Positions 1 to 64,000 of a stretch of DNA of 64,000 nt are shown here, piece after piece. Position 1 is the first letter of the stretch. Each line of letters begins with the position of its first letter. The stretch covers positions 4,874,994-4,938,993 of the forward strand of contig JABAKD010000019.1 in NCBI GenBank assembly GCA_012845835.1, written 5' to 3'. Made by a program: the position numbers and the translations under genes. Under the pieces are notes generated by a model. That model worked only from the letters and a program-made list of their open reading frames with translations. It did no database searches and was not told the DNA's origin. The DNA comes from Undaria pinnatifida. Lineage: Eukaryota > Sar > Phaeophyceae > Laminariales > Alariaceae.

Positions 1-160
1 TTCTGTGCGGGTCTAGGAACGCGAAAATGTCACGGTGCAGTTTCAAGATATTGTGATTCCTACAGTGCGGTTCGGTGCCGTGATATATCCTACGGTTCGG
101 TTAGGTGCGGTTTTCAGAAATTAAGAATTATACAGTGGAGTTCGGCGCTGTGATGAATCC
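1..160. repeat. Degenerate GGTGCGGTTC minisatellite, block 1
   Basis: The core GGTGCGGTTC and the phrase CCTACGGTGCGGTTCGG recur every 20-40 bases with drift. The same phrase forms blocks near 8.78-9.03 kb and 9.41-9.56 kb, so it is a dispersed degenerate minisatellite and not coding sequence. The left edge runs out of the window. Confidence 0.7.
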
Positions 161-299
161 TAGTCGTATGACCGATAGCGTTGGGTACACCTGGCCCAGC
201 TGTGTAGGCGACAACCTGCACGCGGAGCGCGTAGGGGAGCAGAGACAGAGCTACAAGTCCAAGGTGTGATACAGACTAGTTTTAGACTAGTTTAAGTTC

Positions 300-1785
300 G
301 TGCACTCCCCGACGATGGAGGAGTGTAAGTCAACGGAGGCTGAAGCTCTCGTGGCTGCTGCTATACGCGGTCTTAATCAGGCCGCCTCGGTTGCTGCACG
401 AGTCGAGGCAGAGGCTCATGCTGCTGTCACTACTGTGCAAGCTGGGGTCGACGCTCGCCGTGCCGAAGCTCTGGCTGCCGTGCAAACTGAGTCCGAAGGT
501 CGCCGTGCCGCAGCCGCTTGGGCTGCTGCTACTGCTGCGTCTGCCACCGTGGCACCATCTTCGCTCGGCTCCAGTCCCGCTGTGTCCGAGGCTGCGGGGG
601 TTGCGTCGGCTGAAGTGTTGCACTGGCAAGGGCACATGTCTGGCGAGTCGGCTCGAATAGGCGGAGACCTGTTCCGCATCGAGTCGACGATGGATCAAGT
701 GCTTTCCTCCTGTAAAACCCTGCAGGATGCGGTGGCTGGTGGCACGTATAAAACCGAGAATGTCGAGGCCATGCTCCAGCAGTTCATAGACAACTTCGCC
801 GATCGGCCGGCAGCCGGCCCCGCGGGACCGTGTAGACGCGAGGGAGCGCCACGTCCAAAAGTCGCAGATAACTGACGACACTGCGCTATGGAAAAATATA
901 TCGTCCAGAAAACATTGGGTGCTCCGCGGGCGCATACCTCCCAACATTGGCGACTCGGCATCGGACATAAAGTCCTTCGTACGTGAGGCCGTCAACGTCA
1001 CGACGGCAGTCGCTACCCAGCTCCGCGCGATCAGTGATTTTGACGTTCGTGCGTACGGGCCGCGCGCGGAAGGGATGGTTGACCACCTGCTGATGGTCGC
1101 TGAACCCCTCGATTTCTTGCGCCACGCTCTTGTGGCGGTCCTGTCTGTTGGGTTCTCCCTCGACAGCGACGGCGACCGCCGTTGCCGGGAGAGGGTGGCA
1201 ACGATCGATGCAGCCTTCACGTCAGCGTCTGCCGACCTACGCCGGCACACCCTTAGCGATATTATCCTGCTCTCTGGCTGCGCGGCGCGGGCTGTCATGA
1301 GCGATATGGTGAACGACGATCTTTGCATGTGGGTCAAAGACCTCATGCGATTTGCATAGCAGTTAAGTCCGCCGATGGTGCCCCCTCCGTCCGACTTCAC
1401 GTTCTCGATGCCGCCCGTGCCCTCGTTCAAGCGCACGAGCGCCTTGTGCTCTAGCGGGGGTGACGTGCTTAAGTTTGTCGAAGGATTGTACGTCCCCCGC
1501 GAAAGCCAGGACAGGCCGTCCAAGAAGAAAAGCAACCCTGCCAACCCCGGTAAACCACGAGAGAGAATCGCTGCCCAGTGCCGGCAGTTTTCTTTTCTGG
1601 GCCGATGCCGTTTCTCCAACTGCAAATTTTTGCATTCGGCTCCCCCGGCCGACGACACTTCACATGATGCTCTTCGCGACAGTGACAGTTCGGCGGCGCC
1701 GGCGGGAAAGCCCCGGGGTATTCCCATCTCCGACCCCCTCTCTGGGCGGGCCCCCTCTCCGGGCGGGGGGTTGCGCATTATTATA
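300..1785 (+). pseudogene. GC-rich gag-like coding relic with CCCH zinc finger
   Basis: Plus-strand coding-like sequence, unlike the AT-richer flanks. The first part (about 300-875) is Ala/Glu-rich and heptad-like, suggesting a long helix or coiled coil. The middle (about 919-1359) is a helical, hydrophobic-patterned segment. The last part is basic and Pro-rich and carries a C-x8-C-x4-C-x3-H zinc finger at about 1579-1635 (key residues C, C, C, H), followed by a Gly/Pro-rich tail. Coiled helix, then helical body, then nucleic-acid-binding finger at the C-terminus is the layout of a retroelement Gag, but no polymerase follows, and CCCH fingers also occur in host RNA-binding proteins. I treat it as a broken element-derived relic. 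The downstream neighbour is a repeat shared with 56.8 kb. Gag identity is inference; the zinc finger is directly visible. Confidence 0.4.
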
Positions 1786-1829
1786 TTACAATTTCGAAAG
1801 CAAAGTGCAAACAAAACATCATGCAAGGA

Positions 1830-2346
1830 AAAACGAAAACTGAAGATGATTTACAAAGAACCAGGCGTATCTCTGCACACCCAAATACCAAGCACAACAG
1901 CTGCTGCTGCCAGAGTATAATATACCCTGGGCGGAACGCAAGCAGAACCAAGCAACAACTTGCCCTCAAAAACAACTGCTGTGTGTATACAAATACTTCC
2001 AATAACAACCGCGACGAAAAGTGCAGCTACATATCCACATGTACGTGGCTTATCGCGTTTCACAACCACCACTTCTAGACTACATCCCCTACACCCCCCG
2101 CACCAACAACAGCCTGCGCCATTGCAGCAAGGCTGTGAAGCGCTTTCGCGCGTATGTTTTTCACATCTTGCCTTTCGTCAAGTAGGACGGCTGAGTGGCT
2201 AAAGCCCCCCACGACAGAAGAAGCACCCTTCCCAACCAGAGTCTGAGCTTTGACGAAGGACCGGCTAAGCCCAACGCCCACCTCATTGCTGCGTCCACCG
2301 CACCGTGACCTGTGCCAGAAAGAGAAATTATAAGCATGAACGCGTA
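1830..2346 (+). repeat. 0.5 kb dispersed repeat, copy 1 (partner at 56.8 kb)
   Basis: From AACGAAAACTGAAGATGATT onward this aligns, with many small changes and indels, to 56830-57388 in the same orientation. Shared landmarks are the CTGCTGCTGCCAG phrase, ACAACTGC, GACTACAT and the line GGACGGCTGAGTGGCTAAAG. That last phrase (2187-2204) resembles the D-arm/box A of a Leu- or Ser-type tRNA, which could mark a SINE head, but no box B follows at the right distance. It could also be a solo terminal repeat. Function unknown. Confidence 0.55.
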
Positions 2347-2470
2347 TGAGAAGATAAGATTAGACGAGTATCACCATGGTTTTAACTGTTACTTGTCTAC
2401 TATAGGAAACACCAAGCAGATCATTAACTCATCAGATTTTTCGGGAATTATTTACACCGATAACTTACTG

Positions 2471-2497
2471 TTATTGTTGTTGTCGTTGTCGTTGTCG

Positions 2498-2568
<71 letters not shown>
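2471..2568 (+). repeat. (TTG)n microsatellite
   Basis: About 98 bases of nearly pure TTG triplets with a few TCG variants at the left. It lies about 170 bases upstream of a PG-family copy. The Leu-rich open frame across it is a by-product of the triplet run. Confidence 0.9.
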
Positions 2569-2569
<1 letters not shown>

Positions 2570-2740
2570 CTTTTTAATTTTGTTGTTGTCACAAATGTAG
2601 GACCCCTCCAGCCGTTTGTGTCGTATACATGCTCTTATTATCACATCTTATGCCGTGAACCTGCCCCGCTCGCCCAGTCGACTGCCGTATACAGCTGTAG
2701 CACCAATATTTTATAAAGATGATATACATTATAAAAAATG

Positions 2741-4085
2741 AAAACACACTCCAACTGTGAGATCGAAGATTTCGTCGAAACTCATCTTTGCAAGCTGTGT
2801 GTGATACTCCGATCGCGCGTATTACGAGTTGTGTGTCCTCATTATTGATATATAGGTCGGCGACTCCCCTTACAACTACAGTGTAGCTATCACCGTCAAC
2901 AGGGTGATGTCAGTCATTCTGTGCGCGAAAACTATAAAACCCGTTTCTGAGGGGGATAAAATCTGACAGCTGTGGAGGGAAATGTACCCGTTTATTAGGT
3001 TAATCCTGTAAGTCGAATAACCGAGGAGGGGGGGGCGCAGGTTTGAAGGACGTCGAGGCCTGGTTTTGATCAAAAGCGAGCGGGGTTGGAGGGGGGGGGG
3101 GGGGGGGAAAGGAGGGCGGGGGGGGGGAAAGGGAGGGGGGGAGCGGACGGGCGGGCTATTTGTGCGTGTAAGCTATAAATCCTTTCTAAGGGATAAATCT
3201 GACGGTTTTGGGAAAAAAAAAAAAAAAATGCACCAGTCAATCATGGTATCATGGGAGGGGGGGGGGGTTGGGGCGGGGGGGGGGCGGGGGGGGCAGCTCA
3301 ATCTGTGCGTCGAAACTATGCATTATTGTGAGGGGATACATGTGACGGTTTGGGAAAGAATGCATCAGTTTATCATGTATATCCTGGGGTAAGTCGTACA
3401 ATAAGTGAGTAGAGGGCGAAGTGTTCGAGGGGGTGGGGTTGGGATGGGGAGGTTTGGGGAGGTGGGGGGTGAGAGCGGGGGGGTGGGGGGGGGGGGGGGG
3501 GGGGAGGGGGGGGAGGAGGGGGGGGAACGAAGGGTTTTGGGTGAGGGTTTTTTTATTCGTGTGGTGCTAGGTCTAGGCGATGGATCGGGTGGTGGGGAAG
3601 AAGGGGGCGTTCGGGGCGGGGGGGGGGAGAAGCAGCGGCATGGATGGCTCTCGAAAGATCATGAGGTGATATCCAGTGCGTGAAGTGTTTATTAATCTGG
3701 CGGATTTCGATATCAGGCGGGGCGTTTGAGCAAGGGAGAGCGAGAAGAGGGAGTTGTTTTAGGAGGTGTAGGTCACAAATAATATTCAAATACACTTCGG
3801 CCTTGAGATCAAAGATATGTAGGGGCTTGTTATACGCGTGGTGCTACGTCTAGGCGATCGTGCGGGTGGTTGGAAAAGAGGGGGCGCTGGAGGTTTTTTT
3901 TTTGGGGGGGGGTGGGGGAAAAGAATGAAAACTACGTCATGGATGGTGAGAAAGATAATATCGTTATACCAACTGCGTATAGGTGTTTATTACTCTGGCC
4001 GATTTCGATTGTGAGTGGGGCGTTTGGACAAACTTGGCGGAAGGGGAGGGGGGGGGGGTGGAGGGATCGGGGGACGGGGGGGGGG
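2741..4085 (+). repeat. PG-family repeat, plus-strand copy A
   Basis: Starts with the family head (degenerate CTCCAGCTGTGAGATCGAAG, then TTTGCAAGCTGTGTGTGATA and a CGATCGCGCG motif), passes the landmark GGTCGGCGACTCCCCTTACA, and then breaks into modules. Each module carries a variant of GGAAACTATAAA followed by GAGGGGGATAAATCTGACGG, and modules are separated by poly-G tracts (clear near 3090-3150, 3255-3295, 3475-3530, 3900-3915, 4045-4090). A second, diverged head-like start (AATACACTTCGGCCTTGAGA) sits inside at about 3787. The copy stops at a (TA)n run near 4091. No protein-coding potential; Gly-rich frames over it only reflect the G runs. Confidence 0.8.
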
Positions 4086-4090
4086 GGGCG

Positions 4091-4118
4091 ATATATATAT
4101 ATATATATACATATATTA
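4091..4118. repeat. (TA)n microsatellite
   Basis: A run of alternating TA ending in ACATATATTA, at the right edge of PG copy A. It may be slipped flanking sequence. Confidence 0.85.
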
Positions 4119-4119
4119 T

Positions 4120-4570
4120 GATGTTACGATGAAAGTAAAAGAAATGTACACCCACTGTACGTGCTAAGTCTTCATCCTAGACAGGTACAATCCTGGGGTC
4201 ACACACTACTGTGAGACAGAGTTAGCCAAACAATCGAAATATCCTCTTTCACGATGTAGATTTACGAGCAGATTCTCTGTTTCGTACCTCCGTGCATGCC
4301 TTCGATTCTAATGGCTGGGTTCAGCCGTACCAGGCCATCCCAATCGCGACACCCTCGTCTTTGCTGTCGGGGTGTTTGACTACCCACACGATGCCCAGCC
4401 TCTTCTCTCGTCGCGCATTACCTCTTACGCTCTCCGCTGTGGCGATGCTCCTCCTTTGCTTTGCAAGCGAGGAAAACGAAAAAAACAAGAACGGAAAGAG
4501 GGATGTCATACGCCAGCAACGTAAACAGTATATTAACAAGTACTTTCTTACAGTAAAGTCCTGTTGATAG
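4120..4570. other. Anonymous spacer, no gene seen
   Basis: No conserved domain, RNA gene or repeat partner recognised. Short frames on both strands lack family signatures. Confidence 0.5.
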
Positions 4571-4574
4571 TACA

Positions 4575-5142
4575 ACATGACGCAAGTTTAGTCGGTTATA
4601 TACAGGAGCGACATCTACGCTATAGACTCTGTCTGAAGGCTATTCTGTACTTCACTCTTTCAGCATACGTTTTGTGTCCAGCTGCGAAACTCCTGTCCTC
4701 TTTCTCAAAATATTTCCTTATTAGGAGCACGATCCCCACAACTACCCACCTGTTGCCCCGACGAGCGCCTCTGCACGCTGACTCGTGGCCTGCGCTTATC
4801 TGCTGCTCGCGGCGATCACCAACTTCCACCCTAAAGGGCTTCGTGTGATCCTTCTGCAAATATCGGAACAAAGCCTTCGTACCATTGCGAGTGCACAGGG
4901 AACACTCCTTGCCTTGTCCGCGCTTCAGGCTTCAGGTAGCGTTTGACGTTCTCGCCATGGTTCGGCCCGGACGGAGGCTCTGGTAAAAACTTCGCGAAGC
5001 AGGGCCGGACAGCGGGCATTGTTTGGCCGAAACTTGCAGCAACAATCACCTTTGAAGGTGTCGATGTCGAACCCAAAATGGACCTTGCTGCTGCTGCAGT
5101 CGCATGGGAAGCCACTACTAAAATATACCAGATAGCATTATA
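4575..5142 (+). repeat. 0.57 kb direct repeat, copy 1
   Basis: Aligns throughout to 6077-6640 in the same orientation, from CGACGCAAGTTNAGTCGG to ATTACCAGATAGCATT-like ends, at roughly 75-85 percent by eye. The right edge abuts a minus-strand PG copy exactly where the other copy runs into unrelated sequence. The most conserved part is a 66-codon open frame (4943-5143) listed separately. Confidence 0.75.
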
Positions 5143-5143
5143 G
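4943..5143 (+). CDS. Conserved short open frame in duplicated segment, copy 1
   Basis: A 66-residue frame beginning in-frame at a TTG (no ATG at its start) and containing FSPWFGPDG, then WPKLAATITFEGVDVEP and an Ala-rich helix-like end. The paralogous frame at 6439-6684 keeps the same reading frame. In the WPKLAATITFEGVDVEP stretch all four base differences are third-position and silent, while the flanking part carries amino-acid changes. This may be the last exon of a small gene or of an element protein. The family is not recognised, and the minus strand is open too, so coding status is uncertain. Confidence 0.25.
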   Translation: MTFSPWFGPDGGSGKNFAKQGRTAGIVWPKLAATITFEGVDVEPKMDLAAAAVAWEATTKIYQIAL

Positions 5144-5535
5144 TGTCCACCCACAAATTGACCTGCCCCACCCGTCCCTTCACCCCCTCCCGTCCCCCCT
5201 GTTGATCAAAATCAGGCCCCCACGCCTTTGAAAACTCCGCCTTCACCTCACCGGATATTCGACTTACAGGATTCACTTCATAATCTGATGCATTTCCTTC
5301 CACAGCTGTCAGATGTTGTCCCCCTCAGAAACGGGTTTCATAGTTTCCGCGCACAGACTGCCTAACATCACCATGTTGACCCTGATAGCTACACTGTAGT
5401 TGCAAGGAGAATCGACGATCTATATCCTTAATGAGGACACACAACCCGTAATACGCGCGATCGGAATATCACACACAGCTTGCAAAGATGAGTTTCGATA
5501 AAATATTCGATCTCACAGCTGGAGTGTGTTTTAAT
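5143..5535 (-). repeat. PG-family repeat, minus-strand copy B (head part)
   Basis: Reverse-complement head of the PG family: the CTGACAGCTGT-type motif at about 5303-5315, the CGATCGGAATATCACACAC block near 5457-5475, and the terminal AGCTGGAGTGT at about 5517-5528. The C-rich tract at about 5165-5205 corresponds to the family's G tract. Truncated after the first module. Confidence 0.8.
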
Positions 5536-5574
5536 TTTAATAATATATATAGCCTATTGTTTTGCACACTTCAA

Positions 5575-5870
5575 CTTTCGTTCTAAACAAGCCGTGGTCA
5601 CAGGTGTCGCCTCTCCCTCCCGCCGTTTTATGCCTTAAATTTTTATCGCGCATAGATTTCAACAATCCAACTGCTTGTCGATATTTTATCGAGTAATGCT
5701 AACTCACGCTCTCGCGCTTTCCAAAAACCAATGTGTTCACCAAAACAAAGTCCCCACGAATTTATGCGAGTATGCACTCGGCGGGGCTCGAACTGACGAA
5801 ACTGACCTATACCAGGCTCGAGGATACCCTGATAGAACACCGGGGTGACCGGTGCACATATAGTAAAGTA
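5575..5870 (-). repeat. tRNA-related SINE family 3, copy 1
   Basis: Matches 40840-41145 along about 300 bases in the same orientation (shared TTTTTGCACACTT, TTTTATCGCGC, CTCTCGCGCTTTCC, GCACT-GGCGGGGCT). On the minus strand GTTCGAGCCCC (5783-5793 reversed) is a near-perfect RNA polymerase III box B, with a weaker box-A-like stretch about 40 bases upstream. This suggests a tRNA-derived SINE head at the right and body to the left. The second copy has a decayed box B. Confidence 0.5.
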
Positions 5871-6076
5871 ACAAAGTATAAGTAAAAGAAAACACTGATA
5901 TCTTGAATGACCTGCTTGGTGTTCGTGCTGTAGACAAAAAATAGCTGACACCATGACACGCAAACGAACAAAAAGGAGGTTAAACGGGAGCCATGACAAT
6001 CAAATAATATCGGGAACAAAATAACAACAAATATAAAACATACTCTTATTTTTCAGCAACTTTCAACGTATAGCCC
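5871..6076. other. Spacer, no gene seen
   Basis: AT-rich sequence between a SINE and the second copy of the 0.57 kb repeat; nothing recognised. Confidence 0.4.
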
Positions 6077-6640
6077 AACACGACGCAAGTTGAGTCGGCT
6101 TTATATCCGCACAACATCCACGCTACACCCTACATGTACGTTCTGGTACATACCCAACTTGTATCCCTGTCAAGAGTGTTTTGTGTCCAGCCAAGAAACT
6201 CTTGCCCTCTTTTTCTCAAAAACACTTGAAGTTCGATCGTCACGACTACCCACCTGATGCATCGACGAGCGCCTTTGCGCTGACTCGTCGCCTTTGCTGA
6301 TCACCTGCTGGCGGCGACAACCAACTTCCACTCTGCGTCGCCATCATTCTGCAATGTCATACCACAATCTTTCGTACAATGAATGGTGAGTGCGCAGGGG
6401 ACAATCCTTTCCTTCTCCGCGATTAAGACAGCAAATATTTGACGTTCTCGCCATGGTTCGGCCCGGACGGGGCCGCTGGTGAACACTTCGCGAAGCAGGG
6501 CCAGACAGCGGGCATTGTTTGGCCGAAACTTGCAGCAACCATCACCTTTGAGGGTGTCGATGTTGAACCAACAATGAAGCTTGCTGCTGCTGCAGTCGCA
6601 TGGGAAGCCATCACGAAAAAATTACCAGATAGCATTTCAC
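6077..6640 (+). repeat. 0.57 kb direct repeat, copy 2
   Basis: Partner of 4575-5142. It shares GACTACCCACCTG, GACGAGCGCCT, ACCAACTTCCA, the open frame at 6439-6684 and the terminal ACCAGATAGCATT. Not followed by a PG copy, so it shows the uninterrupted right flank of the family. Confidence 0.75.
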
Positions 6641-6684
6641 GCCCCGGAGTGGGTGTGTCGCCGGTAGGGTGTGGCAATTTTTGA
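6439..6684 (+). CDS. Conserved short open frame in duplicated segment, copy 2
   Basis: 81 residues from an in-frame TTG, sharing FSPWFGPDG and WPKLAATITFEGVDVEP with the frame at 4943-5143, with a longer C-terminus because the right flank differs. See copy 1 for the conservation pattern. No known family recognised. Confidence 0.22.
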   Translation: MTFSPWFGPDGAAGEHFAKQGQTAGIVWPKLAATITFEGVDVEPTMKLAAAAVAWEAITKKLPDSISRPGVGVSPVGCGNF

Positions 6685-6982
6685 CATCGCAGCTGAATGG
6701 TGCTCACGCTTTGGCACGCATTTCTGGCTTTTCTGTTTATTTGCGTTTATATTTTCGGACTTTGGTAGTTTTCAGTTAATACCGATACCCCCAACACTGT
6801 TTTTTATTATTGTTATAGACTATATTTTCACGGTTTTCAAATTCAGCTGATAAGTATTTATATATAATATTACACTTGTCACTCCTAGCACTAAGTATAA
6901 AAAAACATACTACTTCGTATATACGAGTAATAAATATTTAATTTCATGCCATTTATCAATAATACAAGAAAAAATATATATC

Positions 6983-8560
6983 AATACACTCCAGCTGTGA
7001 GACCGGAGATTTTTGTCGAAACTCATCTTTGCAAGCATTCCGTGATACTCCGATCGCGCGTATTACGGGTTGTGTGTCAAGTCATCACACGATATAGGTT
7101 GCACTATTTTGCGCCGAAACGTCCCTGGCCCGCGGAGCTCCTGATGTGAGGGACTACCGGGGAGTGAAGGATTTTCACAAGCACATTATTGATTTAGGGC
7201 TGAGGCATAGAAGATTGGTGGGGTAGTGCGAACGAATGCCTTCGAAGACATTTTTCGGGTGAGATGTTGAGTTCCGTTTGTGAGGAGGTCAGGGACTTTA
7301 TGCTGCACCTCCACCATGGGATAGCTCTGTCCTCATCAAGGATATCGGTCGGGTTTTCCCCTTGCAACTACAGTGTAGCTATAAGGGTCAACAGCGGGAT
7401 GTTAGTCAGTCTGTGGGTGGAAACTATAAAACCCATTTTCGAGTCAGACAAAATCTGACAGCTGTGGAGAAGAAAAGAGCATCAGTTTATCAAGTGTGTC
7501 TTGTAAGTCGTACAACCGGTGACGGGAAGGCGGAGTGATTAAGGACGTGGGGTCCTGGGTTAGAACAGCAGGGAGGGGGGGGGGGGAGGGGGGGGGAACG
7601 GGCGGGTCAACTAAAAATGTGCGTGGAAACTACAAAATCTTCAAGGGGATAAATATGACGGTTTGAAAGGAATGCACCGGTTTATCATGTATATTCTGTA
7701 CATCGTACAACCGGCGAGGAGAGGGCGGAGTGTCCTAGGGGGTGGGTGGGGGGTGAGAGGTGGGGAGGGAAAGGCAAAAGGGTTTTTAGCAGCTTGAGGT
7801 CGTATATATGTAGGGGCTTGCTGTACGCGTGGTGGTAGGCCTATGCGATCGCGCGGGTGGTGGGGAAGGAGGGGAGGGGGGGCGGGGAGGCGGATGAGTT
7901 TGAACTACGGCATGGATTGCTAGAAAGAAAATGACGTGATATCAATTGCGTAGAAGTGTTAGTGACTCTGGCCGGTTTCGATTTTTGGTGGGGCGTTTGA
8001 ACAAGAGGGATCGGGCGGGGGGGGGGCGGGGGGCGCGGGGGGGCGGGACACTTTAATATGTGGGCGAAAACTGTAAATCCTTGAAGGTGACAAATCTGAC
8101 GGATGTAGCAAGAATATACCCCTTTATGTCACCTGTCTGGTATTGTTTATTTTTCTAGCAGATTTGATGTTATTAATAGGTGTGGTATAAAACGTGTTAT
8201 AGCTTCACAATTTGTTCTTGTACATGTATCCCAAGAGAGAAGGTTTCAATCGATAGGTACAACCATAGAGCTACCATGATTTTACCGTGCCGGTGTGGGG
8301 CTCTGACGACGCTAATTATATGAAAGAGATGAATATTTAAAAAACCACAGGCGAGGTGATGTGGTCATCATGCAATGTAAACACCATTGAGAACGAGGGG
8401 GAAAAGTGCAAGTCGTCAGTGTTTTGAAAGGAACGCACGGTGTACCCGCGCTCACCTAAGTTATTTCGTTAGTAATAATTTGTTTGGCATAAGTTGGGAA
8501 GCGATCATGCAGACTGTAAGTTCGAAATACCCTACGTAATATGTTGGTAGTGTGGTCATA
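6983..8560 (+). repeat. PG-family repeat, plus-strand copy C
   Basis: Head at 6983 (AATACACTCCAGCTGTGAGA), modules with G tracts near 7568-7600, 7740-7770, 7870-7890 and 8010-8045, then the non-G tail. The tail (about 8130-8560) matches the tail of copy E (44.73-45.25 kb) and, inverted, 61.1-61.5 kb: CGCTAATTAT, GAAAGAGAT, GGCGAGGTGATGTGGTCAT, GTTGGGAAGCGATCATGCAG. About 250 bases of foreign sequence (7080-7331) interrupt the head. Confidence 0.8.
7080..7331 (+). other. Insertion of unknown origin inside PG copy C
   Basis: In other copies GTTGTGTGTCCTCATTAAGG is continuous. Here about 250 bases intervene between GTTGTGTGTC and CTCATCAAGG. The inserted part can be read on the plus strand as a short protein-like stretch containing DYRGVKDFHKHIIDLGLRHR, then stops. 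No TIRs or poly-A tail are obvious. It could be a scrap of a larger element. Confidence 0.45.
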
Positions 8561-8777
8561 TAAATACATAGATTAATATATGAAATGTCATTGAATCAAC
8601 GAAGCTAACGGGGGCACTTTTGACTTTGGACACGAAAGCGCGTGGAAAAGCCGTCAAGGAATGTTTCAAACCGTGACCCAGCAGCAACGTTCCGCGGCTG
8701 ATAATACCGCAGGTTTTCCACGGTTTCAAGTTAACCGCACCGTTAAACAACCGGCTGAACGTTTCATGGCTTGATGC
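8561..8777. other. Spacer, no gene seen
   Basis: No repeat partner or gene recognised between PG copy C and the next minisatellite block. Confidence 0.4.
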
Positions 8778-9027
8778 ATGCGGCGCGGTGCGGTTTCGAT
8801 GTCTTTCCAACGGTGCGAGTCGGTCCGGGTTTAAGGAATGAGGAAACCTTACGGTGCGGTTGGGTGCGTTTTTTTGATAGTGTAAATGCTACGGTGCGGT
8901 TCGGTGCTGTGATGCGTCCTACGGTGCGGTTCGGAGCGGTTGTAAAGATTAGAAATCCTACTGCGGGGTTCTGTGCGGTTTTCAAAAATCCTACATGCTA
9001 CGGTGCGGTTCGGTTTCATGATGTACT
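8778..9027 (+). repeat. Degenerate GGTGCGGTTC minisatellite, block 2
   Basis: At least eight drifted copies of ACGGTGCGGTTCGGTGC-like units separated by short AT-rich pieces. Frames on both strands stay open across it because of the repeat, not because of a gene. Confidence 0.75.
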
Positions 9028-9084
9028 GATCACGATGTACTGTTGCATAAATAGTGGGGTTTTAGTCCGTTCGACACGTTGCAA

Positions 9085-9335
9085 ATGGTTAACCAATACC
9101 TTACCTAAACTACGAAAAAAAATAAGTCTCCCCCCCTGAAACGGCGGGATACCAGTCGAAATACCAGCGGACGTGTCAGTATCCAAGCGGGTTCATTTCC
9201 TGGCGATACCGGGCAGAGTATTTTTTCAAGTTTGACATGGAGAAAGTCTGAAAAATGGTTTATTGTGGTGCATGAGAGACTTAAACTCATGACCCAAAAA
9301 ACCAATGGTCTGTCGACGACGCCATCTGTCAAGGA
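9085..9335 (-). repeat. tRNA-derived SINE family 1, copy 1 (decayed)
   Basis: Aligns to 19495-19755 in the same orientation: CCCCCTGAAACGGCGG, CAAGCGG, GAGTATTTTTTCAAG, and the head ACGACGCCATCT. On the minus strand TGGCGTCGTCGACA (from 9311-9324) is box-A-like. The box B position has decayed to a GAGTTTAAGTCTC-type sequence. A second tail-only fragment follows at about 9362-9415. Confidence 0.6.
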
Positions 9336-9410
9336 ATTGGTGGGGTATTGGAGCGTTTGACCACTTTCAAATGATTAACCAATAGCTTTCCCAAAGTAAG
9401 CCTTATAACA

Positions 9411-9565
9411 GTATCGTACGGTGCGGTTCAGTGCGATTTCCTGAAATAAGGAATCCTACGGTGTGATTCGGTGCGGGTTTGAACAGGGCGAAATCCTACG
9501 GTGCGGTTCGGTACGGTTAACCGCGCCGAGTCGCACCGATCAGGTGGGGAAAACCGCACCGAAAC
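9411..9565 (+). repeat. Degenerate GGTGCGGTTC minisatellite, block 3
   Basis: CGTACGGTGCGGTTCAGTGC and its variants repeat several times up to 9540, then the complementary CGCACCGA form appears, giving a short inverted pair. Same family as the blocks at 1-160 and 8778-9027. Confidence 0.7.
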
Positions 9566-9754
9566 GAACCCTGATATTTGTGAGAGAATGACCAATTTTG
9601 GGCTCTCGGCGAGGAAAATTAAGACTTTCTACCATAGCCCCGCCCCAAAACCGCCGATTTTGCTAACGCACGTTTCACGTCTGTCTCTGCTCGACACGAG
9701 GAAGGATGCTCTGAAAAAAACAACCTCAAATATTTTCTTGTTTGCAGAGGACTA

Positions 9755-9900
9755 TCAAACGATGACGTCGGGGTGGCGAGGGACATCATATTTCAGTAGA
9801 TAGGGCCCGGATCTGGTTTCGAAACCAACGATTTTGCTCAAGAATAGTCGGGGGGGCTACCGTAGAACGACTCTTAACTTAAAACGACTCACCAACAATC
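9755..9900 (+). repeat. tRNA-related SINE family 2, copy 1
   Basis: Plus strand: GACGTCGGGGTGGCGAGGG (box-A-like GTGGCGAGGG, 9773-9782), then about 45 bases on GGTTTCGAAACC (9825-9836), a box-B-like motif. Continues into CTACCGTAGAACGACTC. It aligns to 17305-17425, which shares ACGTCGG-GTGGC, ATATTTCAG, CGATTT-CTCA and GTAGAACGACTC. Spacing and motifs fit a tRNA-derived Pol III promoter. Confidence 0.5.
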
Positions 9901-9904
9901 AAAA

Positions 9905-11955
9905 GTTCGTTGGCGGATGCTACGGATAAACAGTACTACTGCACGTTAGGATTTGCCCACATTCTTAGAATCAGCAATTTCCTTTCGAATACCGCGGTTA
10001 CATTCCGCTATCTACAGAGTTGGGTATTAATATTTAAATTTGTGGAGTTTGTTGCCGTATTGTTTAGAAAATGTCATTGGATATTTTATGCATGCACGTT
10101 GTTTGAATAAGCAGGGTTTTAGATGGCGCGCTTTGGACGCACGTTATCATGACGTGCACCCAGGAAAGGGGGCATATTGATATATGCCTGTGGACAAGCC
10201 TGATTTACTATATAGTACAAGGGCTCCGCATGGGCGCCGGCATTCGCCGGCGCCCATGCTTCGGATAGGGCAGGGCAGCACTTCGACAACATGAGGTGTA
10301 GCTGTCCGATTTGGCATGCATTGAACTTTAAAGTAATGCCAAGAGTTTTATACGAACATGGTATTATGAAAGTCATGCTTTGAAAAAAGAAAAAACGTAA
10401 TATTTTACAACAAAGAAGGCAAGGATGGGCGAAACAAACTATTAATATGTCAAATGCGCCGTCAAGTAAAAGTTGGCGTCTATCAAACAAAAATACCGGA
10501 AATAGTATCATTGAGAACCTGCGTCGCCTCTAGGCAAAACGAAAGAGGCCTTCGCATTAATGAAGAGACTGCACTGCTGACCACGTGGCAATGGAGGTTC
10601 GAAGTCGACAGGATGGAAAGTGGGTTTGCATCAAACGTCGACATGAGGACATGTCAGCCGGCGAGGTTTTGGAAGAAGATTATTTTGTTACGTGAAGGCT
10701 GTCGCGTTGATGGGTCTGCGTGGTCGCGGGCGAGGAGGAAAACGTAGAAGAGGAGGGCGATCTCTCGTTGAGGCGGCGTTGTCTAAGATTAGTACGGGGG
10801 TGGCTCTGCTCGCACGGGAGGTTGGCGTAGCTCTTCTTTTCTGTTTTCTCTCGGGAAGGCGGGGTATGTGTGTCTGTTGTCTTTTCTTCGCGGGGGCTTT
10901 CACGGTGTCGAAATCGGACGCGTCCCCTTAATTCATAATATCCAGAGTGTCTCTACCATGACGACTGCTGCTGATAGTGCCGTGCGTATTTCCTAGAGAC
11001 TGACATATTATTTACTGGTAGTAATAATAATATACCTTTGCAACATTTTTTTTTTTCATTCCATTTTTTATCCCCCGCACCACTTCCGCGCTCCCTCCTA
11101 GTAGACACTCAGATCCGGGGTCAAATAGCGGGCACTCCTCCTCCCTCCCCACTTCGGCACGTGCTTTCATTTTTACCGCGAGGAGAATCCAGCATTTTCT
11201 TCCCTCGTCGACACGCGTCGAACCAACCCACGCTGCTAGGCGCTCTCAGCAGTTGATCCTTATTTTTTTGCATTTTTGCAATCAAAGTCAAATCTCGTCG
11301 CGCGGTTGGTGTCGAACTCAAGGACAACCAAACGTTAGTAGTATTCAAGGGTAAAACCACTATTAATAGACCACCGGGGCGGCCGGCTGACAATTGATTA
11401 AAACAAAACAGGATCTTTGCATAGAGATTACATTCCCTCCCCCATATTGTATGATATTACGATGGTTGACGCGATATATATAGAATATAGCACCAAATAC
11501 CTAAATATCAGCGTACGCGGAGTTTTAGATATCATGAATAACGAACGACCGCTACGGCAGAGCACGGCAACGCATAGGGCTTCGCTATGCTGAGCTAGCG
11601 CTGCGCTGCGGTGCGCTGCTGAGCTGAGCCGCAGGGCGTCGCAGGGCACTGCACGGCGCTTCGTTGCTGTAAGCTATAGCGCTGCGATGGGGTGCTGGGC
11701 GGTGTCAAGCTGATGAGCCAAGCCCAGATCTCAGCCGATGAAGCTTCGTCAAGTACAAAACAAATGGTGCGAATCAAAGAAAAGCTAAAGCTGGACCGTT
11801 CCGCAACTAATGCACAGGCTGCAAATTAGTGGCAATTGGTAGGAAATTCAACGTACTAGACAAAAAGGTAGAAAAAATATGGAAAAAGTTCAAAATCGTG
11901 TTGTCAGAAAAACCAATTTTGCAGGAAGCAGCTGAAAGGTCAAGAAACAGGCAAT
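9905..11955. other. 2 kb without a recognised gene
   Basis: Contains a perfect 14 bp hairpin (10228-10259, listed separately) and a degenerate GC-rich GCGCTGC/GCTGAGC tract around 11560-11700. Open frames here, for example a Lys/Arg/Gly-rich one near 10.69-10.93 kb, lack an ATG in a good place or any family signature. Confidence 0.45.
10228..10259. other. Perfect 14 bp GC-rich hairpin
   Basis: GCATGGGCGCCGGC pairs with GCCGGCGCCCATGC across an ATTC loop. A TACTATATAGTA palindrome lies about 9 bases to the left. No CTRR terminus follows at Helitron spacing on either strand, and there is no U-run, so it is neither an obvious Helitron end nor a terminator. Confidence 0.75.
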
Positions 11956-11964
11956 ATTTCAGTT

Positions 11965-12240
11965 GTTGTTGTTGTTGTCGATCTCACATAAACTCGCATA
12001 ATCAAGTCCGCTGTCACAGGACAGGCTCCAGTCACTCTGGAGCTGAGGAATACCCTTGGGGAAAAACACAAACCAAAGGTGATACACGCATAAATCACAG
12101 CTGACGCAATTCATGCCTCCACCAGAAACATATAAAAGTGAAATCGGGAGTCAGTCTACGATGTGCCAGGTTCATACCGGTGCATACGTCTCATTACTTG
12201 CGCCTGGAAAAACCGACTATACCGCTTGCTACTCAAGAAA
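11965..12240 (-). repeat. (CAA)n-tailed short dispersed repeat, copy 1
   Basis: A roughly 260 bp unit present three times in the window (also 41957-42240 and, inverted relative to these, 49630-50013). Read on the minus strand it carries ATCGTAGACTGACTC, ATATGTTTCTGGTGGAGGCA, CAGCTGTGAT, GACTGGAGCCTGTCCTGTGA, and ends in a (CAA)n tail (short here, 11964-11980). A simple 3' triplet tail is typical of LINE-mobilised SINEs. No convincing tRNA head is visible. Confidence 0.6.
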
Positions 12241-12727
12241 GACTATCATGTATATATTACACGTGGTATCTATCACTACGCATACGCACAACAGACGCAA
12301 GTCAACTGGAAAAAAGAAACAAAGAAGAGAAAGAAAAGGAAATGGGTGCATGGGGCCAAGAAAAAGAAAAGGTGAATAAATTTTGGGGGGTCCGCTGGCG
12401 AGTCTGTCACCATAACGATGCCTCGTGGTTTTTCGACGATCTATAGCAGTACTACGAACGACTTCCGATACACCCACTGAAGCATGGACTACCGGCGAAT
12501 TACGCGATCGACAGCTGGCCGTTGTTGTCACGCGTCTATGTTTTGGGGGCCCCTGTGCGCTGCCTCTTGTTGGCTCTTGTTTGGGTAAAACATGCGGTGT
12601 GCTCGATGGTCTCGCGGCAGCAGCACACCAGAATCAGAACGTCCGCTCGTACGACGTATCATTCTTACAGGAAATGTAATATTTTTTTGTCCATCAATAT
12701 GAACATAAAACGGTTGTTATATATTTG
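12241..12727. other. Spacer, no gene seen
   Basis: No repeat partner or gene signature recognised. Confidence 0.4.
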
Positions 12728-13558
12728 ACAGAGTGATGCGTGTACGACTAAACTTGCCAACTGCACTCGTACTGCACTTTGAGCCTTCTGCTGTGGTTCT
12801 GGTTGCTACTAGTTGCTGCAGTATATGCTAGAAGTTTTGCCTTTCGGCTACTGCTGCTGCACCTGATGTTGTGTGTTTGCCAATGTTGTCAGTTGGCGTT
12901 CATGCTCGTCGTACATACTGCTGTTCTCACCCAGTACGTACGGGTTTTCTCGTACCACAACGGCACGACCGCGAGCTCAAAACAGAAGGGAGGTGACATG
13001 AAATGGCATGGACAATGGCCGCGTAAAAGCGAGCACAGCGGGGTAGTTCGCTGCGAATCAACCTCACTCGTTCATGCCTACAGCAGAGGCTTCCTGAAGT
13101 GTCAGCGGCCATGCTAAAGCCAGGGCCAAAGCCCGAGGAGGCGGCTCTTCTACCTGCTTGGTTTCGTCTCGAGATTCTGTTATATATATTGGACAGAGTG
13201 ATGCGTGTACGACTAAACTTGCCAACTGCACTTGTTTTGCACTTTGAGCCTTCTGCTGTGGTTCTGGTTGCTACTAGTTGCTGCAGTATGTGCGAGAAGT
13301 TTCGCCCTTCGGCTACTGCTGCTGCACCTGATGTTGTGTGTTTGCCAATATCGTCAGTTGACATGAAATGGCGTGGACAATAGCCACATAGAAGCAAGCA
13401 CAGCGGGATAGGTCGTTGTGAATCAAACGCACCCGTTCATGCCTACAGCACAGGCTGCCCGGAGTGTCAGCGGCCATGCTAAAGCCAGGGCCAAAGGCCG
13501 AAGAGACGGCTCTACGTGCTTGGTTTTGTCTCGAGATTCTGTTACATGAAAATGTCAT
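12728..13558 (+). repeat. 465 bp tandem duplication (two units)
   Basis: Unit 1 (12728-13192) and unit 2 (13193-13558) both start ACAGAGTGATGCGTGTACGA and end near CTCGAGATTCTGTTA. Unit 1 carries about 95 bases (12898-12993) missing from unit 2. Identity is high by eye. It is Leu/Cys-rich in translation, but frames differ between units, so it is probably not coding. Confidence 0.85.
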
Positions 13559-14400
13559 GATTCCATGGTTCGGGAGTTACGTTGTCACGAAACGTTTTGC
13601 CGTCGGTAATTTGTGTCGCGAAGTTGTTGGATATCGTCGGTAACTCGTGTCACGTTTTAGGTGAACCCAAACTAAAAAAATGAATTTCCAGCTGGAAAAA
13701 CGAGCAGAAACAAAGCAACAAAAAGGCCCGGCAAGACACCAAACGAACTAGTAAAAAAGTACAGCAAAGAAACTAACGCTAGAGAGTGTGCCACCGCAAA
13801 ATTGCAAAAATCATCACGTACGGTTTGGAAATGATGCCAATTTTGTAAATCATTCAGGCATTGCAGCCATCAAGATTCAACAATTTTTCCAAAATTTCTC
13901 CTCGACATACGGTATTTTTGCAACTTCTCGCTCGTCTCGCTCGGCACCAGTCCGCGTTCACGTCGATGTGCGGAATGGACACGGCAGGGCGAGGGGCGTT
14001 AGGGCCGCCCCCTGAAGGCGGCGCTCGAACCAAGCAATATTCGACCGAGAATTCCAGTTCCGCGAATCGCATGCTTCGGCCGAGACAAAAAACTCCTGAG
14101 CAAATACACGTGACACCAAGGAATGATTTTATATATATTTATATTGTTTATGTGAACATTTTCAGAGATGACGTAAACTCATTGTTTCACGGAATGGCAC
14201 AATGACTTGGTATGTGAACAAGACTCCAGGGTCGCGCACGCCAAAATATGACAAAGGGGAGCACCCCCTGTTGTCACTCGAGTACCCTATGTATGTCTTC
14301 CACTTCCATAATTTCTTTCCTCCCTACCCGATGGCGTTCCGAATACCGCGAGAGATCCAGCCATGCGTCGAGCACCCGTGTACGTGGACGGTGAATCACA
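13559..14400. other. Spacer, no gene seen
   Basis: No gene or repeat partner recognised. A GC-rich patch at 13980-14030 stands out slightly. Confidence 0.4.
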
Positions 14401-14699
14401 CTATACAGATTTTTCATAAACGTGAAGGGTGCCTGGAATCAACTCATGTGAACCCTGGTAACATATGACGAGTGCACACTGAGAGGGATGAGCCATGACA
14501 GTCTTCAGAGGTCGGCAAGGAGTCGTTGTGAAACGAGCTCCACCACACTCATGATGATTTAGATGGTAACGGATCACATGAAATGGGGTCTCGTTGGTCC
14601 AACAATTGTTAAGGTACAATGAAGTACATATACAGACAGTAGTTCGAATGTGGGTGAGAAGCGTCTGTGCAAACCCGAGTGCGATTATCGGATTGGACA

Positions 14700-15366
14700 G
14701 CATGTCACAAACATTAGGTTTGCACGCATCGTTATAGTTTTTGGGGGAATGCGTCTCGCCTCGTGCATCCCGCACGAGGCCCGCTTGTGGCATCCGGTAG
14801 TAGTCTCCCGGTCTTACTCCACAAGCCACTGTCAAATAGGCGCAACGTCTCAATATCATCACGTCCCAATGCTCACCGAGGTCAAATACAGACTGATAGA
14901 AATACCATCTGGGGGAGAGTCCTCAGTGGCCCAGAAGTCGCTACCCCAACTCTCCCGTCCCATCGCTAGCTCTTCATAGAGCTCTGGCAAATGAGAAGGC
15001 CCAAGGATATAGACGACTGAGGTATCCGATCGACCACATGTCCTCACTAGGAGCAGAAATACATGTTTCTCGGGGGTCTACAATATCTTTCCCCCATTTC
15101 CCTACTTACCAACGATTGGAAACCCCTTATTAGACCTAGAGTAACCACCGTAGCAGAGTGGACGTGGTGGGCCTGCACTTCTTCCCCTTCTTGCCCGTCT
15201 CCTTCCTCGAAACAATCAACTCGTACGGCATTATCTTATACGACACCCCTGTCCATCTTACGCACGTGAGCTCAGTCAACACCTCAATCCTGACGCGCGT
15301 GACATCAAGGAACAGGTTGCTGGGAGGATTGTCATGCCACGTGCGTTTTTGCTTCAATATCAAGAG
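14700..15366 (-). other. Possible exons of an unidentified minus-strand gene
   Basis: Two minus-strand frames look more protein-like than their surroundings. One (15366 down to 15136) contains NLFLDVTRVRIEVLTELT and GVSYKIMPYELI, faintly like the ligand-binding lobe of periplasmic-binding/ionotropic-receptor proteins. Another (15047 down to 14859) contains LGPSHLPELYEELAMG. A GTAAGA donor-like site follows the first hydrophobic stretch. It lies downstream of, and on the same strand as, the transporter exons, but it does not resemble transporter sequence. A 9 bp perfect hairpin sits at 14758-14780. Weak evidence. Confidence 0.2.
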
Positions 15367-15399
15367 CAGCTATTGATAACATAATCCTTGTTGTACAGC

Positions 15400-16520
15400 T
15401 TCCCCAGTGCCTGTACTCTATATTAACTATGTAGTGAATATGTACATTTGACGTGCGGATATATTGAGAGCCCGTTCTTTTAACAACCCCAACGAAATAT
15501 TGTCGCGGTAGGATGATTATCTCGAGAAACATCCTGCTCTGAGATTTGACACCTTGAACCCCTTCTCTTGCAGATGTTTTTGAGCGTGTGGCGTCGTGCT
15601 TCAACATTACCCCACCTCCCTTGGTACACAGCTCCTCCCGCAAAATATATGTATATAAATTACTTGGTCTCTATTAGCACCGACGATATAAAACATATAT
15701 GTATGTTAGGGTTGCCGTTGCTTGCCAACGGTGCTGTAAAACATGCCAATCACATTGGGAGTTACACAGCCAGCGTACCGTTTTGTTTTGTTTGTTTTTT
15801 GGTGGTCACCATGATGGTTATCGAGTTAGGTCATATTCTGCGGGGTGGAGAACCGTAACTCCTCACAAGGTGAATGATCGCATCACGTAGTGTGAAAATG
15901 GTAGGGCACCCACGGGGCAGTTACATACTACTGCCCTTTGCCGTCGCGGGAGTGGTCCCACCAGAAAACAAAGTAAATCATTGGCGATGTCATCCACAAG
16001 CAAGAATGTAAGAACAAGGTGCCGAAGTCCGCCTTATGAGTGGTTGTTAGCAGGATGCAGAACTGGTACAACCTTCATGCGACTCGCTTAACACCTCACG
16101 GCGATTTGCGCCTAATGCAAGCAATGTCAGCCTGATCGGTGAAACCCCGACGTCCTCGGCCTCGGCATAGTGATGCGAGGGTCTATGACAATACGACTAC
16201 GGCCATGCACACACTGAATACACCCGCTCCAGCATACACATTGGCTGGTGCGATCGACTGCAACGGTAAGACGCCATGCGCTGTCGCGGTGACGTAGCAT
16301 CATCCCTGTCCGACTCATCTACACTGCTTGATACTAGTCCTTACTTTCTGGTCGGGGACTTAAGGCAGTTGTGAGACCGAGACCCCGCCGTATCGCATGT
16401 ATGTGAAACAAAACACATGGTGGCGTACCTCTCACACATATGAAGTCGAGTAACTGACACCTGGCGCCATGGATGAGTTGTCGTCTTGATATCTACCAAC
16501 GCTGTCATGGTAGTCTATAC
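15400..16520. other. No recognised exon; probably intron or intergenic
   Basis: I looked on the minus strand for the expected continuation of the transporter (a membrane segment with a WGxGxxxGPxxGG-like motif) and did not find it. Confidence 0.35.
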
Positions 16521-17971
16521 TTCATGTCCAAACAGACCCTTGACGAACGCACCCATCAAACGCCTCACTTCATTAAGCCCGTCTTACAAAGATTACGGTT
16601 GCCAACCCACTTCGAACCGCGTCTAATGGTTTGGTAGCAACCCGCTCAAAGTTCAATTACATGGAGAAAATGCTGCAATTGTTACCTTAACGCGTTGTTC
16701 ACCTCACCTGGAAGTAAAGGCGACTGCGAATGTTGTCGAACACCCGAACACCACGGAAAGAATAGTGGTTGAAACGATGCCGAACACCAACACGAAGCGC
16801 TGGCCCAAACGGTCCCCCGCTATACCCCATAAGTGGGAAGATAACAGACGGCCGATCATGAACGACGAAGACATCAAACCGGCGTAGTACCCTGGCACAG
16901 ATACAAGTTTGGAGAAACGGGTGTTGCACCGATGTGGATGCATGCGCATTACTCGAAGCGCAACGGGTAGGCGACATGTTCCTCCCGAGAAGCTTCAACA
17001 GCGCACTTTGCCGATCTGCCTGTCCCCGTCTATCGTGGCGGGTACACAGCGTCAGTGATTTTGGACTCCGGCGACCTTATAGCGGTGGAAGGTTTGGACG
17101 TGTGTGTTGCGCTCGTCGAGTCGCGACAAAAATATGAGTGGGGTGTGCACAACCCTTGACCAAGTTGGGCACAGCACACACTCGATGGTGTTTTCGCAGC
17201 ACATTACCGTACCCACTCTAACCACGAGTAAAATGACTGAGCGTGCAAAAAAAATATAGGGCTCCAAACATAATCTACCTGTGTATATGTACTTTGAGAT
17301 CGAGCGACGACGTCGGAGTGGCAAGGGGAACCGTATTTCAGGATATACGGCTGGGAGCTCGTTTCAAACCAGCGATTTCTCAAAAACATAATCAAGGCAG
17401 CTCCTGTAGAACGACTCATGGTCAAACGTGCCGTTACCACCGATCGATTCTGCCGCTGCCCCCGTTTACTTGGGAATGCGAAAAATTTACTAGCACAAAA
17501 TGTTTTTTTGCCGTCCGACAATGTGGAGGTTATGTTTCAACGCCAATCAGTCGTAAGCTTTCCCAGAACTAGAGAAAATACCATTTCTGGCCATGTTCGT
17601 TGGAAGAGCGCAGCACAAGATACCTACTAAGACTCAAAAGTGCCGACCCGGGCTTGGTTTCTCGTTCATGACGCGGAGTTTCCGCGCCGAGTTCAATAAT
17701 CTCGTTCTCGGATCTCCTCCGCATAAACTCTTGCAACAGTGAGCCTTCCTTTCGTATCGACCTGTTTCATACAAACAGCAGGTGTCCATTGCTGCAGATC
17801 AAGACAAACATTATCTCTCTCCTTTTCATCACCTGCTTCGTCCTTGTCGTCAACAACGCCGAGGTGCTCCACCATGTAGCCAGCGTAGGCATACACGCTC
17901 ATTTGGACGACCATTGAGCTAACCAGACTTGCCATGATCGCCATCATGGGCAGATAAGGAAACGGAGCCAT
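16521..17971 (-). CDS. MFS transporter, ZIFL-like, partial (three exons)
   Basis: Three minus-strand exons read as the start of a 12-TM major-facilitator transporter, closest in style to plant zinc-induced-facilitator-like proteins. Exon A (17971-17833) starts at an ATG and encodes PYLPMMAIMASLVSS (TM1), then GYMVEHLGVVDDKDEAG. Exon B (16891-16708) encodes YYAGLMSSSFMIGR (TM2), the MFS loop signature WGIAGDRLGQR, and TM3. Exon C (from 16563) encodes RRLMGAFVKGLFG, the expected start of TM4. Borders fit: donor GCAG^GTGATG at 17833, acceptor TGTGCCAG^GG at 16892, donor TCCAG^GTGAGG at 16708, acceptor GTGAG^GCG at 16563. Phases join cleanly (G+GG Gly; AG+G Arg). The end of exon C (GAA^GTATAG at 16521) is less certain. 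The start may instead lie upstream, since CTGTGCAG precedes the ATG. No later exons were found; the gene may be truncated or have long introns. It probably moves a small solute by proton coupling; substrate unknown. Confidence 0.72.
17305..17425 (+). repeat. tRNA-related SINE family 2, copy 2 (in transporter intron)
   Basis: Aligns to 9755-9900. Box-A-like GTGGCAAGGGG at 17318-17328; the box B position reads CGTTTCAAACC (17360-17370). It lies inside the 941 bp first readable intron of the transporter gene, antisense to it. Confidence 0.5.
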
Positions 17972-17979
17972 TCGCTGCA

Positions 17980-19490
17980 CAGGTCACCGGAAACATCGTA
18001 GAAACAGGCGAAAAGAATGACATGATCGTGTTCGTCACTGGGTCGCCCACGTCAAGAAACATACCTAAGCGTGCACACAAGGAAAGATTGAATATAAAGC
18101 AGATATAAATAACGTTTTCGATCCTCTTTATTGCATTCGTTCAAAAACTGGCATATGAACGTATGTAAAGCGGCTCCGATATGCGGGCGGCTGACCCCCC
18201 TCGCGAAACGAAAATTTCAACAAAATGTGAAGGGGGGAGAAAGAAAAGGCCCATGATTAGGAGCAACTACTTCGCAGCAATATGATTTTGGCAAAAGCTT
18301 GTGCGGAGCCAATTTTCCCTGTGCTGTGCGCCTGTTGGCGATGGCAAGTTCTGATCGGCGGTATTGGTGTATTTTTCAATACGGAAAACGAGAAGAGGAC
18401 CGGGAGGGAATACAATCAATGAAGAAAGCAAACATACGAGTATGCATGTTTCCCTGGCTCTTGAGAGCGTCGTAGGGCAATGTCGTTGAACAGACAAAAA
18501 ATGGGGTGGTGGAGAAATTGGTGGGTAGGGAAATAGAACGTGTAGATATATATTCAGGTTTTGTCGAGTGCCACAAACAATATATAGCTCCTCGCGAGTA
18601 CAAAGGAAAGGGCGTCTCGAAAAATTGAAAAACAAACGGGACTGATCTCCGCCAGAGTACGGTATCCCGATACGACAGCGCTAATCAATCGTTGGAATTC
18701 ACCCCCCCCATTGTCGTGTCTGTCTCCAAGGAGAAGGCACAATCAACAGCATCCCTGATTTTGCAACTGATACGGTGCAGTACCATATTATCATTTCCTC
18801 AAGTAAAAAGCGAGTCAATGGAAAATTCAGTCAATCAAAAAGTAGTACACCTTCACTGCTGCGGCAGAACGAAAGTTAGCAATAACCACTGTCATCGAAA
18901 TTACCTTCATGAACCAAGATTCACAATCCGGGAACATAATTTAAACTTATTCCCAACGAAGAAACCCAACATCCGAATCCCAAAATCTGGGGATACGTTA
19001 CCACTTACTCGAGAAAAAAATTGATATATTATTTAGATTATATGTACCCTGACGCTAACCCTGAGGAAATGAAACGCCACCATCTAATCAATGTAGGGTG
19101 AAACTCTCTTCGTCTCGTGCACAGTGTGCACAAGCCATTTTCTTGAATATTTGGTAAGCTCTAGTGCAAAATCTAGCTACACACCAAGATTTCAAAGTCC
19201 GACAAATCCACACAATCCCAAATAAATGCAAAAGTGAAAGAAAAAAAATCCAAAACAAATATCCAGAATCGGAAACAAACTGCATGCATACAGTCTTTTC
19301 AAGAAAATCTCCAACATCAATCCGCACTCAGCTGCCGCTCCTAGTAACAGTGGATTTTCACCACACACCGTGATGATACGGGCCTCCAGGCAACTGCCTT
19401 CTCAATGGGAACACATCTTAAACCATCCGAATTCCAAAATGTCCAGGTCCGAAACATGATACCGTCATTTGTTTACGATGACCACTTGCA
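17980..19490. other. 1.5 kb without a recognised gene
   Basis: Upstream of the transporter start. No TATA-like or exon sequence could be tied to that gene, and no repeat partner was recognised. Confidence 0.4.
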
Positions 19491-19494
19491 AAAA

Positions 19495-19755
19495 ATTAAC
19501 AATAACCTTACCCAAACTAAGCCTTATAACACAATTCCCCCCTGAAACGGCGGCATAGCAGCTCGGTCGGAAATACGGGCGGACCTGGTCAATATGCTCA
19601 AGCGGTGTCATCTCCTGGGTATAACGTGGAGAATATTCTTCAAGTTCGATATGGGAAGAGTGTGAAAAATTAAACTAATATTGTGTACGGTGGGAATCGA
19701 ACCCACGACGAAAAAAAAACATTGTTTCTGCCGACGACGCCATCTTATAAGAGTA
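19495..19755 (-). repeat. tRNA-derived SINE family 1, copy 2 (intact box B)
   Basis: On the minus strand TGGCGTCGTCGG (from 19731-19742) fits box A, and GGTTCGATTCC (from 19693-19703) is a perfect box B inside a GTGGGTTCGATTCCCAC T-arm-like stem. The body then runs left to about 19495 and matches 9085-9335. The anticodon region is not tRNA-like, so it is a SINE head and not a tRNA gene. Confidence 0.7.
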
Positions 19756-19974
19756 TCGTTCGGGGATGAAGGGTGCCCCCGCCGGTTTGCCTATTGAGCA
19801 GGTCCTCGGAGGGTCCACACTTTCTTAGTCTTACTTAGGAGAGACGTAGCTATGTTGTTATATTCCACGAGAGCCCCGGATAACTTCTGAGCGCCGAAGC
19901 GCATGCCTCAGGTTCATTTCCTGACTACCCCTAATAGATAACACGCCACAATATCATACGAAAACGGCCAATTA
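19756..19974. other. Spacer, no gene seen
   Basis: Nothing recognised. Confidence 0.4.
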
Positions 19975-20320
19975 CCTATCGTTCAAGACAATTGCAGGCC
20001 TTTCAAAGCCGTACTTCAACAGTAGGCTGGACATGCCCCGCTCAATTTTGACGTATTTAGCCGTGAGTGTTTCAACTTTGATGTAGATCATGGACCAACC
20101 GATAAATGGAAAGCCAGCCTCTTCATTTTTGTTCTGTACGAGAGATATGGCCAATATTTCTAAACGAAAAAGACAAAAACACCCAAACCATGCGTACTAA
20201 ATTAAACAATATAAAGGCCGGCTTCTTTCCGTTTGGCTGCACATGCGGTTCAAAATCGTCGTTAACCTTTAATAATCAAATTCTCAAAATTGAGCGAAGC
20301 ATCGCATAAATGAAATTTTC
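19975..20320. repeat. 0.3 kb dispersed repeat, copy 1 (partner 23.2-23.5 kb)
   Basis: Same orientation as 23225-23530. Shared landmarks: ATGCCCCGCTCAAT, GACGTATTT/GACGCATTT, GAGAGATATGGC, TGCACATGCGGTTCAAA and TTCTCAAAATTGAGC-like ends. Degenerate and probably old. Confidence 0.55.
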
Positions 20321-20589
20321 TCCACTTTTTGTCGGAAACAGTTGACTTTTATATGAATTCGATTTTGGTAGTTCTCTTGTAACAGTTGGGTGGCGAATTC
20401 GGCAATGTAACACTTATACAGATTTTCTTGCAAGAAGAAGATTCTTCAGCGTTGTTTTTAAACAATTTCACAACATTGTGCAATGTTGTGTGTCAGGGGT
20501 AGTGCTTCAAATTTCCAAGTCGTACCTCGTGAAAGCTTTGCGCTACGACATTCGGAAAAATCTTCGAAAAACATAAGTTCGTATTAGCG

Positions 20590-20760
20590 CGCCGTATTCC
20601 GCGGCATAGAACGGTTCTCAACCAACCCTGATTTTTCACACTAAATACAAGTATATTTCAGCCCCCCTGCTGCCTACGCACGATGTTTGGCCGATTATGG
20701 CGATGTATTTAGTCAAGTCTAATTTGCAGTGGTGCACGAGATACGACTAAAAGCGCCTTT
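20590..20760 (+). repeat. Dispersed repeat, copy 1 (partner 26.69-26.90 kb)
   Basis: Shares GTATTCCGCGGCATA-AACGGTT, CAGCCCCCCTG, CTGCCTACG, GATTGGCCGATTA and TTTGCAGTGGT-CGAGATACGAC with 26690-26905. The second copy has about 35 extra internal bases. Confidence 0.55.
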
Positions 20761-20764
20761 ATCC

Positions 20765-22440
20765 GTTTTCCGGCTGATGTTAAAGGAGGTCGTGGGGGAT
20801 CCTTGTCGATATCATCGTCAGAAGCGACAGGTGTGTCTATCGCGACACTACAGGCGACACCAGCACAAAACCCAGATACGTAGTAGATTGTCTTATTATT
20901 GTTATCGTGCAAGGCTTGCTGATTTTTGGGGCAAGATACAAGAGTAATCGAGAGGGGGGAAGGTAGGAAGGGGCGGTTGGAAGCTTGGCTCTGGCCACGC
21001 TCCGGATACCTACTTTGGTACTCGCAAGGTATCCAAACTCCATGCCAAACGTCATCCTAAGTGCAAGCTGCTAACTACCTGCGTCGGCCACTTCTACAAG
21101 GCCACGTGTGTGACTTATTTCATATTTGAAGTGTGGGAGTAAGGACCAACTCACAACGCAACCAATCACATCGAGTCCTAGTGTGTTCCTAAGAACCTTC
21201 CTACTCTTTGTGCGAAAGTGCAGCTACCTATTTTAAACCAATCAGCGCAGGACGCCTAGCTCAGGGCGGCGTGCTACCATTGTTATGCATTCTATGTGCA
21301 TGCCCCGTAGATCACGTGGTTAATTGTACTAGTGTGCTATATTTATGTACGTGCCGAATTCTGGATCGCACGCAGCCGTCCTAGACATCATATTGATTCC
21401 GAATTACACAATTCCGATTCCGATCTCGCACAACAAAAAAAGGCACGGAAGACAGACCTTGGGTTATCAGCCGATTCATAAATGATCAACAGAGATATAC
21501 GGTTACTCTATAGCTCATGCAGATAGCGGATACCTAGTGTAACAATATAACATTAGCCCACCCAGAATAATCGTAGATGCACATCACACCACGGTATGGC
21601 AATGGCTGACTAAGGCATCAGGAAATTCGGAAGTGGATCGAAGATACTGCTTTTCAAAACAATCGACGTAGGCTATTGACCAACCCAGACCGTTAAGATG
21701 CCTCTGGTAGGGGTAAATCCGTCGGCCTACTGTCACTAAAACGTTGGGCAGGAAGTACTGGTGTAAGGAAACGCAGAGACAATGGAAGGGGCTCCAGAAA
21801 AAGTAGCCAAACTGGGGAAAGGTAAACGTGCACTGCAGCATACCAGCCATCGACTGAATCTCTGTGCTTGGATCGCGTGAGCGTGGGTAGAAGGGCGCCA
21901 GGAAAGGTAACACCCCAACTGAAAATAGACACGTTCGCCTCCGACGACATTTTCTCTGAAACCCAAGTCTTCGTCGCCAATGGGCACCAAACAATCCCGC
22001 TCTCGGGATCCATTGATCTCGAACCTGGCGACCTTCTTGGGACCTCTTCTTCTCCCCTCGTACAAGTCCCCATGTCGTAGGCGTAGGAACGCAGAAAAAA
22101 AGTTGTTCCATGACCGTAAAATCAGCAGAGGAATTAATCCTCCACTCCGTGGCTTTTGGTCGTTCGAAGTGCAGAAAAATCATTTTTCATGACCCAAACA
22201 TCAGCTGAGACCAACTATTATGGGAAATATCTTCAACGATTATTTCTTCTTTAACTGGGATCTCCGACGTCAAAAAAAAATCCATACACTATGGGACCAG
22301 AAATCATCGTTATTTCTGGGTTCAGAAATAATCAAGGTTCAAAAATAGTCAATACCAGATATACGCGGATCTGGTGATTTTTGAGCCTAGAAATAGCAGC
22401 TCCTTCAACCTCTCAGAACTGGGATTATTTGACTTTTTTT
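20765..22440. other. 1.7 kb without a recognised gene
   Basis: Several 100-200 codon frames occur on the minus strand at 21.58-22.18 kb, but they overlap one another and have no domain signature or consistent start. Confidence 0.4.
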
Positions 22441-22446
22441 TGGATA

Positions 22447-22810
22447 CTACCTCGTACCAAGTATCACATGTCACTGCCTATACTGTAGCTGGTATGATAC
22501 CCGTCCGCTGTACACGTCACCCATCACCCACAACAAAGAATCACAGACACAACTACGACAGCATACCGCGCTTGTTGTGTGCGAAACAGAGCTTCGTCCT
22601 CACACAAACGCGACAGCAGCAGCACCACCACCACCGTTTAAACCACCACAGGCACACCACAGCAGCAGCACGGAAGCAGCACAGCAGCAGCAGAGACAGC
22701 AGCAGAGGCTGTGGTGACATTGCGTCGCCGGCGGCAGTGTACGTGCCAGATTGAAAAAAATAAGGCAAACGGCAAAACAAGACCTACCAATTCAACACAG
22801 AGCCACTCTC
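22447..22810 (-). repeat. CAG/CAC-rich dispersed repeat, copy 1
   Basis: Inverted relative to 40440-40780. Shared ends are GGTATGATACCCGTC/TGTACACGTCACCCATC on one side and GCAGTGTACGTGCCAGATT...AAACAAGACCTACCAATT on the other, with CAG/CAC triplet runs (22612-22705) between. Opposite orientation shows dispersal and not local duplication. Confidence 0.65.
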
Positions 22811-22879
22811 CAAAAATCAGAAGCCATAATGGACGCCCCATGGTTCTGATGCAGCTATTTCGAGAGCCTGAAAACTACA

Positions 22880-23224
22880 AAAATAATCGCCAAAAATAAT
22901 GGCTAAAAAACTTTCCATAATACTATGACTAAAATGTGACCCTTCTACTACGAAGTCAAGCCACATAAAAAACGTTCTTCCTGCTGTAAATCGCGATTTT
23001 GTCCAACCAGTCCAGCTCTGTCTGGTTTATGGTTTAGTCCATGCCAAGCTCTGAACACACGCGTTGGAAAATCAGGACTCTTTGAATTTGGACATGCGCT
23101 TCAACTCCGGAAGCCAAAAATACATCATACCAACATAATACCTACCTTTTAGATGCACCTGTTCACCGCAGAGACATCCTTGTGCATCCTTTCTCAAATT
23201 GGAAATTTCAAGGCTTACGAGCTG
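22880..23224. other. Spacer, no gene seen
   Basis: Nothing recognised. Confidence 0.35.
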
Positions 23225-23530
23225 GGACAGTCTAAAATCGGCCAGAGCGGTGGATTGGCTATGCCCCGCTCAATATGACGCATTTTGACGCAAGGTTTTC
23301 CCACGATGTTGATAATGCATTAACCAACGATAAGAAACCCTGCATTTTTTTCATTTTTCGTCCGAGAGATATGACAAATATGAAAATGTGAAAGAATACA
23401 GAAGTAGGCGTAACTTTCGGAAAAAAATTAAAAAATTGGCACGCTTTCCGTGTTGTGCACATGCGGTTCAAATACGACGTCAAATTTTCAGATTGAGCTT
23501 CACCAAAATCAGCCGGATATCGCACTTCAT
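23225..23530. repeat. 0.3 kb dispersed repeat, copy 2
   Basis: Partner of 19975-20320; see that entry. Confidence 0.55.
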
Positions 23531-23869
23531 CGGGTCCGTCGTTTCGTGGGTATTCTGAGAGCGGGGCGGACGACCTCTGCAGCACGCAGTTTTGCGACGC
23601 TGCGAGTACTCATCCGTACCTCGTACATTAATATTAAGGTCACGAGCGATGCGGTTTGACTGCTCGTGATAAAAGGCGACCCAAAATGATGTGTTGCCAT
23701 TCATGGCGATATAATTATACGCTTGTAGTATTCCAGTGGTAATAGGGGACCAAACATCGGTACGGATCATAACGAACAATCAGCCACTTCCACAACTTAA
23801 GCACCAAGTCTTCCTCGGACGCGATGCACCCCCTCTCGTGCAGACCTGAAGCGTCACGCCGTCAAGCTT

Positions 23870-24561
23870 TCAAAACTCGCGGACCCACACAAGAATGGTC
23901 GTCAGCATGTGTGTTAGATCCGTCATGGACGCGACACCTGCGGCAATCTCCAGAAGCGAAGACCGTAACCGAATGCGCGAGGCTTCGTCCATGTGCTTGA
24001 ACACCTTTGCTTCTACTGCTTTCTGCGTGGAGAGCGAAGCGGTGGCTTCCGTATTGTCGGCGATTCGCTTGGCATCGTCGAGCACGCCCAGTTGGAGCAG
24101 ATCCCGGTCGCGTTGTTGTTGCACCACCTCAATGACCGACATCGCTTGACTGACAAACAGATTGCGCTGTGTGGCACTGGCCCCCGGCAGGAGTGCGTCG
24201 GTGCCCGCAAGGTGCCCACCCGCCTCCGCGTTCATGCCACCTCCCGCACCAGCAGCACACTCGTCGTCGGCGTGGAGCAACACGGTGATGTCCCCCAACA
24301 GACCTTTGCGATAACGGAAGATGAATACCGCGTCCGCCTGCACTCTGGCCTTCAGCTCAGTAATGCGATGCCCGAGATAAAATCTCCGTGCTGACACTTC
24401 TTCTCAAGCCTCTCGTCACGCCTAAACCATGCACGCGAGACGATCCGCTCGTCTCGATCGCTCAGAACCGTCGATGACATCCATTCCCCACGCGCCACGC
24501 TACCCCTGTCGCAGCGTTGTCTCTTGAACTCCTTCCCCTGCGCCCCGCTCAGCCGGTGCAA
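23870..24561 (-). pseudogene. Unidentified GC-rich coding relic
   Basis: Minus-strand coding-like sequence with evident codon structure. The C-terminal 175 residues (24397-23870) include a Gly/Ala-rich linker, a Gln/Arg/Asp-rich stretch (VIEVVQQQRDRDLLQLG) and amphipathic helices ending in a hydrophobic TILVWVREF before the stop. A neighbouring frame (24561-24352) contains FRRDERLEKKC and appears to be the upstream part, so the region is either spliced or disrupted. No family recognised. GC content and style resemble the gag-like relic at 0.3-1.8 kb, which hints at an element origin, but I see no sequence match between them. Confidence 0.35.
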
Positions 24562-24774
24562 GCTATGGCGAGATTTACCTGTCGCGTTAGAAAGCGATGT
24601 GGAGAACGCGGGGAACAGTCAATCAACAGTACAGGCGTATTTTCGTACTGGCAGTCGTGCACACAGCCGTGCAGACAGATACTGTAGTAACGGCAGCGTC
24701 AGTGTGCACTTGAGACACGTGTTGCCACTGGCGCTGGTCCGGATAAAAACACGCCTGGCACGTAGGCGTGGTTT

Positions 24775-26190
24775 ACACGTAAACAAGTACCGCCAATCGC
24801 AGAGTGGACGGAGACTCTCATCCTTCCACGGGCGTACACGTACCACACGAACAGCAGTAGGATCAATACCATTATCACACGAGTACGTAGAACATCAGTG
24901 GAACAACAAGATGAACATCTGCGGTCACCACTGCTGTACCGGCACGAACCTGAACGTATACATCTTGCCGGACAGTGCAAGCTACGTGAGACAGCAAGGG
25001 CTACGTCAAACAGGAGAACAGCAGTGAAGCAAACGGCACTAATCAGCGCGTGCGCCTGTGTATCATATTTGCCACCATCAATACCCGTACTCGGAGCGCT
25101 TGTCCGCACGAAAATACAGCCAGCACATGGATGTTGTAACCACGTTGTGGTTGCAGCAGGACGTACGAGTACCGCCAACCGCAGAGAGTGCGTCCCGTGC
25201 TTGAACGGGCGCAGATGTATCACGAACAGCAGTATAGGACCGGCACCATTATGACACAGGTACGCAACGCAAAACTGCAGTGAATCAGTAAGATGCACAT
25301 CTGTGGTCATCATTGCTGTCGTACAGACCCGAAAATTAACGCAGACTTTCTTTTGGATAGTGTAAGCTACGTGACACAACAGGGACGACGTCGAATAGGA
25401 GAACAGCAGTGCAACGACCGGCTGTGAAAAGCCTGTGAACACAATGGTTGTGTGAAGGCTCTGTCTTCTATGCGAAGAGATGCAGAGGTGGCATCGAAGT
25501 GTCTGTTAAGATCACTTGTGATAAGAAAGAAAAAGGATAGTTTGGAAAGGGCGCTTGACGCTTAGAAGAGAGAAGAAGGGAAAGATTGGAGAGAAGTGAG
25601 AGTGATCATGGTGGGTGGCATCACCACTTGATCATCACGGAACAATGCCCGGGACAACGGGACAACCTTAACATACTCAAATCTACGTTTACATCTTAGT
25701 TCCACCGAAGGGTCAACGTAAGATTCAACGTAAGATTCAACGGCATATCTTATTCGTGCGAATACACTGCTCGAATAGACTGCGCATTAACTTAGATTTG
25801 AATCCAAGGTTCATACTCTTAACACCGGCACTAACGACAGCACCGATGTGCGCCCAAGATGCATACGCACATCGTAGAGCCACAATGAAAACTCGCAACG
25901 CTTGTTCGGGCGAAGATACATCCGGCATATCGGTGTGTGGTCACCACGTGCTTGTTGAAGTAGAAGGTACGAGTACCACCAACCGCAGTGTCTGCTCAAG
26001 TCCCGATGTATCACACAAACAGCGGTACGACCGATAACATTCTCGCACAGGTTCAAAATAGCAGTGCAGCAGCAACATACAACGTATGCGGGAATCTCCA
26101 TTACCGTACCAACGCAACGTTGCGCGCAGACATCTTGTCACACAGTGCAAGCTTCACGAGACAACAGGGACGACGTCGAGCAGCCGCAAA
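24775..26190 (+). repeat. Three degenerate 260 bp direct repeats
   Basis: Units near 24775-25027, 25150-25412 and 25960-26190 share, in order, GTACCGCCAA-CGCAG, CACGAACAGCAGTA, ATCTGCGGTCA/ATCTGTGGTCA, AGTGCAAGCTACGTGA and CAGGGACGACGTCGA. They are separated by unrelated sequence (25430-25940). Frames across them are not conserved between units. Confidence 0.6.
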
Positions 26191-26689
26191 CAGCACACGG
26201 CGCAATACAAATTCAACACCAAATGGAACAAAAAAACGCACAGCACGGAATGAAACTCGCCTTGCCAAGAGTCGTACGAGTAGCCATGGCTTCTGCTGTA
26301 GGCGGCGAGTCTGAGCTTTGCCGTTGGTCCGGAGGTGTGGGTGGGTTAACCTGTGTGAACGGGTTAACCTTCTTGCCTTTGTTCTCCTGTTCTCAACCCA
26401 ACCGCCACCAAGTTGCCATTGCTTCCACCTCCTTGCGAGTGCTGACATACGACGATTTCACGATGATGGTGTTTTGGTTATCTTGCCGTGTATTTCATCC
26501 TCGGCCTCCATTTCCCCACCCTCCTATCGAAGTCGACCCTTGGCTCCGAGGTCTTCTGCAAGTCCGGAGCACCACTGGAGCTAGACGCCATGTCGTCTCA
26601 AATGGTGCGACTCGCGCAGGGTGTCTAACAGCAGCAGAGTGCTGCAGGCTGCAGCTGACAGCTTGGAAAAAAAAAAAAAAAATCGTACG
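26191..26689. other. Spacer, no gene seen
   Basis: A long plus-strand frame (26064-27203) crosses this area, but it runs through two repeat families and a minisatellite, so it is not a gene. Confidence 0.45.
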
Positions 26690-26905
26690 CGTTATTCCGC
26701 CGCATAAAACGGTTTCAGAAACCCACTTAATACACACTATTATTAGTAGTCTAAACGAAAGAAAATTTTCAACCCCCCTGATCATTTTGTTGAATGACGC
26801 CCAGACACGTGGCCACGTGGCGCTGCCTACGAACAATGATTGGCCGATTACAGCGGTGTCTTTAGTTCTGTCCAATTTGCAGTGGTTCGCGAGATACGAC
26901 CTTCG
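26690..26905 (+). repeat. Dispersed repeat, copy 2 (partner 20.59-20.76 kb)
   Basis: See the entry at 20590-20760. A poly-A run (26666-26681) lies just upstream. Confidence 0.55.
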
Positions 26906-26969
26906 GATTGATCATCGGTTTTTGGGCTGGCCTCCAGCTCGTATCACTGTAGCATGTGATAATCAAGAC

Positions 26970-27205
26970 AAGATGGGACGGAACCGGTTTAATTTGTTTG
27001 GAAGGAAAAATTTTCAAGACGCGAGGGGACGGGACGGCAAAATGACATCAAACAGGTTGTGGAGACGAGACGGGACGGGACTGCTGTGGGTGCACAATAT
27101 TTCAACGGAATGGGACGGTGAATTTCTACTGCGTAGATTTTCACGACGGGACGGGACGGTAAAATTCAACGGGAATATATTCCACGACGGAACAGGACCG
27201 TAAAT
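26970..27205 (+). repeat. Degenerate GGGACGG minisatellite
   Basis: GGGACGGGACGG and drifted forms recur every 15-40 bases, interleaved with TTTTCACGAC-type pieces, much like the GGTGCGGTTC blocks but with a different core. Confidence 0.65.
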
Positions 27206-27845
27206 AAATATGGACTGGTCACGCTTGCCTGTCCCAAACGTGAGTTTGTATGTTACACAAATTGTTTTTCAGTAGTATTAATTACTGTAGCAGCAGTGGA
27301 AGTAGTAGTAGTGCGGCATTGGATCATTGGATCCAAACAGTTGTTCCAGATGAACAAAGAAAAAATTCGTACGAATCGTACGTATGTATGTGCATAGTCT
27401 ATAGTCTATTATAGAAATTCATCTTAAATTAATGTTCCCCCTCTATGAAAAAAAATTAACTGGCAAGGCGAAAGCACACCAATTACGCGACGAACTCGTA
27501 TTACGTACGTCATCATGATGGTTGTATAGTTCAGAGCGAATAATATCATCTGATCATGCGCGTCTTCGACAAATATATCCTCGCCAGCCGTATGTAGCGG
27601 TTTGGCCAGCGACGGTCGCGGCAGCCTCCACGTCCCAGTTAACATTTAACGCCGCTACATTCTGGCGAACCTCCGTTAGTCCGAGGATCAAGTGCGAGTT
27701 GGGCTATAAAGTAGCACCACATTCTCGTTTTCGTCTAACCCGAGGGAGGTGCGCTGCTGCTGGCTAACGACTGCCGATAGTTATCCTTTCTGTTCGACAA
27801 CCGGTGGCGGTGTTGTCGATCGCTACGTACACAAGCAAGCGCATT
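27206..27845. other. Spacer, no gene seen
   Basis: Nothing recognised. Confidence 0.4.
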
Positions 27846-28236
27846 CGTGAGTCCTGAGACGCGTTCGTAAGTCCTGAGACCATATGGGGGCAAGTTGGAG
27901 GAGGTTTTTTGCCCAAGCCCGGCGCTTGCCACCATTGATTATTTCTGACCCCTTGCATTGACGCAAGGATTTACATACCTAAACAACCTAAAGTACAGTT
28001 TGACATCCCTTGCTCTCTCAATGTTGGCTTGCTTGCCAAGCCTCTTTGTTAGCGAAAGAGTGTGCAGTAAACCATCCACAGGGGCACAGCCTAGAAACGA
28101 ACCAAGCAAGGGAACAAAGTAAAAAAAAAGCTTCGATTTTTTTTTTTGTTTTTGTTTTTGTGCCTTGGAGCGCGGGGGGGGGGGGGGGGGGGAGGGGGGG
28201 TAGGTGTGCGGGATAACCTTCCTTGTGCGCCCTCGA
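27846..28236 (+). repeat. 0.39 kb dispersed repeat, copy 1 (partner 55.78 kb)
   Basis: Same orientation as 55784-56172 and strongly similar: TCGTAAGTCCTGAGAC, ATGGGGGCAAGTTGGAGGAG, TTGCATTGACGCAAGGA, GTGTGCAGTAAACCATCCA, then a poly-A/T and G-rich tract and GGATAAC-TT-CTTGTGCGCCC. The poly-G tract (28170-28199) is the variable part. Confidence 0.75.
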
Positions 28237-28239
28237 TAA

Positions 28240-29090
28240 TGCATAAAATAGAGTGTGGGAAAAAAAAGGAGCAGTCTAAATATGAATGGATATTACAGAA
28301 TGTTGAAGAAAGTGCCATGGCAGTTCAACTCTATTTTAGCATGTTGAAAATCTCGCTTGAAGCAGCTTGAAGCAGTACCACGAACCCCATACTCTGCGGG
28401 ATAACCACAGGCAGACACCGCAGAAATAGAAGCTGCAGTACAGCAGGCCGAATGAGTGATGAGAATCGGTGGTCGTGATCTCTAGGTAGTGGAGGCAAAG
28501 AATGAGACGCTTGATAGTTTATACAAAATGAGGGAGTCACGCAGTTCATGCTACGTACAGCAGTACAGAGGGCAAACATTCTCCCCGCTTTGACTCACTG
28601 TTTTCTTTGTGTGCGATGCAGACGAAACATTGGTATCCATGAATGGTGTAAATTGCTCCGCAAGGCATGCATTTTTTGCTTTCGATGCTTTCGTTATCGG
28701 ACTTACCTTTACGAGTAGTACTTCTGTATTGTTGTACCAGGTATGTATGCCATCGTGCCGTATACGTGCGTATCATATGTTCTGTATCTCTTTGCAGGTT
28801 GTGACAGACAGGTCGAATGTACGTAATGTGGCACGAGTAGTGTGGTGAAGTCTTCGTGCTAGGCATGTAGGAGACAGTGTACGTATGGCCTCTGACTGAC
28901 TCAAAATGGGCCGAAATGAGTGGAAAGCTAGACAAAGTAGACAAATCAAGGAGGCTGGCCAATGACAGGCGCCCTAGCGTGTGATATGCACTTGTTTTTT
29001 TTCAGTAGTGCTCTACCAGTTTTGACACTAAACTGACCAAGTATACCTGATTTTGCCTGAAAATACTTTCTTGTTTGTTTGGGTATCAGT
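28240..29090. other. 0.85 kb without a recognised gene
   Basis: Nothing recognised beyond short frames on both strands. Confidence 0.4.
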
Positions 29091-29102
29091 GCGTACTCAA
29101 TC

Positions 29103-29412
29103 TTTTGTTTTTTTTTTCTTCATCCTTCGGCGGATGGGGAAAAATAAGGCTTGAGCTCACCACACTTTCACGTATTTCCATACGCGTCGTGTGTCGATTT
29201 AACCCAGTTGCCTTCGCAGCCCAACGCTAGCTGGCGCACCCTTCGGATCCCATTGTAGGTATAGCGTAAGCTTTCCCTATCAGTGGTCTTCGTTACAACT
29301 CCGGCAGCGCAAGCTGCCGTTGTATACGGATGCGTGTGTATGTCAACCCGGCCTGTCCCCTGAGGGTCAGGTTCGGTGGAGATAGCCACCCGGAATGTCA
29401 TCTTTCCGGGTA
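29103..29412 (-). mobile_element. Full-length 310 bp poly-A retroposon with perfect 12 bp TSD
   Basis: Flanked by GCGTACTCAATC at 29091-29102 and again at 29413-29424. On the minus strand it runs from ACCCGGAAAGATGACATTCC to CCCCATCCGCCG-AGGATG followed by a poly-A tail. The last 90 bases (TTAAATCGACACACGACGCG, TACGTG-AAGTGTGGTGAGC, CTTTATTTTTCCCC) define a family seen at 47.6, 48.1, 50.4, 50.7, 51.8 and 52.1 kb. Poly-A plus target duplication points to LINE-assisted insertion. No clear tRNA, 5S or 7SL head is visible. A weak open frame crosses it, so it could be the 3' end of a LINE and not a SINE. Confidence 0.85.
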
Positions 29413-29429
29413 GCGTACTCAATCCATAA

Positions 29430-30700
29430 GGGATGCATACAGCAAGAGAGCGATGGTACGATGCGATTTCACAACTAAAGGGTATTTTAATTTTTACAAT
29501 ACCCGAACGCAGTCCAAATTTTTCAAAATTCGACTGGGAAAGATATACATGCATCCCTGCCTGCTAGTAAGCCTTGTCTACAGGCAAGCTGGGCGAGTAT
29601 CTATGTAGGCAGGATGGTGAGAGCGGAGTAACATGGACTGTCGAGCCAGTAACAAAATGCAGCAATAAAAATATGACACATAGTTTGCTCGTACATACAC
29701 CTATTACTACTACTACCGCTGTGTATACGGTCAAATGCTGTACGGCTGTGAGTAAACGAAGAGTATTATGTGTAGACTATATGTTATTATTGGGGATACT
29801 TGTTTGATTTACCTTGTACAGAATAGTACACAGAGTGGTCTTTATACTTCGCGAAATCGTAATCTACGGGCTGGGTTATTTTGGAAAAATATAGCAAGGG
29901 CTGACTAAGTTGTGTAAAATGTAGGAAGTAAATTAAAGAATACGAGAACAATTTTAGGAAAAAAGGATCATCACTGATTACGAGTAAATTTGTACGTAAT
30001 AAATCATTGTAAGAATGTGCTTGCGTTCATCATACGGGTTGAAAATGAGTTCGGGTCTGTCACTTGATCTACATTTGTTGCATACTGTGAGACGACCACA
30101 AGACAAGGGTTTTGTTGTTGCAGGCAGTTTGGTTTTGGCCTTTGTGATGGAAACTTTGTGTCTTCGGAGGTTCTACCGGCACTGCCAGGTCGTTCTCACA
30201 GGGGTTTCAGGAGTGATACTGCAAACTGGTTCTAGTTTTCAATCTTATTTGAGGAATGTAAGCCTTTCTATAGTTGCTCTTTGTCATGCTAAGAACCTAC
30301 CGGAATAGGAAACATGGTTTAGGTCCTAGTTTATAATTTTGTATGGGGAATGTAAGCCTTTTTATAGCTGCTCTTTGTCATGCTAAGAACTTACCGGAAT
30401 TGGAAACATGGTCTAGGGACATTATCATATTGGAATGGGAAGGGGGGAAGCTTGATGAGTACGTTGGGATTTTGAGGTTTGTAAAGAATACATTAATATT
30501 AATCATTGTTGTGTCTAAGATACCTAAGGGATTCCATACGTTACTCTGTTAGTGAAGACTCGAGCTTTCGAAGGGTTGCATGTATATTATGATAAGGGGA
30601 CAACTTTCAACAAACTAAAGAGGTAAATATTCATGTACTCGAAACCTTTCACAACCCGTTTTTCCCACCCACCTTGTCCCAAGCCACTGTTTATACCCGT
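29430..30700. other. 1.3 kb without a recognised gene
   Basis: Holds a 94 bp-period duplication (listed separately). Otherwise nothing recognised. It is the left flank of the retroelement; I searched it by eye for a long terminal repeat matching 39.2-40.2 kb and found none. Confidence 0.45.
30253..30422 (+). repeat. 94 bp-period tandem duplication
   Basis: GGAATGTAAGCCTTTCTATA and the following CTCTTTGTCATGCTAAGAAC occur at 30253 and again at 30347 with few differences, including AACATGGT-TAGG. The copies are about 75 bases long and separated by about 19 unrelated bases. Confidence 0.85.
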
Positions 30701-31259
30701 TTGGGGGGGTCAACTTGGTGTTACTAGACTCCATCGACCCCCTGGACTCCACTCGTCTCCCTAAAATACATCGTTGGATACAATCTTCACCTTATACGAC
30801 TCAGCTTCGTCGAGTACATGACGCAGCGTCGCCGAGTCGGTCGCGTACTGCACAACTTCGTCGAGTTCATCTTACTCTACACGACAGAAAAGCGAGAGGT
30901 TTCGTCAAAGTGAAACGGGCATCGACCCGGGGAGGAGGGGGGGGCGTGATTGGAGGAAGTAAGATGGAAGGAAGGGGGGGACCTTGTTGGGGACCTTTTG
31001 GTGCACCATACCCGACGGGACGCCCACCACAGGGAGGCCCGTCGCGGAGCGGCCAGGCTGGAAGCCCACCACATGGCGGTCAGGTTAAATTGGGTCCACA
31101 GGGCGGTGCAGCACAAGGGGCAGCAAGATCGGCAAATCCTGTAGGAGCGGGAGGCGGGTACAATCAGATGTTCCCTCTTTCCCTAATGTCACCCTTCGGA
31201 ATCGGAGGACGATGGGGTCCACAGGCAGCCCCAAGATGAGAACCACTGAACACTAAATC

Positions 31260-33280
31260 GCGATAGGGACCCCTCCGATGGCGCCACAACAACAACAGCC
31301 AGGGTTCCCTAGACAACAACAGCCAGGGTTTGCTGGCCAACAACAGCCAGGGTTCGCTGGCGAACAACAGCCAGGATTTGCTGGCCAACAGCAGCCAGGG
31401 TTTGCTGGTAAACAGCAACCAGGGTTCGCTGGCCAACAGCAGGCAGGGTTTGCTGGTCAACAGCAGCCAGGGTTCGCGGGCCAACAGCAGCCAGGGTTCA
31501 TCGGACTAGCGGGAGCTTAGGGATGGCAGGTACCGTGGAGTGGTCAACCCATGATATAGGGGTGGGGACCCCAGGGAGGACAACCTCCCTTTCCGCTAGG
31601 AAGTGGTGGACTACAGATCGGACATCTTAATGCGTTACACGACATCACAGAAGGATTGTCTAAAGAAGCCCAACGCATGGTGGACCACGTAGTCAAGGAA
31701 ATGGGGGTGGAAGGTCGGAAGAGCGCTTATGAGTCGGAGTTACAGACGGGAGAGGTGAAGAGACTCGATGAAGAACTATCCAGTGTTCATCCTTGACGAG
31801 TTAACAAAGGTATTTGCAAGACACCCAAACATGACCATGCCCAAAGACCAGTTGAATGGTACGAATCCAGCATCCCCACAAAGAGATGGACTGTCAGACG
31901 TGGGTGTGTCGTTTTTTATGCGCTTGCTACCAGACTCGTCTATGGTCAAGATGGCCTTTGCGAACCAAACCACAGTACGCGCGTACCTACGATCGATGAG
32001 CGCGAGGTTGTTAAGTTGGCCAAGGATCTCACCATCACAGAGTGGATGCGGGTCCTTCTAAGGGAAACAACAATTTCAGAAACATCGAAGGTCGCAGCCC
32101 AGCACACCTTAGAACGACTGGAGGTGTAATCGGGGAAAGGTTGGGCCGTGGCAGCGCGAGTGGTTCTGCTACACAAACGAGCAGCGATGGTGGACCCGAA
32201 TCGACCATTCTTGGTACTGGAGGATTACTTTTGGAAGGTCCTGTCGGAAACGTATACTATTTGGGAGTTGTCGGCGAATCGTCGGAATGGTGGCCCCACA
32301 CGACACAGACAAGTTCGGGGCGCCTCTCTACGACGTACAAGCACAGTGGGAGAGCCTCAGAGCCTTCCCGGTGAATACCGGACAGCTTCTCGACCGCACG
32401 ATGGAGCTGAGGGGAAGAAAGGCGTGTGATATTTTCGACAAATTTGTTGAGAAAATAAACATGCGAATCAGCGACTTCAGCGACCCGAAGATAACTGCCT
32501 CGACGAAAGCCAGGGGCACGCAAGCCTCGGTTTCTGCGTTTGGCGGCGCGTCAGGCGGACGGTCCTCGAGGAATGAGAGCGGCATGCGGGACATGGTCGG
32601 GGTCGGGCACATGCGTGGTGGACATAACCAAACCTCCCAAGGGCCTGCAGCGCGCGGAGCGAACTGGAGAGAATTCCCGGAAACGTGATGAGTCCTTGTC
32701 ACGTTACGAGGTGAGAGAAATGTGACCGAAGCTCGACATTGCCGCACTCGCATCGGAACCGTCGGATGAGGTGTACGTCGCCGACAGCAAGATGAGAGAT
32801 AAACTTATGCAATGGTTGGCCGCATATTCTACCCAACCAGCATCGTTGCCGGGGAAGGAAGGAACTCCTTTCGTCCCCACAGCACCTCGTCGAGACGGCG
32901 AGGACCCAAGCCACCCCAACGACTACCTCAGCACCAAGGCGGTGGAAGAACAAGAGAATAACGAACGGAGAACAACGAAGGACCCTCTTCCTCTACCGCC
33001 CAACACTGCGGCAAAAAAAGAAATTGAAGAAGCGCAAAGGAGACGCAACATTTGTTCCTTCCGCGCGCGAGGCCAGGACTATCCTTTCCACGAAACAGGA
33101 TGTCCCTCCTCTCACGAACAGGGAGGTGTCGCCTACGGCTTCTACAGGAACACGGTGCAGAGGGATGCGGAACAGGCCACAAACCAGACGTCGTACGACA
33201 TGACGTTTGCATATGATCTCGCTGGAAAAGGACCGTCAACGTCGACAGACGACACGGATGATACGGCGAAATGAGGACAC
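31260..33280 (+). mobile_element. Retroelement part: gag
   Basis: Begins with about nine tandem 8-residue units, QQQPGFAG and close variants (31277-31505, 24 bp period), a Gln/Pro/Gly/Phe low-complexity segment. A helical region follows (DITEGLSKEAQRMVDHVVKE), then a Gag-core-like section and a basic, polar end with Cys/His-containing sequence around 33045-33125 that may be the nucleic-acid-binding region. Assembly role is inferred from position ahead of protease and RT. Part of a broken fossil copy. Confidence 0.6.
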
Positions 33281-33399
33281 GCACCGGGAAGTCCAACATG
33301 CCCGGGGAAGCTAGTAGATAGGGAGAAGGTGACCGACGACAAAGAGAGTTCTTCTCACCACTCAGAAATGGGAGCACTGCGAACTAAGACGTCACAGGT

Positions 33400-34470
33400 T
33401 TGGGTTCATGCAACGTTGTGGCATGCAACGAGCTCGAGCCGGCGACTTCCGATCGCGGTGCTGGTGGGTACTGGGGCGGGCGAGGGAAACTACGTGTCAC
33501 GGCAGTTCATCGACTCCATCGAAGAACGGGATTGTTGGGGAAAGTCGTTGATAAATCCAACGGGAAAGGGCCTACTCAGCGCAGCAAACCCAAAGAACAG
33601 CGCCGTACCCCCGATGGAAGTGGTAGGCTCGTGCTTGCTGCCACTGGTCTTTGTACCGGTCGACCAAATCTGCCGTGTGAAGTTCAGGGTGGTGAAAAGA
33701 CTTCTGTATGCGATGGTGCTTGAAGTCGCGTTCATGACCGGCAATCGAAGTATCATCAGTTTCGATGGTGAGGAGGGTTTCCGGCCGACACCATCCTCAT
33801 CGTTGGTACCATTCGCTCCGAAGGAGGTTGGAGAGGCTGCAGCAGGAGCAATGTGTGCCGAATGGGACCACTATTGCGCGGTGAAACCATCGACAGACGA
33901 GCAAGAACCGGAAGAATTGGAGGAACCGATCATCCCGGCGGGGATTATGAACTTAGGAAGCTCTGTTTGGGAGGACGAAGGCGCTCTGCACTGGAAACTA
34001 CGCATTGCGAAAGACGTAGAGGTTCAAGGTGGTACCAGTATGCAGAGAGACGCTTTTGTCAAAGGCCCTCAACCTCAAGTACAGCAGCTCGTAGTGGTAG
34101 AACCAACTAACCGCTATGATCTTGAACTAGGAGTGGATCTAGGAGTGCCAAGGGGGGCACAGTGGTGGTTCCCGGGTATACCACTTCAGTGTAAGTTGTC
34201 GAATGTTACCCTGGATAGCGTGAAGAACCAGGGGGGGCTGGTGATTGCGACGGTTTACGCTGTCAACGATTACGATCGGGAACGCATAAAGTCACTCATG
34301 GACCCGGTGTCGGAGGAACCGACAAGCCCCAAACAGGACGAGTGGACCAAAAAGAAAGACACAGGGAGACCACCGGAGCAATGCAACAAAGGGGGTGAAA
34401 TCGCAGAGATTCCGAGCGAAGCCCCCAAGGTGGACCTGGGGGAGGCCAACCGCGGACAGCTCAGTCCGAG
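33400..34470 (+). mobile_element. Retroelement part: protease-like region and linker
   Basis: Near 33455-33760 the pattern IAVLVGTGAGEGNYVS followed by a beta-rich stretch resembles the retropepsin fold of Ty3/gypsy elements. A long acidic linker follows, rich in Glu, Pro and Lys, up to the RT. Protease assignment rests on position and this loose motif. Confidence 0.45.
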
Positions 34471-34479
34471 CGAAAATGA

Positions 34480-35390
34480 CGCATTGATGGGCATTCTCAA
34501 CGAGTACATCGACGTGTTCGTGGTCAACGCCAAGAGCGTACCAGCATGCAAAGGAGTGCCCATGCGCCTGGAGCTCAAAGATCCCAACGCCAAGCCATAC
34601 GTGGCACCCATTCGACACTACAGCCCGGAACAGCGCGAGATGACTCAGACTGAGGTGGTAAAACTCCTGAAGAATGGATCCATTCGGGAATCAACTTCCG
34701 AGTAGGCCGCCAATTGTTCGACGGTTCGCAAGAAAGATGGGACAATGCGGGTTGTGCAGGATTTTCGAGGTATCAATGCGCTTCTCAAATCACAGAGTGG
34801 TGGACTCGGGGACTTGCAGCACAGTATGGATGAAATGGAAGGGTCGAAATATTTCTCCAAAATCGATTTAGCTTCAGGATTCTTACAGCTCGAGATCCAT
34901 GAGGACGATCGACACTTAACGGCGTTTCGAGACGCTGACGGGAAGCTGTACAAATACGTTCGCTGCGGCTTCGGGTTGGAGACGGTGCCTTCGGCGTTTG
35001 CCAACTACGTTGGAGGGCGACTGGTAACAGTCAAGAATACGGGAATCAAGAACTGGTTGGACGACATCGCCATCCCGTCGAAAACCCTTGAAGATCAATG
35101 AGGACTGTTGCGAGAAACGTTAGAGTGTCTACGGCAGGGACGTCTAACCGTAAATCTTCAGGAATCGCATTTCTGTCAGTCGGTCATGGAGTTCGTCGGC
35201 ATGATCGTGGATAGACTTGGTACCAGGCCGGCCTCGAACAAGATTGATGCTATCACGCAGCTGTCAAGGCCGAACACGGTGGAGGAAGTGCCAGTGTTGC
35301 TGGGCATGATAGGGTACTTACGGCGATTCGAACCCCAGTATAGCAAAGTGCTGGCGCCCATTTCCGACTTGCTGAGAGATCCGAGGTTCA
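34480..35390 (+). mobile_element. Retroelement part: reverse transcriptase
   Basis: Upstream signature with YIDVFV, APIRHYSPEQ and VVKLLKNGSIRES, then VVQDFRGINALL, SKIDLASGFLQLEI, TAFRDADGKLYKYVRCGFGL, PSAFANYV and the LDDIAIPS active-site block, then the thumb and connection (HFCQSVMEFVGMIV, LGMIGYLRRF). These are the ordered RT blocks of Ty3/gypsy elements. It would copy the element RNA to DNA. Broken fossil copy. Confidence 0.85.
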
Positions 35391-35399
35391 GAACCAAGA

Positions 35400-35770
35400 G
35401 AGCGAAGAAAGAGAAAGTCCCGTGGGGAGAAGAGCAGAACAAGGCATTTAATGCGCTTATCGAGGTATTGACGTCACCTCCGATCCTAGCCCTGCCGGTG
35501 TGGACAGAACCGTTCTCGCTGTCAACCGATGCCAGTGAGATAGGAGCAGAGGCGGTGCTAACACAATGCATCGAAGAAGTGGACAAGGTGATCGCGTACG
35601 GCAGCAAAAGGTGGTCGAGAGGAGACTCCAAAACGTCAGCAACAGCCCGTGAATGCATGGCGGTCATGTGGGCAGTGAGCAAATTCCAACCCTATCTTTG
35701 GGGGCGGCGGTTCCCGCTCATCACGGACTGTTCGGCGTTGACTTGTCTCTTCAAAAGCCAATCTCACACC
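35400..35770 (+). mobile_element. Retroelement part: RNase H
   Basis: WGEEQNKAFNALIEVLTSPP then LPVWTEPFSLSTDASEIGAE, IAYGSKRWS, ARECMAVMWAVSKFQPYLWG and FPLITDCSALTCLF: the usual RNase H layout directly after RT in Ty3/gypsy elements, including acidic positions TDAS, ARE and TDCS. Confidence 0.8.
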
Positions 35771-36089
35771 GAAATACCACCGCTGGGCTCTAAGGTGGAT
35801 GGAGCACGACATAACCTTGAAGTGAAGGCCGGGGACACAACACCAGCTCCCAGATGCCATGTTGCGGTTACAGAACAAGAGCAACGCGATCGAAGATTTC
35901 GACGACTCTTTTCCAGGAGACGAGTCGTTGCCAAACGTTTACAAATGGCCACAGGGGCCAGTGCTCGATGGCGTACACCTCGAAACCTTAAGAGTGGAAG
36001 ATGTGAACGAATCTAGTACTCAAAAGTCTTAAAGTACTTGCAGCCGACGCACTCACACCCGTGGACCAATCAGAGGCAGATACTCAACA

Positions 36090-36970
36090 GACCAAGCTTG
36101 TCATCGCACCGGAGCTTCCAGTGGTGGTCATGCTCGACTGTAGGGGGGGAGGCAGCATCCTTGCATCAGAGGAATTGCTGACGGTCAGAGGACCAGGACT
36201 GGAGAGCACTGGAATGCATCAGAGCAAACGGAATGGACAGCGGTGCGAAGCTACTTTGGGTGACAACAGGGTCGCAGGAAGGCCTAACCATGTTGAGAAA
36301 GGTGAGACCAGACGTGGTGGTCGGTGACCCCTGCAGGAGGTTTAAAGGGATACGAGAGAAGAAAGGAATATCCGGAGCGAGTAGCTTAGCCCAAGCTGCC
36401 ATCGCCTCAGACGCGCGAGGCTTTATACTCGAATGTTTGGGCAACCTTTTCTGCGAACGACGGAATGGAACGACGAGATTCTTCCCGCTTTGGAACGAGA
36501 GTCATACATCGTGGACAAAGCGGAGATACTAGCGAGCCAAGTAGGGATTCCGCGGAGGAGGAAACGGACATTCGTGGTAGGAATCAAGGGAGGCCTTGCC
36601 ACAAAAGGGAAGTTAGCCGTTTGGGAGCCGAGGTGGGAGTAGGTAGAACAACCAGTTCAGGAAGTAGGGGAATTTCTGGGACGAAGACGCGCATTCTTCC
36701 TGAAGAGAGGTACCGGAGAGCGAGAGATTAACTCCTTCAACGAACCCATCATCTCTTTGAACCGTGCTCACATCATGGGGGAAAAGCCAACCGAAGGGCA
36801 TATCGCACACTCAGTGGATGCGGCACGCCTTAAACAAGCCGAAGAGTTGCACTTCAACGACTACGCCAAGATCACCACAGGGCAGGAACACTACGTGATC
36901 CCGCAGACGGTCAGCGAAAGCGCCGCGGCAAACATCATGGCAGATTTCACGTCTCTTCCAATGCTACGAG
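36090..36970 (+). mobile_element. Retroelement part: C5-cytosine DNA methyltransferase-like segment
   Basis: Placed between RNase H and integrase. In order it shows a motif-I-like start (PVVVMLDCRGGGSILASEEL, about 36116-36180), a motif-IV-like block with the Pro-Cys pair (RPDVVVGDPCRRFKGI, about 36309-36355), a motif-VI-like helix (ARGFILECLGNLF, about 36415-36455), a clear motif VIII (VGIPRRRKRTFVVGIKG, about 36541-36590), and a motif IX/X-like end (DAARLKQAEELHFNDYAK, then YVIPQTVSESAAANIM, about 36817-36945). The order I, IV, VI, VIII, X and the spacing fit DNA C5 methyltransferases. It belongs to the broken fossil element. The family call is inference from motifs; a profile search would be decisive. 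Confidence 0.65.
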
Positions 36971-37399
36971 CAGTATTAGTTGAACTAGTTGTTCAAGGCT
37001 TAATGAGAAAACCGGTACCAGAGGTCGCGGAACTAGAAGGATTGGCCTGCATGGTGTTTGAAGATTGCCTCGCACCAGCAAAAACCTTTGAGGTGACAAG
37101 AGCGGCCACGAGATCGCAGGCCAACGCCACTTCCCAGGAACCGAAGGTTGTCTGGGAGGCAGAACCGCCGTTACCTGAAGAGGAGGAGATGGAGAAGACA
37201 CCGGCGCAGACGATCACTACTACTGAACTCCCAGTGGAAGCTGATCGCCCACGCAAACGCAGGGGACAGATAAAGCCAATCCCGAGACCGAAACGGCAAC
37301 GCGATCCGTTGGAGGAATCATTAAAGGACACCAGCAGCCGTTCAAGCGAATCAGGGAAGAGACCAAGCGACCCCAGCGGTCAGAGCCATCCATGCTGGA

Positions 37400-38300
37400 A
37401 AGGGTGACAGCTATTCTCCATGATTTTCCACAGCTGATGCAGAGGTAGTGCGAAGACATGGCACTTGGCAAGATTTGGAATGAACTCCAGGAAGCGGGAA
37501 ACCGAGGATCAAGAGGTGGCTACTATGTGATGGGTGACAACCGCCTTTTGTGGGTAGCATCTCTGGGGAAGATGCCACGACTTGCAGTTCCCCAATCGCT
37601 CGTTCCAGCGATTATGGCGCTGGCGTACAGCACCTATGGGCATCCGGAGACGGCGAGAACTACAGCCTGGATTAGTCATCGGACTGCTGGCCTACCCTCA
37701 TCAAGGACGTTAGAGACTACGTCCTCTCGTGTGGATGCAGACGTCGCAAGCGGTCAGCGAGTCAACGGGTTGCCATGCTACCGTCGAGGTTCCTGCGACC
37801 CGGAGAAGTACTCGACGTCGACATCCAGGACATGGGGGTGAAGTCGGACGCAGGCAAAAAAAGTTCTACTGGTGGCAGTCGGCAAAGCCAGCAAGTTCTT
37901 GTTCGCCTTCCACTCCCCACAAAAGAAGCAATCGGAGTAGGGAGGAAACTGCTCGAAGTGATGCTTACGTTGGGGCTACCGCTGTATGTTCGCAGTGATC
38001 CGGAATCCTAGTTCACGGCAGAGGTGATGCAACACTTATTCAAGTGGTTGAACGTGACCATCGCATATGGGCCTGCCGATCATCTACGTGCACAGGGGAC
38101 GATGGAGAGACTGGAGGGGTGGCGACACGAAGCACTAGGAGAACTATGCAAGACTTGGCTTCGCAGATGTGACGAGTATGTACAACCGGCACTGTGGATC
38201 CATCGTACCTCGCCGGACCTGTGCTTACCGGGGAAGCCAACTCCCTTCCGCCTTTTCTTCGATCGTCATGCACGCACGCAAATTGATGCTAGGCACCCCG
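37400..38300 (+). mobile_element. Retroelement part: integrase (zinc-binding and core)
   Basis: YGHPETARTT matches the HPG/HxxxH part of the integrase H2C2 finger, with the Cys-rich half (SCGCRRRKRS) about 70 bases before the core. The core begins PGEVLDVDIQDMG (first Asp), continues through PLYVRSDPES (second Asp), then LFKWLNVTIAYGPADHLRAQ and GTMERL (Glu region). It would join element DNA to host DNA. Broken fossil copy. Confidence 0.75.
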
Positions 38301-38429
38301 ACATAGATGGTGGTGACTTCAGAGGCGGGATGCACAGTGACGTGGCCGACAAACGTCAAGCGTACAAGGAGGTACGGGATGTACGGATGGCTCTATCGAA
38401 AAGACATCAAGACAGACAGAAAAGTCGTG

Positions 38430-38780
38430 AGAGTCGGGATGCTGAAATTGGTCGGACCACGGTGGGAACTCATTTTGTTGTCGGAGGTAAGGTGCTGGTG
38501 AAGGAGGCGGAGTCTGTGATGGCAAGGGAAGGGATACATCATAACCTAGCCCACGAACACTGGACCGGACCTTAAGAGGTGACTGAAGTTGTCTCACCAG
38601 GACTCAGCTACATCGTCACGATGAATGGGCAAGGGATTCGCCGACGTCGGGCGTCAGCATCGAATATCAAGATGTTCTACTTACGTCCGGACGACCTCCG
38701 TCACGACTTCGAAAAGGAATTTGCTCACCTGGGATGGGGAGTTGACTTCGGACTGGCGGAGTCGTCGATCGAAGCGTAGC
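38430..38780 (+). mobile_element. Retroelement part: integrase C-terminal domain
   Basis: FVVGGKVLVKEAE, EHWTGP, EVVSPGLSYIVTMNGQGIRR and MFYLRPDDLRHDF follow the GPW-type and SH3-like pattern found after the core of Ty3/gypsy integrases. Confidence 0.65.
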
Positions 38781-38782
38781 CT

Positions 38783-39240
38783 ATGTATACCCTAATAGAC
38801 AGAAAGGCTGTGATTGGTCAGGGCAACGCTTGGAAGTGGCGATACAAGGGACGGTTCGTGGATTGCACAGAGTTGCAGTGGCTGTCCGAAGAGGAGGCAC
38901 GAGACAGTTTCACCCCTTTACAGCTAAACGTTTTCCATGCGCTGTGGGAAACGTATCACGGAGCAGAGTGTCAGGCAAGAAAAACTTCACGCTCACGCGG
39001 AAAGAAAGAGACGGGATCGACCGCGGAAAAGCGTTGAAACAACACCCCGTGGGGACCGTCATCTGGAGGGAATTCGGGGTCGCTGAAGGAAACAAGAAGC
39101 GTCAATTTTCCAAGGTCTTCGACTACAAGTCACCGTACTGGCGGGTTCGGTGCGCAGACGGTGATTGGGAGGAGCTCAACGAACGTGAAATCCTGAAAGG
39201 TGGGAGGACCGGAAATTTGCATTCCGGTTCCCCGTAAACG
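38783..39240 (+). mobile_element. Retroelement part: C-terminal extension with DGDWEEL domain
   Basis: First a chromodomain-like stretch (WKWRYKGRFVDCTELQWLSE, then FHALWETYHG), then GTVIWREFGVAEGNKK and YWRVRCADGDWEELNEREIL. The second part resembles a Tudor-like fold in which a DGDxEEL motif closes the barrel. Such tails may direct integration to chromatin. The Tudor and chromodomain labels are inference. Confidence 0.5.
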
Positions 39241-39484
39241 AGGAACGTGAAGTGGAGTTAGATGAAGAATGGGAGAAGAGTTTGGCCGAAGATCAACTAG
39301 CGAGCATGATCAAGGCCTCGGCCTACCCGGGTGGATGGGAAAAGCCGGGAAGTGGTGGATAAGAGGCTTTCAGCTGGTGCGCTTGATGAAAAGTTCTAGC
39401 AAGTCCAGCAGTACCGATCTGGGACCTAATGCGAAAAGGCGCGAGGTCCAGGGTCCCTACACCCCGAGAGACGCTTATTCCTGA

Positions 39485-40435
39485 AAATGGTGGACGCCAC
39501 TCATTCGAGCCTTAGGGTAATCGAAACACGACTAAGTGTGGGAAAAGGACCTCAATCATACTCCAGTGTATCCGCAGCCCGGTCAGCACGGTATTCTTGG
39601 GAAGCCGTGCTGGAGGGGTGTTGCGGCGGATTGACATGACGTCACATGAAATCCCGTGGCGGAATGCTACCTCATATGTCTGTAAAACTCCGATCAGTCT
39701 AGAAAGCGTGCCGCTCACGGCCTCAGTCCAAAAGCACACAAAACCAAACGAGGGAAAAAGGAACCTGAACTTGATCTGACACGAGTGTGAGTGACTGCGA
39801 ACCGAGCTTGAGTACAGCGATCGTTACCGTAAGGTATTGTGGGAGGTTTAATCCGGAGATCTGTTATATTGTACGAGCGCTTGGAAGAGGACTGCGTGAG
39901 ACGAGACTGATTTTTGCAGGCAGCTGTTGCAACAAGCAGACGGGAGGAATCAGCCTGAAGGTACACACGGAGGAGAAACGAACTAGAAGCGGTGAGAGAG
40001 TTGGGACAAGGGATTGGAGACTTGGGTACGTGTGTCTAATATACCTTTTTATCCGTTCGTTAAAATATATCTGACTAATCGTGTGATACTGACTTTTGTC
40101 GCCCTAGGATGGGCTTGGTGCATGGAGGGGAATGAAAAAAGAGCTTACTATGTCCTGTATACGGATAAATATGCATGTTATCAGTTCAACGCCAAGAACA
40201 CACACACTTTCATACGACAATTTAGGAATAAATAGCTAGATCCTGTTCCTACCATATTTGGCGTGCAATACAATAAACAGTACAAAAATGTATTGCTTAT
40301 AAGATGTAGCAGTCCTTCTCGGCAAGCTTCATTATGGAACAAATTGAGCGATTATTTCTGGCCAATATTTTTGTAGTTTTGAGGCTCCAGAAAGAGCTGC
40401 AATAAAAATAAGGGGCGTCTATTAGACTATAGCTT
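39485..40435. other. 0.95 kb right flank of the retroelement, no gene seen
   Basis: Searched by eye for a long terminal repeat matching 29.4-30.9 kb; none seen. Otherwise nothing recognised. Confidence 0.4.
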
Positions 40436-40439
40436 CAAT

Positions 40440-40780
40440 TTTCGTGGCAAGTGTTTTTTTTTTTTAATTGGTAGGTCTTGTTTTGCCGTTTGTCTTTCGT
40501 AGAAAAATCTGGCACGTACACTGTCGCCTGCGACGTTTGGTCACTACCGCCTCTGTTGAGCAGCTGTGCTGCTGTTGTGGTGCTGATGTGGTGTCCCTGT
40601 TGTGGTGGTTTCGATGGTGGTGCTGCTGCTGTCACGTTTGTGTGAGGACGAAGCTCAGTCTCGCATACAACAACAGCTGTGTGCTGTCGTCGTGGGTGTG
40701 TTTTGTGATTCTTTGTTGAGGGAGATGGGTGGCGTGTACAGCAGACATGTACTGTACTGGTATCAGACAAGGTCGAGTAT
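40440..40780 (+). repeat. CAG/CAC-rich dispersed repeat, copy 2
   Basis: Inverted partner of 22447-22810; here it reads as TTG/CTG runs (GTGCTGCTGTTGTGG). Confidence 0.65.
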
Positions 40781-40839
40781 TTCATTTTTTTTCTTCTGGC
40801 ATATTTCGACTTTCTGTACTAGGTAGTATTATATATGTT

Positions 40840-41145
40840 TTTGCACACTTTTACTTTTCAGTTTCTGGACAAGCTGTGTGGTCAGGGGCATCGTCCTATT
40901 GCCCCCCCCGGGTTTTGCCTTCAACTTTTATCGCGCGTAGTATTCAGCAATCCGACTGCTCGTCTATTTTTCATCGATTGTGGCTAATTCACTCTCTCGC
41001 GCTTTCCCCAAGCCAGTTTATGCACAAGAAAAAATCGTCACGAATTTTTACGAGCGCATGCACTTGGGGGGGCTGAAACTCACGAAACTCAGCTGCCAGG
41101 CTCAAGGATAACCTGATACGCCACCGTGGCGACAGGCTCATAGTA
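40840..41145 (-). repeat. tRNA-related SINE family 3, copy 2 (decayed)
   Basis: Partner of 5575-5870. The box B position at about 41069-41079 has drifted (GGGGCTGAAAC on the plus strand), so it is probably transcriptionally dead. Confidence 0.5.
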
Positions 41146-41149
41146 TATT

Positions 41150-41850
41150 TGGGCAGAACCACAGCAGGAGGCCGGCACACGGAGGCCCACGACCCACACG
41201 GAGACCCACGACCCACACGCACACCATCATCACGCGAGCTACGATCGTCTTTTTTTCTGTTTTTTTACGAAGCAGTGTATCACAACATTATACTTACGTC
41301 AATCATTTCTGTAGAGTTGGTAGAGTGGTATACCCTTCATGAGGAACGAAAACCCGCAATTTTCAAATTTCAGGCATGGGCGTAGTAGCTGCGCTGCAAA
41401 CTGTAAATTAACGCGGGAAGGCGAGGCGATCATTGACATTTGTATCGTGGTTTTTGGTTCGATTGCTCTAGTTTCACTGCATGGCCGCCGGTCGTCACTC
41501 CGACAGCACTCCAGACAGCAGGCGCGTTCGTCTGTGCTCAAAATTACCGTGCGGTTTGCACGGTGAAGGAAGCCCAACAGCTGTAGTTTGTAGTCGCGAG
41601 TTGGTTAGTTGTGGGAACGGGGTAACTCTATGATGTAGTTGAGTGGATACCCGCGGCCTTGTGAGTTCAGTTTGCACATTGGACCTTTTCACTTGTGCGC
41701 CTTCTTCGTATCGTGCGTTTTAGGCGGGAAAGCTCATAGTATTTTCTGAACGAATTTTAATCTAATTTTTTTTTCGGATCTTCCTTGGGCTCCAGAACCT
41801 TTGTGTGACCACGGACTCTCGATTTTTGACAAGACAAGATTACCAAAATT
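41150..41850. other. 0.7 kb without a recognised gene
   Basis: Nothing recognised. Confidence 0.4.
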
Positions 41851-41853
41851 TAT

Positions 41854-41956
41854 ACTACACTCCAACTGCTGTGAGATCGAAGATTTTGTCGAAACTCATC
41901 TCTGCAAGCTGTGTGTGATACTTCGATCGCGCGTATTACGGGTTGTGTGTCCTATT
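41854..41956 (+). repeat. PG-family head fragment D
   Basis: CACTCCAACTGCTGTGAGAT through GGGTTGTGTGTCCT, then abruptly the (TTG)n end of the next repeat. Only the first 100 bases of the family are present. Confidence 0.8.
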
Positions 41957-42240
41957 GTTGTTGTTGTTGTTGTTCTCACATTAACTCGCATAATCAAGTC
42001 CGTGGTCACAGGACAGGCTCCAGTCACTCTGGAGCTGAGGAATACCCCAGGGAAGAACACACACAACCCAAGGTGGTACACGCATATATCACAGCTGACG
42101 CAATTCATGCCTCCACCAGAAACATATAAAAGTGAAATCGGGAGTCAGTCTATCATACGATGTGCCAGGTCCAGGCCGGTGCATACGTCTCACAACTCAC
42201 GCCTGAATAAATCGACGATACCATTCGAGGCGAAGTTTTA
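41957..42240 (-). repeat. (CAA)n-tailed short dispersed repeat, copy 2
   Basis: Same unit as 11965-12240. The short triplet tail (41957-41974) butts directly against the PG head. Contains ACATATAAAAGTGAAATCGG (about 42121-42140). Confidence 0.65.
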
Positions 42241-42387
42241 GGACGTGCCGTGAAAAAAAACGCGTTCGAATTCCCATGCAAACCCATGAAATTTTTGAAA
42301 ACACACTCTAGAAAGCACGAGAGCACACACGCACACACGAGCTCAGCAACAACAGTAGCAGATGTCACAACGCGCAGACACGGCAGG

Positions 42388-42408
42388 AGAGCAGCAGCAG
42401 CAGCAGTA

Positions 42409-42444
<36 letters not shown>

Positions 42445-42605
42445 GCGGCAGCCGCAGCAGCAGTACCAACAGATAGCAGCAGCAGCAAGATAGCAGCAGC
42501 AGCAAGATAGCAGCAGCAAGATAGCAACAGCAGCAAGATATCAGTTAGTTGTAGCAGCAGCAACAAGAAAAACAGCAAGATAGCAGTTGTAGTTATACTG
42601 CAAGC
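42388..42605 (+). repeat. (CAG)n microsatellite region
   Basis: AGCAGCAGC runs with AGATAGCAGCAGCA variants. The poly-Ala and poly-Leu frames here are products of the triplet run. Confidence 0.9.
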
Positions 42606-43340
42606 AGCAGCAGGAGGAGCAGACACCCAACAAGAAACAAGACTCTGGCTGGGGTTTGTTTCTGGAAAGAAGGGTGCGTTCTCTACCAAGTTCAGCGTAG
42701 CGGCTCGCGAATTTCTTGTCCGTTCAAACATGCCCTGGTTTCTTATTACTGCTGTCAGTGGGTCCTATACTGACTGGCACTACAGATATACTTCGAAGTA
42801 GTCTAGTACACCTAAGAGGATCAGAAATACTGATCCAGGTTGGGTTGGGTCTCTCATTAGACTATACATGCATATATATAATATGACAAAGTGTGCGTGT
42901 GCACTAATAATAACAACAGTATCGAATAAGAAACCGGGAAATGGTTTAAGGCTAGATGTCACATTCGAGAAAATGCTGAGCGTCCTACACAAACTCCAGC
43001 TACAAGGTAATACAGCTCCAAAAAAAATAATGGTTTCCCTGATTTTTAGGCGTATTTGTTTATTCGGCTTTTTCTGACGGAAGGGCATGACGGCTCAGAT
43101 ACTAGCTTAGTCAACCTCATTACCCTTTCTTGTTACCCGTTTTCGCGGTATACCTGGTACCAGTTATGCAAGGACTTGCTTTGTGGGTGAATGCCGGTCG
43201 ATCATTTAGACTAGATCCACAGCATCGACCACACCAAGCACTACTGCAGGTGCTGCTTTAGTTATTATACTTATTTAGTGTGAAAACCTGTCTGGACTAC
43301 TACTGCTAATACTACTGTTTGATAATTATTAAAAAAAAAT
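42606..43340. other. 0.7 kb without a recognised gene
   Basis: Nothing recognised. Confidence 0.4.
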
Positions 43341-43341
43341 G

Positions 43342-45262
43342 AAAATACACTCCAGCTGTGAGATCGAAGATTTCGTCGAAACCCATCTTTGCAAGCTGTG
43401 TGTGATACTCCGATCGCGCGCATTACGAGTTGTGTGTCCTCATTAAGGATATAGGTCGGCGAATCCCCTTACAACTACAGTGTAGCTATCAGGGTCAACA
43501 GGATGATTGTAGTCAGTCTGTGCGCGGAAACTATAAAACCCGTTTCTGAGGGGGACAAAATCTGACAGCTATGAAGGGAAATGTAACCTTTCATCAAGTG
43601 AATCTTGTAAGTCGAATAACCGGTGAGGGGGGTGGGGCGGAGTTTTGAAGGACGTGGGGGCCTGGTTTTGATCAAAAGCGAGCGGGTTTGGAGCGGGGGG
43701 GGGGGGGGGGAAAGGGGGCAATTTGTGCATGTAAGCTATAAATCCTTTCGAGGGGATAAATCTGACGGTTTTGGCACCAGTTTATTATTGGGGGGGGGGG
43801 GGGGGGGGCGTGTGAGGCAGCTCAATATGTGCGTGGAAACTATACATTATTTTGAGGGGATAGATGTGACGGTTTTGGAAATAATGCATCAGTTTATCAT
43901 GTATATCCTGGGGTAAGTCGTACAATCAGTGAGTAAAGAGAGGGTGGAATGTTCGAGGGAGTGGGGGTGGGATGGGTTGGGGGGGAGGTGGGGGGTGGGG
44001 GCCGGGGGGGGGGGGAGGAAGGGCTTTAGGTGAGGGGTTTGTTATACGTGTGGTGCTAGGTCTAGGCGATGGTGCGGGTGATGGGGAAGAAGGGGCCGTT
44101 CGAGGTGGGGGGGAGGGGGGGACACATCGGCATGGATGGCTCACGAAAGATAATGAGGTGATATCCTGTGCGTGAAGTGTTCATTAATGTGGCGGATTTC
44201 GATATTTGGTGGGGCGTTTGAGTAAGGGAGAGCAAGAAGGGGGGGGGGGGGGGGGAGGATTTTTTAGGAGGTTTAGGTCACAAATAATATTCAAATACAC
44301 TCCGGCTGTGAGATCAAAGATATGTAGCAGCTTGTTATACGCGTGGTGCTAGGTCTAGGCGATCGTGCAGGGGGTTGGAAAATAGTGGGCGTTGGAGGGG
44401 GGGGGGGAGGGGGGGGGGGGAATAATTGAAAACTACGTCATGGATGGTCGGAAAGATAATGACGTGATATCAACTGCGTATAGGTGTTCGTTACTCAGGC
44501 CGATTTTGATTGTGAGTGAGGCGTTTGGACAAACTAGGCGGAAGGGGGGGGGAATCGGGGGACGGGGGGGCGGGGGGGGAGGGTTGGGGTTTTTGATGAA
44601 CAAGAGGGGTCAGTGGAGGGGGAGGGAAGGGGGGGGGGGGGGGGGGGGGGACATTTCAATGTGTGCGCGGAAACTATAAATCCTCAAATGGGACAAACCT
44701 GACGATTGAAGCAATAAGACATCCCTTTATATCATCTGGCTTGTAATGTTTACTATTCTAAAAGGTTTGATGTTAGATGCAGCATGCAACCCAGTGCTTA
44801 AGTGTAGTAAATAACGTGTTAAATCTTCATAATTTGTTGTATGACACTCCGTACATGGATCGGAAGCTAGAATATTTTATAGAATATATGTAGGTACCAT
44901 TATTTTCTGACATCGCTAATTATAAGAAAGAGATACGTATTGTCAAATGCAACAGGCGAGGTGATGTGGTCATGCACTGTTTGTCACCATCATCATACAG
45001 TTACCATTATTTTCTGACATCGCTAATTATACGAAAGAGATACGTATTGCCAGATACAGCATGCGAGGTGATGTATATGGCCATGTACTGTCTCCGCCAT
45101 TGAGCATTGGAGGGAGGGATGCGAATCGTCAGTTTTAAAGGAACGCTTGGTATACATGTGCTCAATTACGTTACCTCGTTAGTCATACTTGGTATACACG
45201 CGCTCAATTACGTTACCTTGTTAGTAATACTTCGCTTGGCATAGGTTGGGAGGCTGTTTATG
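43342..45262 (+). repeat. PG-family repeat, near-complete copy E
   Basis: Best plus-strand copy. Head 43342-43580; module phrases GGAAACTATAAAACCCG (43527), AAGCTATAAATCC (43732), GGAAACTATACATTA (43835) and GGAAACTATAAATCC (44669), each followed by a GGGACAAA/GGGGATA and CTGACGG block; G tracts between modules (43700-43720, 43790-43810, 43980-44025, 44238-44265, 44395-44420, 44625-44650); non-G tail from about 44700. The tail itself contains an 80-110 bp duplication (ACCATTATTTTCTGACATCG at 44896 and 45002; TTGGTATACA-G-GCTCAATTACGTTACC at about 45148 and 45189). Confidence 0.85.
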
Positions 45263-45433
45263 TAATGCACCAATTTACCAATTTGGTGTACGACACGGCT
45301 CGACCCCCATTGTCTTACCTGCCTACCCATAGTACAGGCCATAGTACAGGCCAATCAGGAGGCTCCATTCAGGCCTTATTTTTTTTTTTCTACACAGTCC
45401 CTCCCCATAGTACACCATGGTACAGGCCAATCA

Positions 45434-45607
45434 GCGAGCGACACGGGGGTTGTGCGCGGCGCAACTCTGGTAGTACAAGTAGTAGTGCTGCCGTAATACT
45501 GCTGTGGTCGGCTCTGCCCGAGCGACACAGGGGTTGTGCGCGGCGCAACTCTGGTAGTACAAGTAGTACTGCTGCTGCTGTAGTACTGCTGTGGTCGGCT
45601 CTGCCCA
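45434..45607 (+). repeat. 87 bp tandem duplication
   Basis: CGACACGGGGGTTGTGCGCG...GTGGTCGGCTCTGCCC occurs twice in tandem, differing by a few bases and a CTG triplet gain. Confidence 0.85.
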
Positions 45608-45659
45608 AGCGGCGCCCCAGCGGCGGCGGCGTACCTCAAAAGCACAAAAACATGAGGCA

Positions 45660-46109
45660 AATACATGTTGTCCACGCCCGCCGTAGGGCGGTCTTTATGG
45701 CGCTGCTGCTATTCGCCCGGGATGGAATTCAGCGTGTGGTCGCTCCTCCTGCCCGTGTCGGAAGGCCGGCAGGGAAGCAGAATCGAGCGGGTGCGGGCAA
45801 GCCAGCAGTTCATCGCGAGCTGCCGGAGCTGCTGGTGCTGATGTTAGCGCTGTGTCAGGCGCTTCTTCGGCGGGGGGTGCTAAGCGGCGGAACCAGCACT
45901 GCCGTACGTGCGGGCACAAGATTCGAGTCGGAGCCTTCAAACGTCACCACAACCAGTTCTTGTCATCTCCAGGTCCCATTTGCACCGTGCCAGAGAGTCG
46001 ACGCCGCGTCAAAGCCAACCCGATTGCCACGAGGTCCATCCGGATGTTCGGTAGCGAGTGTCACTGCGTCGGGGATGATGCTTACCCGGGGGGGTGCAGC
46101 TCGAAGTAG
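45660..46109 (+). CDS. Unidentified open region with Cys/His zinc-finger-like motif
   Basis: In one plus-strand frame an Ala/Ser-rich leader (ASSSSRAAGAAGADVSAVSG) leads into HCRTCGHKIRVGAFKRHHNQ, a C-x2-C-x8-9-H-H-like cluster, then CTVPESRRR and FGSECHCVGD. Cys and His spacing suggests a compact zinc-binding module. A second frame is also open across much of the region. No start codon or splice border is convincing. Compared with the gag-like relic at 0.3 kb it is similarly GC-rich. It may be an exon or an element relic; family not recognised. Confidence 0.3.
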
Positions 46110-47255
46110 GTGGACCATAAGTCTACGTCAATGAAAGGGTTCGCGTTTGTCAGCGAGAGCACGTACCCCGAGGGCAAAGTTGTCTTGGGCAGCTCATTAT
46201 CGTGCCCACAAGGGTAGGCGCGTTGTGCAGGCATGCGTTTATGGATGTAGCTTGAGGGAGCATGTAGTGGCATACTCTCGGTTGTACTCGGGGCTCTACT
46301 TTAGTATTCTTGAAAGAACAAATACATTGACACAGCTTATATTTTCGTTCGGTCTTGGCTCTCCTCTTGGCCACTGTATTTCACGTCGGTCATTCTACGT
46401 GGCATTCCATGGGGTAGACGACATCAAGCGCTTCAATCCGATACCCTGCTTGCCGACGTACTCCCATTTGATCAAAAGTTATTCAACATTTACTGCCTGT
46501 AGTTGTGATCTTTTACACGTGCCGTTGACCAAAAACTTCGGCCAAAAATAAATTTTCGCGCTTCGCGCGAAAATGATTACTATCGGGCCAGGTAAGACCA
46601 TGGGGGTCGAGCCGCAGGAAAATAAGATACTCGGGATCGGCTATACTGAATTTAATGTAGAAAGCACCCTTCTCAGAATTAGAAATCAAGTCTGAGCCAG
46701 CAATCCCTGCATTCTGCTGTAATAGGTGGTTTTCATTTATTATCATCATAGGAATACCGCAACAACTGCTAAGGTGGATGGCGCTGCCGCAGCCTTTGCG
46801 CGTCGCTCTGCAGCTTTGCGTCTCTCTGTTTCATGCCAATTCCGCATGAACAACTCGGCTCCCTCCTCTACTCTTCAAAACCATCTGCCCGCCTTCTGAG
46901 CAGCATTTCACCATGCTTCAAATTTTATTCCAAAGACCGACATATCCTCCTTCAGATGATCCATCCAGTCTTTCTCTTGCCCCCCTTGTGTAGCCCTTGC
47001 CTCCCCGAACATCACCCTCTGTGGCCGACGCTCCTCCCCCATACGTGCCACGAATCCCGCTAACAAAATCCTCCGTTTGCGCACTATCGCCTCAACGCTC
47101 TGGGAATCTGTCTAGGCAAGCGCGTCGGCGTACGATGGGGAGTGGTCGTTGCGCTTCCGTTTCCGCCATCCAAAGCATCGGAGGAGCATGGCGCGGTGAA
47201 CCCGTCGTAGCCTTTCATAGTCAGGCTTCGTCGGGCTCCACGTCATGCAACCGTG
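46110..47255. other. 1.1 kb without a recognised gene
   Basis: Contains a perfect 10 bp hairpin with a 3-base loop (ATTTTCGCGC-TTC-GCGCGAAAAT, 46552-46574). Nothing else recognised. Confidence 0.4.
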
Positions 47256-47261
47256 CAGCAG

Positions 47262-47345
47262 TATATAGGTCGGCGACACCCTTTACAACTACAGCAGTGT
47301 AGGTACCAGGGTCAAGAGGGTAATCTTAGTCAGTTTTCACGCGTG
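47262..47345 (+). repeat. PG-family fragment F1
   Basis: TATAGGTCGGCGACACCCTT through the ACAACTACAG and GGGTCAA landmarks; both ends truncated. Confidence 0.7.
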
Positions 47346-47397
47346 CAGTAAGCTCCTCCTATGTATTTATGCGACGTATCCCTTCTATACGGGACCC

Positions 47398-47815
47398 CTC
47401 GCCTCACCGGTCATACGACTACTACTCACAGAATAAAGTAATAAACTGGTGCATTCAACAGCTGTCAGGTTTTGTCACCCTCAAAAAACAGTTGGTATAG
47501 TCTAGACTATAGTTTACGCGCACAGATTGATCAAGACCATCCTGTTGACCCTTGTACAAGCCTCACTGCTGTAGTTCCAAGGAGAGTACTGAGTTAAATC
47601 GACACACGACGCGTATGAAAATACGTGGAAGTGTGGTGAGCTAAAGCTTTATTCTTCCCCATCCGCCGGAGGATGAAAAAAAAAAAAAAAAATCCAAGGA
47701 GAGTCGCCGACCTAATCCTTTATGAGGACACACAGCCAGTAATACGCGGGAGCGATCGGAATATTACACATACAGCGTGCAAACATGCGTTTGGGCGACA
47801 TCTTCGATCTCACTG
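47398..47815 (-). repeat. PG-family fragment F2, interrupted by a retroposon
   Basis: Inverted head region (CAGCTGTCAGGTTTTGTC, CTGTTGACCCTTGTA, then CGCCGACCTAATCC, CGATCGGAATATTACACA). A poly-A retroposon sits inside it at 47588-47692, flanked by duplicated PG sequence. Confidence 0.8.
47588..47692 (+). mobile_element. Poly-A retroposon, 5'-truncated, 12 bp TSD inside a PG repeat
   Basis: Starts in ACTGAGTTAAATCGACACAC... and ends CCGGAGGATG plus a run of about 17 A. The target duplication TCCAAGGAGAGT lies at 47576-47587 and 47693-47704, and both copies belong to the PG repeat. Same family as 29103-29412 but only the last 105 bases. Confidence 0.9.
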
Positions 47816-48106
47816 TCTTCTTATTTTATGGTTTGGCTTGTTTTGTTGTGTCCTCGCACCAGGTACGCTAACGGTTCACTTTGCTCTACCGTGCTTGATG
47901 AATTGCGACTGTTTTGTTTACTCTTTTCCAGAGCAGTTTGTGGACAACGAATTTGTATATCTCAAGGATGAAGAATCGACACAGACACTGGGTGTACTGA
48001 TGATCTGATTAGATATTGTTGTGTAGCAAGATTGGTTTCACGTGAAGCCACCACACACACTGCTTCGATTAAAGTGTAAGTCCTTTTAGACTAGACTATA
48101 CTTAAA

Positions 48107-48178
48107 TACGTGGAAGTGTGGTGAGCTAAAGCTTTATTTTTCCCCATCCGCCGGAGGTTAAAAAAAAAATTACAATAA
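48107..48178 (+). mobile_element. Poly-A retroposon, shortest copy, 12 bp TSD
   Basis: TACGTGGAAGTGTGGTGAGC through CCGCCGGAGGTT and an A-rich tail. Target duplication ACTATACTTAAA at 48095-48106 and 48179-48190. 5' truncation to about 70 bases is typical of LINE-machinery insertion. Confidence 0.85.
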
Positions 48179-48190
48179 ACTATACTTAAA

Positions 48191-48445
48191 AGAAATAATA
48201 AATGCAAGCCAGATGTGAGGTCGACCGAGAATAATGGTTTTGATCAAAACTCAACTTTGCAAGCTGCGTGTGATACTTCCATCGCGCGCGTTGCGCGGTG
48301 TGTACCCTCGTGAAGGGTACAGGTGGGTGACTCCGCTGTTAATGCCAGGGTCAACAGGAACAAGACGTTCAGCCCTGTCCAGCTCAAGGAAACTGTATGA
48401 CCCGCATTGAGGGGGACAAAGCCAGACATCTGTATATTTCAATAT
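48191..48445 (+). repeat. Diverged PG-family head G
   Basis: AAGCCAGATGTGAGGTCGAC, TTTGCAAGCTGCGTGTGATA, ATCGCGCGCGTTGCG, then GGGGGACAAAGCCAGACA keep the order of the PG head at much lower identity, so this is an old copy. Confidence 0.6.
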
Positions 48446-48494
48446 GCATGGAACAATACGTGTCTGCTAGGGTAGGAGTGTGGGAGTTACGGTT

Positions 48495-48714
48495 TTAAGT
48501 GGGCTCCTTGGATCTATCGGGTTTGTACGCAGGTTCCTGCGTTTTCTCTTTGTATGTGTCGGGCCAGCGAAGGTCCAGCTCAGGCCTGATGCCCGGGTTT
48601 AGGTGCTGTTGAGTAATGTGGAACATTCGATGGACGTCGATCGCTACTGCTTCGAAGTAATCTCTCAGCTCTGCTTTTCTCTTGATGTAATGCAAAGGCA
48701 CACCCACATACCTG
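48495..48714 (-). CDS. Possible terminal exon of an unknown gene
   Basis: Minus-strand frame with balanced, charged composition: VGVPLHYIKRKAELRDYFEA, then VHRMFHITQQHLNPG and DLRWPDTYKEK, ending in a stop. Just upstream is CAATTACAG, a plausible splice acceptor, although the next bases GTATGT could instead be a donor ending an exon further up (48855-48715). The composition looks like real protein and unlike the repeats around it. Family not recognised and no further exon can be joined with confidence. Confidence 0.3.
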
Positions 48715-48859
48715 TAATTGATCGAATGAAGACCGACGGGTGAGACCTAGCGTTCCGCACCTGGCGTCGAGCGGTGAACACTTGATCCTAAAGGTCTTCG
48801 AGCGTCCACCCAACACAATACCAGGGATTACACAACAAGCTATACCGTGGATCAAAATC

Positions 48860-49290
48860 GCCGGATACCTGCACTCTCCACAGATGGAGGCTCTCGCGCT
48901 GAAACAGAAATGTTCGAAAGTGCGTCACCGTAGTCGATTGTTTTCGATGTTCGAGAATGCCTCTTTTATTCAAAATTTTGAGTGGAGCGACCATACGCCC
49001 CAAACTATCATCTATCATAGCGCAACCAACGCACCTGTAAAGAGGTGTTGGGGAAGGTCAAAATCCATATCGCGATAAAAACGGAATGATTTCCTTCATA
49101 TGAATGTCAATCCGAAGTACTTACATAAAAGAAACAGGACATTGACGGGTAGATCGATTCCTGCGTAGAGTCGACCTGTTAGGCATCACTGAAAGCGTGA
49201 GCCCAACGTGGCCACGAGTATTATCTAGAACACTCAAGCAGAGCTACCTCGTGGGGCCCACGTTGAGCGCTTGATATGTTTGTATTTATA
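48860..49290. other. Spacer, no gene seen
   Basis: Nothing recognised beyond a possible upstream exon of the entry at 48495-48714. Confidence 0.3.
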
Positions 49291-49294
49291 TACC

Positions 49295-49600
49295 ATATTT
49301 TCAGGACGTCAACCGTGAGTTCAACGAATTTCGGGTCAATACTCATCTTTGCAAACTGCGTTGCTGGTACTTGTAATTTACGATGCATGGGTGAGCTTTT
49401 TTATTGGGAGGGGTCCTAGTTTTTGTCCACGATTATGGTTAGTGTTGATATTTTTACTTTAGGTGGGGAATTTAAAGCTTTATCTTACTACTTCAAAGTA
49501 TATATCTGTTCTATAAATATTGTTGATTACTGTAGTTCCCACTATACTGCTCCATCACATGTATGGTACCTCGGTAGGTGGTATATTTTGTTTTTATACC
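49295..49600 (+). repeat. Dispersed repeat distantly related to PG head, copy 1
   Basis: TTTTCAGGACGTCAACCGTG, AATTTCGGGTC, GGTACTTGTAAT, GAGGGGTCCTA, TTTTTACTTTAGGTGGGGAA and CATGTATGGT align to 50165-50640. The phrase ACTCATCTTTGCAAACTGCG echoes the PG head. Confidence 0.55.
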
Positions 49601-49629
49601 CCTCGCGTCAATATAGTATCGTAGACTGA

Positions 49630-50013
<384 letters not shown>

Positions 50014-50164
50014 GGGAGGAGTACAAATACAGAGCGTTAGCTATTTAATACCATGTTAATATGAACACAGCATTCAATAATAATATTAGGCTACTTCCCA
50101 AAAAATCTCTGCGGGACACGAACTCACGGTTCCCAATTGATACGCTGTCACTCTCACATTAAAA

Positions 50165-50640
50165 AAATATATTTTCACGACGTCAGGTGTGAGTTCTGTG
50201 AAGGCGAATTTCGGGTCGGTGCTTATTTTTTCGAGCGGCTTGTTGGTACTTGTAATACACTATGTGAGAAAATTTCTTCTTGATTGATGAGAGGTCCTAT
50301 TATATATAAAAATCATGTTTTTCTCCACTTCAATGGTTGTTTTTTTTTCTGTTTTTTTCAATTCTCCGGCGGACGAGGTAAAATAATGCTTTAGCACACC
50401 ACACTCCACGTATTTTCATACGCGTCGTGTGTCGATTTAACTCAGTTTCTTTCGCTGCCCAACGCGAGCTGGCTGGCGCACCCTTCGGATCCCATTGTAG
50501 GTTGTAGGTATAGCGTTGGTATTTTTACTCTTCAGGTAGGGAAATATTGAAGTAGGTCTAACATAATACTCAGTATCTATCTTGAACTTATTTCCGTGGT
50601 TTCTACTATATCGCTTTACCATTTGTATGGTGGATGGTTG
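50165..50640 (+). repeat. Dispersed repeat distantly related to PG head, copy 2, interrupted
   Basis: Partner of 49295-49600. It is split by a minus-strand poly-A retroposon (about 50330-50517). Confidence 0.55.
50330..50517 (-). mobile_element. Poly-A retroposon copy inside the repeat
   Basis: Poly-T-rich left end, CTCCGGCGGACGAGG, CACCACACTCCACGTATTTT, ACGCGTCGTGTGTCGATTTA, then the longer 5' part ACGCGAGCTGG and CCCTTCGGATCCCATTGTAG shared with the 29.1 kb copy. Target duplication not clear. Confidence 0.75.
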
Positions 50641-50699
50641 GGGATGGATGGCTTGGTCAGGGTTGTTGGTGCTTGTGGTCAACCAAGTGCGTTTTTTAT

Positions 50700-50742
50700 T
50701 TATTTTTTTTCTTAATCCTCCCGCGGATGGGGAAGTAAGTTT
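50700..50742 (-). mobile_element. Poly-A retroposon 3'-end scrap
   Basis: TTTTTTTTCTTAATCCTCCCGCGGATGGGG only: the last about 25 bases of the family plus tail. Confidence 0.55.
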
Positions 50743-50829
50743 TCTATACCTGGGGGTGATCTTGCAGGTTTCATTATATTTTATTGATTTATTATATCAC
50801 GACTAACAAGATGAACAGGATAGATTACA

Positions 50830-51240
50830 CTTTCCGCGCACGGATTGAGTTGCCCAGGCGGTCACCTTCTACGCCCCCAACCCACCCCGCACCCTCTTGC
50901 TCAAACCAAGGCCGTCACTCCGTTCAAAACTCGGCCCTCCGCTAACCGGTAATTCGACTGAAAATATGCACTTGATAAACTAATGCATTTCCTCCACAGC
51001 TGTCGGAATATGTCCCCCTCAAAAACGAGTTTTGTAGTTTCCGGGCACAGTCTGACTAACATCATTTTTAACACTGGGAACAGCTACTCTGTGTAGTTAC
51101 AAGGTGAGTCGTCGACCTATATCCGCAATGAGGACACACACCCAGTAATACGCGCGATCGGAGTATAACACACAGCTTGCGAACATGAGTTTCGAAAAAA
51201 GCAATAGCTATGACGTCAGAGCTGGAGTGTATTTCATTTT
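50830..51240 (-). repeat. PG-family repeat, minus-strand copy H (head part)
   Basis: TTCCGCGCACGGATTGAGTT at the module side through CCGGTAATTCGACT, CAGCTGTCGGAATATGTCCC, GTCGTCGACCTATATCC, CGCGATCGGAGTAT to AGCTGGAGTGTATTT at 51218-51235. Confidence 0.8.
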
Positions 51241-51267
51241 ATAGAGTCAAATTAATGCTATTCGCGA

Positions 51268-52045
51268 CATTAAGGGGTAGTCGCAAATAGTTGTTTGCGA
51301 CACGGTGTCGCAAATAAGGGGCTTATTTTCGACACCACGCTGCGTTGGCTGCAGACACCCCGGATTGTCTCCAAACTAACTAGGGTGTGTCGGCATGGAG
51401 TAAGGCTACCATTGAAGCTATCGCTCAGCCAAAACGGGCCATTTCTCGAGGAGATATGTGGTATCTTGGGGCAACCGACCAATGTTCAGACCGTGTCGCA
51501 AAAAGCTATTTGCGACACACAGTGTCACTAATACGCCCCATATTTGCGACACCCCGCTGTGTTCTCGGCAGACAACTCAGATTGACTCCTAACTACCTAG
51601 GGTGTGTCGACATGGCGTGAGGCTACCATTGAAGCTACCGCTCAGCCAAAACGGGCCAGTACTCGAGGAGGTATGTGGTATCTTAGGGCAACCGAAAAAT
51701 GTTCAGACCGTGTCGCAAATATGCCCTTTCTCTGTGAAAGCAAGTGAGTTACATCGACACACGACGCGTATAAAAGTACGTGAAAGTGTGGTGAGCTAAA
51801 GCTTTATTTTTGCCCATCCGCCGGAAAATTAAAAAAAAAAAAAAGCCATTTGACACCGCGCTGCGTTTGCGGCAGACAACTCAGATTGACTTCTAACTAC
51901 CAAGGGTGTGTCGGCATGGCGTAAGGACACCACTGAAGCTATCGCTCAGCCAAAACAGGCCAGTACTCGAGGAGATATGTGGTTTTTTGGTGCAAATGAA
52001 AAAAGTCCAGAATGGTTGCGAACATGAGCCATATTTGCGACGTCG
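51268..52045 (+). mobile_element. Tandem array of three TTGCGACAC MITE units
   Basis: Three units (about 51268-51510, 51511-51735, 51850-52045), each bounded by TTGCGACAC/GTGTCGCAAA inverted motifs and containing GCAGACA-CTC-GATTG, GGGTGTGTCG-CATGG, TGAAGCTA-CGCTCAGCC and GTGGTATCTT-GGGCAACC. The third is separated by a poly-A retroposon insertion. Non-coding; a DNA-transposon relative is likely but the superfamily is not assigned. Confidence 0.7.
51745..51845 (+). mobile_element. Poly-A retroposon between MITE units
   Basis: GTTACATCGACACACGACGC through CATCCGCCGGAAAATT plus an A run. It interrupts the MITE array, so it is the younger insertion. Confidence 0.8.
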
Positions 52046-52052
52046 CACGACT

Positions 52053-52163
52053 TTTTTTTGTTTTTGTTTTTTTTATCCTCCGGCGGATGGGGAAAAATAA
52101 AGCTTTAGCTCACCACACTTCCGCGTATTTTCATACGCGTCGTGTGTCGATTTAACTCAGTTG
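52053..52163 (-). mobile_element. Poly-A retroposon at the right edge of the MITE array
   Basis: T-rich left end, ATCCTCCGGCGGATGGGGAA, CACCACACTTCCGCGTATTT and ACGCGTCGTGTGTCGATTTA. Opposite orientation to the 51.75 kb copy. Confidence 0.8.
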
Positions 52164-52164
52164 A

Positions 52165-52590
52165 CGACGTTCGTCGCGCGCGCCCCGCTTAGACCAGGAC
52201 TACGACTGAATTGTTAGCGTGAAGTGCGGCTGCCAAATCGCCCTAATTCCACGAGTAGACAGTAGGCAGGTGAGCATGTGAGCACAGCCTACACATGCAC
52301 AAAAGCATCGTAGCTAAAGCTTTCCTAGTGATGCGTCGTGTACGCTGTACGAGTTTTTCCCGACAAAATCGCACCTGTTGTAGCACCACCACCACCAGCA
52401 GTACGAGTACTCAGTATCCGTAATCTAGTTTTGTCATACACCTGGTACTTATTAATAGTTATTGGTAGGACCATATTGTTATGGGTATTGAATCCAATCG
52501 AGAGTTGTTCTCGGTTGCTTCAAGTTGCTCGTGTTTTTTTTTGTGAAGTCGCAGTTGGAGTTGCGGTTTGCGGCTTGCGGAAGCGAGCAG
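52165..52590. other. Spacer, no gene seen
   Basis: Nothing recognised. Confidence 0.4.
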
Positions 52591-52599
52591 TCCTATACG

Positions 52600-53765
52600 A
52601 CTGTAGTACGTAAGGGGACCGCCGCGGCAGGGAGCCTCCAGAGCGTTTCGGCAGGGAGCCTCCAGAGCGTTTTTGGGCAGCGGGACCGCCGAGCGAGGGG
52701 ACCGCCAACGGGTTTTGAGCAGCCGTACAACCGAGAGAGGTCACTGCTAAGAGGTTTCGGGTAGCGGGACCGCCTAGTAAAAAGACCGCCAAAAAAACAT
52801 CGGGACAACCGTTTTGACTTAATACCAAAACGTTCAGATTTCAATTATTTCCTTGTCGCATAAATGTTTGATACGCGTTTGGAAAACGAGGTATCCGGAC
52901 CGAGTTTATACTTAAACGTATAGACCTTTCCTAATAAATCACGTGCAGATTTCATATTTGTCTATAATACGATCGTATATGTTTTATACGCGTTCAGAAA
53001 ACGGGGTATCCGGACCGAGTTGATACTTAAACGCGAATATTTTCTGTAGTGTGTAATATTTTCACTTTTTTACCGTATTCACGTTAATTACGCATTGGGA
53101 AAACGAGGTATCCGGACCGAGTTTACGCTAAACGTACAGATTTTCCTCATTAAATTTACGAGGTATCCAGACCAAGTCTACACTAGTACGTTCAGATTTT
53201 CCCCATTAAACTTAGGACCGTAAATTTTTATCAAAACGTACGGATTTTCCTTTTTGAATTCTTGTAAAACGTACAGATTTTCCTAATGAAATTTATACTA
53301 AAACGTACAGCTTTTCCCTTCCCTATTCATTTTTTTTCTATAACGTTCAAATTTTTCTTATTGGAAAAATATCTGTACGTTTTAGTGTAAACTCGGTCCG
53401 GATACCTTGTTCTCCGAACGCGTATTAAACTCAACCTATACGAATGGAAAATCTATATGATTTAGCATATACTTTGTCCGGATACCTCGTTCTCCGAACG
53501 CGTCGTATGAAACTTATATACGGTATGGAAAACTAGGAAATCTGTGCGTTTTTCGTAGTCTAGAGTCAAATCGGCTATCCCGCTGCCTTAAACCTTTGAC
53601 CGTCACCCCACTCGGCGGTCCCGCTAACCAAAACCTCTTGGGGGGCCCCTCTGTCGGTGGCTCCGCTGCTCAAATCCCGTTGGAGGTCCCCTCGATCAGC
53701 GGTCCCGCTGCCCAAAATCGCTCTGGCGGCTCCCTCACGCGACGGTCCCCTAACGCACAATACTC
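52600..53765. mobile_element. 1.2 kb foldback element with nested subterminal repeats
   Basis: The left arm (52605-52790) repeats GCAGCGGGACCGCC, GGGGACCGCC and GGGAGCCTCCAGAGCG; the right arm (53575-53757) carries the complements GGCGGTCCCGCT, GCGGTCCCGCTGCC and GGCGGCTCCCTC. Inside, AACGAGGTATCCGGACCGAG occurs near 52890, 52995 and 53102, and inverted (CGGTCCGGATACC-TGTTCTCC) near 53393 and 53474. AAACGTACAGATTTTCC repeats in the middle. No open frame of note. The structure fits a non-autonomous foldback DNA transposon. Confidence 0.65.
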
Positions 53766-53884
53766 CCCCGCTCGCGACGATGGACCTACATTCGTCTCAA
53801 CATGCACTACTGTACGGAGTGCACCTATCTGAGTTTTGCCTAGGGCTTGCTGAGATCGCGAGGAATGACGTACATCATAACAAC

Positions 53885-54161
53885 CTAGGACCAAGGCTAC
53901 GGTAGGGGGGGTACCCCCATTTTCACTGGTGTGTTAGAGCCACTCTCACGGGTAGCTCTGTACCCTACGGATGAAGATGTTTTAGGCACTTGGTTTGGCG
54001 CGGCTTAGATCACCTTTGCCTTGCGGATTGATTCCGTCAATGTAAAACATCAAGAAAACGTAAGATTGCATAGGAACAAAGGGGTTACTCGCGCGAGTGA
54101 CCCTTAGCCACTGAAATAAAAGGCCCAAAAGGGGACCCCCCTACCGTAGCCTGGGTCCTAG
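53885..54161. mobile_element. 277 bp MITE with about 30 bp TIRs
   Basis: The left end GGACCAAGGCTACGGTAGGG... and the right end read in reverse complement GGACCCAGGCTACGGTAGGG... match over about 28 bases with one or two differences. Both ends are bordered by CTA/TAG, consistent with a TA or CTAG target duplication. A perfect palindrome GTCACTCGCGCGAGTGAC lies near 54095-54112 (one base off at its outer edge). Non-coding. Confidence 0.8.
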
Positions 54162-54364
54162 TTGAACTCAAGGTAGATGTAAAGTACGTGGTTGTACACA
54201 GGTTCCTGATTTTGCTTTTTAATGGTGCTGAAACACACGGAAACCCGCGTCCGACTGCAAGAATTCGACAAGGGCCACACCTACTAACGAGAGTTCGGCT
54301 TAGTGTTTGTCCACATTTATAATTTGTGTCTGACTAGTCCGTATCGAGCACGTTTATCGTTTTG

Positions 54365-54780
54365 CCGGAGTACTGGCCCGTTTTGGCTGAGCGAAAGCTT
54401 CAATGGTAGCCTTACGCCATGCCGACATACCCTTGGTAGTTAGGAGTCAATCTGAGTCGTCTGCTGCGAACGCAGCGCGGTGTCGCAAATAAGCCCCTTA
54501 TTTGCGACACCGTGTCGCAAAAAGCTTTTTTACGACACGGTCTGAACATTGTTCGGTTGACGCAAGATACCACATACCTCCTCGAGTACTGGCCCGTTTT
54601 GGCTGCGCGATAGCTTCAATGGTGCCTTACACCATGCCAACACACCCTTGGTACGAGTAGTTTAGAGTCAATCTGAGTTGTCTGCCGAGAACAGAGCGGG
54701 GTGTCGCAAATAAGGGGCTCAGTTGCGACACCGTGTCGGAAATAGCTTATTTGCGACACCGTGTCTATTTGCGACACGAT
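54365..54780 (-). mobile_element. TTGCGACAC MITE units, inverted pair
   Basis: Reverse-orientation relatives of the 51.3 kb array: GTACTGGCCCGTTTTGGCTG, AGCTTCAATGGTAGCC/GGTGCC, CCCTTGGTA and TTGCGACACCGTGTCGCAAA. Two units, the left one 5'-incomplete. Confidence 0.7.
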
Positions 54781-54927
54781 CGAGGGCGCACAAGAAAAAA
54801 AAATCGACACCTACGTACCATTTTTTTTTCTTTCGCCCTTTCAGAGGGGGGAGGGGGGTACGAAGACCCCATCCCCCCCCCATTACGCCACAAAATTTCC
54901 TATGCAAAGAACCCCCCTTCTAAATCC

Positions 54928-54938
54928 TATATAAAAAA
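54928..54938 (+). promoter_or_regulatory. TATA-box-like element upstream of a possible first exon
   Basis: TATATAAAAAA about 150 bases upstream of the ATG at 55080. Alone it is weak; together with the downstream open frame ending at a consensus donor it makes a plausible promoter. Confidence 0.3.
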
Positions 54939-55079
54939 GAGCAGCGACCTTGCAGCGACAGGTATTAGACTATGTAGCAGACACGCAGCCCCCTCGTCGT
55001 TCAGCAGCAGCCTGCGTACCAGCTACGTACAGCGCAGAGCAACGGAGAAAAAAAGAGAGAACAAGAGAGAGTGGTAACA

Positions 55080-55275
55080 ATGAGCACAGCCTCCACGGTG
55101 AAGGGACCCCTGCTACGACCCTCCTTCGACACGACAGCTTGGCTACCAAGCGTCTGCGGAAAGCCAGCCGATAGCAAGGACTTCATCTGCTGCTGCGGGG
55201 CCAACTCCGGTGACGGTACAGGATTGGACGAGGGCCAGGCCATTGAGCATTTGAGTGTTTGGCACAGCACAGAGA
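55080..55275 (+). CDS. Possible first exon of an unknown gene
   Basis: ATG at 55080 in an A-rich leader (GTGGTAACAATGAGC) opens a frame with MSTASTVKGPLLRPSFDTTA, then VCGKPADSKDFICCCGANSG and GTGLDEGQAIEHLSVWH. It ends at CACAGAGA^GTGAGT (GT at 55276), a strong donor. A TATA-like element lies 150 bases upstream. No downstream exon is visible; a PG head begins at 55395 in the putative intron. Family not recognised. The reverse strand is partly open too, so this is tentative. Confidence 0.35.
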
Positions 55276-55394
55276 GTGAGTGGAGATGCATGAGGGCTGT
55301 AGTGTATTATTGGAGGGTATCGTGTACCTCGCAGCAGCAGCATCGGCAAGCACTGGAAAGACAAAACTCTGGTTTATTATATTATAAATAATAA

Positions 55395-55545
55395 AATACA
55401 CTCCAGCTGTGAGATCGAATATTTGTCGAAACTCATCTTTGCAAGCTGTGTGTGATACTCCGATCGCGCGTATTACGGGTTGTGTGTCCTCATTAAGGAT
55501 TTAGGTCGGCGACTCCCCTTGCAACTACAGTGTAGCTAAGTTGTG
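55395..55545 (+). repeat. PG-family head fragment I
   Basis: AAAATACACTCCAGCTGTGA through GGTCGGCGACTCCCCTTGCA and CAGTGTAGCTA, then unrelated sequence. Confidence 0.85.
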
Positions 55546-55783
55546 AGCGAGGGCGAGGGTGGTTCGGGCTCGGGCAGTTGCGCTCACGTGGTTGCGACGG
55601 GGGTTGTGAACGCCCTTCCGGTGTTTCTCTTCCCCCTGATCTTTCGGGCTAGTTTGGACAGATGATATGATGTCTCCAAGCAGAACCAAACTATTTCGTT
55701 GTATAATTATTTTTTTTGCGCTTGTTTCGCGCACTGCTGTATCGACGGTGGTCGCAGAAGTAAGTTGGCAGAAGCAAGCCGAC

Positions 55784-56172
55784 GCGTTCGTAAGTCCTGA
55801 GACGATATGGGGGCAAGTTGGAGGAGTTTTTTTGCCCAAGCGTGGCGCTTGCCCACCATTGATTATTTCTAACTACATTGACCACCTTGCATTGACGCAA
55901 GGACATACATACCTAAACAACCTAATTCACAGTTTGACATCCCTTGCCCTTGCAATGTTGGCTTGCTTGCCAAGCCTCTATGTTAACGCAAGAAGAGTGT
56001 GCAGTAAACCATCCATAGCGGCACAGCCAGAAACGAACCACCAAGCAAGCAAACAAAGCAAAAACAAATGATGACAAAAATAATATATATATTTTTTTTC
56101 GGGCCTCGGGGGTGAGGGAGGGCGGGGGGGGTGGGGGGTAGGGGAGGCGGGATAACTTTGCTTGTGCGCCCG
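55784..56172 (+). repeat. 0.39 kb dispersed repeat, copy 2
   Basis: Partner of 27846-28236. Its G-rich tract (56115-56145) differs in length. Confidence 0.75.
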
Positions 56173-56410
56173 CGACACCATCTTAACATTCTTTGGTTGC
56201 CCCAAGATACCACATATCTCCTGGAGTACTGGCATGTTTTGGCAGAGCGATAGCGTCAATGGTAGCCTCACCTCATGCCCCGACACACCCTCTAGCTAGT
56301 TAGGAGTCAATATGGGGTGTCTGCCGCCAACGCAGCGTGGTGTAGCAAATAATCCCTTACTTGCGACACCATGTCGGAAATAACTATTTGCGACACCGGT
56401 GTCGCAAATA
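56165..56410 (-). mobile_element. TTGCGACAC MITE unit, single copy
   Basis: GCGACACCATCTTAACATTC through CACACCCTCTAGCTAGTTAG to TTGCGACACCGGTGTCGCAA. Same family as 51.3 and 54.4 kb. It abuts the 0.39 kb repeat. Confidence 0.7.
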
Positions 56411-56829
56411 GATGTGGTCTTTATGTGGGCCCCTCTGCCAAACCCATGAGGCGGCTAATGACCTTTCACAGGCCGTCCCGGGCTGCGGCCAATGAAATGT
56501 GGTGTACTACTGTTGTTGCTGCTATAATATGTGACATGACGAATTCCCCCCTGCCCATGAGATGGCCTGCGCCTTTTTACCGGCCGGCTCGGGCCGCGGC
56601 CCATCATGGGTTATATGCGTTAAGTTCTACGATGACGACTTCGACGTCCGCCTTGCCCGTGTGAGGCAACCAGCCCAGGTTTTACATTTTACTGGCCGAC
56701 ACACGGGCCCTCCGTCGTGTAACCTGTGCAAATAAGCCACAGAAGAGCGGTTTACGGTTTGTTTCGCAGCGAAAACAGCATCAACAGGTGAGGGACACAC
56801 AAGGATTCGATACTCGCGATATGCATACT
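56411..56829. other. Spacer, no gene identified
   Basis: GC-rich with duplicated phrases (CCCATGAG-GGC...CGGGC-GCGGCC at about 56445-56490 and 56556-56605). No family recognised. Confidence 0.35.
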
Positions 56830-57388
56830 GAACGAAAACTGAAGACGATTTATAAATCAGGCATATCTCTGCATACCAAGCACAACCGCTGTTGCTGCTG
56901 CCAGTGCAGGAGTACACTATACTCCGGACAGGGCGCAAGCAGAATCAAACAACAAACTGCCCCAGAAAACAACAACTAACTGCTACCGTTTATACTGTCC
57001 CATGATCAACGTTGACTAGAGTGCAGCTGCTCATCCACATGTTGTGGCCTATCACACGTCTCACGAGCACCACATTGTCCTAGACTACATATCCTTAATC
57101 CCATTCACTAGCGACAGCCTGCTCCTTTGAAGCATAGCTTCGTGGCGCCTTGGCGCGTGCGTTCTTTATCCCTTGCTGTTCGTCAAAGAGGACGGCTGAG
57201 TGGCTAAAGTTCTACACGAGAGAAGAAGCACCCTTCCCGACCATCGCCTGTTGGGGGGGGCGGGGGGACCCTGTCGAAGCGCTGGCTATGCCCAATGCCC
57301 ACATAATGATTGCGCTATTGACTCGATGTCGGCCGCACAGTGACCAGCGCCGGAGGAATTTGCGAAAATATAATCAAGAACGGGTATT
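56830..57388 (+). repeat. 0.5 kb dispersed repeat, copy 2 (partner at 1.83 kb)
   Basis: See the entry at 1830-2346. The tRNA-D-arm-like GGACGGCTGAGTGGCTAAAG is at 57190-57209. Confidence 0.55.
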
Positions 57389-57389
57389 A

Positions 57390-58420
57390 GAAAAAAATAT
57401 TAAAATCGTATCGTGATGTCTGCTGTTTCTTTTCTACAGTCAGAAACAACAAGCATATTTTTGGCGTTATCACATTCTTTAGCTAGGTTTTCACGTCTCC
57501 CGCTCGTAACGACCCTCTGAATCAGCGTTATTCCGCAAGGGTATCTACGACAACACTGCTCTCAGTTGGCCTTTTTCTGTACAAGTTCCCACGGTGGTAA
57601 ATCATCTCTTTGGTCCACGCTTACCGTAGCTCGGACTCCTTTGCCCTCACCCAGGTTCTTTTAACCAAGATGTTTTCAAAGACCGAAAAAAACGTCACTA
57701 CCACATCGTTAGCGTATTTTATAATAAGGATTCAAAAGTTGTAAGAAATTGCAATACTTGTAACCAGCAGCAGTTTCATCAGGCATTCAACAATTTAAGG
57801 ACCGCTCCAGCAGTCCGTATACATCCCGTAGTAACACTTCTCGTGTCGTATACCAAGCTCGTTTATACTGTGAGTTATATACCATTAGCACAACCAACAT
57901 ATATACCTTCTCCGCTATTCTATAGCAGTATGTTGTATACAGCATTTTAGAGCTGTTATTTAATACACAACTCATCACATGTCACCCGCCAACATGACAG
58001 AATACTCAATAAGCAGACTACATATGCATACGAACGCCTTCTTGTCAAATTCCTTCCCCCCCCCCCTCCGCCCTTTTTTCTTCAACCCTAGCTTCACTCC
58101 GTATTTCTATTCAATCCACACCGTGTAGAAGAATAATAAATACACACATAGTCAAACTATGAAGAGTAACGGTATTATAAGTCTATTATGATACCGCTAC
58201 AACCCATAGTTGTCAAGGCTGGTCATTGCGTGTTTATCTTCAGGGATAAATATGCATTTAACCATAATTGACAAAAGCCGCGAAGGGGAACGTTGAAATT
58301 CCCAAACGCCCCTCGCAACTTCGTTTTTAACCCCCCGAAGCAGTTTTCTCGGCGTACAAAAATACGTTTTGCAGATATATACAATAGCCTCCCCGCCCCC
58401 CTAACCACTGTAAACCAATA
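57390..58420. other. 1 kb without a recognised gene
   Basis: AT-rich; nothing recognised. Confidence 0.4.
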
Positions 58421-58421
58421 C

Positions 58422-58790
58422 GTATTCGAAACGCGACTCTCATACAATACCAGAATGAAGTCTAGAACATCAACCAAAACGTACAAGGGTAGCAAAAACC
58501 ACGTGGCTACGAAATAATATGTATTCGAAAACACCACCCTGATACAATACGAGAACGAAACCTAGAACATCAACCAAAACGTACACGTGTAGCAAAAACT
58601 ACGCGGTTACAAAATAATATATATTCGAAAACACCTCTCCGAAACAACACGATAACGTAGTCTAGAACATAAAACAAAACTTATACGTGTAGCATCATCA
58701 ACGCGGAGAGCACCACTTTGAAACAATACGATAATCAAGTCTATAATATCAACCAAAACATACGTGAAACAAAAACCACGCGGACACATG
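58422..58790 (+). repeat. 100 bp minisatellite, about four units
   Basis: Units start near 58422, 58521, 58621 and (shortened) 58707. Each reads GTATTCGAAA..., CAATACGA-AA, CTAGAACATCAACCAAAACG, then ACGTGTAGCAAAAACCACGC. Period 99-100 bases, with the last unit about 80. Confidence 0.85.
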
Positions 58791-59455
58791 ACGCACTAGA
58801 ACCATATATGCGTCCGCATACGAACACCAGTCAAACGATGGAACCCATATACCCTGGGTTCCAAATTGAGGTCCCTACGAGTCAGAAACATCACATAGTC
58901 TACATGAAGCCTTTACACAAACCTAAAAATGCGTCACAACTGCTCGTTGCCAAATGACAGGTTCATCAAGAACGCAAGAACAAACAGAACGAGAGACGGG
59001 GTAATCGCAGCAGCGCAAATCATTATCGCATTCGCCCACCGCATCACCTCCTTTGAAATTGGTTTTGGGCATCAGCAAACTGGGTCTGCCCGTAGTGTCT
59101 TAAGTGGAATGAGGAGCGGTAGTAGAAAATAAGTGCGCTGCTCGATAACCTGTTCCTGACCGTCGGTATACTAAACAATCTTCGGGCCGCGTCTACTCTG
59201 TGTCAGGTGTGTGAGGAATTCCTTTGTCGTTTTTCAAGCAAGGGGTTACGTTGGCATATACTACCTGGCTTCATGTCAAGGAAAGGAACACCACTCAGCG
59301 ATCATCTAGTACACGTTAGGGCATGTTTTCATGAGCACCACTAACAAGAGCACCAGAAATGGACGCGACATATACAGGACCACAACATCTTCGACGATAT
59401 TAGGGAGAAAACAGGACCTATACGCGTACACTATTATCTATAATAGTAATGTGAA
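58791..59455. other. 0.66 kb without a recognised gene
   Basis: Nothing recognised. Confidence 0.4.
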
Positions 59456-59760
59456 GAGTAAGTACAGACAGGTATGTTAACACTGCGGTAAACATCACGA
59501 CCAACCTATTACGCAGGATATTTCGTGCCTCCATCCGTTTACATAATTGCCTGACAACATCTACCATACCAAACGCAGTAGCATATGCCTAACAAAGTAA
59601 AGTCACTATCGCGTTGAATAGTAGTGGTGACATCGCGTGCCCACGTGAGACAACCTCTACGAAACGCAGTAGCATATGCCAAACGAAGTAAAGTCACCCT
59701 CGCGTTCAATAGTAGTAGTGACATCGCATATATAGCCAACCCCTACATCTATGAGACCTA
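59456..59760 (-). repeat. PG-family tail module, with 91 bp internal duplication
   Basis: Shares GTAAGTACAGACAGG, CGGTAAAC-TCACGACC, ACGAAGTAAAGTCAC and GTGACATCGCAT with 60.6-61.1 kb. ACGCAGTAGCATATGCC occurs at 59573 and 59664. Confidence 0.65.
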
Positions 59761-59842
59761 AAGCCTTCCCCCCCCGCCCCCGGCCCCCCGGCGCCACATT
59801 CCTCCCCCTCCCCAACAAGAAATAGTTATAGTTCCCACGATC

Positions 59843-60222
59843 AAATTGACCTGCCCAACCCGTCCCCTCCCCCCCCCTCCCCCCCTCCCGCCCCCCTTTT
59901 AATCAAAATCAGGCCCCCACGTCCTTAAAAACTCCGCCCTCCCTTCACCGGATATTGGACTTACAGGATTCACTTGATAAACCACAGCTGTCAGATTTTG
60001 TCCCCCTCAGAAACGGGATTTATAGTGTCCGCGCACAGGCTGCCTAACATCACCCTGTTGACCCTGATGATAGCTACACTGTAGCTGCAAGGGGGGTTGC
60101 CGATCTATATCCTTAATGAGGACACACAACCCGTAATACGCGCAATCGGAGTATCACACACAGCTTGCAAAGATGATTTTCGTCAAAATATTCGATCTCA
60201 CAGCTGAAGTGTATTTTAATTT
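59843..60222 (-). repeat. PG-family repeat, minus-strand copy J (head part)
   Basis: From ATTGACCTGCCCAACCCGTC and a C-rich tract to CACAGCTGAAGTGTATTTT. Confidence 0.8.
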
Positions 60223-60229
60223 TCATAAT

Positions 60230-60600
60230 AAACTGATGCATTTCCTTCCACTGCTGTCAGATTTTGTCCCCCTGAGAAACAGATTTTATAGTTTCCGCGC
60301 ACAGACTGCCTAACATCACTCTGTTGACCCTGATAGCCACACTGTAGTTTCAAGGGGAGTGGTAGACCTATATACTTAATGAGGACCCACAACCCGTAAT
60401 ACGCGCGATTGGAGTATCACACACAGCTTGCAAAGACGAGCTTAGCTTCGCAGGATCATTTCGGTTCTCTGATACACCACATGGTTCTGGAGATAACGCT
60501 TTGTTCTCATTTTAGGCTCCGTTCCCATTTTTCTGAAAACTCTGTTCATTTAGACAAAATATTCGATTTCACAGCTGCTGGAGTGTATTTTAATTTTTAT
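60230..60600 (-). repeat. PG-family repeat, minus-strand copy K (head part), with 107 bp insertion
   Basis: Directly abuts copy J in the same orientation. The head is interrupted at about 60439-60545 by sequence absent from other copies (CTTAGCTTCGCAGGATCATT to CTCTGTTCATTTAG). Confidence 0.75.
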
Positions 60601-60604
60601 AATA

Positions 60605-61105
60605 TATATATGATATCGCATGCCCACCTCGCCCGCTGTAATTATAAGATGTATCTCTGTCTTAGAATTGGCGACTTCAGAGCCCCACAGCGGCACAGTG
60701 AAAATCACGGGCGTGAAATCGTACATTTGAGACAATAATAAGTTGAAAAGGAAGCACAGACAGGCAGACCTGATAAAATTGCGGTAAACCACCCTGACTG
60801 TCGACCCATCGCATACCCACCTGAAACGACCTCTACGAAACAAAGTACCATATACCTAACGAAGTAAAGTCACGGTCGCGGTCAATAGTGATGATATCGC
60901 ATCTATATGACATCGCATACTCACCTCGCCTGATGTATTTGTAAGATGTATCTCTGCCTTAAAATTGACGACCGCAGAGCCCCACATCGGCAAGGTAAAA
61001 ATCATGGGCGTGAAATCGAACATTTATTTGAGACAAAAATAAATTGGAAAAGGAAGCACAGGCAGATGTGTTAAAATTGCGGTAAACCACTATACCACCC
61101 CATTA
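60605..61105 (-). repeat. PG-family tail, tandemly duplicated module
   Basis: Two copies (about 60608-60905 and 60906-61100) of a segment with GACATCGCAT-C-CACCTCGCC, AAGATGTATCTCTG, GAGCCCCACA-CGGCA, AATCA-GGGCGTGAAATCG and AATTGCGGTAAACCAC. It continues into the tail of copy L. Confidence 0.65.
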
Positions 61106-63405
61106 CGTAAGGTATTTCGTACATACCGTCTGCATGATCGCCTCCCAACCTACACCAAGCGAACTATGACTAACAAGGTAACGTAATTGAGCGCGTGTAT
61201 ACCAAGTATGACTAAGGAGGTAACGTAATTGAGCGCATGTATACCAAGCGTTCCCTAAAAACACAGACGATTCGCATTTCTCCCTCTAGTGCTCAATGGC
61301 GGAGACAGTGCATGACCACATCACATCGCATGTTGTATTTGACAATACGTATCTCTTTCTTATAATTAGCGATGTCAAAAAATTATGGTAACCACAAATA
61401 AATGTTCTATAAAATATTCTAGCTTTTGATTCATGTACAACAACAAATTATGAAGATTTAACACGTTATTTACTACACTTAAACACTGGGTTGCATACTG
61501 CATCTAACATCAAGCCTCTACAATAGTAAACATTTTCAGGCAGATGGTATAAATGGATGTCTTGTTGCCACAATCGTCAGTTTTGTCCAGGGATGTACTT
61601 TTGCTAAAATTGTCAGGTTTGTCTCTATTGTTTCCGCGCATATATTGAAAAGTCCCGCCCCCCCCACTCCTCCCCCTCCCCCGAATTTTTTCGTTCAACC
61701 TCCCCCCCCCCCTCCCCCAATCCCTCCCCCCGACCCCCCCCATTTCCGCCTAGTTTGTCCAAACGCCCTACTCACAATCGAAATCGGCCACAGTAATAAA
61801 CACCTATACGCAGTTGATATCACGTTATTATCTTAGTACTGACCATCCATCACGTAGTTTTCATTCTTTCTCCCCACCCCCCTCAACCCTCCCTCCAACG
61901 CCCCCTCTGCTACAATCGTCAGGTTTGTCCAGGCATGTCTTCTTGCTACAATCGTCAGGTTTGTCCCCTTTAAGGTGAAGGGTTTATTGTTTCCGCGCAC
62001 ATATTGAAATGTCCCGCCCCCCCCTCCCCTCCCCCTCCCCCGATCCCTCTTGTTCAAAACCCCCCCACCCCTTCCCCCCCGCCCCCCTCCCCCGATCCCT
62101 CCCCCCCGCCCCCCCTCTTTCCGCCTAGTTTGTCTAAACGCCCCACTCACAATCGGAATCGGCCAGATCAATAAACACCTATACGCAGTTGATATGACGT
62201 CATTATCTTTATGAGCATCCATGACGAAGTTTTCATTCTATCCCCTCCACCGCCCCCCAAAACCCCCCCCTCCAACGCCCCCTCTTTTCCAACCACCCGC
62301 ACGATCACCTAGACCTAGCACCACGCGTATAACAAGCCCCTACATATATTTGATGTCACAGCATGAGTGTATTTGAATATTATTTGTGACCTAAACCTCA
62401 TAACCCCCCCCCTCACCCTCCCGCTGCCCCCCCTCCTTTCTCGCTCTCCCTTGCTCAAACGCCCCACCTAATATCGAATTCCGCCAGATTAATAAACACT
62501 CAACGGACTGGATATCACCTCATTATCTTTCTAGAGCCATCCATGCCGCCGCTTTCCCCCCCCCCCCCCCCCCCCCGCCCTTCCTCTCCACCACCCGCAT
62601 CATCGCCTAGACCTAGCACCACACGTACAACAAACCCCTCACCTAAAACCCTTCCTTTCCCCCCCCCACCCCCCGGCTCCCACCCCCCACCTCCCAAACC
62701 CCCCCCACCCCATCCCAGCCCCACCCCCTCGAACACTCCGCCCTCTCCCTACTCACTAATTGTACCACTTACCCCAGGATATACATGATGAACTCATGCA
62801 TTCTTTTCCAAAACCGTCACGTTTATCCCCTCAAAGTATTGTATAGTTTCCATGCACAGATCGAGCTGCCCCACACGGCCCACCCCCGCCCCAACCCCCC
62901 CCTTATGATCAACTGGTGCATTTTATTTTATTTTTTATTATATTTTTTTCTTGTCTTTTCCAAAACCGTCAGATTGATCCCCTTGAAAGGATTTATAGCT
63001 TCCACGCACAAATTGCCCGCCCGTCCGCCCCCCCCCCCCCCCCCCCCCCTTCCAACCCCGCTCGCTTTTGATCAAAACCAGGCCCCCACGTCCTTCAAAA
63101 CTCCGCCCCCCCCCTCACCGGTTATTCGATCTACAGGATTCGCTTGATAAAAGGATACATTTCCCTCCACAGCTGTGAGATTTCGTCCCCCTCAGAAACG
63201 GGTTTTATAGTTTCCGCGCACAGACTGACTATCATCATCCAGTTGACCCTGATAGCTACACTGTAGTTGTAAGGGGAGTCGCCGACCTATATCCTTAATG
63301 AGGAAAAAACAACTCGTAGTACGCGCGATTGGAGTATATGCACACAGCTAGCAAAATGAGTTTCGACGAAATCTTCGATCTCACAGCTGGAGTGTATTTT
63401 CATTT
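61106..63405 (-). repeat. PG-family repeat, longest copy L
   Basis: Mirror image of copy E: tail (61110-61545, CTAACAAGGTAACGTAATTG twice), modules with C tracts (61655-61740, 62015-62120, 62400-62460, 62550-62580, 62650-62720, 63025-63050), and head ending in ACAGCTGGAGTGTATTTTCA at about 63385-63404. Confidence 0.85.
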
Positions 63406-63520
63406 TTTATACTAGTTTCGACGAATTCTTCGATTTCCCAGCTGGAGTGTGCTTTCATTTTTTATAATCGACCAAACCTTCGATCTCACAGCTGGAGTGT
63501 ATTTCTATTTTTTATAATAT
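63406..63520 (-). repeat. Stacked extra PG termini
   Basis: After the end of copy L the terminal 50-60 bases recur twice more (TTCGATTTCCCAGCTGGAGT at about 63430; TTCGATCTCACAGCTGGAGT at about 63479), each followed by TTTTTTATAAT. Confidence 0.8.
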
Positions 63521-63532
63521 ATTATAAAAAAT

Positions 63533-64000
63533 GGAAATACACGCCAGCTGTGAGATCGAAGATTTCGTCGAAGCTCATTTTGTTAGCTGTGTGTGATACT
63601 CCAATCGCGCGTACTACGAGTTGTGTGTCCTCATTGAGGATAGAGGTCGGCGACTCCCCTTACAACTACAGTGTAGCTATCAGGGTCAACATGGTGATTT
63701 TAGTCAGTCTGTGCGCGGAAACTATAAAACCCGTTTCTGAGGGGGACAAAATGTGACAGCTGTGGAGGGAAATGTGTATTTTTATCAAGTGAATCCTGTA
63801 AGTCGAACAACCGGTGAGGGGGGGGGCGGAGGTTTGGAGGACGTGGGGGCCTGGTTTTGATCAAAAGCGAGCGGGGTTGGAGGTGGGGGGGGGGGGTAAG
63901 GGGGGGTGGTGGATGGGCGGGCAATTTGTGCGTGGAAGCTATAAATCCTTTCAAGGGGACAAATTTGACGTTTTGGGGGGGAAAAAAAAAAAAAAATGCA
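63533..64000 (+). repeat. PG-family repeat, plus-strand copy M, cut by window end
   Basis: GGAAATACACGCCAGCTGTG, GTAGCTATCAGGGTCAACAT, GGAAACTATAAAACCCG, GATCAAAAGCGAGCGGGG and the first G tracts. Faces copy L head to head across an ATAATATATTAT palindrome. Confidence 0.85.

What the first reader, a model, noticed from the sequence alone, without database searches (positions are those of the whole stretch)
36090..36970. A C5-cytosine DNA methyltransferase segment inside a Ty3/gypsy-type retroelement, between RNase H and integrase
Seen: ordered motif-I, IV (with Pro-Cys), VI, VIII (VGIPRRRKRTFVVG) and IX/X-like blocks lie between readable RNase H and integrase. Known: captured DNA methyltransferases in retrotransposons have been reported in dinoflagellates and charophyte algae, in unrelated element classes. 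Inference: this may be another capture, in a different host group and position. Such an element could methylate its own new DNA copies and evade or exploit host silencing. The copy here is a broken fossil.
Basis: partly seen in the sequence, partly recalled or inferred. Interest (0 to 1): 0.92.

Follow-up and report, generated by a model that had tools for sequence, protein, structure and literature searches.

The report
Retrotransposon carrying its own DNA methyltransferase
A family of "copy-and-paste" DNA parasites in what looks like a brown seaweed genome carries, inside its own enzyme set, a captured DNA-methylating enzyme domain that evolution seems to have kept, although the copy first noticed is a dead fossil.

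Summary
The stretch is a broken C5-cytosine-methyltransferase-like domain between RNase H and integrase of a Ty3/gypsy LTR retrotransposon, and a family feature, not a private insert. In the host assembly (511 Mb; probably a brown alga) 39 other near-full-length copies are 91-93% identical (capped list). Unaltered open frames join RNase H to the domain and the domain to integrase. Of 36 genome-wide DNA_methylase candidates, 33 hold this family's sequence. Of 40 integrase copies, 30 have the whole domain; the other 10 are deleted or truncated, none with a clean empty site. Changes shared by three or more copies show purifying selection like RNase H; private ones look neutral. A Tudor-like chromatin reader follows the integrase.

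Corrections: the Pro-Cys is private to the window copy (1 of 32); the family has Ala-Cys, and ENV is ECL, though the catalytic Cys, Glu and two Arg are kept. Motifs IX/X lack profile support. The published charophyte case is itself a Gypsy element. So: a new variant of a known kind; activity unproven.

The parts
28236..40062 (+). Extent of the Ty3/gypsy element copy still recognisable in the window; the 5' LTR is missing
   Evidence: blastn against the two flanks of a copy with both LTRs, and against other copies
34706..35098 (+). Reverse transcriptase fragment
   Evidence: PF00078 E 5.7e-11
35423..35764 (+). RNase H
   Evidence: PF17919 E 5.6e-27, PF17917 E 6.1e-23
36097..37041 (+). C5-cytosine-methyltransferase-like domain (broken here by frameshifts and stops)
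   Evidence: homology to the open domain of other copies; PF00145 in 11 of 11 open pieces; profile-profile match
36121..36156 (+). Motif I-like VVVMLDCRGGGS (AdoMet site)
   Evidence: read; lies at the start of the profile-profile alignment, not significant alone
36311..36343 (+). Motif IV-like DVVVGDPCRRF; Cys codon 36332-36334; the Pro is private to this copy
   Evidence: family column counts
36422..36445 (+). Motif VI-like FILECLGN (ENV changed to ECL)
   Evidence: Glu in 31 of 32 copies, one gapped
36541..36582 (+). Motif VIII VGIPRRRKRTFVVG (family WRRKR; both Arg of QxRxR kept)
   Evidence: PF00145 E 6.2e-4
37500..38560 (+). Integrase region (H2C2 zinc finger and rve core; frameshifted here)
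   Evidence: PF17921 E 0.19 and 0.043 in the window; in other copies H2C2 down to 8.8e-14 and rve to 1.8e-9; 40 copies scored genome-wide
39118..39192 (+). Tudor-like domain after the integrase
   Evidence: PF21743 E 0.04 in the window; 6 of 6 open pieces from other copies, E 1.3e-4 to 0.022, all under the curated cut-off
39619..40062 (+). 3' LTR (444-column match, 93.9% to the 441-bp LTR of another copy)
   Evidence: blastn

Best explanation
The stretch is an old dead copy of an LTR Ty3/gypsy family whose Pol runs RT - RNase H - C5-methyltransferase-derived domain - spacer - integrase - Tudor-like domain (shown in pieces, in unaltered frames of several copies). The domain was captured before the copies now in this genome arose (inferred from its presence at the same place throughout), and the lineages that transposed kept it under purifying selection (shown by a contrast of widely shared with private changes, with the limits given). 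It keeps the four residues that do the chemistry in C5-MTases (Cys of motif IV, Glu of VI, two Arg of VIII), but the Pro of Pro-Cys and the Asn of ENV, which touch each other in M.HhaI, are both replaced (Ala-Cys, Glu-Cys-Leu). Most likely it is a working, perhaps slow, element-encoded cytosine methyltransferase that sits in the Pol particle between RNase H and integrase and marks the new cDNA or the insertion site (inferred, not shown; I put activity at about 0.5). A structural or binding role of an inactive domain stays open. The confidence below is for the domain's identity, place and maintenance, not for activity.
For: Identity: 11 of 11 open pieces match PF00145, 10 of 11 match each of two PHROG DNA-methyltransferase families; hhalign 45.8 against at most 27.8 in 300 shuffles; an HMM of 13 C5-MTases gives the 11 pieces 12.1-22.5 bits against at most 5.5 for 2000 shuffled sequences, of which 1271 were reported. 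A PF00145 scan of the whole genome returned 36 candidates: 33 hold this family's sequence, one of them only a 192-bp piece outside the element, and 3 lie together on C33. Place: unaltered open frames hold RNase H plus the domain (L007 19.9 bits; L021 only 13.0) and the domain plus H2C2 plus rve (L019, L006, L015); RNase H runs into the domain in 19 of 20 loci. Family: 40 places counting the window, of 138 candidates; 30 of 40 integrase copies carry the whole domain, the other 10 carry deletions or a truncation and none shows a clean joint. Mobility: 441-bp LTRs TG..CA, 4-bp target duplications in 3 of 5 LTR pairs looked at; 7 of 9 flank pairs show LTR matches, 93.7-100%. Selection in 32 copies: private changes 0.93 of neutral with 16 stops; shared by 3 or more copies 0.42 with no stops (0.29 without the window and two C22 near-twins); RNase H in 20 copies 0.97 and 0.35; Fisher p 0.005, 0.0005 and, for RNase H, 0.0006. 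Residues: Cys 29, Glu 31, Arg157 31, Arg159 30 of 32, roles as in PMC4802922 (passages).
Against: Profile scores are modest; an hmmsearch of the PDB with the family profile found no methyltransferase. N- and C-terminal parts have no significant match alone. Pro-Cys and ENV are both altered. Changes shared by exactly two copies look neutral (0.96, or 1.09 without the window and near-twins), so the selection signal rests on 65 (52) widely shared changes; RNase H itself has 2 shared stops. Copies were those most like the window or its integrase, alleles are treated as independent, and gene conversion between copies could mislead. No clear CpG-transition excess (C at CpG 0.028, elsewhere 0.021; G at CpG 0.019, elsewhere 0.030). 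No relatives found in viral or prokaryotic contigs, by two short peptide patterns each. No structure was predicted.
Confidence: 0.88

Rival explanations
1. The domain is a catalytically dead methyltransferase relic kept for structure or nucleic-acid binding, for instance to position integrase or hold cDNA, much as Dnmt3L (recalled) is an inactive partner of active enzymes.
For: Pro-Cys is Ala-Cys in 29 of 32 copies and ENV is ECL; no clear CpG decay; negligible 5mC is reported for Ectocarpus (PMC12477816, passage) and only DNMT2-type enzymes for Saccharina japonica (PMC6916402, passages).
Against: The Cys, Glu and both Arg of the reaction are nearly invariant; changing the Asn of ENV in Dnmt3a left binding normal and cost about tenfold in rate, and the Pro gives only its backbone carbonyl to that contact, which Ala also has (PMC4802922, passages; the last step is my inference).
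Confidence: 0.4
2. The stretch is a private insertion of a gene fragment into one dead copy.
For: In the window alone the frame is broken and one frame has a Pfam hit.
Against: 39 other copies share it at 91-93% identity, in frame with flanking Pol domains in several.
Confidence: 0.01
3. Chance resemblance: the region is ordinary Pol spacer that mimics methyltransferase motifs.
For: Scores near the curated cut-off; signal concentrated in about 70 columns; no methyltransferase by PDB profile search.
Against: Pfam and PHROGs agree, NCBIfam weakly; shuffled controls stay far below; 33 of 36 genome-wide candidates hold this sequence.
Confidence: 0.06

Closest known systems
KnitGypsy-Dnmt3 of the charophyte Klebsormidium nitens (PMC5890265; part 1 of 7 of the text and passages seen)
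   Same: C5-methyltransferase inside the Pol ORF of an LTR Gypsy element, without introns; purifying selection reported (Ka/Ks < 0.2)
   Different: There a Dnmt3-related enzyme with conserved key residues in a green-lineage alga, in an element whose repeats are arranged as in DIRS; here plain 441-bp LTRs with 4-bp duplications, non-canonical motifs IV and VI, no DNMT subfamily assigned, a probable brown alga. The order relative to RNase H and integrase in KnitGypsy was not in the text I saw.
SymbioLINE-Dnmt and SymbioDIRS-Dnmt3 of dinoflagellates (PMC5890265)
   Same: DNMT captured by a retrotransposon
   Different: LINE and DIRS classes; DNMT upstream of the RT ORF or in a DIRS Pol with a tyrosine recombinase
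Ectocarpus Gypsy lineages with chromodomain, Tudor (Gypsy-10_Ec32) or NADAR domains (PMC12477816; passages and section 5 part 1)
   Same: Brown-algal Ty3/gypsy with accessory domains in Pol; like Gypsy-10_Ec32 this element has a Tudor-like domain at the C-terminus
   Different: No C5-type DNMT is mentioned in what I read; the supplements were not open to me. Whether this element belongs to the Gypsy-10 lineage was not tested (no RT tree).

Membership tests
LTR retrotransposon, Ty3/gypsy type | Two direct LTRs TG..CA with short target-site duplication | tested here: met
   441-bp LTRs; LTR matches in 7 of 9 flank pairs; 4-bp duplications in 3 of 5 pairs; the window copy keeps only the 3' LTR
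LTR retrotransposon, Ty3/gypsy type | RT - RNase H - integrase order with RNase H of the RT_RNaseH kind and H2C2/rve integrase | tested here: met
   no RT tree was built
C5-cytosine methyltransferase (PF00145) | Profile match over the curated cut-off | tested here: met
   22.4 bits for L007; of 36 genome matches 14 are over the cut-off and 1 more with its neighbours, 2 of these 15 on C33 and not this element and 1 the L109 piece; window copy 19.7, not met
C5-cytosine methyltransferase (PF00145) | Catalytic Pro-Cys in motif IV | tested here: not met
   Cys in 29 of 32, Pro in 1 of 32
C5-cytosine methyltransferase (PF00145) | Glu of motif VI and two Arg of motif VIII | tested here: met
   31, 31 and 30 of 32
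C5-cytosine methyltransferase (PF00145) | Motifs I, IX and X | tested here: inconclusive
   motif I aligned only within the whole-domain match; slices not significant
C5-cytosine methyltransferase (PF00145) | Methylates cytosine | not testable with these tools
   no clear CpG-transition excess is weak evidence against lasting CpG methylation
Dnmt3-type retrotransposon DNMT (KnitGypsy-Dnmt3) | Dnmt3 subfamily sequence | not tested
   no eukaryotic DNMT set was fetched; I judged the divergence too high for a trustworthy tree
Tudor-bearing Gypsy of brown algae (Gypsy-10_Ec32) | C-terminal Tudor domain after integrase | tested here: inconclusive
   PF21743 in 6 of 6 open pieces, E 1.3e-4 to 0.022, all below the 27.2-bit cut-off; in L026 in one frame with H2C2 and rve

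The most novel reading that the evidence does not exclude
A brown-algal gypsy family carries both an active, non-canonical (Ala-Cys/Glu-Cys-Leu) cytosine methyltransferase and a Tudor-like chromatin reader in Pol, in a group where a studied kelp is reported to have only DNMT2-type enzymes. The element, not the host, would then be a source of 5mC, writing it on its own cDNA or target site during reverse transcription or integration rather than for host silencing.
Probability: 0.3. Interest if true: 0.85.

Novelty: new variant of a known kind. Interest (0 to 1): 0.64.

Why it matters
It adds what looks like an independent case, in a distant eukaryotic group, of a gypsy retrotransposon keeping a DNA methyltransferase, in a group where host cytosine methylation is reported to be very low. 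That makes a question testable: why would a mobile element keep such an enzyme if the host hardly uses methylation for silencing? It also offers a candidate, other than DNMT2, for the low 5mC reported in a kelp.

Tried and rejected
Private insertion: rejected. Chance: rejected by shuffles. The Pro-Cys as ancestral: rejected as the less simple reading, since the window copy falls inside one of the two halves of the midpoint-rooted copy tree and has a long terminal branch (0.049 against a median of 0.020). Relatives or a donor: none found with alignment A1 in viral or prokaryotic contigs, none in phages for one window piece, no methyltransferase in the PDB by profile; one window piece matched M.HhaI at E 0.1 and another no methyltransferase. 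Structure prediction was not attempted: the tool lists the loci it accepts, and those of the genome search are not among them. A count of RNase H copies was wanted, but did not complete. One shuffled value equalled the real one, by my reading because an old output file was read; one search repeated the control with files deleted first (0 of 300 reached it). Literature searched for earlier reports; I saw nothing on a C5-type DNMT in a brown-algal gypsy element, but only open-licence papers are held. PMC6338049 (passages) says in general that DAM- and DCM-encoding Gypsy and DIRS elements occur in stramenopiles among others, with no such case named in what I saw.

Full report
What was checked. 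The finding says that a C5-cytosine methyltransferase segment lies between RNase H and integrase of a Ty3/gypsy element at 36090-36970. In the window RT (34706-35098, E 5.7e-11) and RNase H (35102-36013, E 5.6e-27) are clear, the integrase is broken and weak, and one of the frames covering the segment matches PF00145 at 19.7 bits, E 6.2e-4, under the curated 22 bits. The frames with motif I and motifs IV/VI have no hit alone; NCBIfam dcm gives E 0.017 for 1 of 4 pieces; the PDB gives M.HhaI at E 0.1 for one piece and no methyltransferase for another. On this copy alone the claim would be only suggestive.

The family. The window is part of a 511,146,479-base assembly in 68 contigs. A DNA search with the segment scored 40 of 138 candidates: the window itself and 39 others, nearly all matching positions 3-881 of 881, 91-93% identical, on many contigs. 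Twenty of these became loci. An open frame of 770 codons in L007 holds RNase H (E 3.2e-27) and the methyltransferase match (19.9 bits); frames of 727, 713 and 707 codons in L019, L006 and L015 hold the methyltransferase match followed by H2C2 and rve integrase. Of 9 frames given to, 8 matched PF00145, with E from 2.1e-4 to 0.2, and L017 did not. RNase H runs into the domain in 19 of 20 loci (window included); L012 showed no RNase H part in its stretch.

Is it present in all copies? A search with the integrase region scored 40 of 194 candidates. By coordinates 18 of these 40, the window among them, belong to copies in the list. I fetched the expected place in the other 22: 12 have the whole segment and 10 do not. 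Four of the ten were looked at over a longer stretch: three keep element sequence on both sides with internal deletions whose ends differ, and one is truncated. Nine of the ten keep pieces of the segment, and the tenth keeps short pieces. Two deletions share the same ends (L091, L095). None of the ten shows a clean joint between RNase H and integrase, so I read the losses as secondary. Both searches are capped at the 40 best places, so a more distant sister family without the domain could have escaped.

An unbiased view. The Pfam DNA_methylase model run over the whole genome gave 36 candidates. Three lie together on C33, two of them the best scores. The other 33 hold this family's sequence: 19 by coordinates from earlier calls, 14 by fetching the place and comparing it. 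One of the 14, L109, has only a 192-bp piece with flanks that do not match the element. The window copy scores 17.8 bits there. Genes with introns match poorly in such a search, so it does not show that the host has no DNMT of its own.

Is it a C5-methyltransferase domain? Eleven open pieces (alignment A1; two are near-twins) all match PF00145, best E 5.7e-5, L007 22.4 bits, and two PHROG DNA-methyltransferase families match 10 of 11 each. Against 13 C5-MTases (E. coli Dcm, and 12 phage enzymes) profile-profile alignment gives probability 81, E 1.2e-5, score 45.8, colinear through motifs I to VIII. Column-shuffled controls reach at most 27.8 in 300; the reversed alignment gives 16.2. An HMM of the 13 enzymes gives the 11 pieces 12.1-22.5 bits; of 2000 shuffled sequences the best gets 5.5. 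The signal is concentrated in motifs VI-VIII; slices with motif I, with IV-VI or after VIII are not significant alone, and a PDB search with the family profile found no methyltransferase.

Catalytic residues. Over 32 copies the motif IV Cys stands in 29, the motif VI Glu in 31 (one gapped), and the two motif VIII Arg in 31 and 30. The residue before the Cys is Ala in 29, Thr in 2 and Pro only in the window; ENV is ECL. In the copy tree the window lies inside one half and has a long private branch, so its Pro is most simply a chance change in a dead copy. PMC4802922 (passages) gives the Glu, Cys and two Arg as the residues of the reaction, and says that in M.HhaI the Asn of ENV bonds to the backbone carbonyl of the Pro of PCQ, and that changing this Asn in Dnmt3a left binding normal with about a tenfold lower rate. 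Here both partners of that contact are replaced while the four reacting residues stay. That fits a working but altered enzyme about as well as a dead one.

Selection. Codon by codon over 32 copies, changes seen in one copy look neutral (0.93 of the neutral expectation, 16 stops), changes shared by exactly two still do (0.96, 2 stops), changes shared by three or more do not (0.42, no stops). Without the window and two near-twins the three values are 0.83, 1.09 and 0.29. In 20 copies the domain gives 1.00, 0.76 and 0.38, the RNase H part 0.97, 0.56 and 0.35 (with 2 shared stops), the spacer 0.70, 0.66 and 0.48. Fisher tests of widely shared against private: 0.005, 0.0005 and, for RNase H, 0.0006. 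Copies decay freely once inserted, but the lineages that transposed seem to have kept the domain about as strictly as RNase H. Limits: the copies were those most like the window or its integrase, and alleles are not independent. CpG sites show no clear excess of transitions.

The element. Copies have 441-bp LTRs beginning TGTTG and ending TTACA, with 4-bp duplications in 3 of 5 LTR pairs looked at. Of 9 pairs of flanks 7 show LTR matches at 93.7-100%, one of them cut by the end of the stretch, so some insertions are recent. The window copy keeps only its 3' LTR (39619-40062) and internal sequence from 28236. After the integrase comes a Tudor-like domain: E 0.04 in the window, and E 1.3e-4 to 0.022 in 6 of 6 open pieces from other copies, all below the curated cut-off; in L026 one unaltered frame holds H2C2, rve and the Tudor-like match. 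In 7 of 9 copies the stretch 31500-33343, presumably in gag, is absent; five of them resume at the same base, and one lacks neighbouring sequence too. The methyltransferase-like segment is in all nine because they were picked by it.

Host. PF19114 (EsV_1_7_cys) gave 150 scored matches of 2162 candidates, all over the cut-off, and none in 14 control genomes. PMC7457493 (passage) says that this family has expanded in brown algae, with a patchy spread elsewhere. A brown alga is likely; no tool names the species. In that group Ectocarpus is said to have negligible 5mC (PMC12477816, passage), and Saccharina japonica only DNMT2-type enzymes with about 1.4% of cytosines methylated (PMC6916402, passages).

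Comparison with what is known. Retrotransposon DNMTs were described in dinoflagellate LINE and DIRS elements and in a charophyte LTR Gypsy element (PMC5890265). The kind is therefore known, including in Gypsy. What differs here is the host group, the plain LTR structure, the altered motifs IV and VI, the place between RNase H and integrase, for which the text I saw gives no counterpart, and the company of a Tudor-like domain. Brown-algal Gypsy elements are reported to carry chromodomains, Tudor and NADAR domains (PMC12477816, section 5 part 1); no C5-type DNMT was mentioned in what I read. I rate it a new variant of a known kind. The odds are those of my draft; the Tudor correction did not move them.

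Noticed in passing
L001 and L002 (G000:C33:9582545-9596797): Two partly broken C5-methyltransferase genes about 11 kb apart, the best PF00145 matches of the genome (65.8 and 34.1 bits); by eye they look like part of an inserted large DNA virus, which was not tested.
   Followed up: no
L109 (G000:C31:7037000-7038000), 439-628: A 192-bp piece of the methyltransferase-like domain (motifs VI-VIII, 95% identical) with flanks that do not match the element; the tool gives a 220-codon open frame there.
   Followed up: partly
window 31500-33343: This stretch, presumably in gag, is absent from 7 of 9 copies examined, five of which resume at the same base (33343), including a copy with identical LTRs; one lacks neighbouring sequence too. 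It suggests a subfamily lacking it that was moved in trans yet keeps Pol with the methyltransferase-like domain.
   Followed up: partly
window 39118-39192; L026:3-2273, L024, L028, L030, L032, L036: Tudor-like domain (PTM_DIR17_Tudor) at the end of Pol, E 0.04 in the window and 1.3e-4 to 0.022 in 6 other copies, all under the curated cut-off; reminiscent of the Tudor-bearing Gypsy-10_Ec32 of Ectocarpus.
   Followed up: yes
window 31290-31499: A 24-bp tandem repeat (8.8 copies) in the presumed gag region, coding a repeat rich in Q, P, G, F and A.
   Followed up: no
window 41868-41953 and 43355-43440; 63359-63517: An 86-bp pair (93% alike) that may be pieces of another mobile element; a 55-bp repeat near the window end seems by eye to share part of it in reverse.
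   Followed up: no
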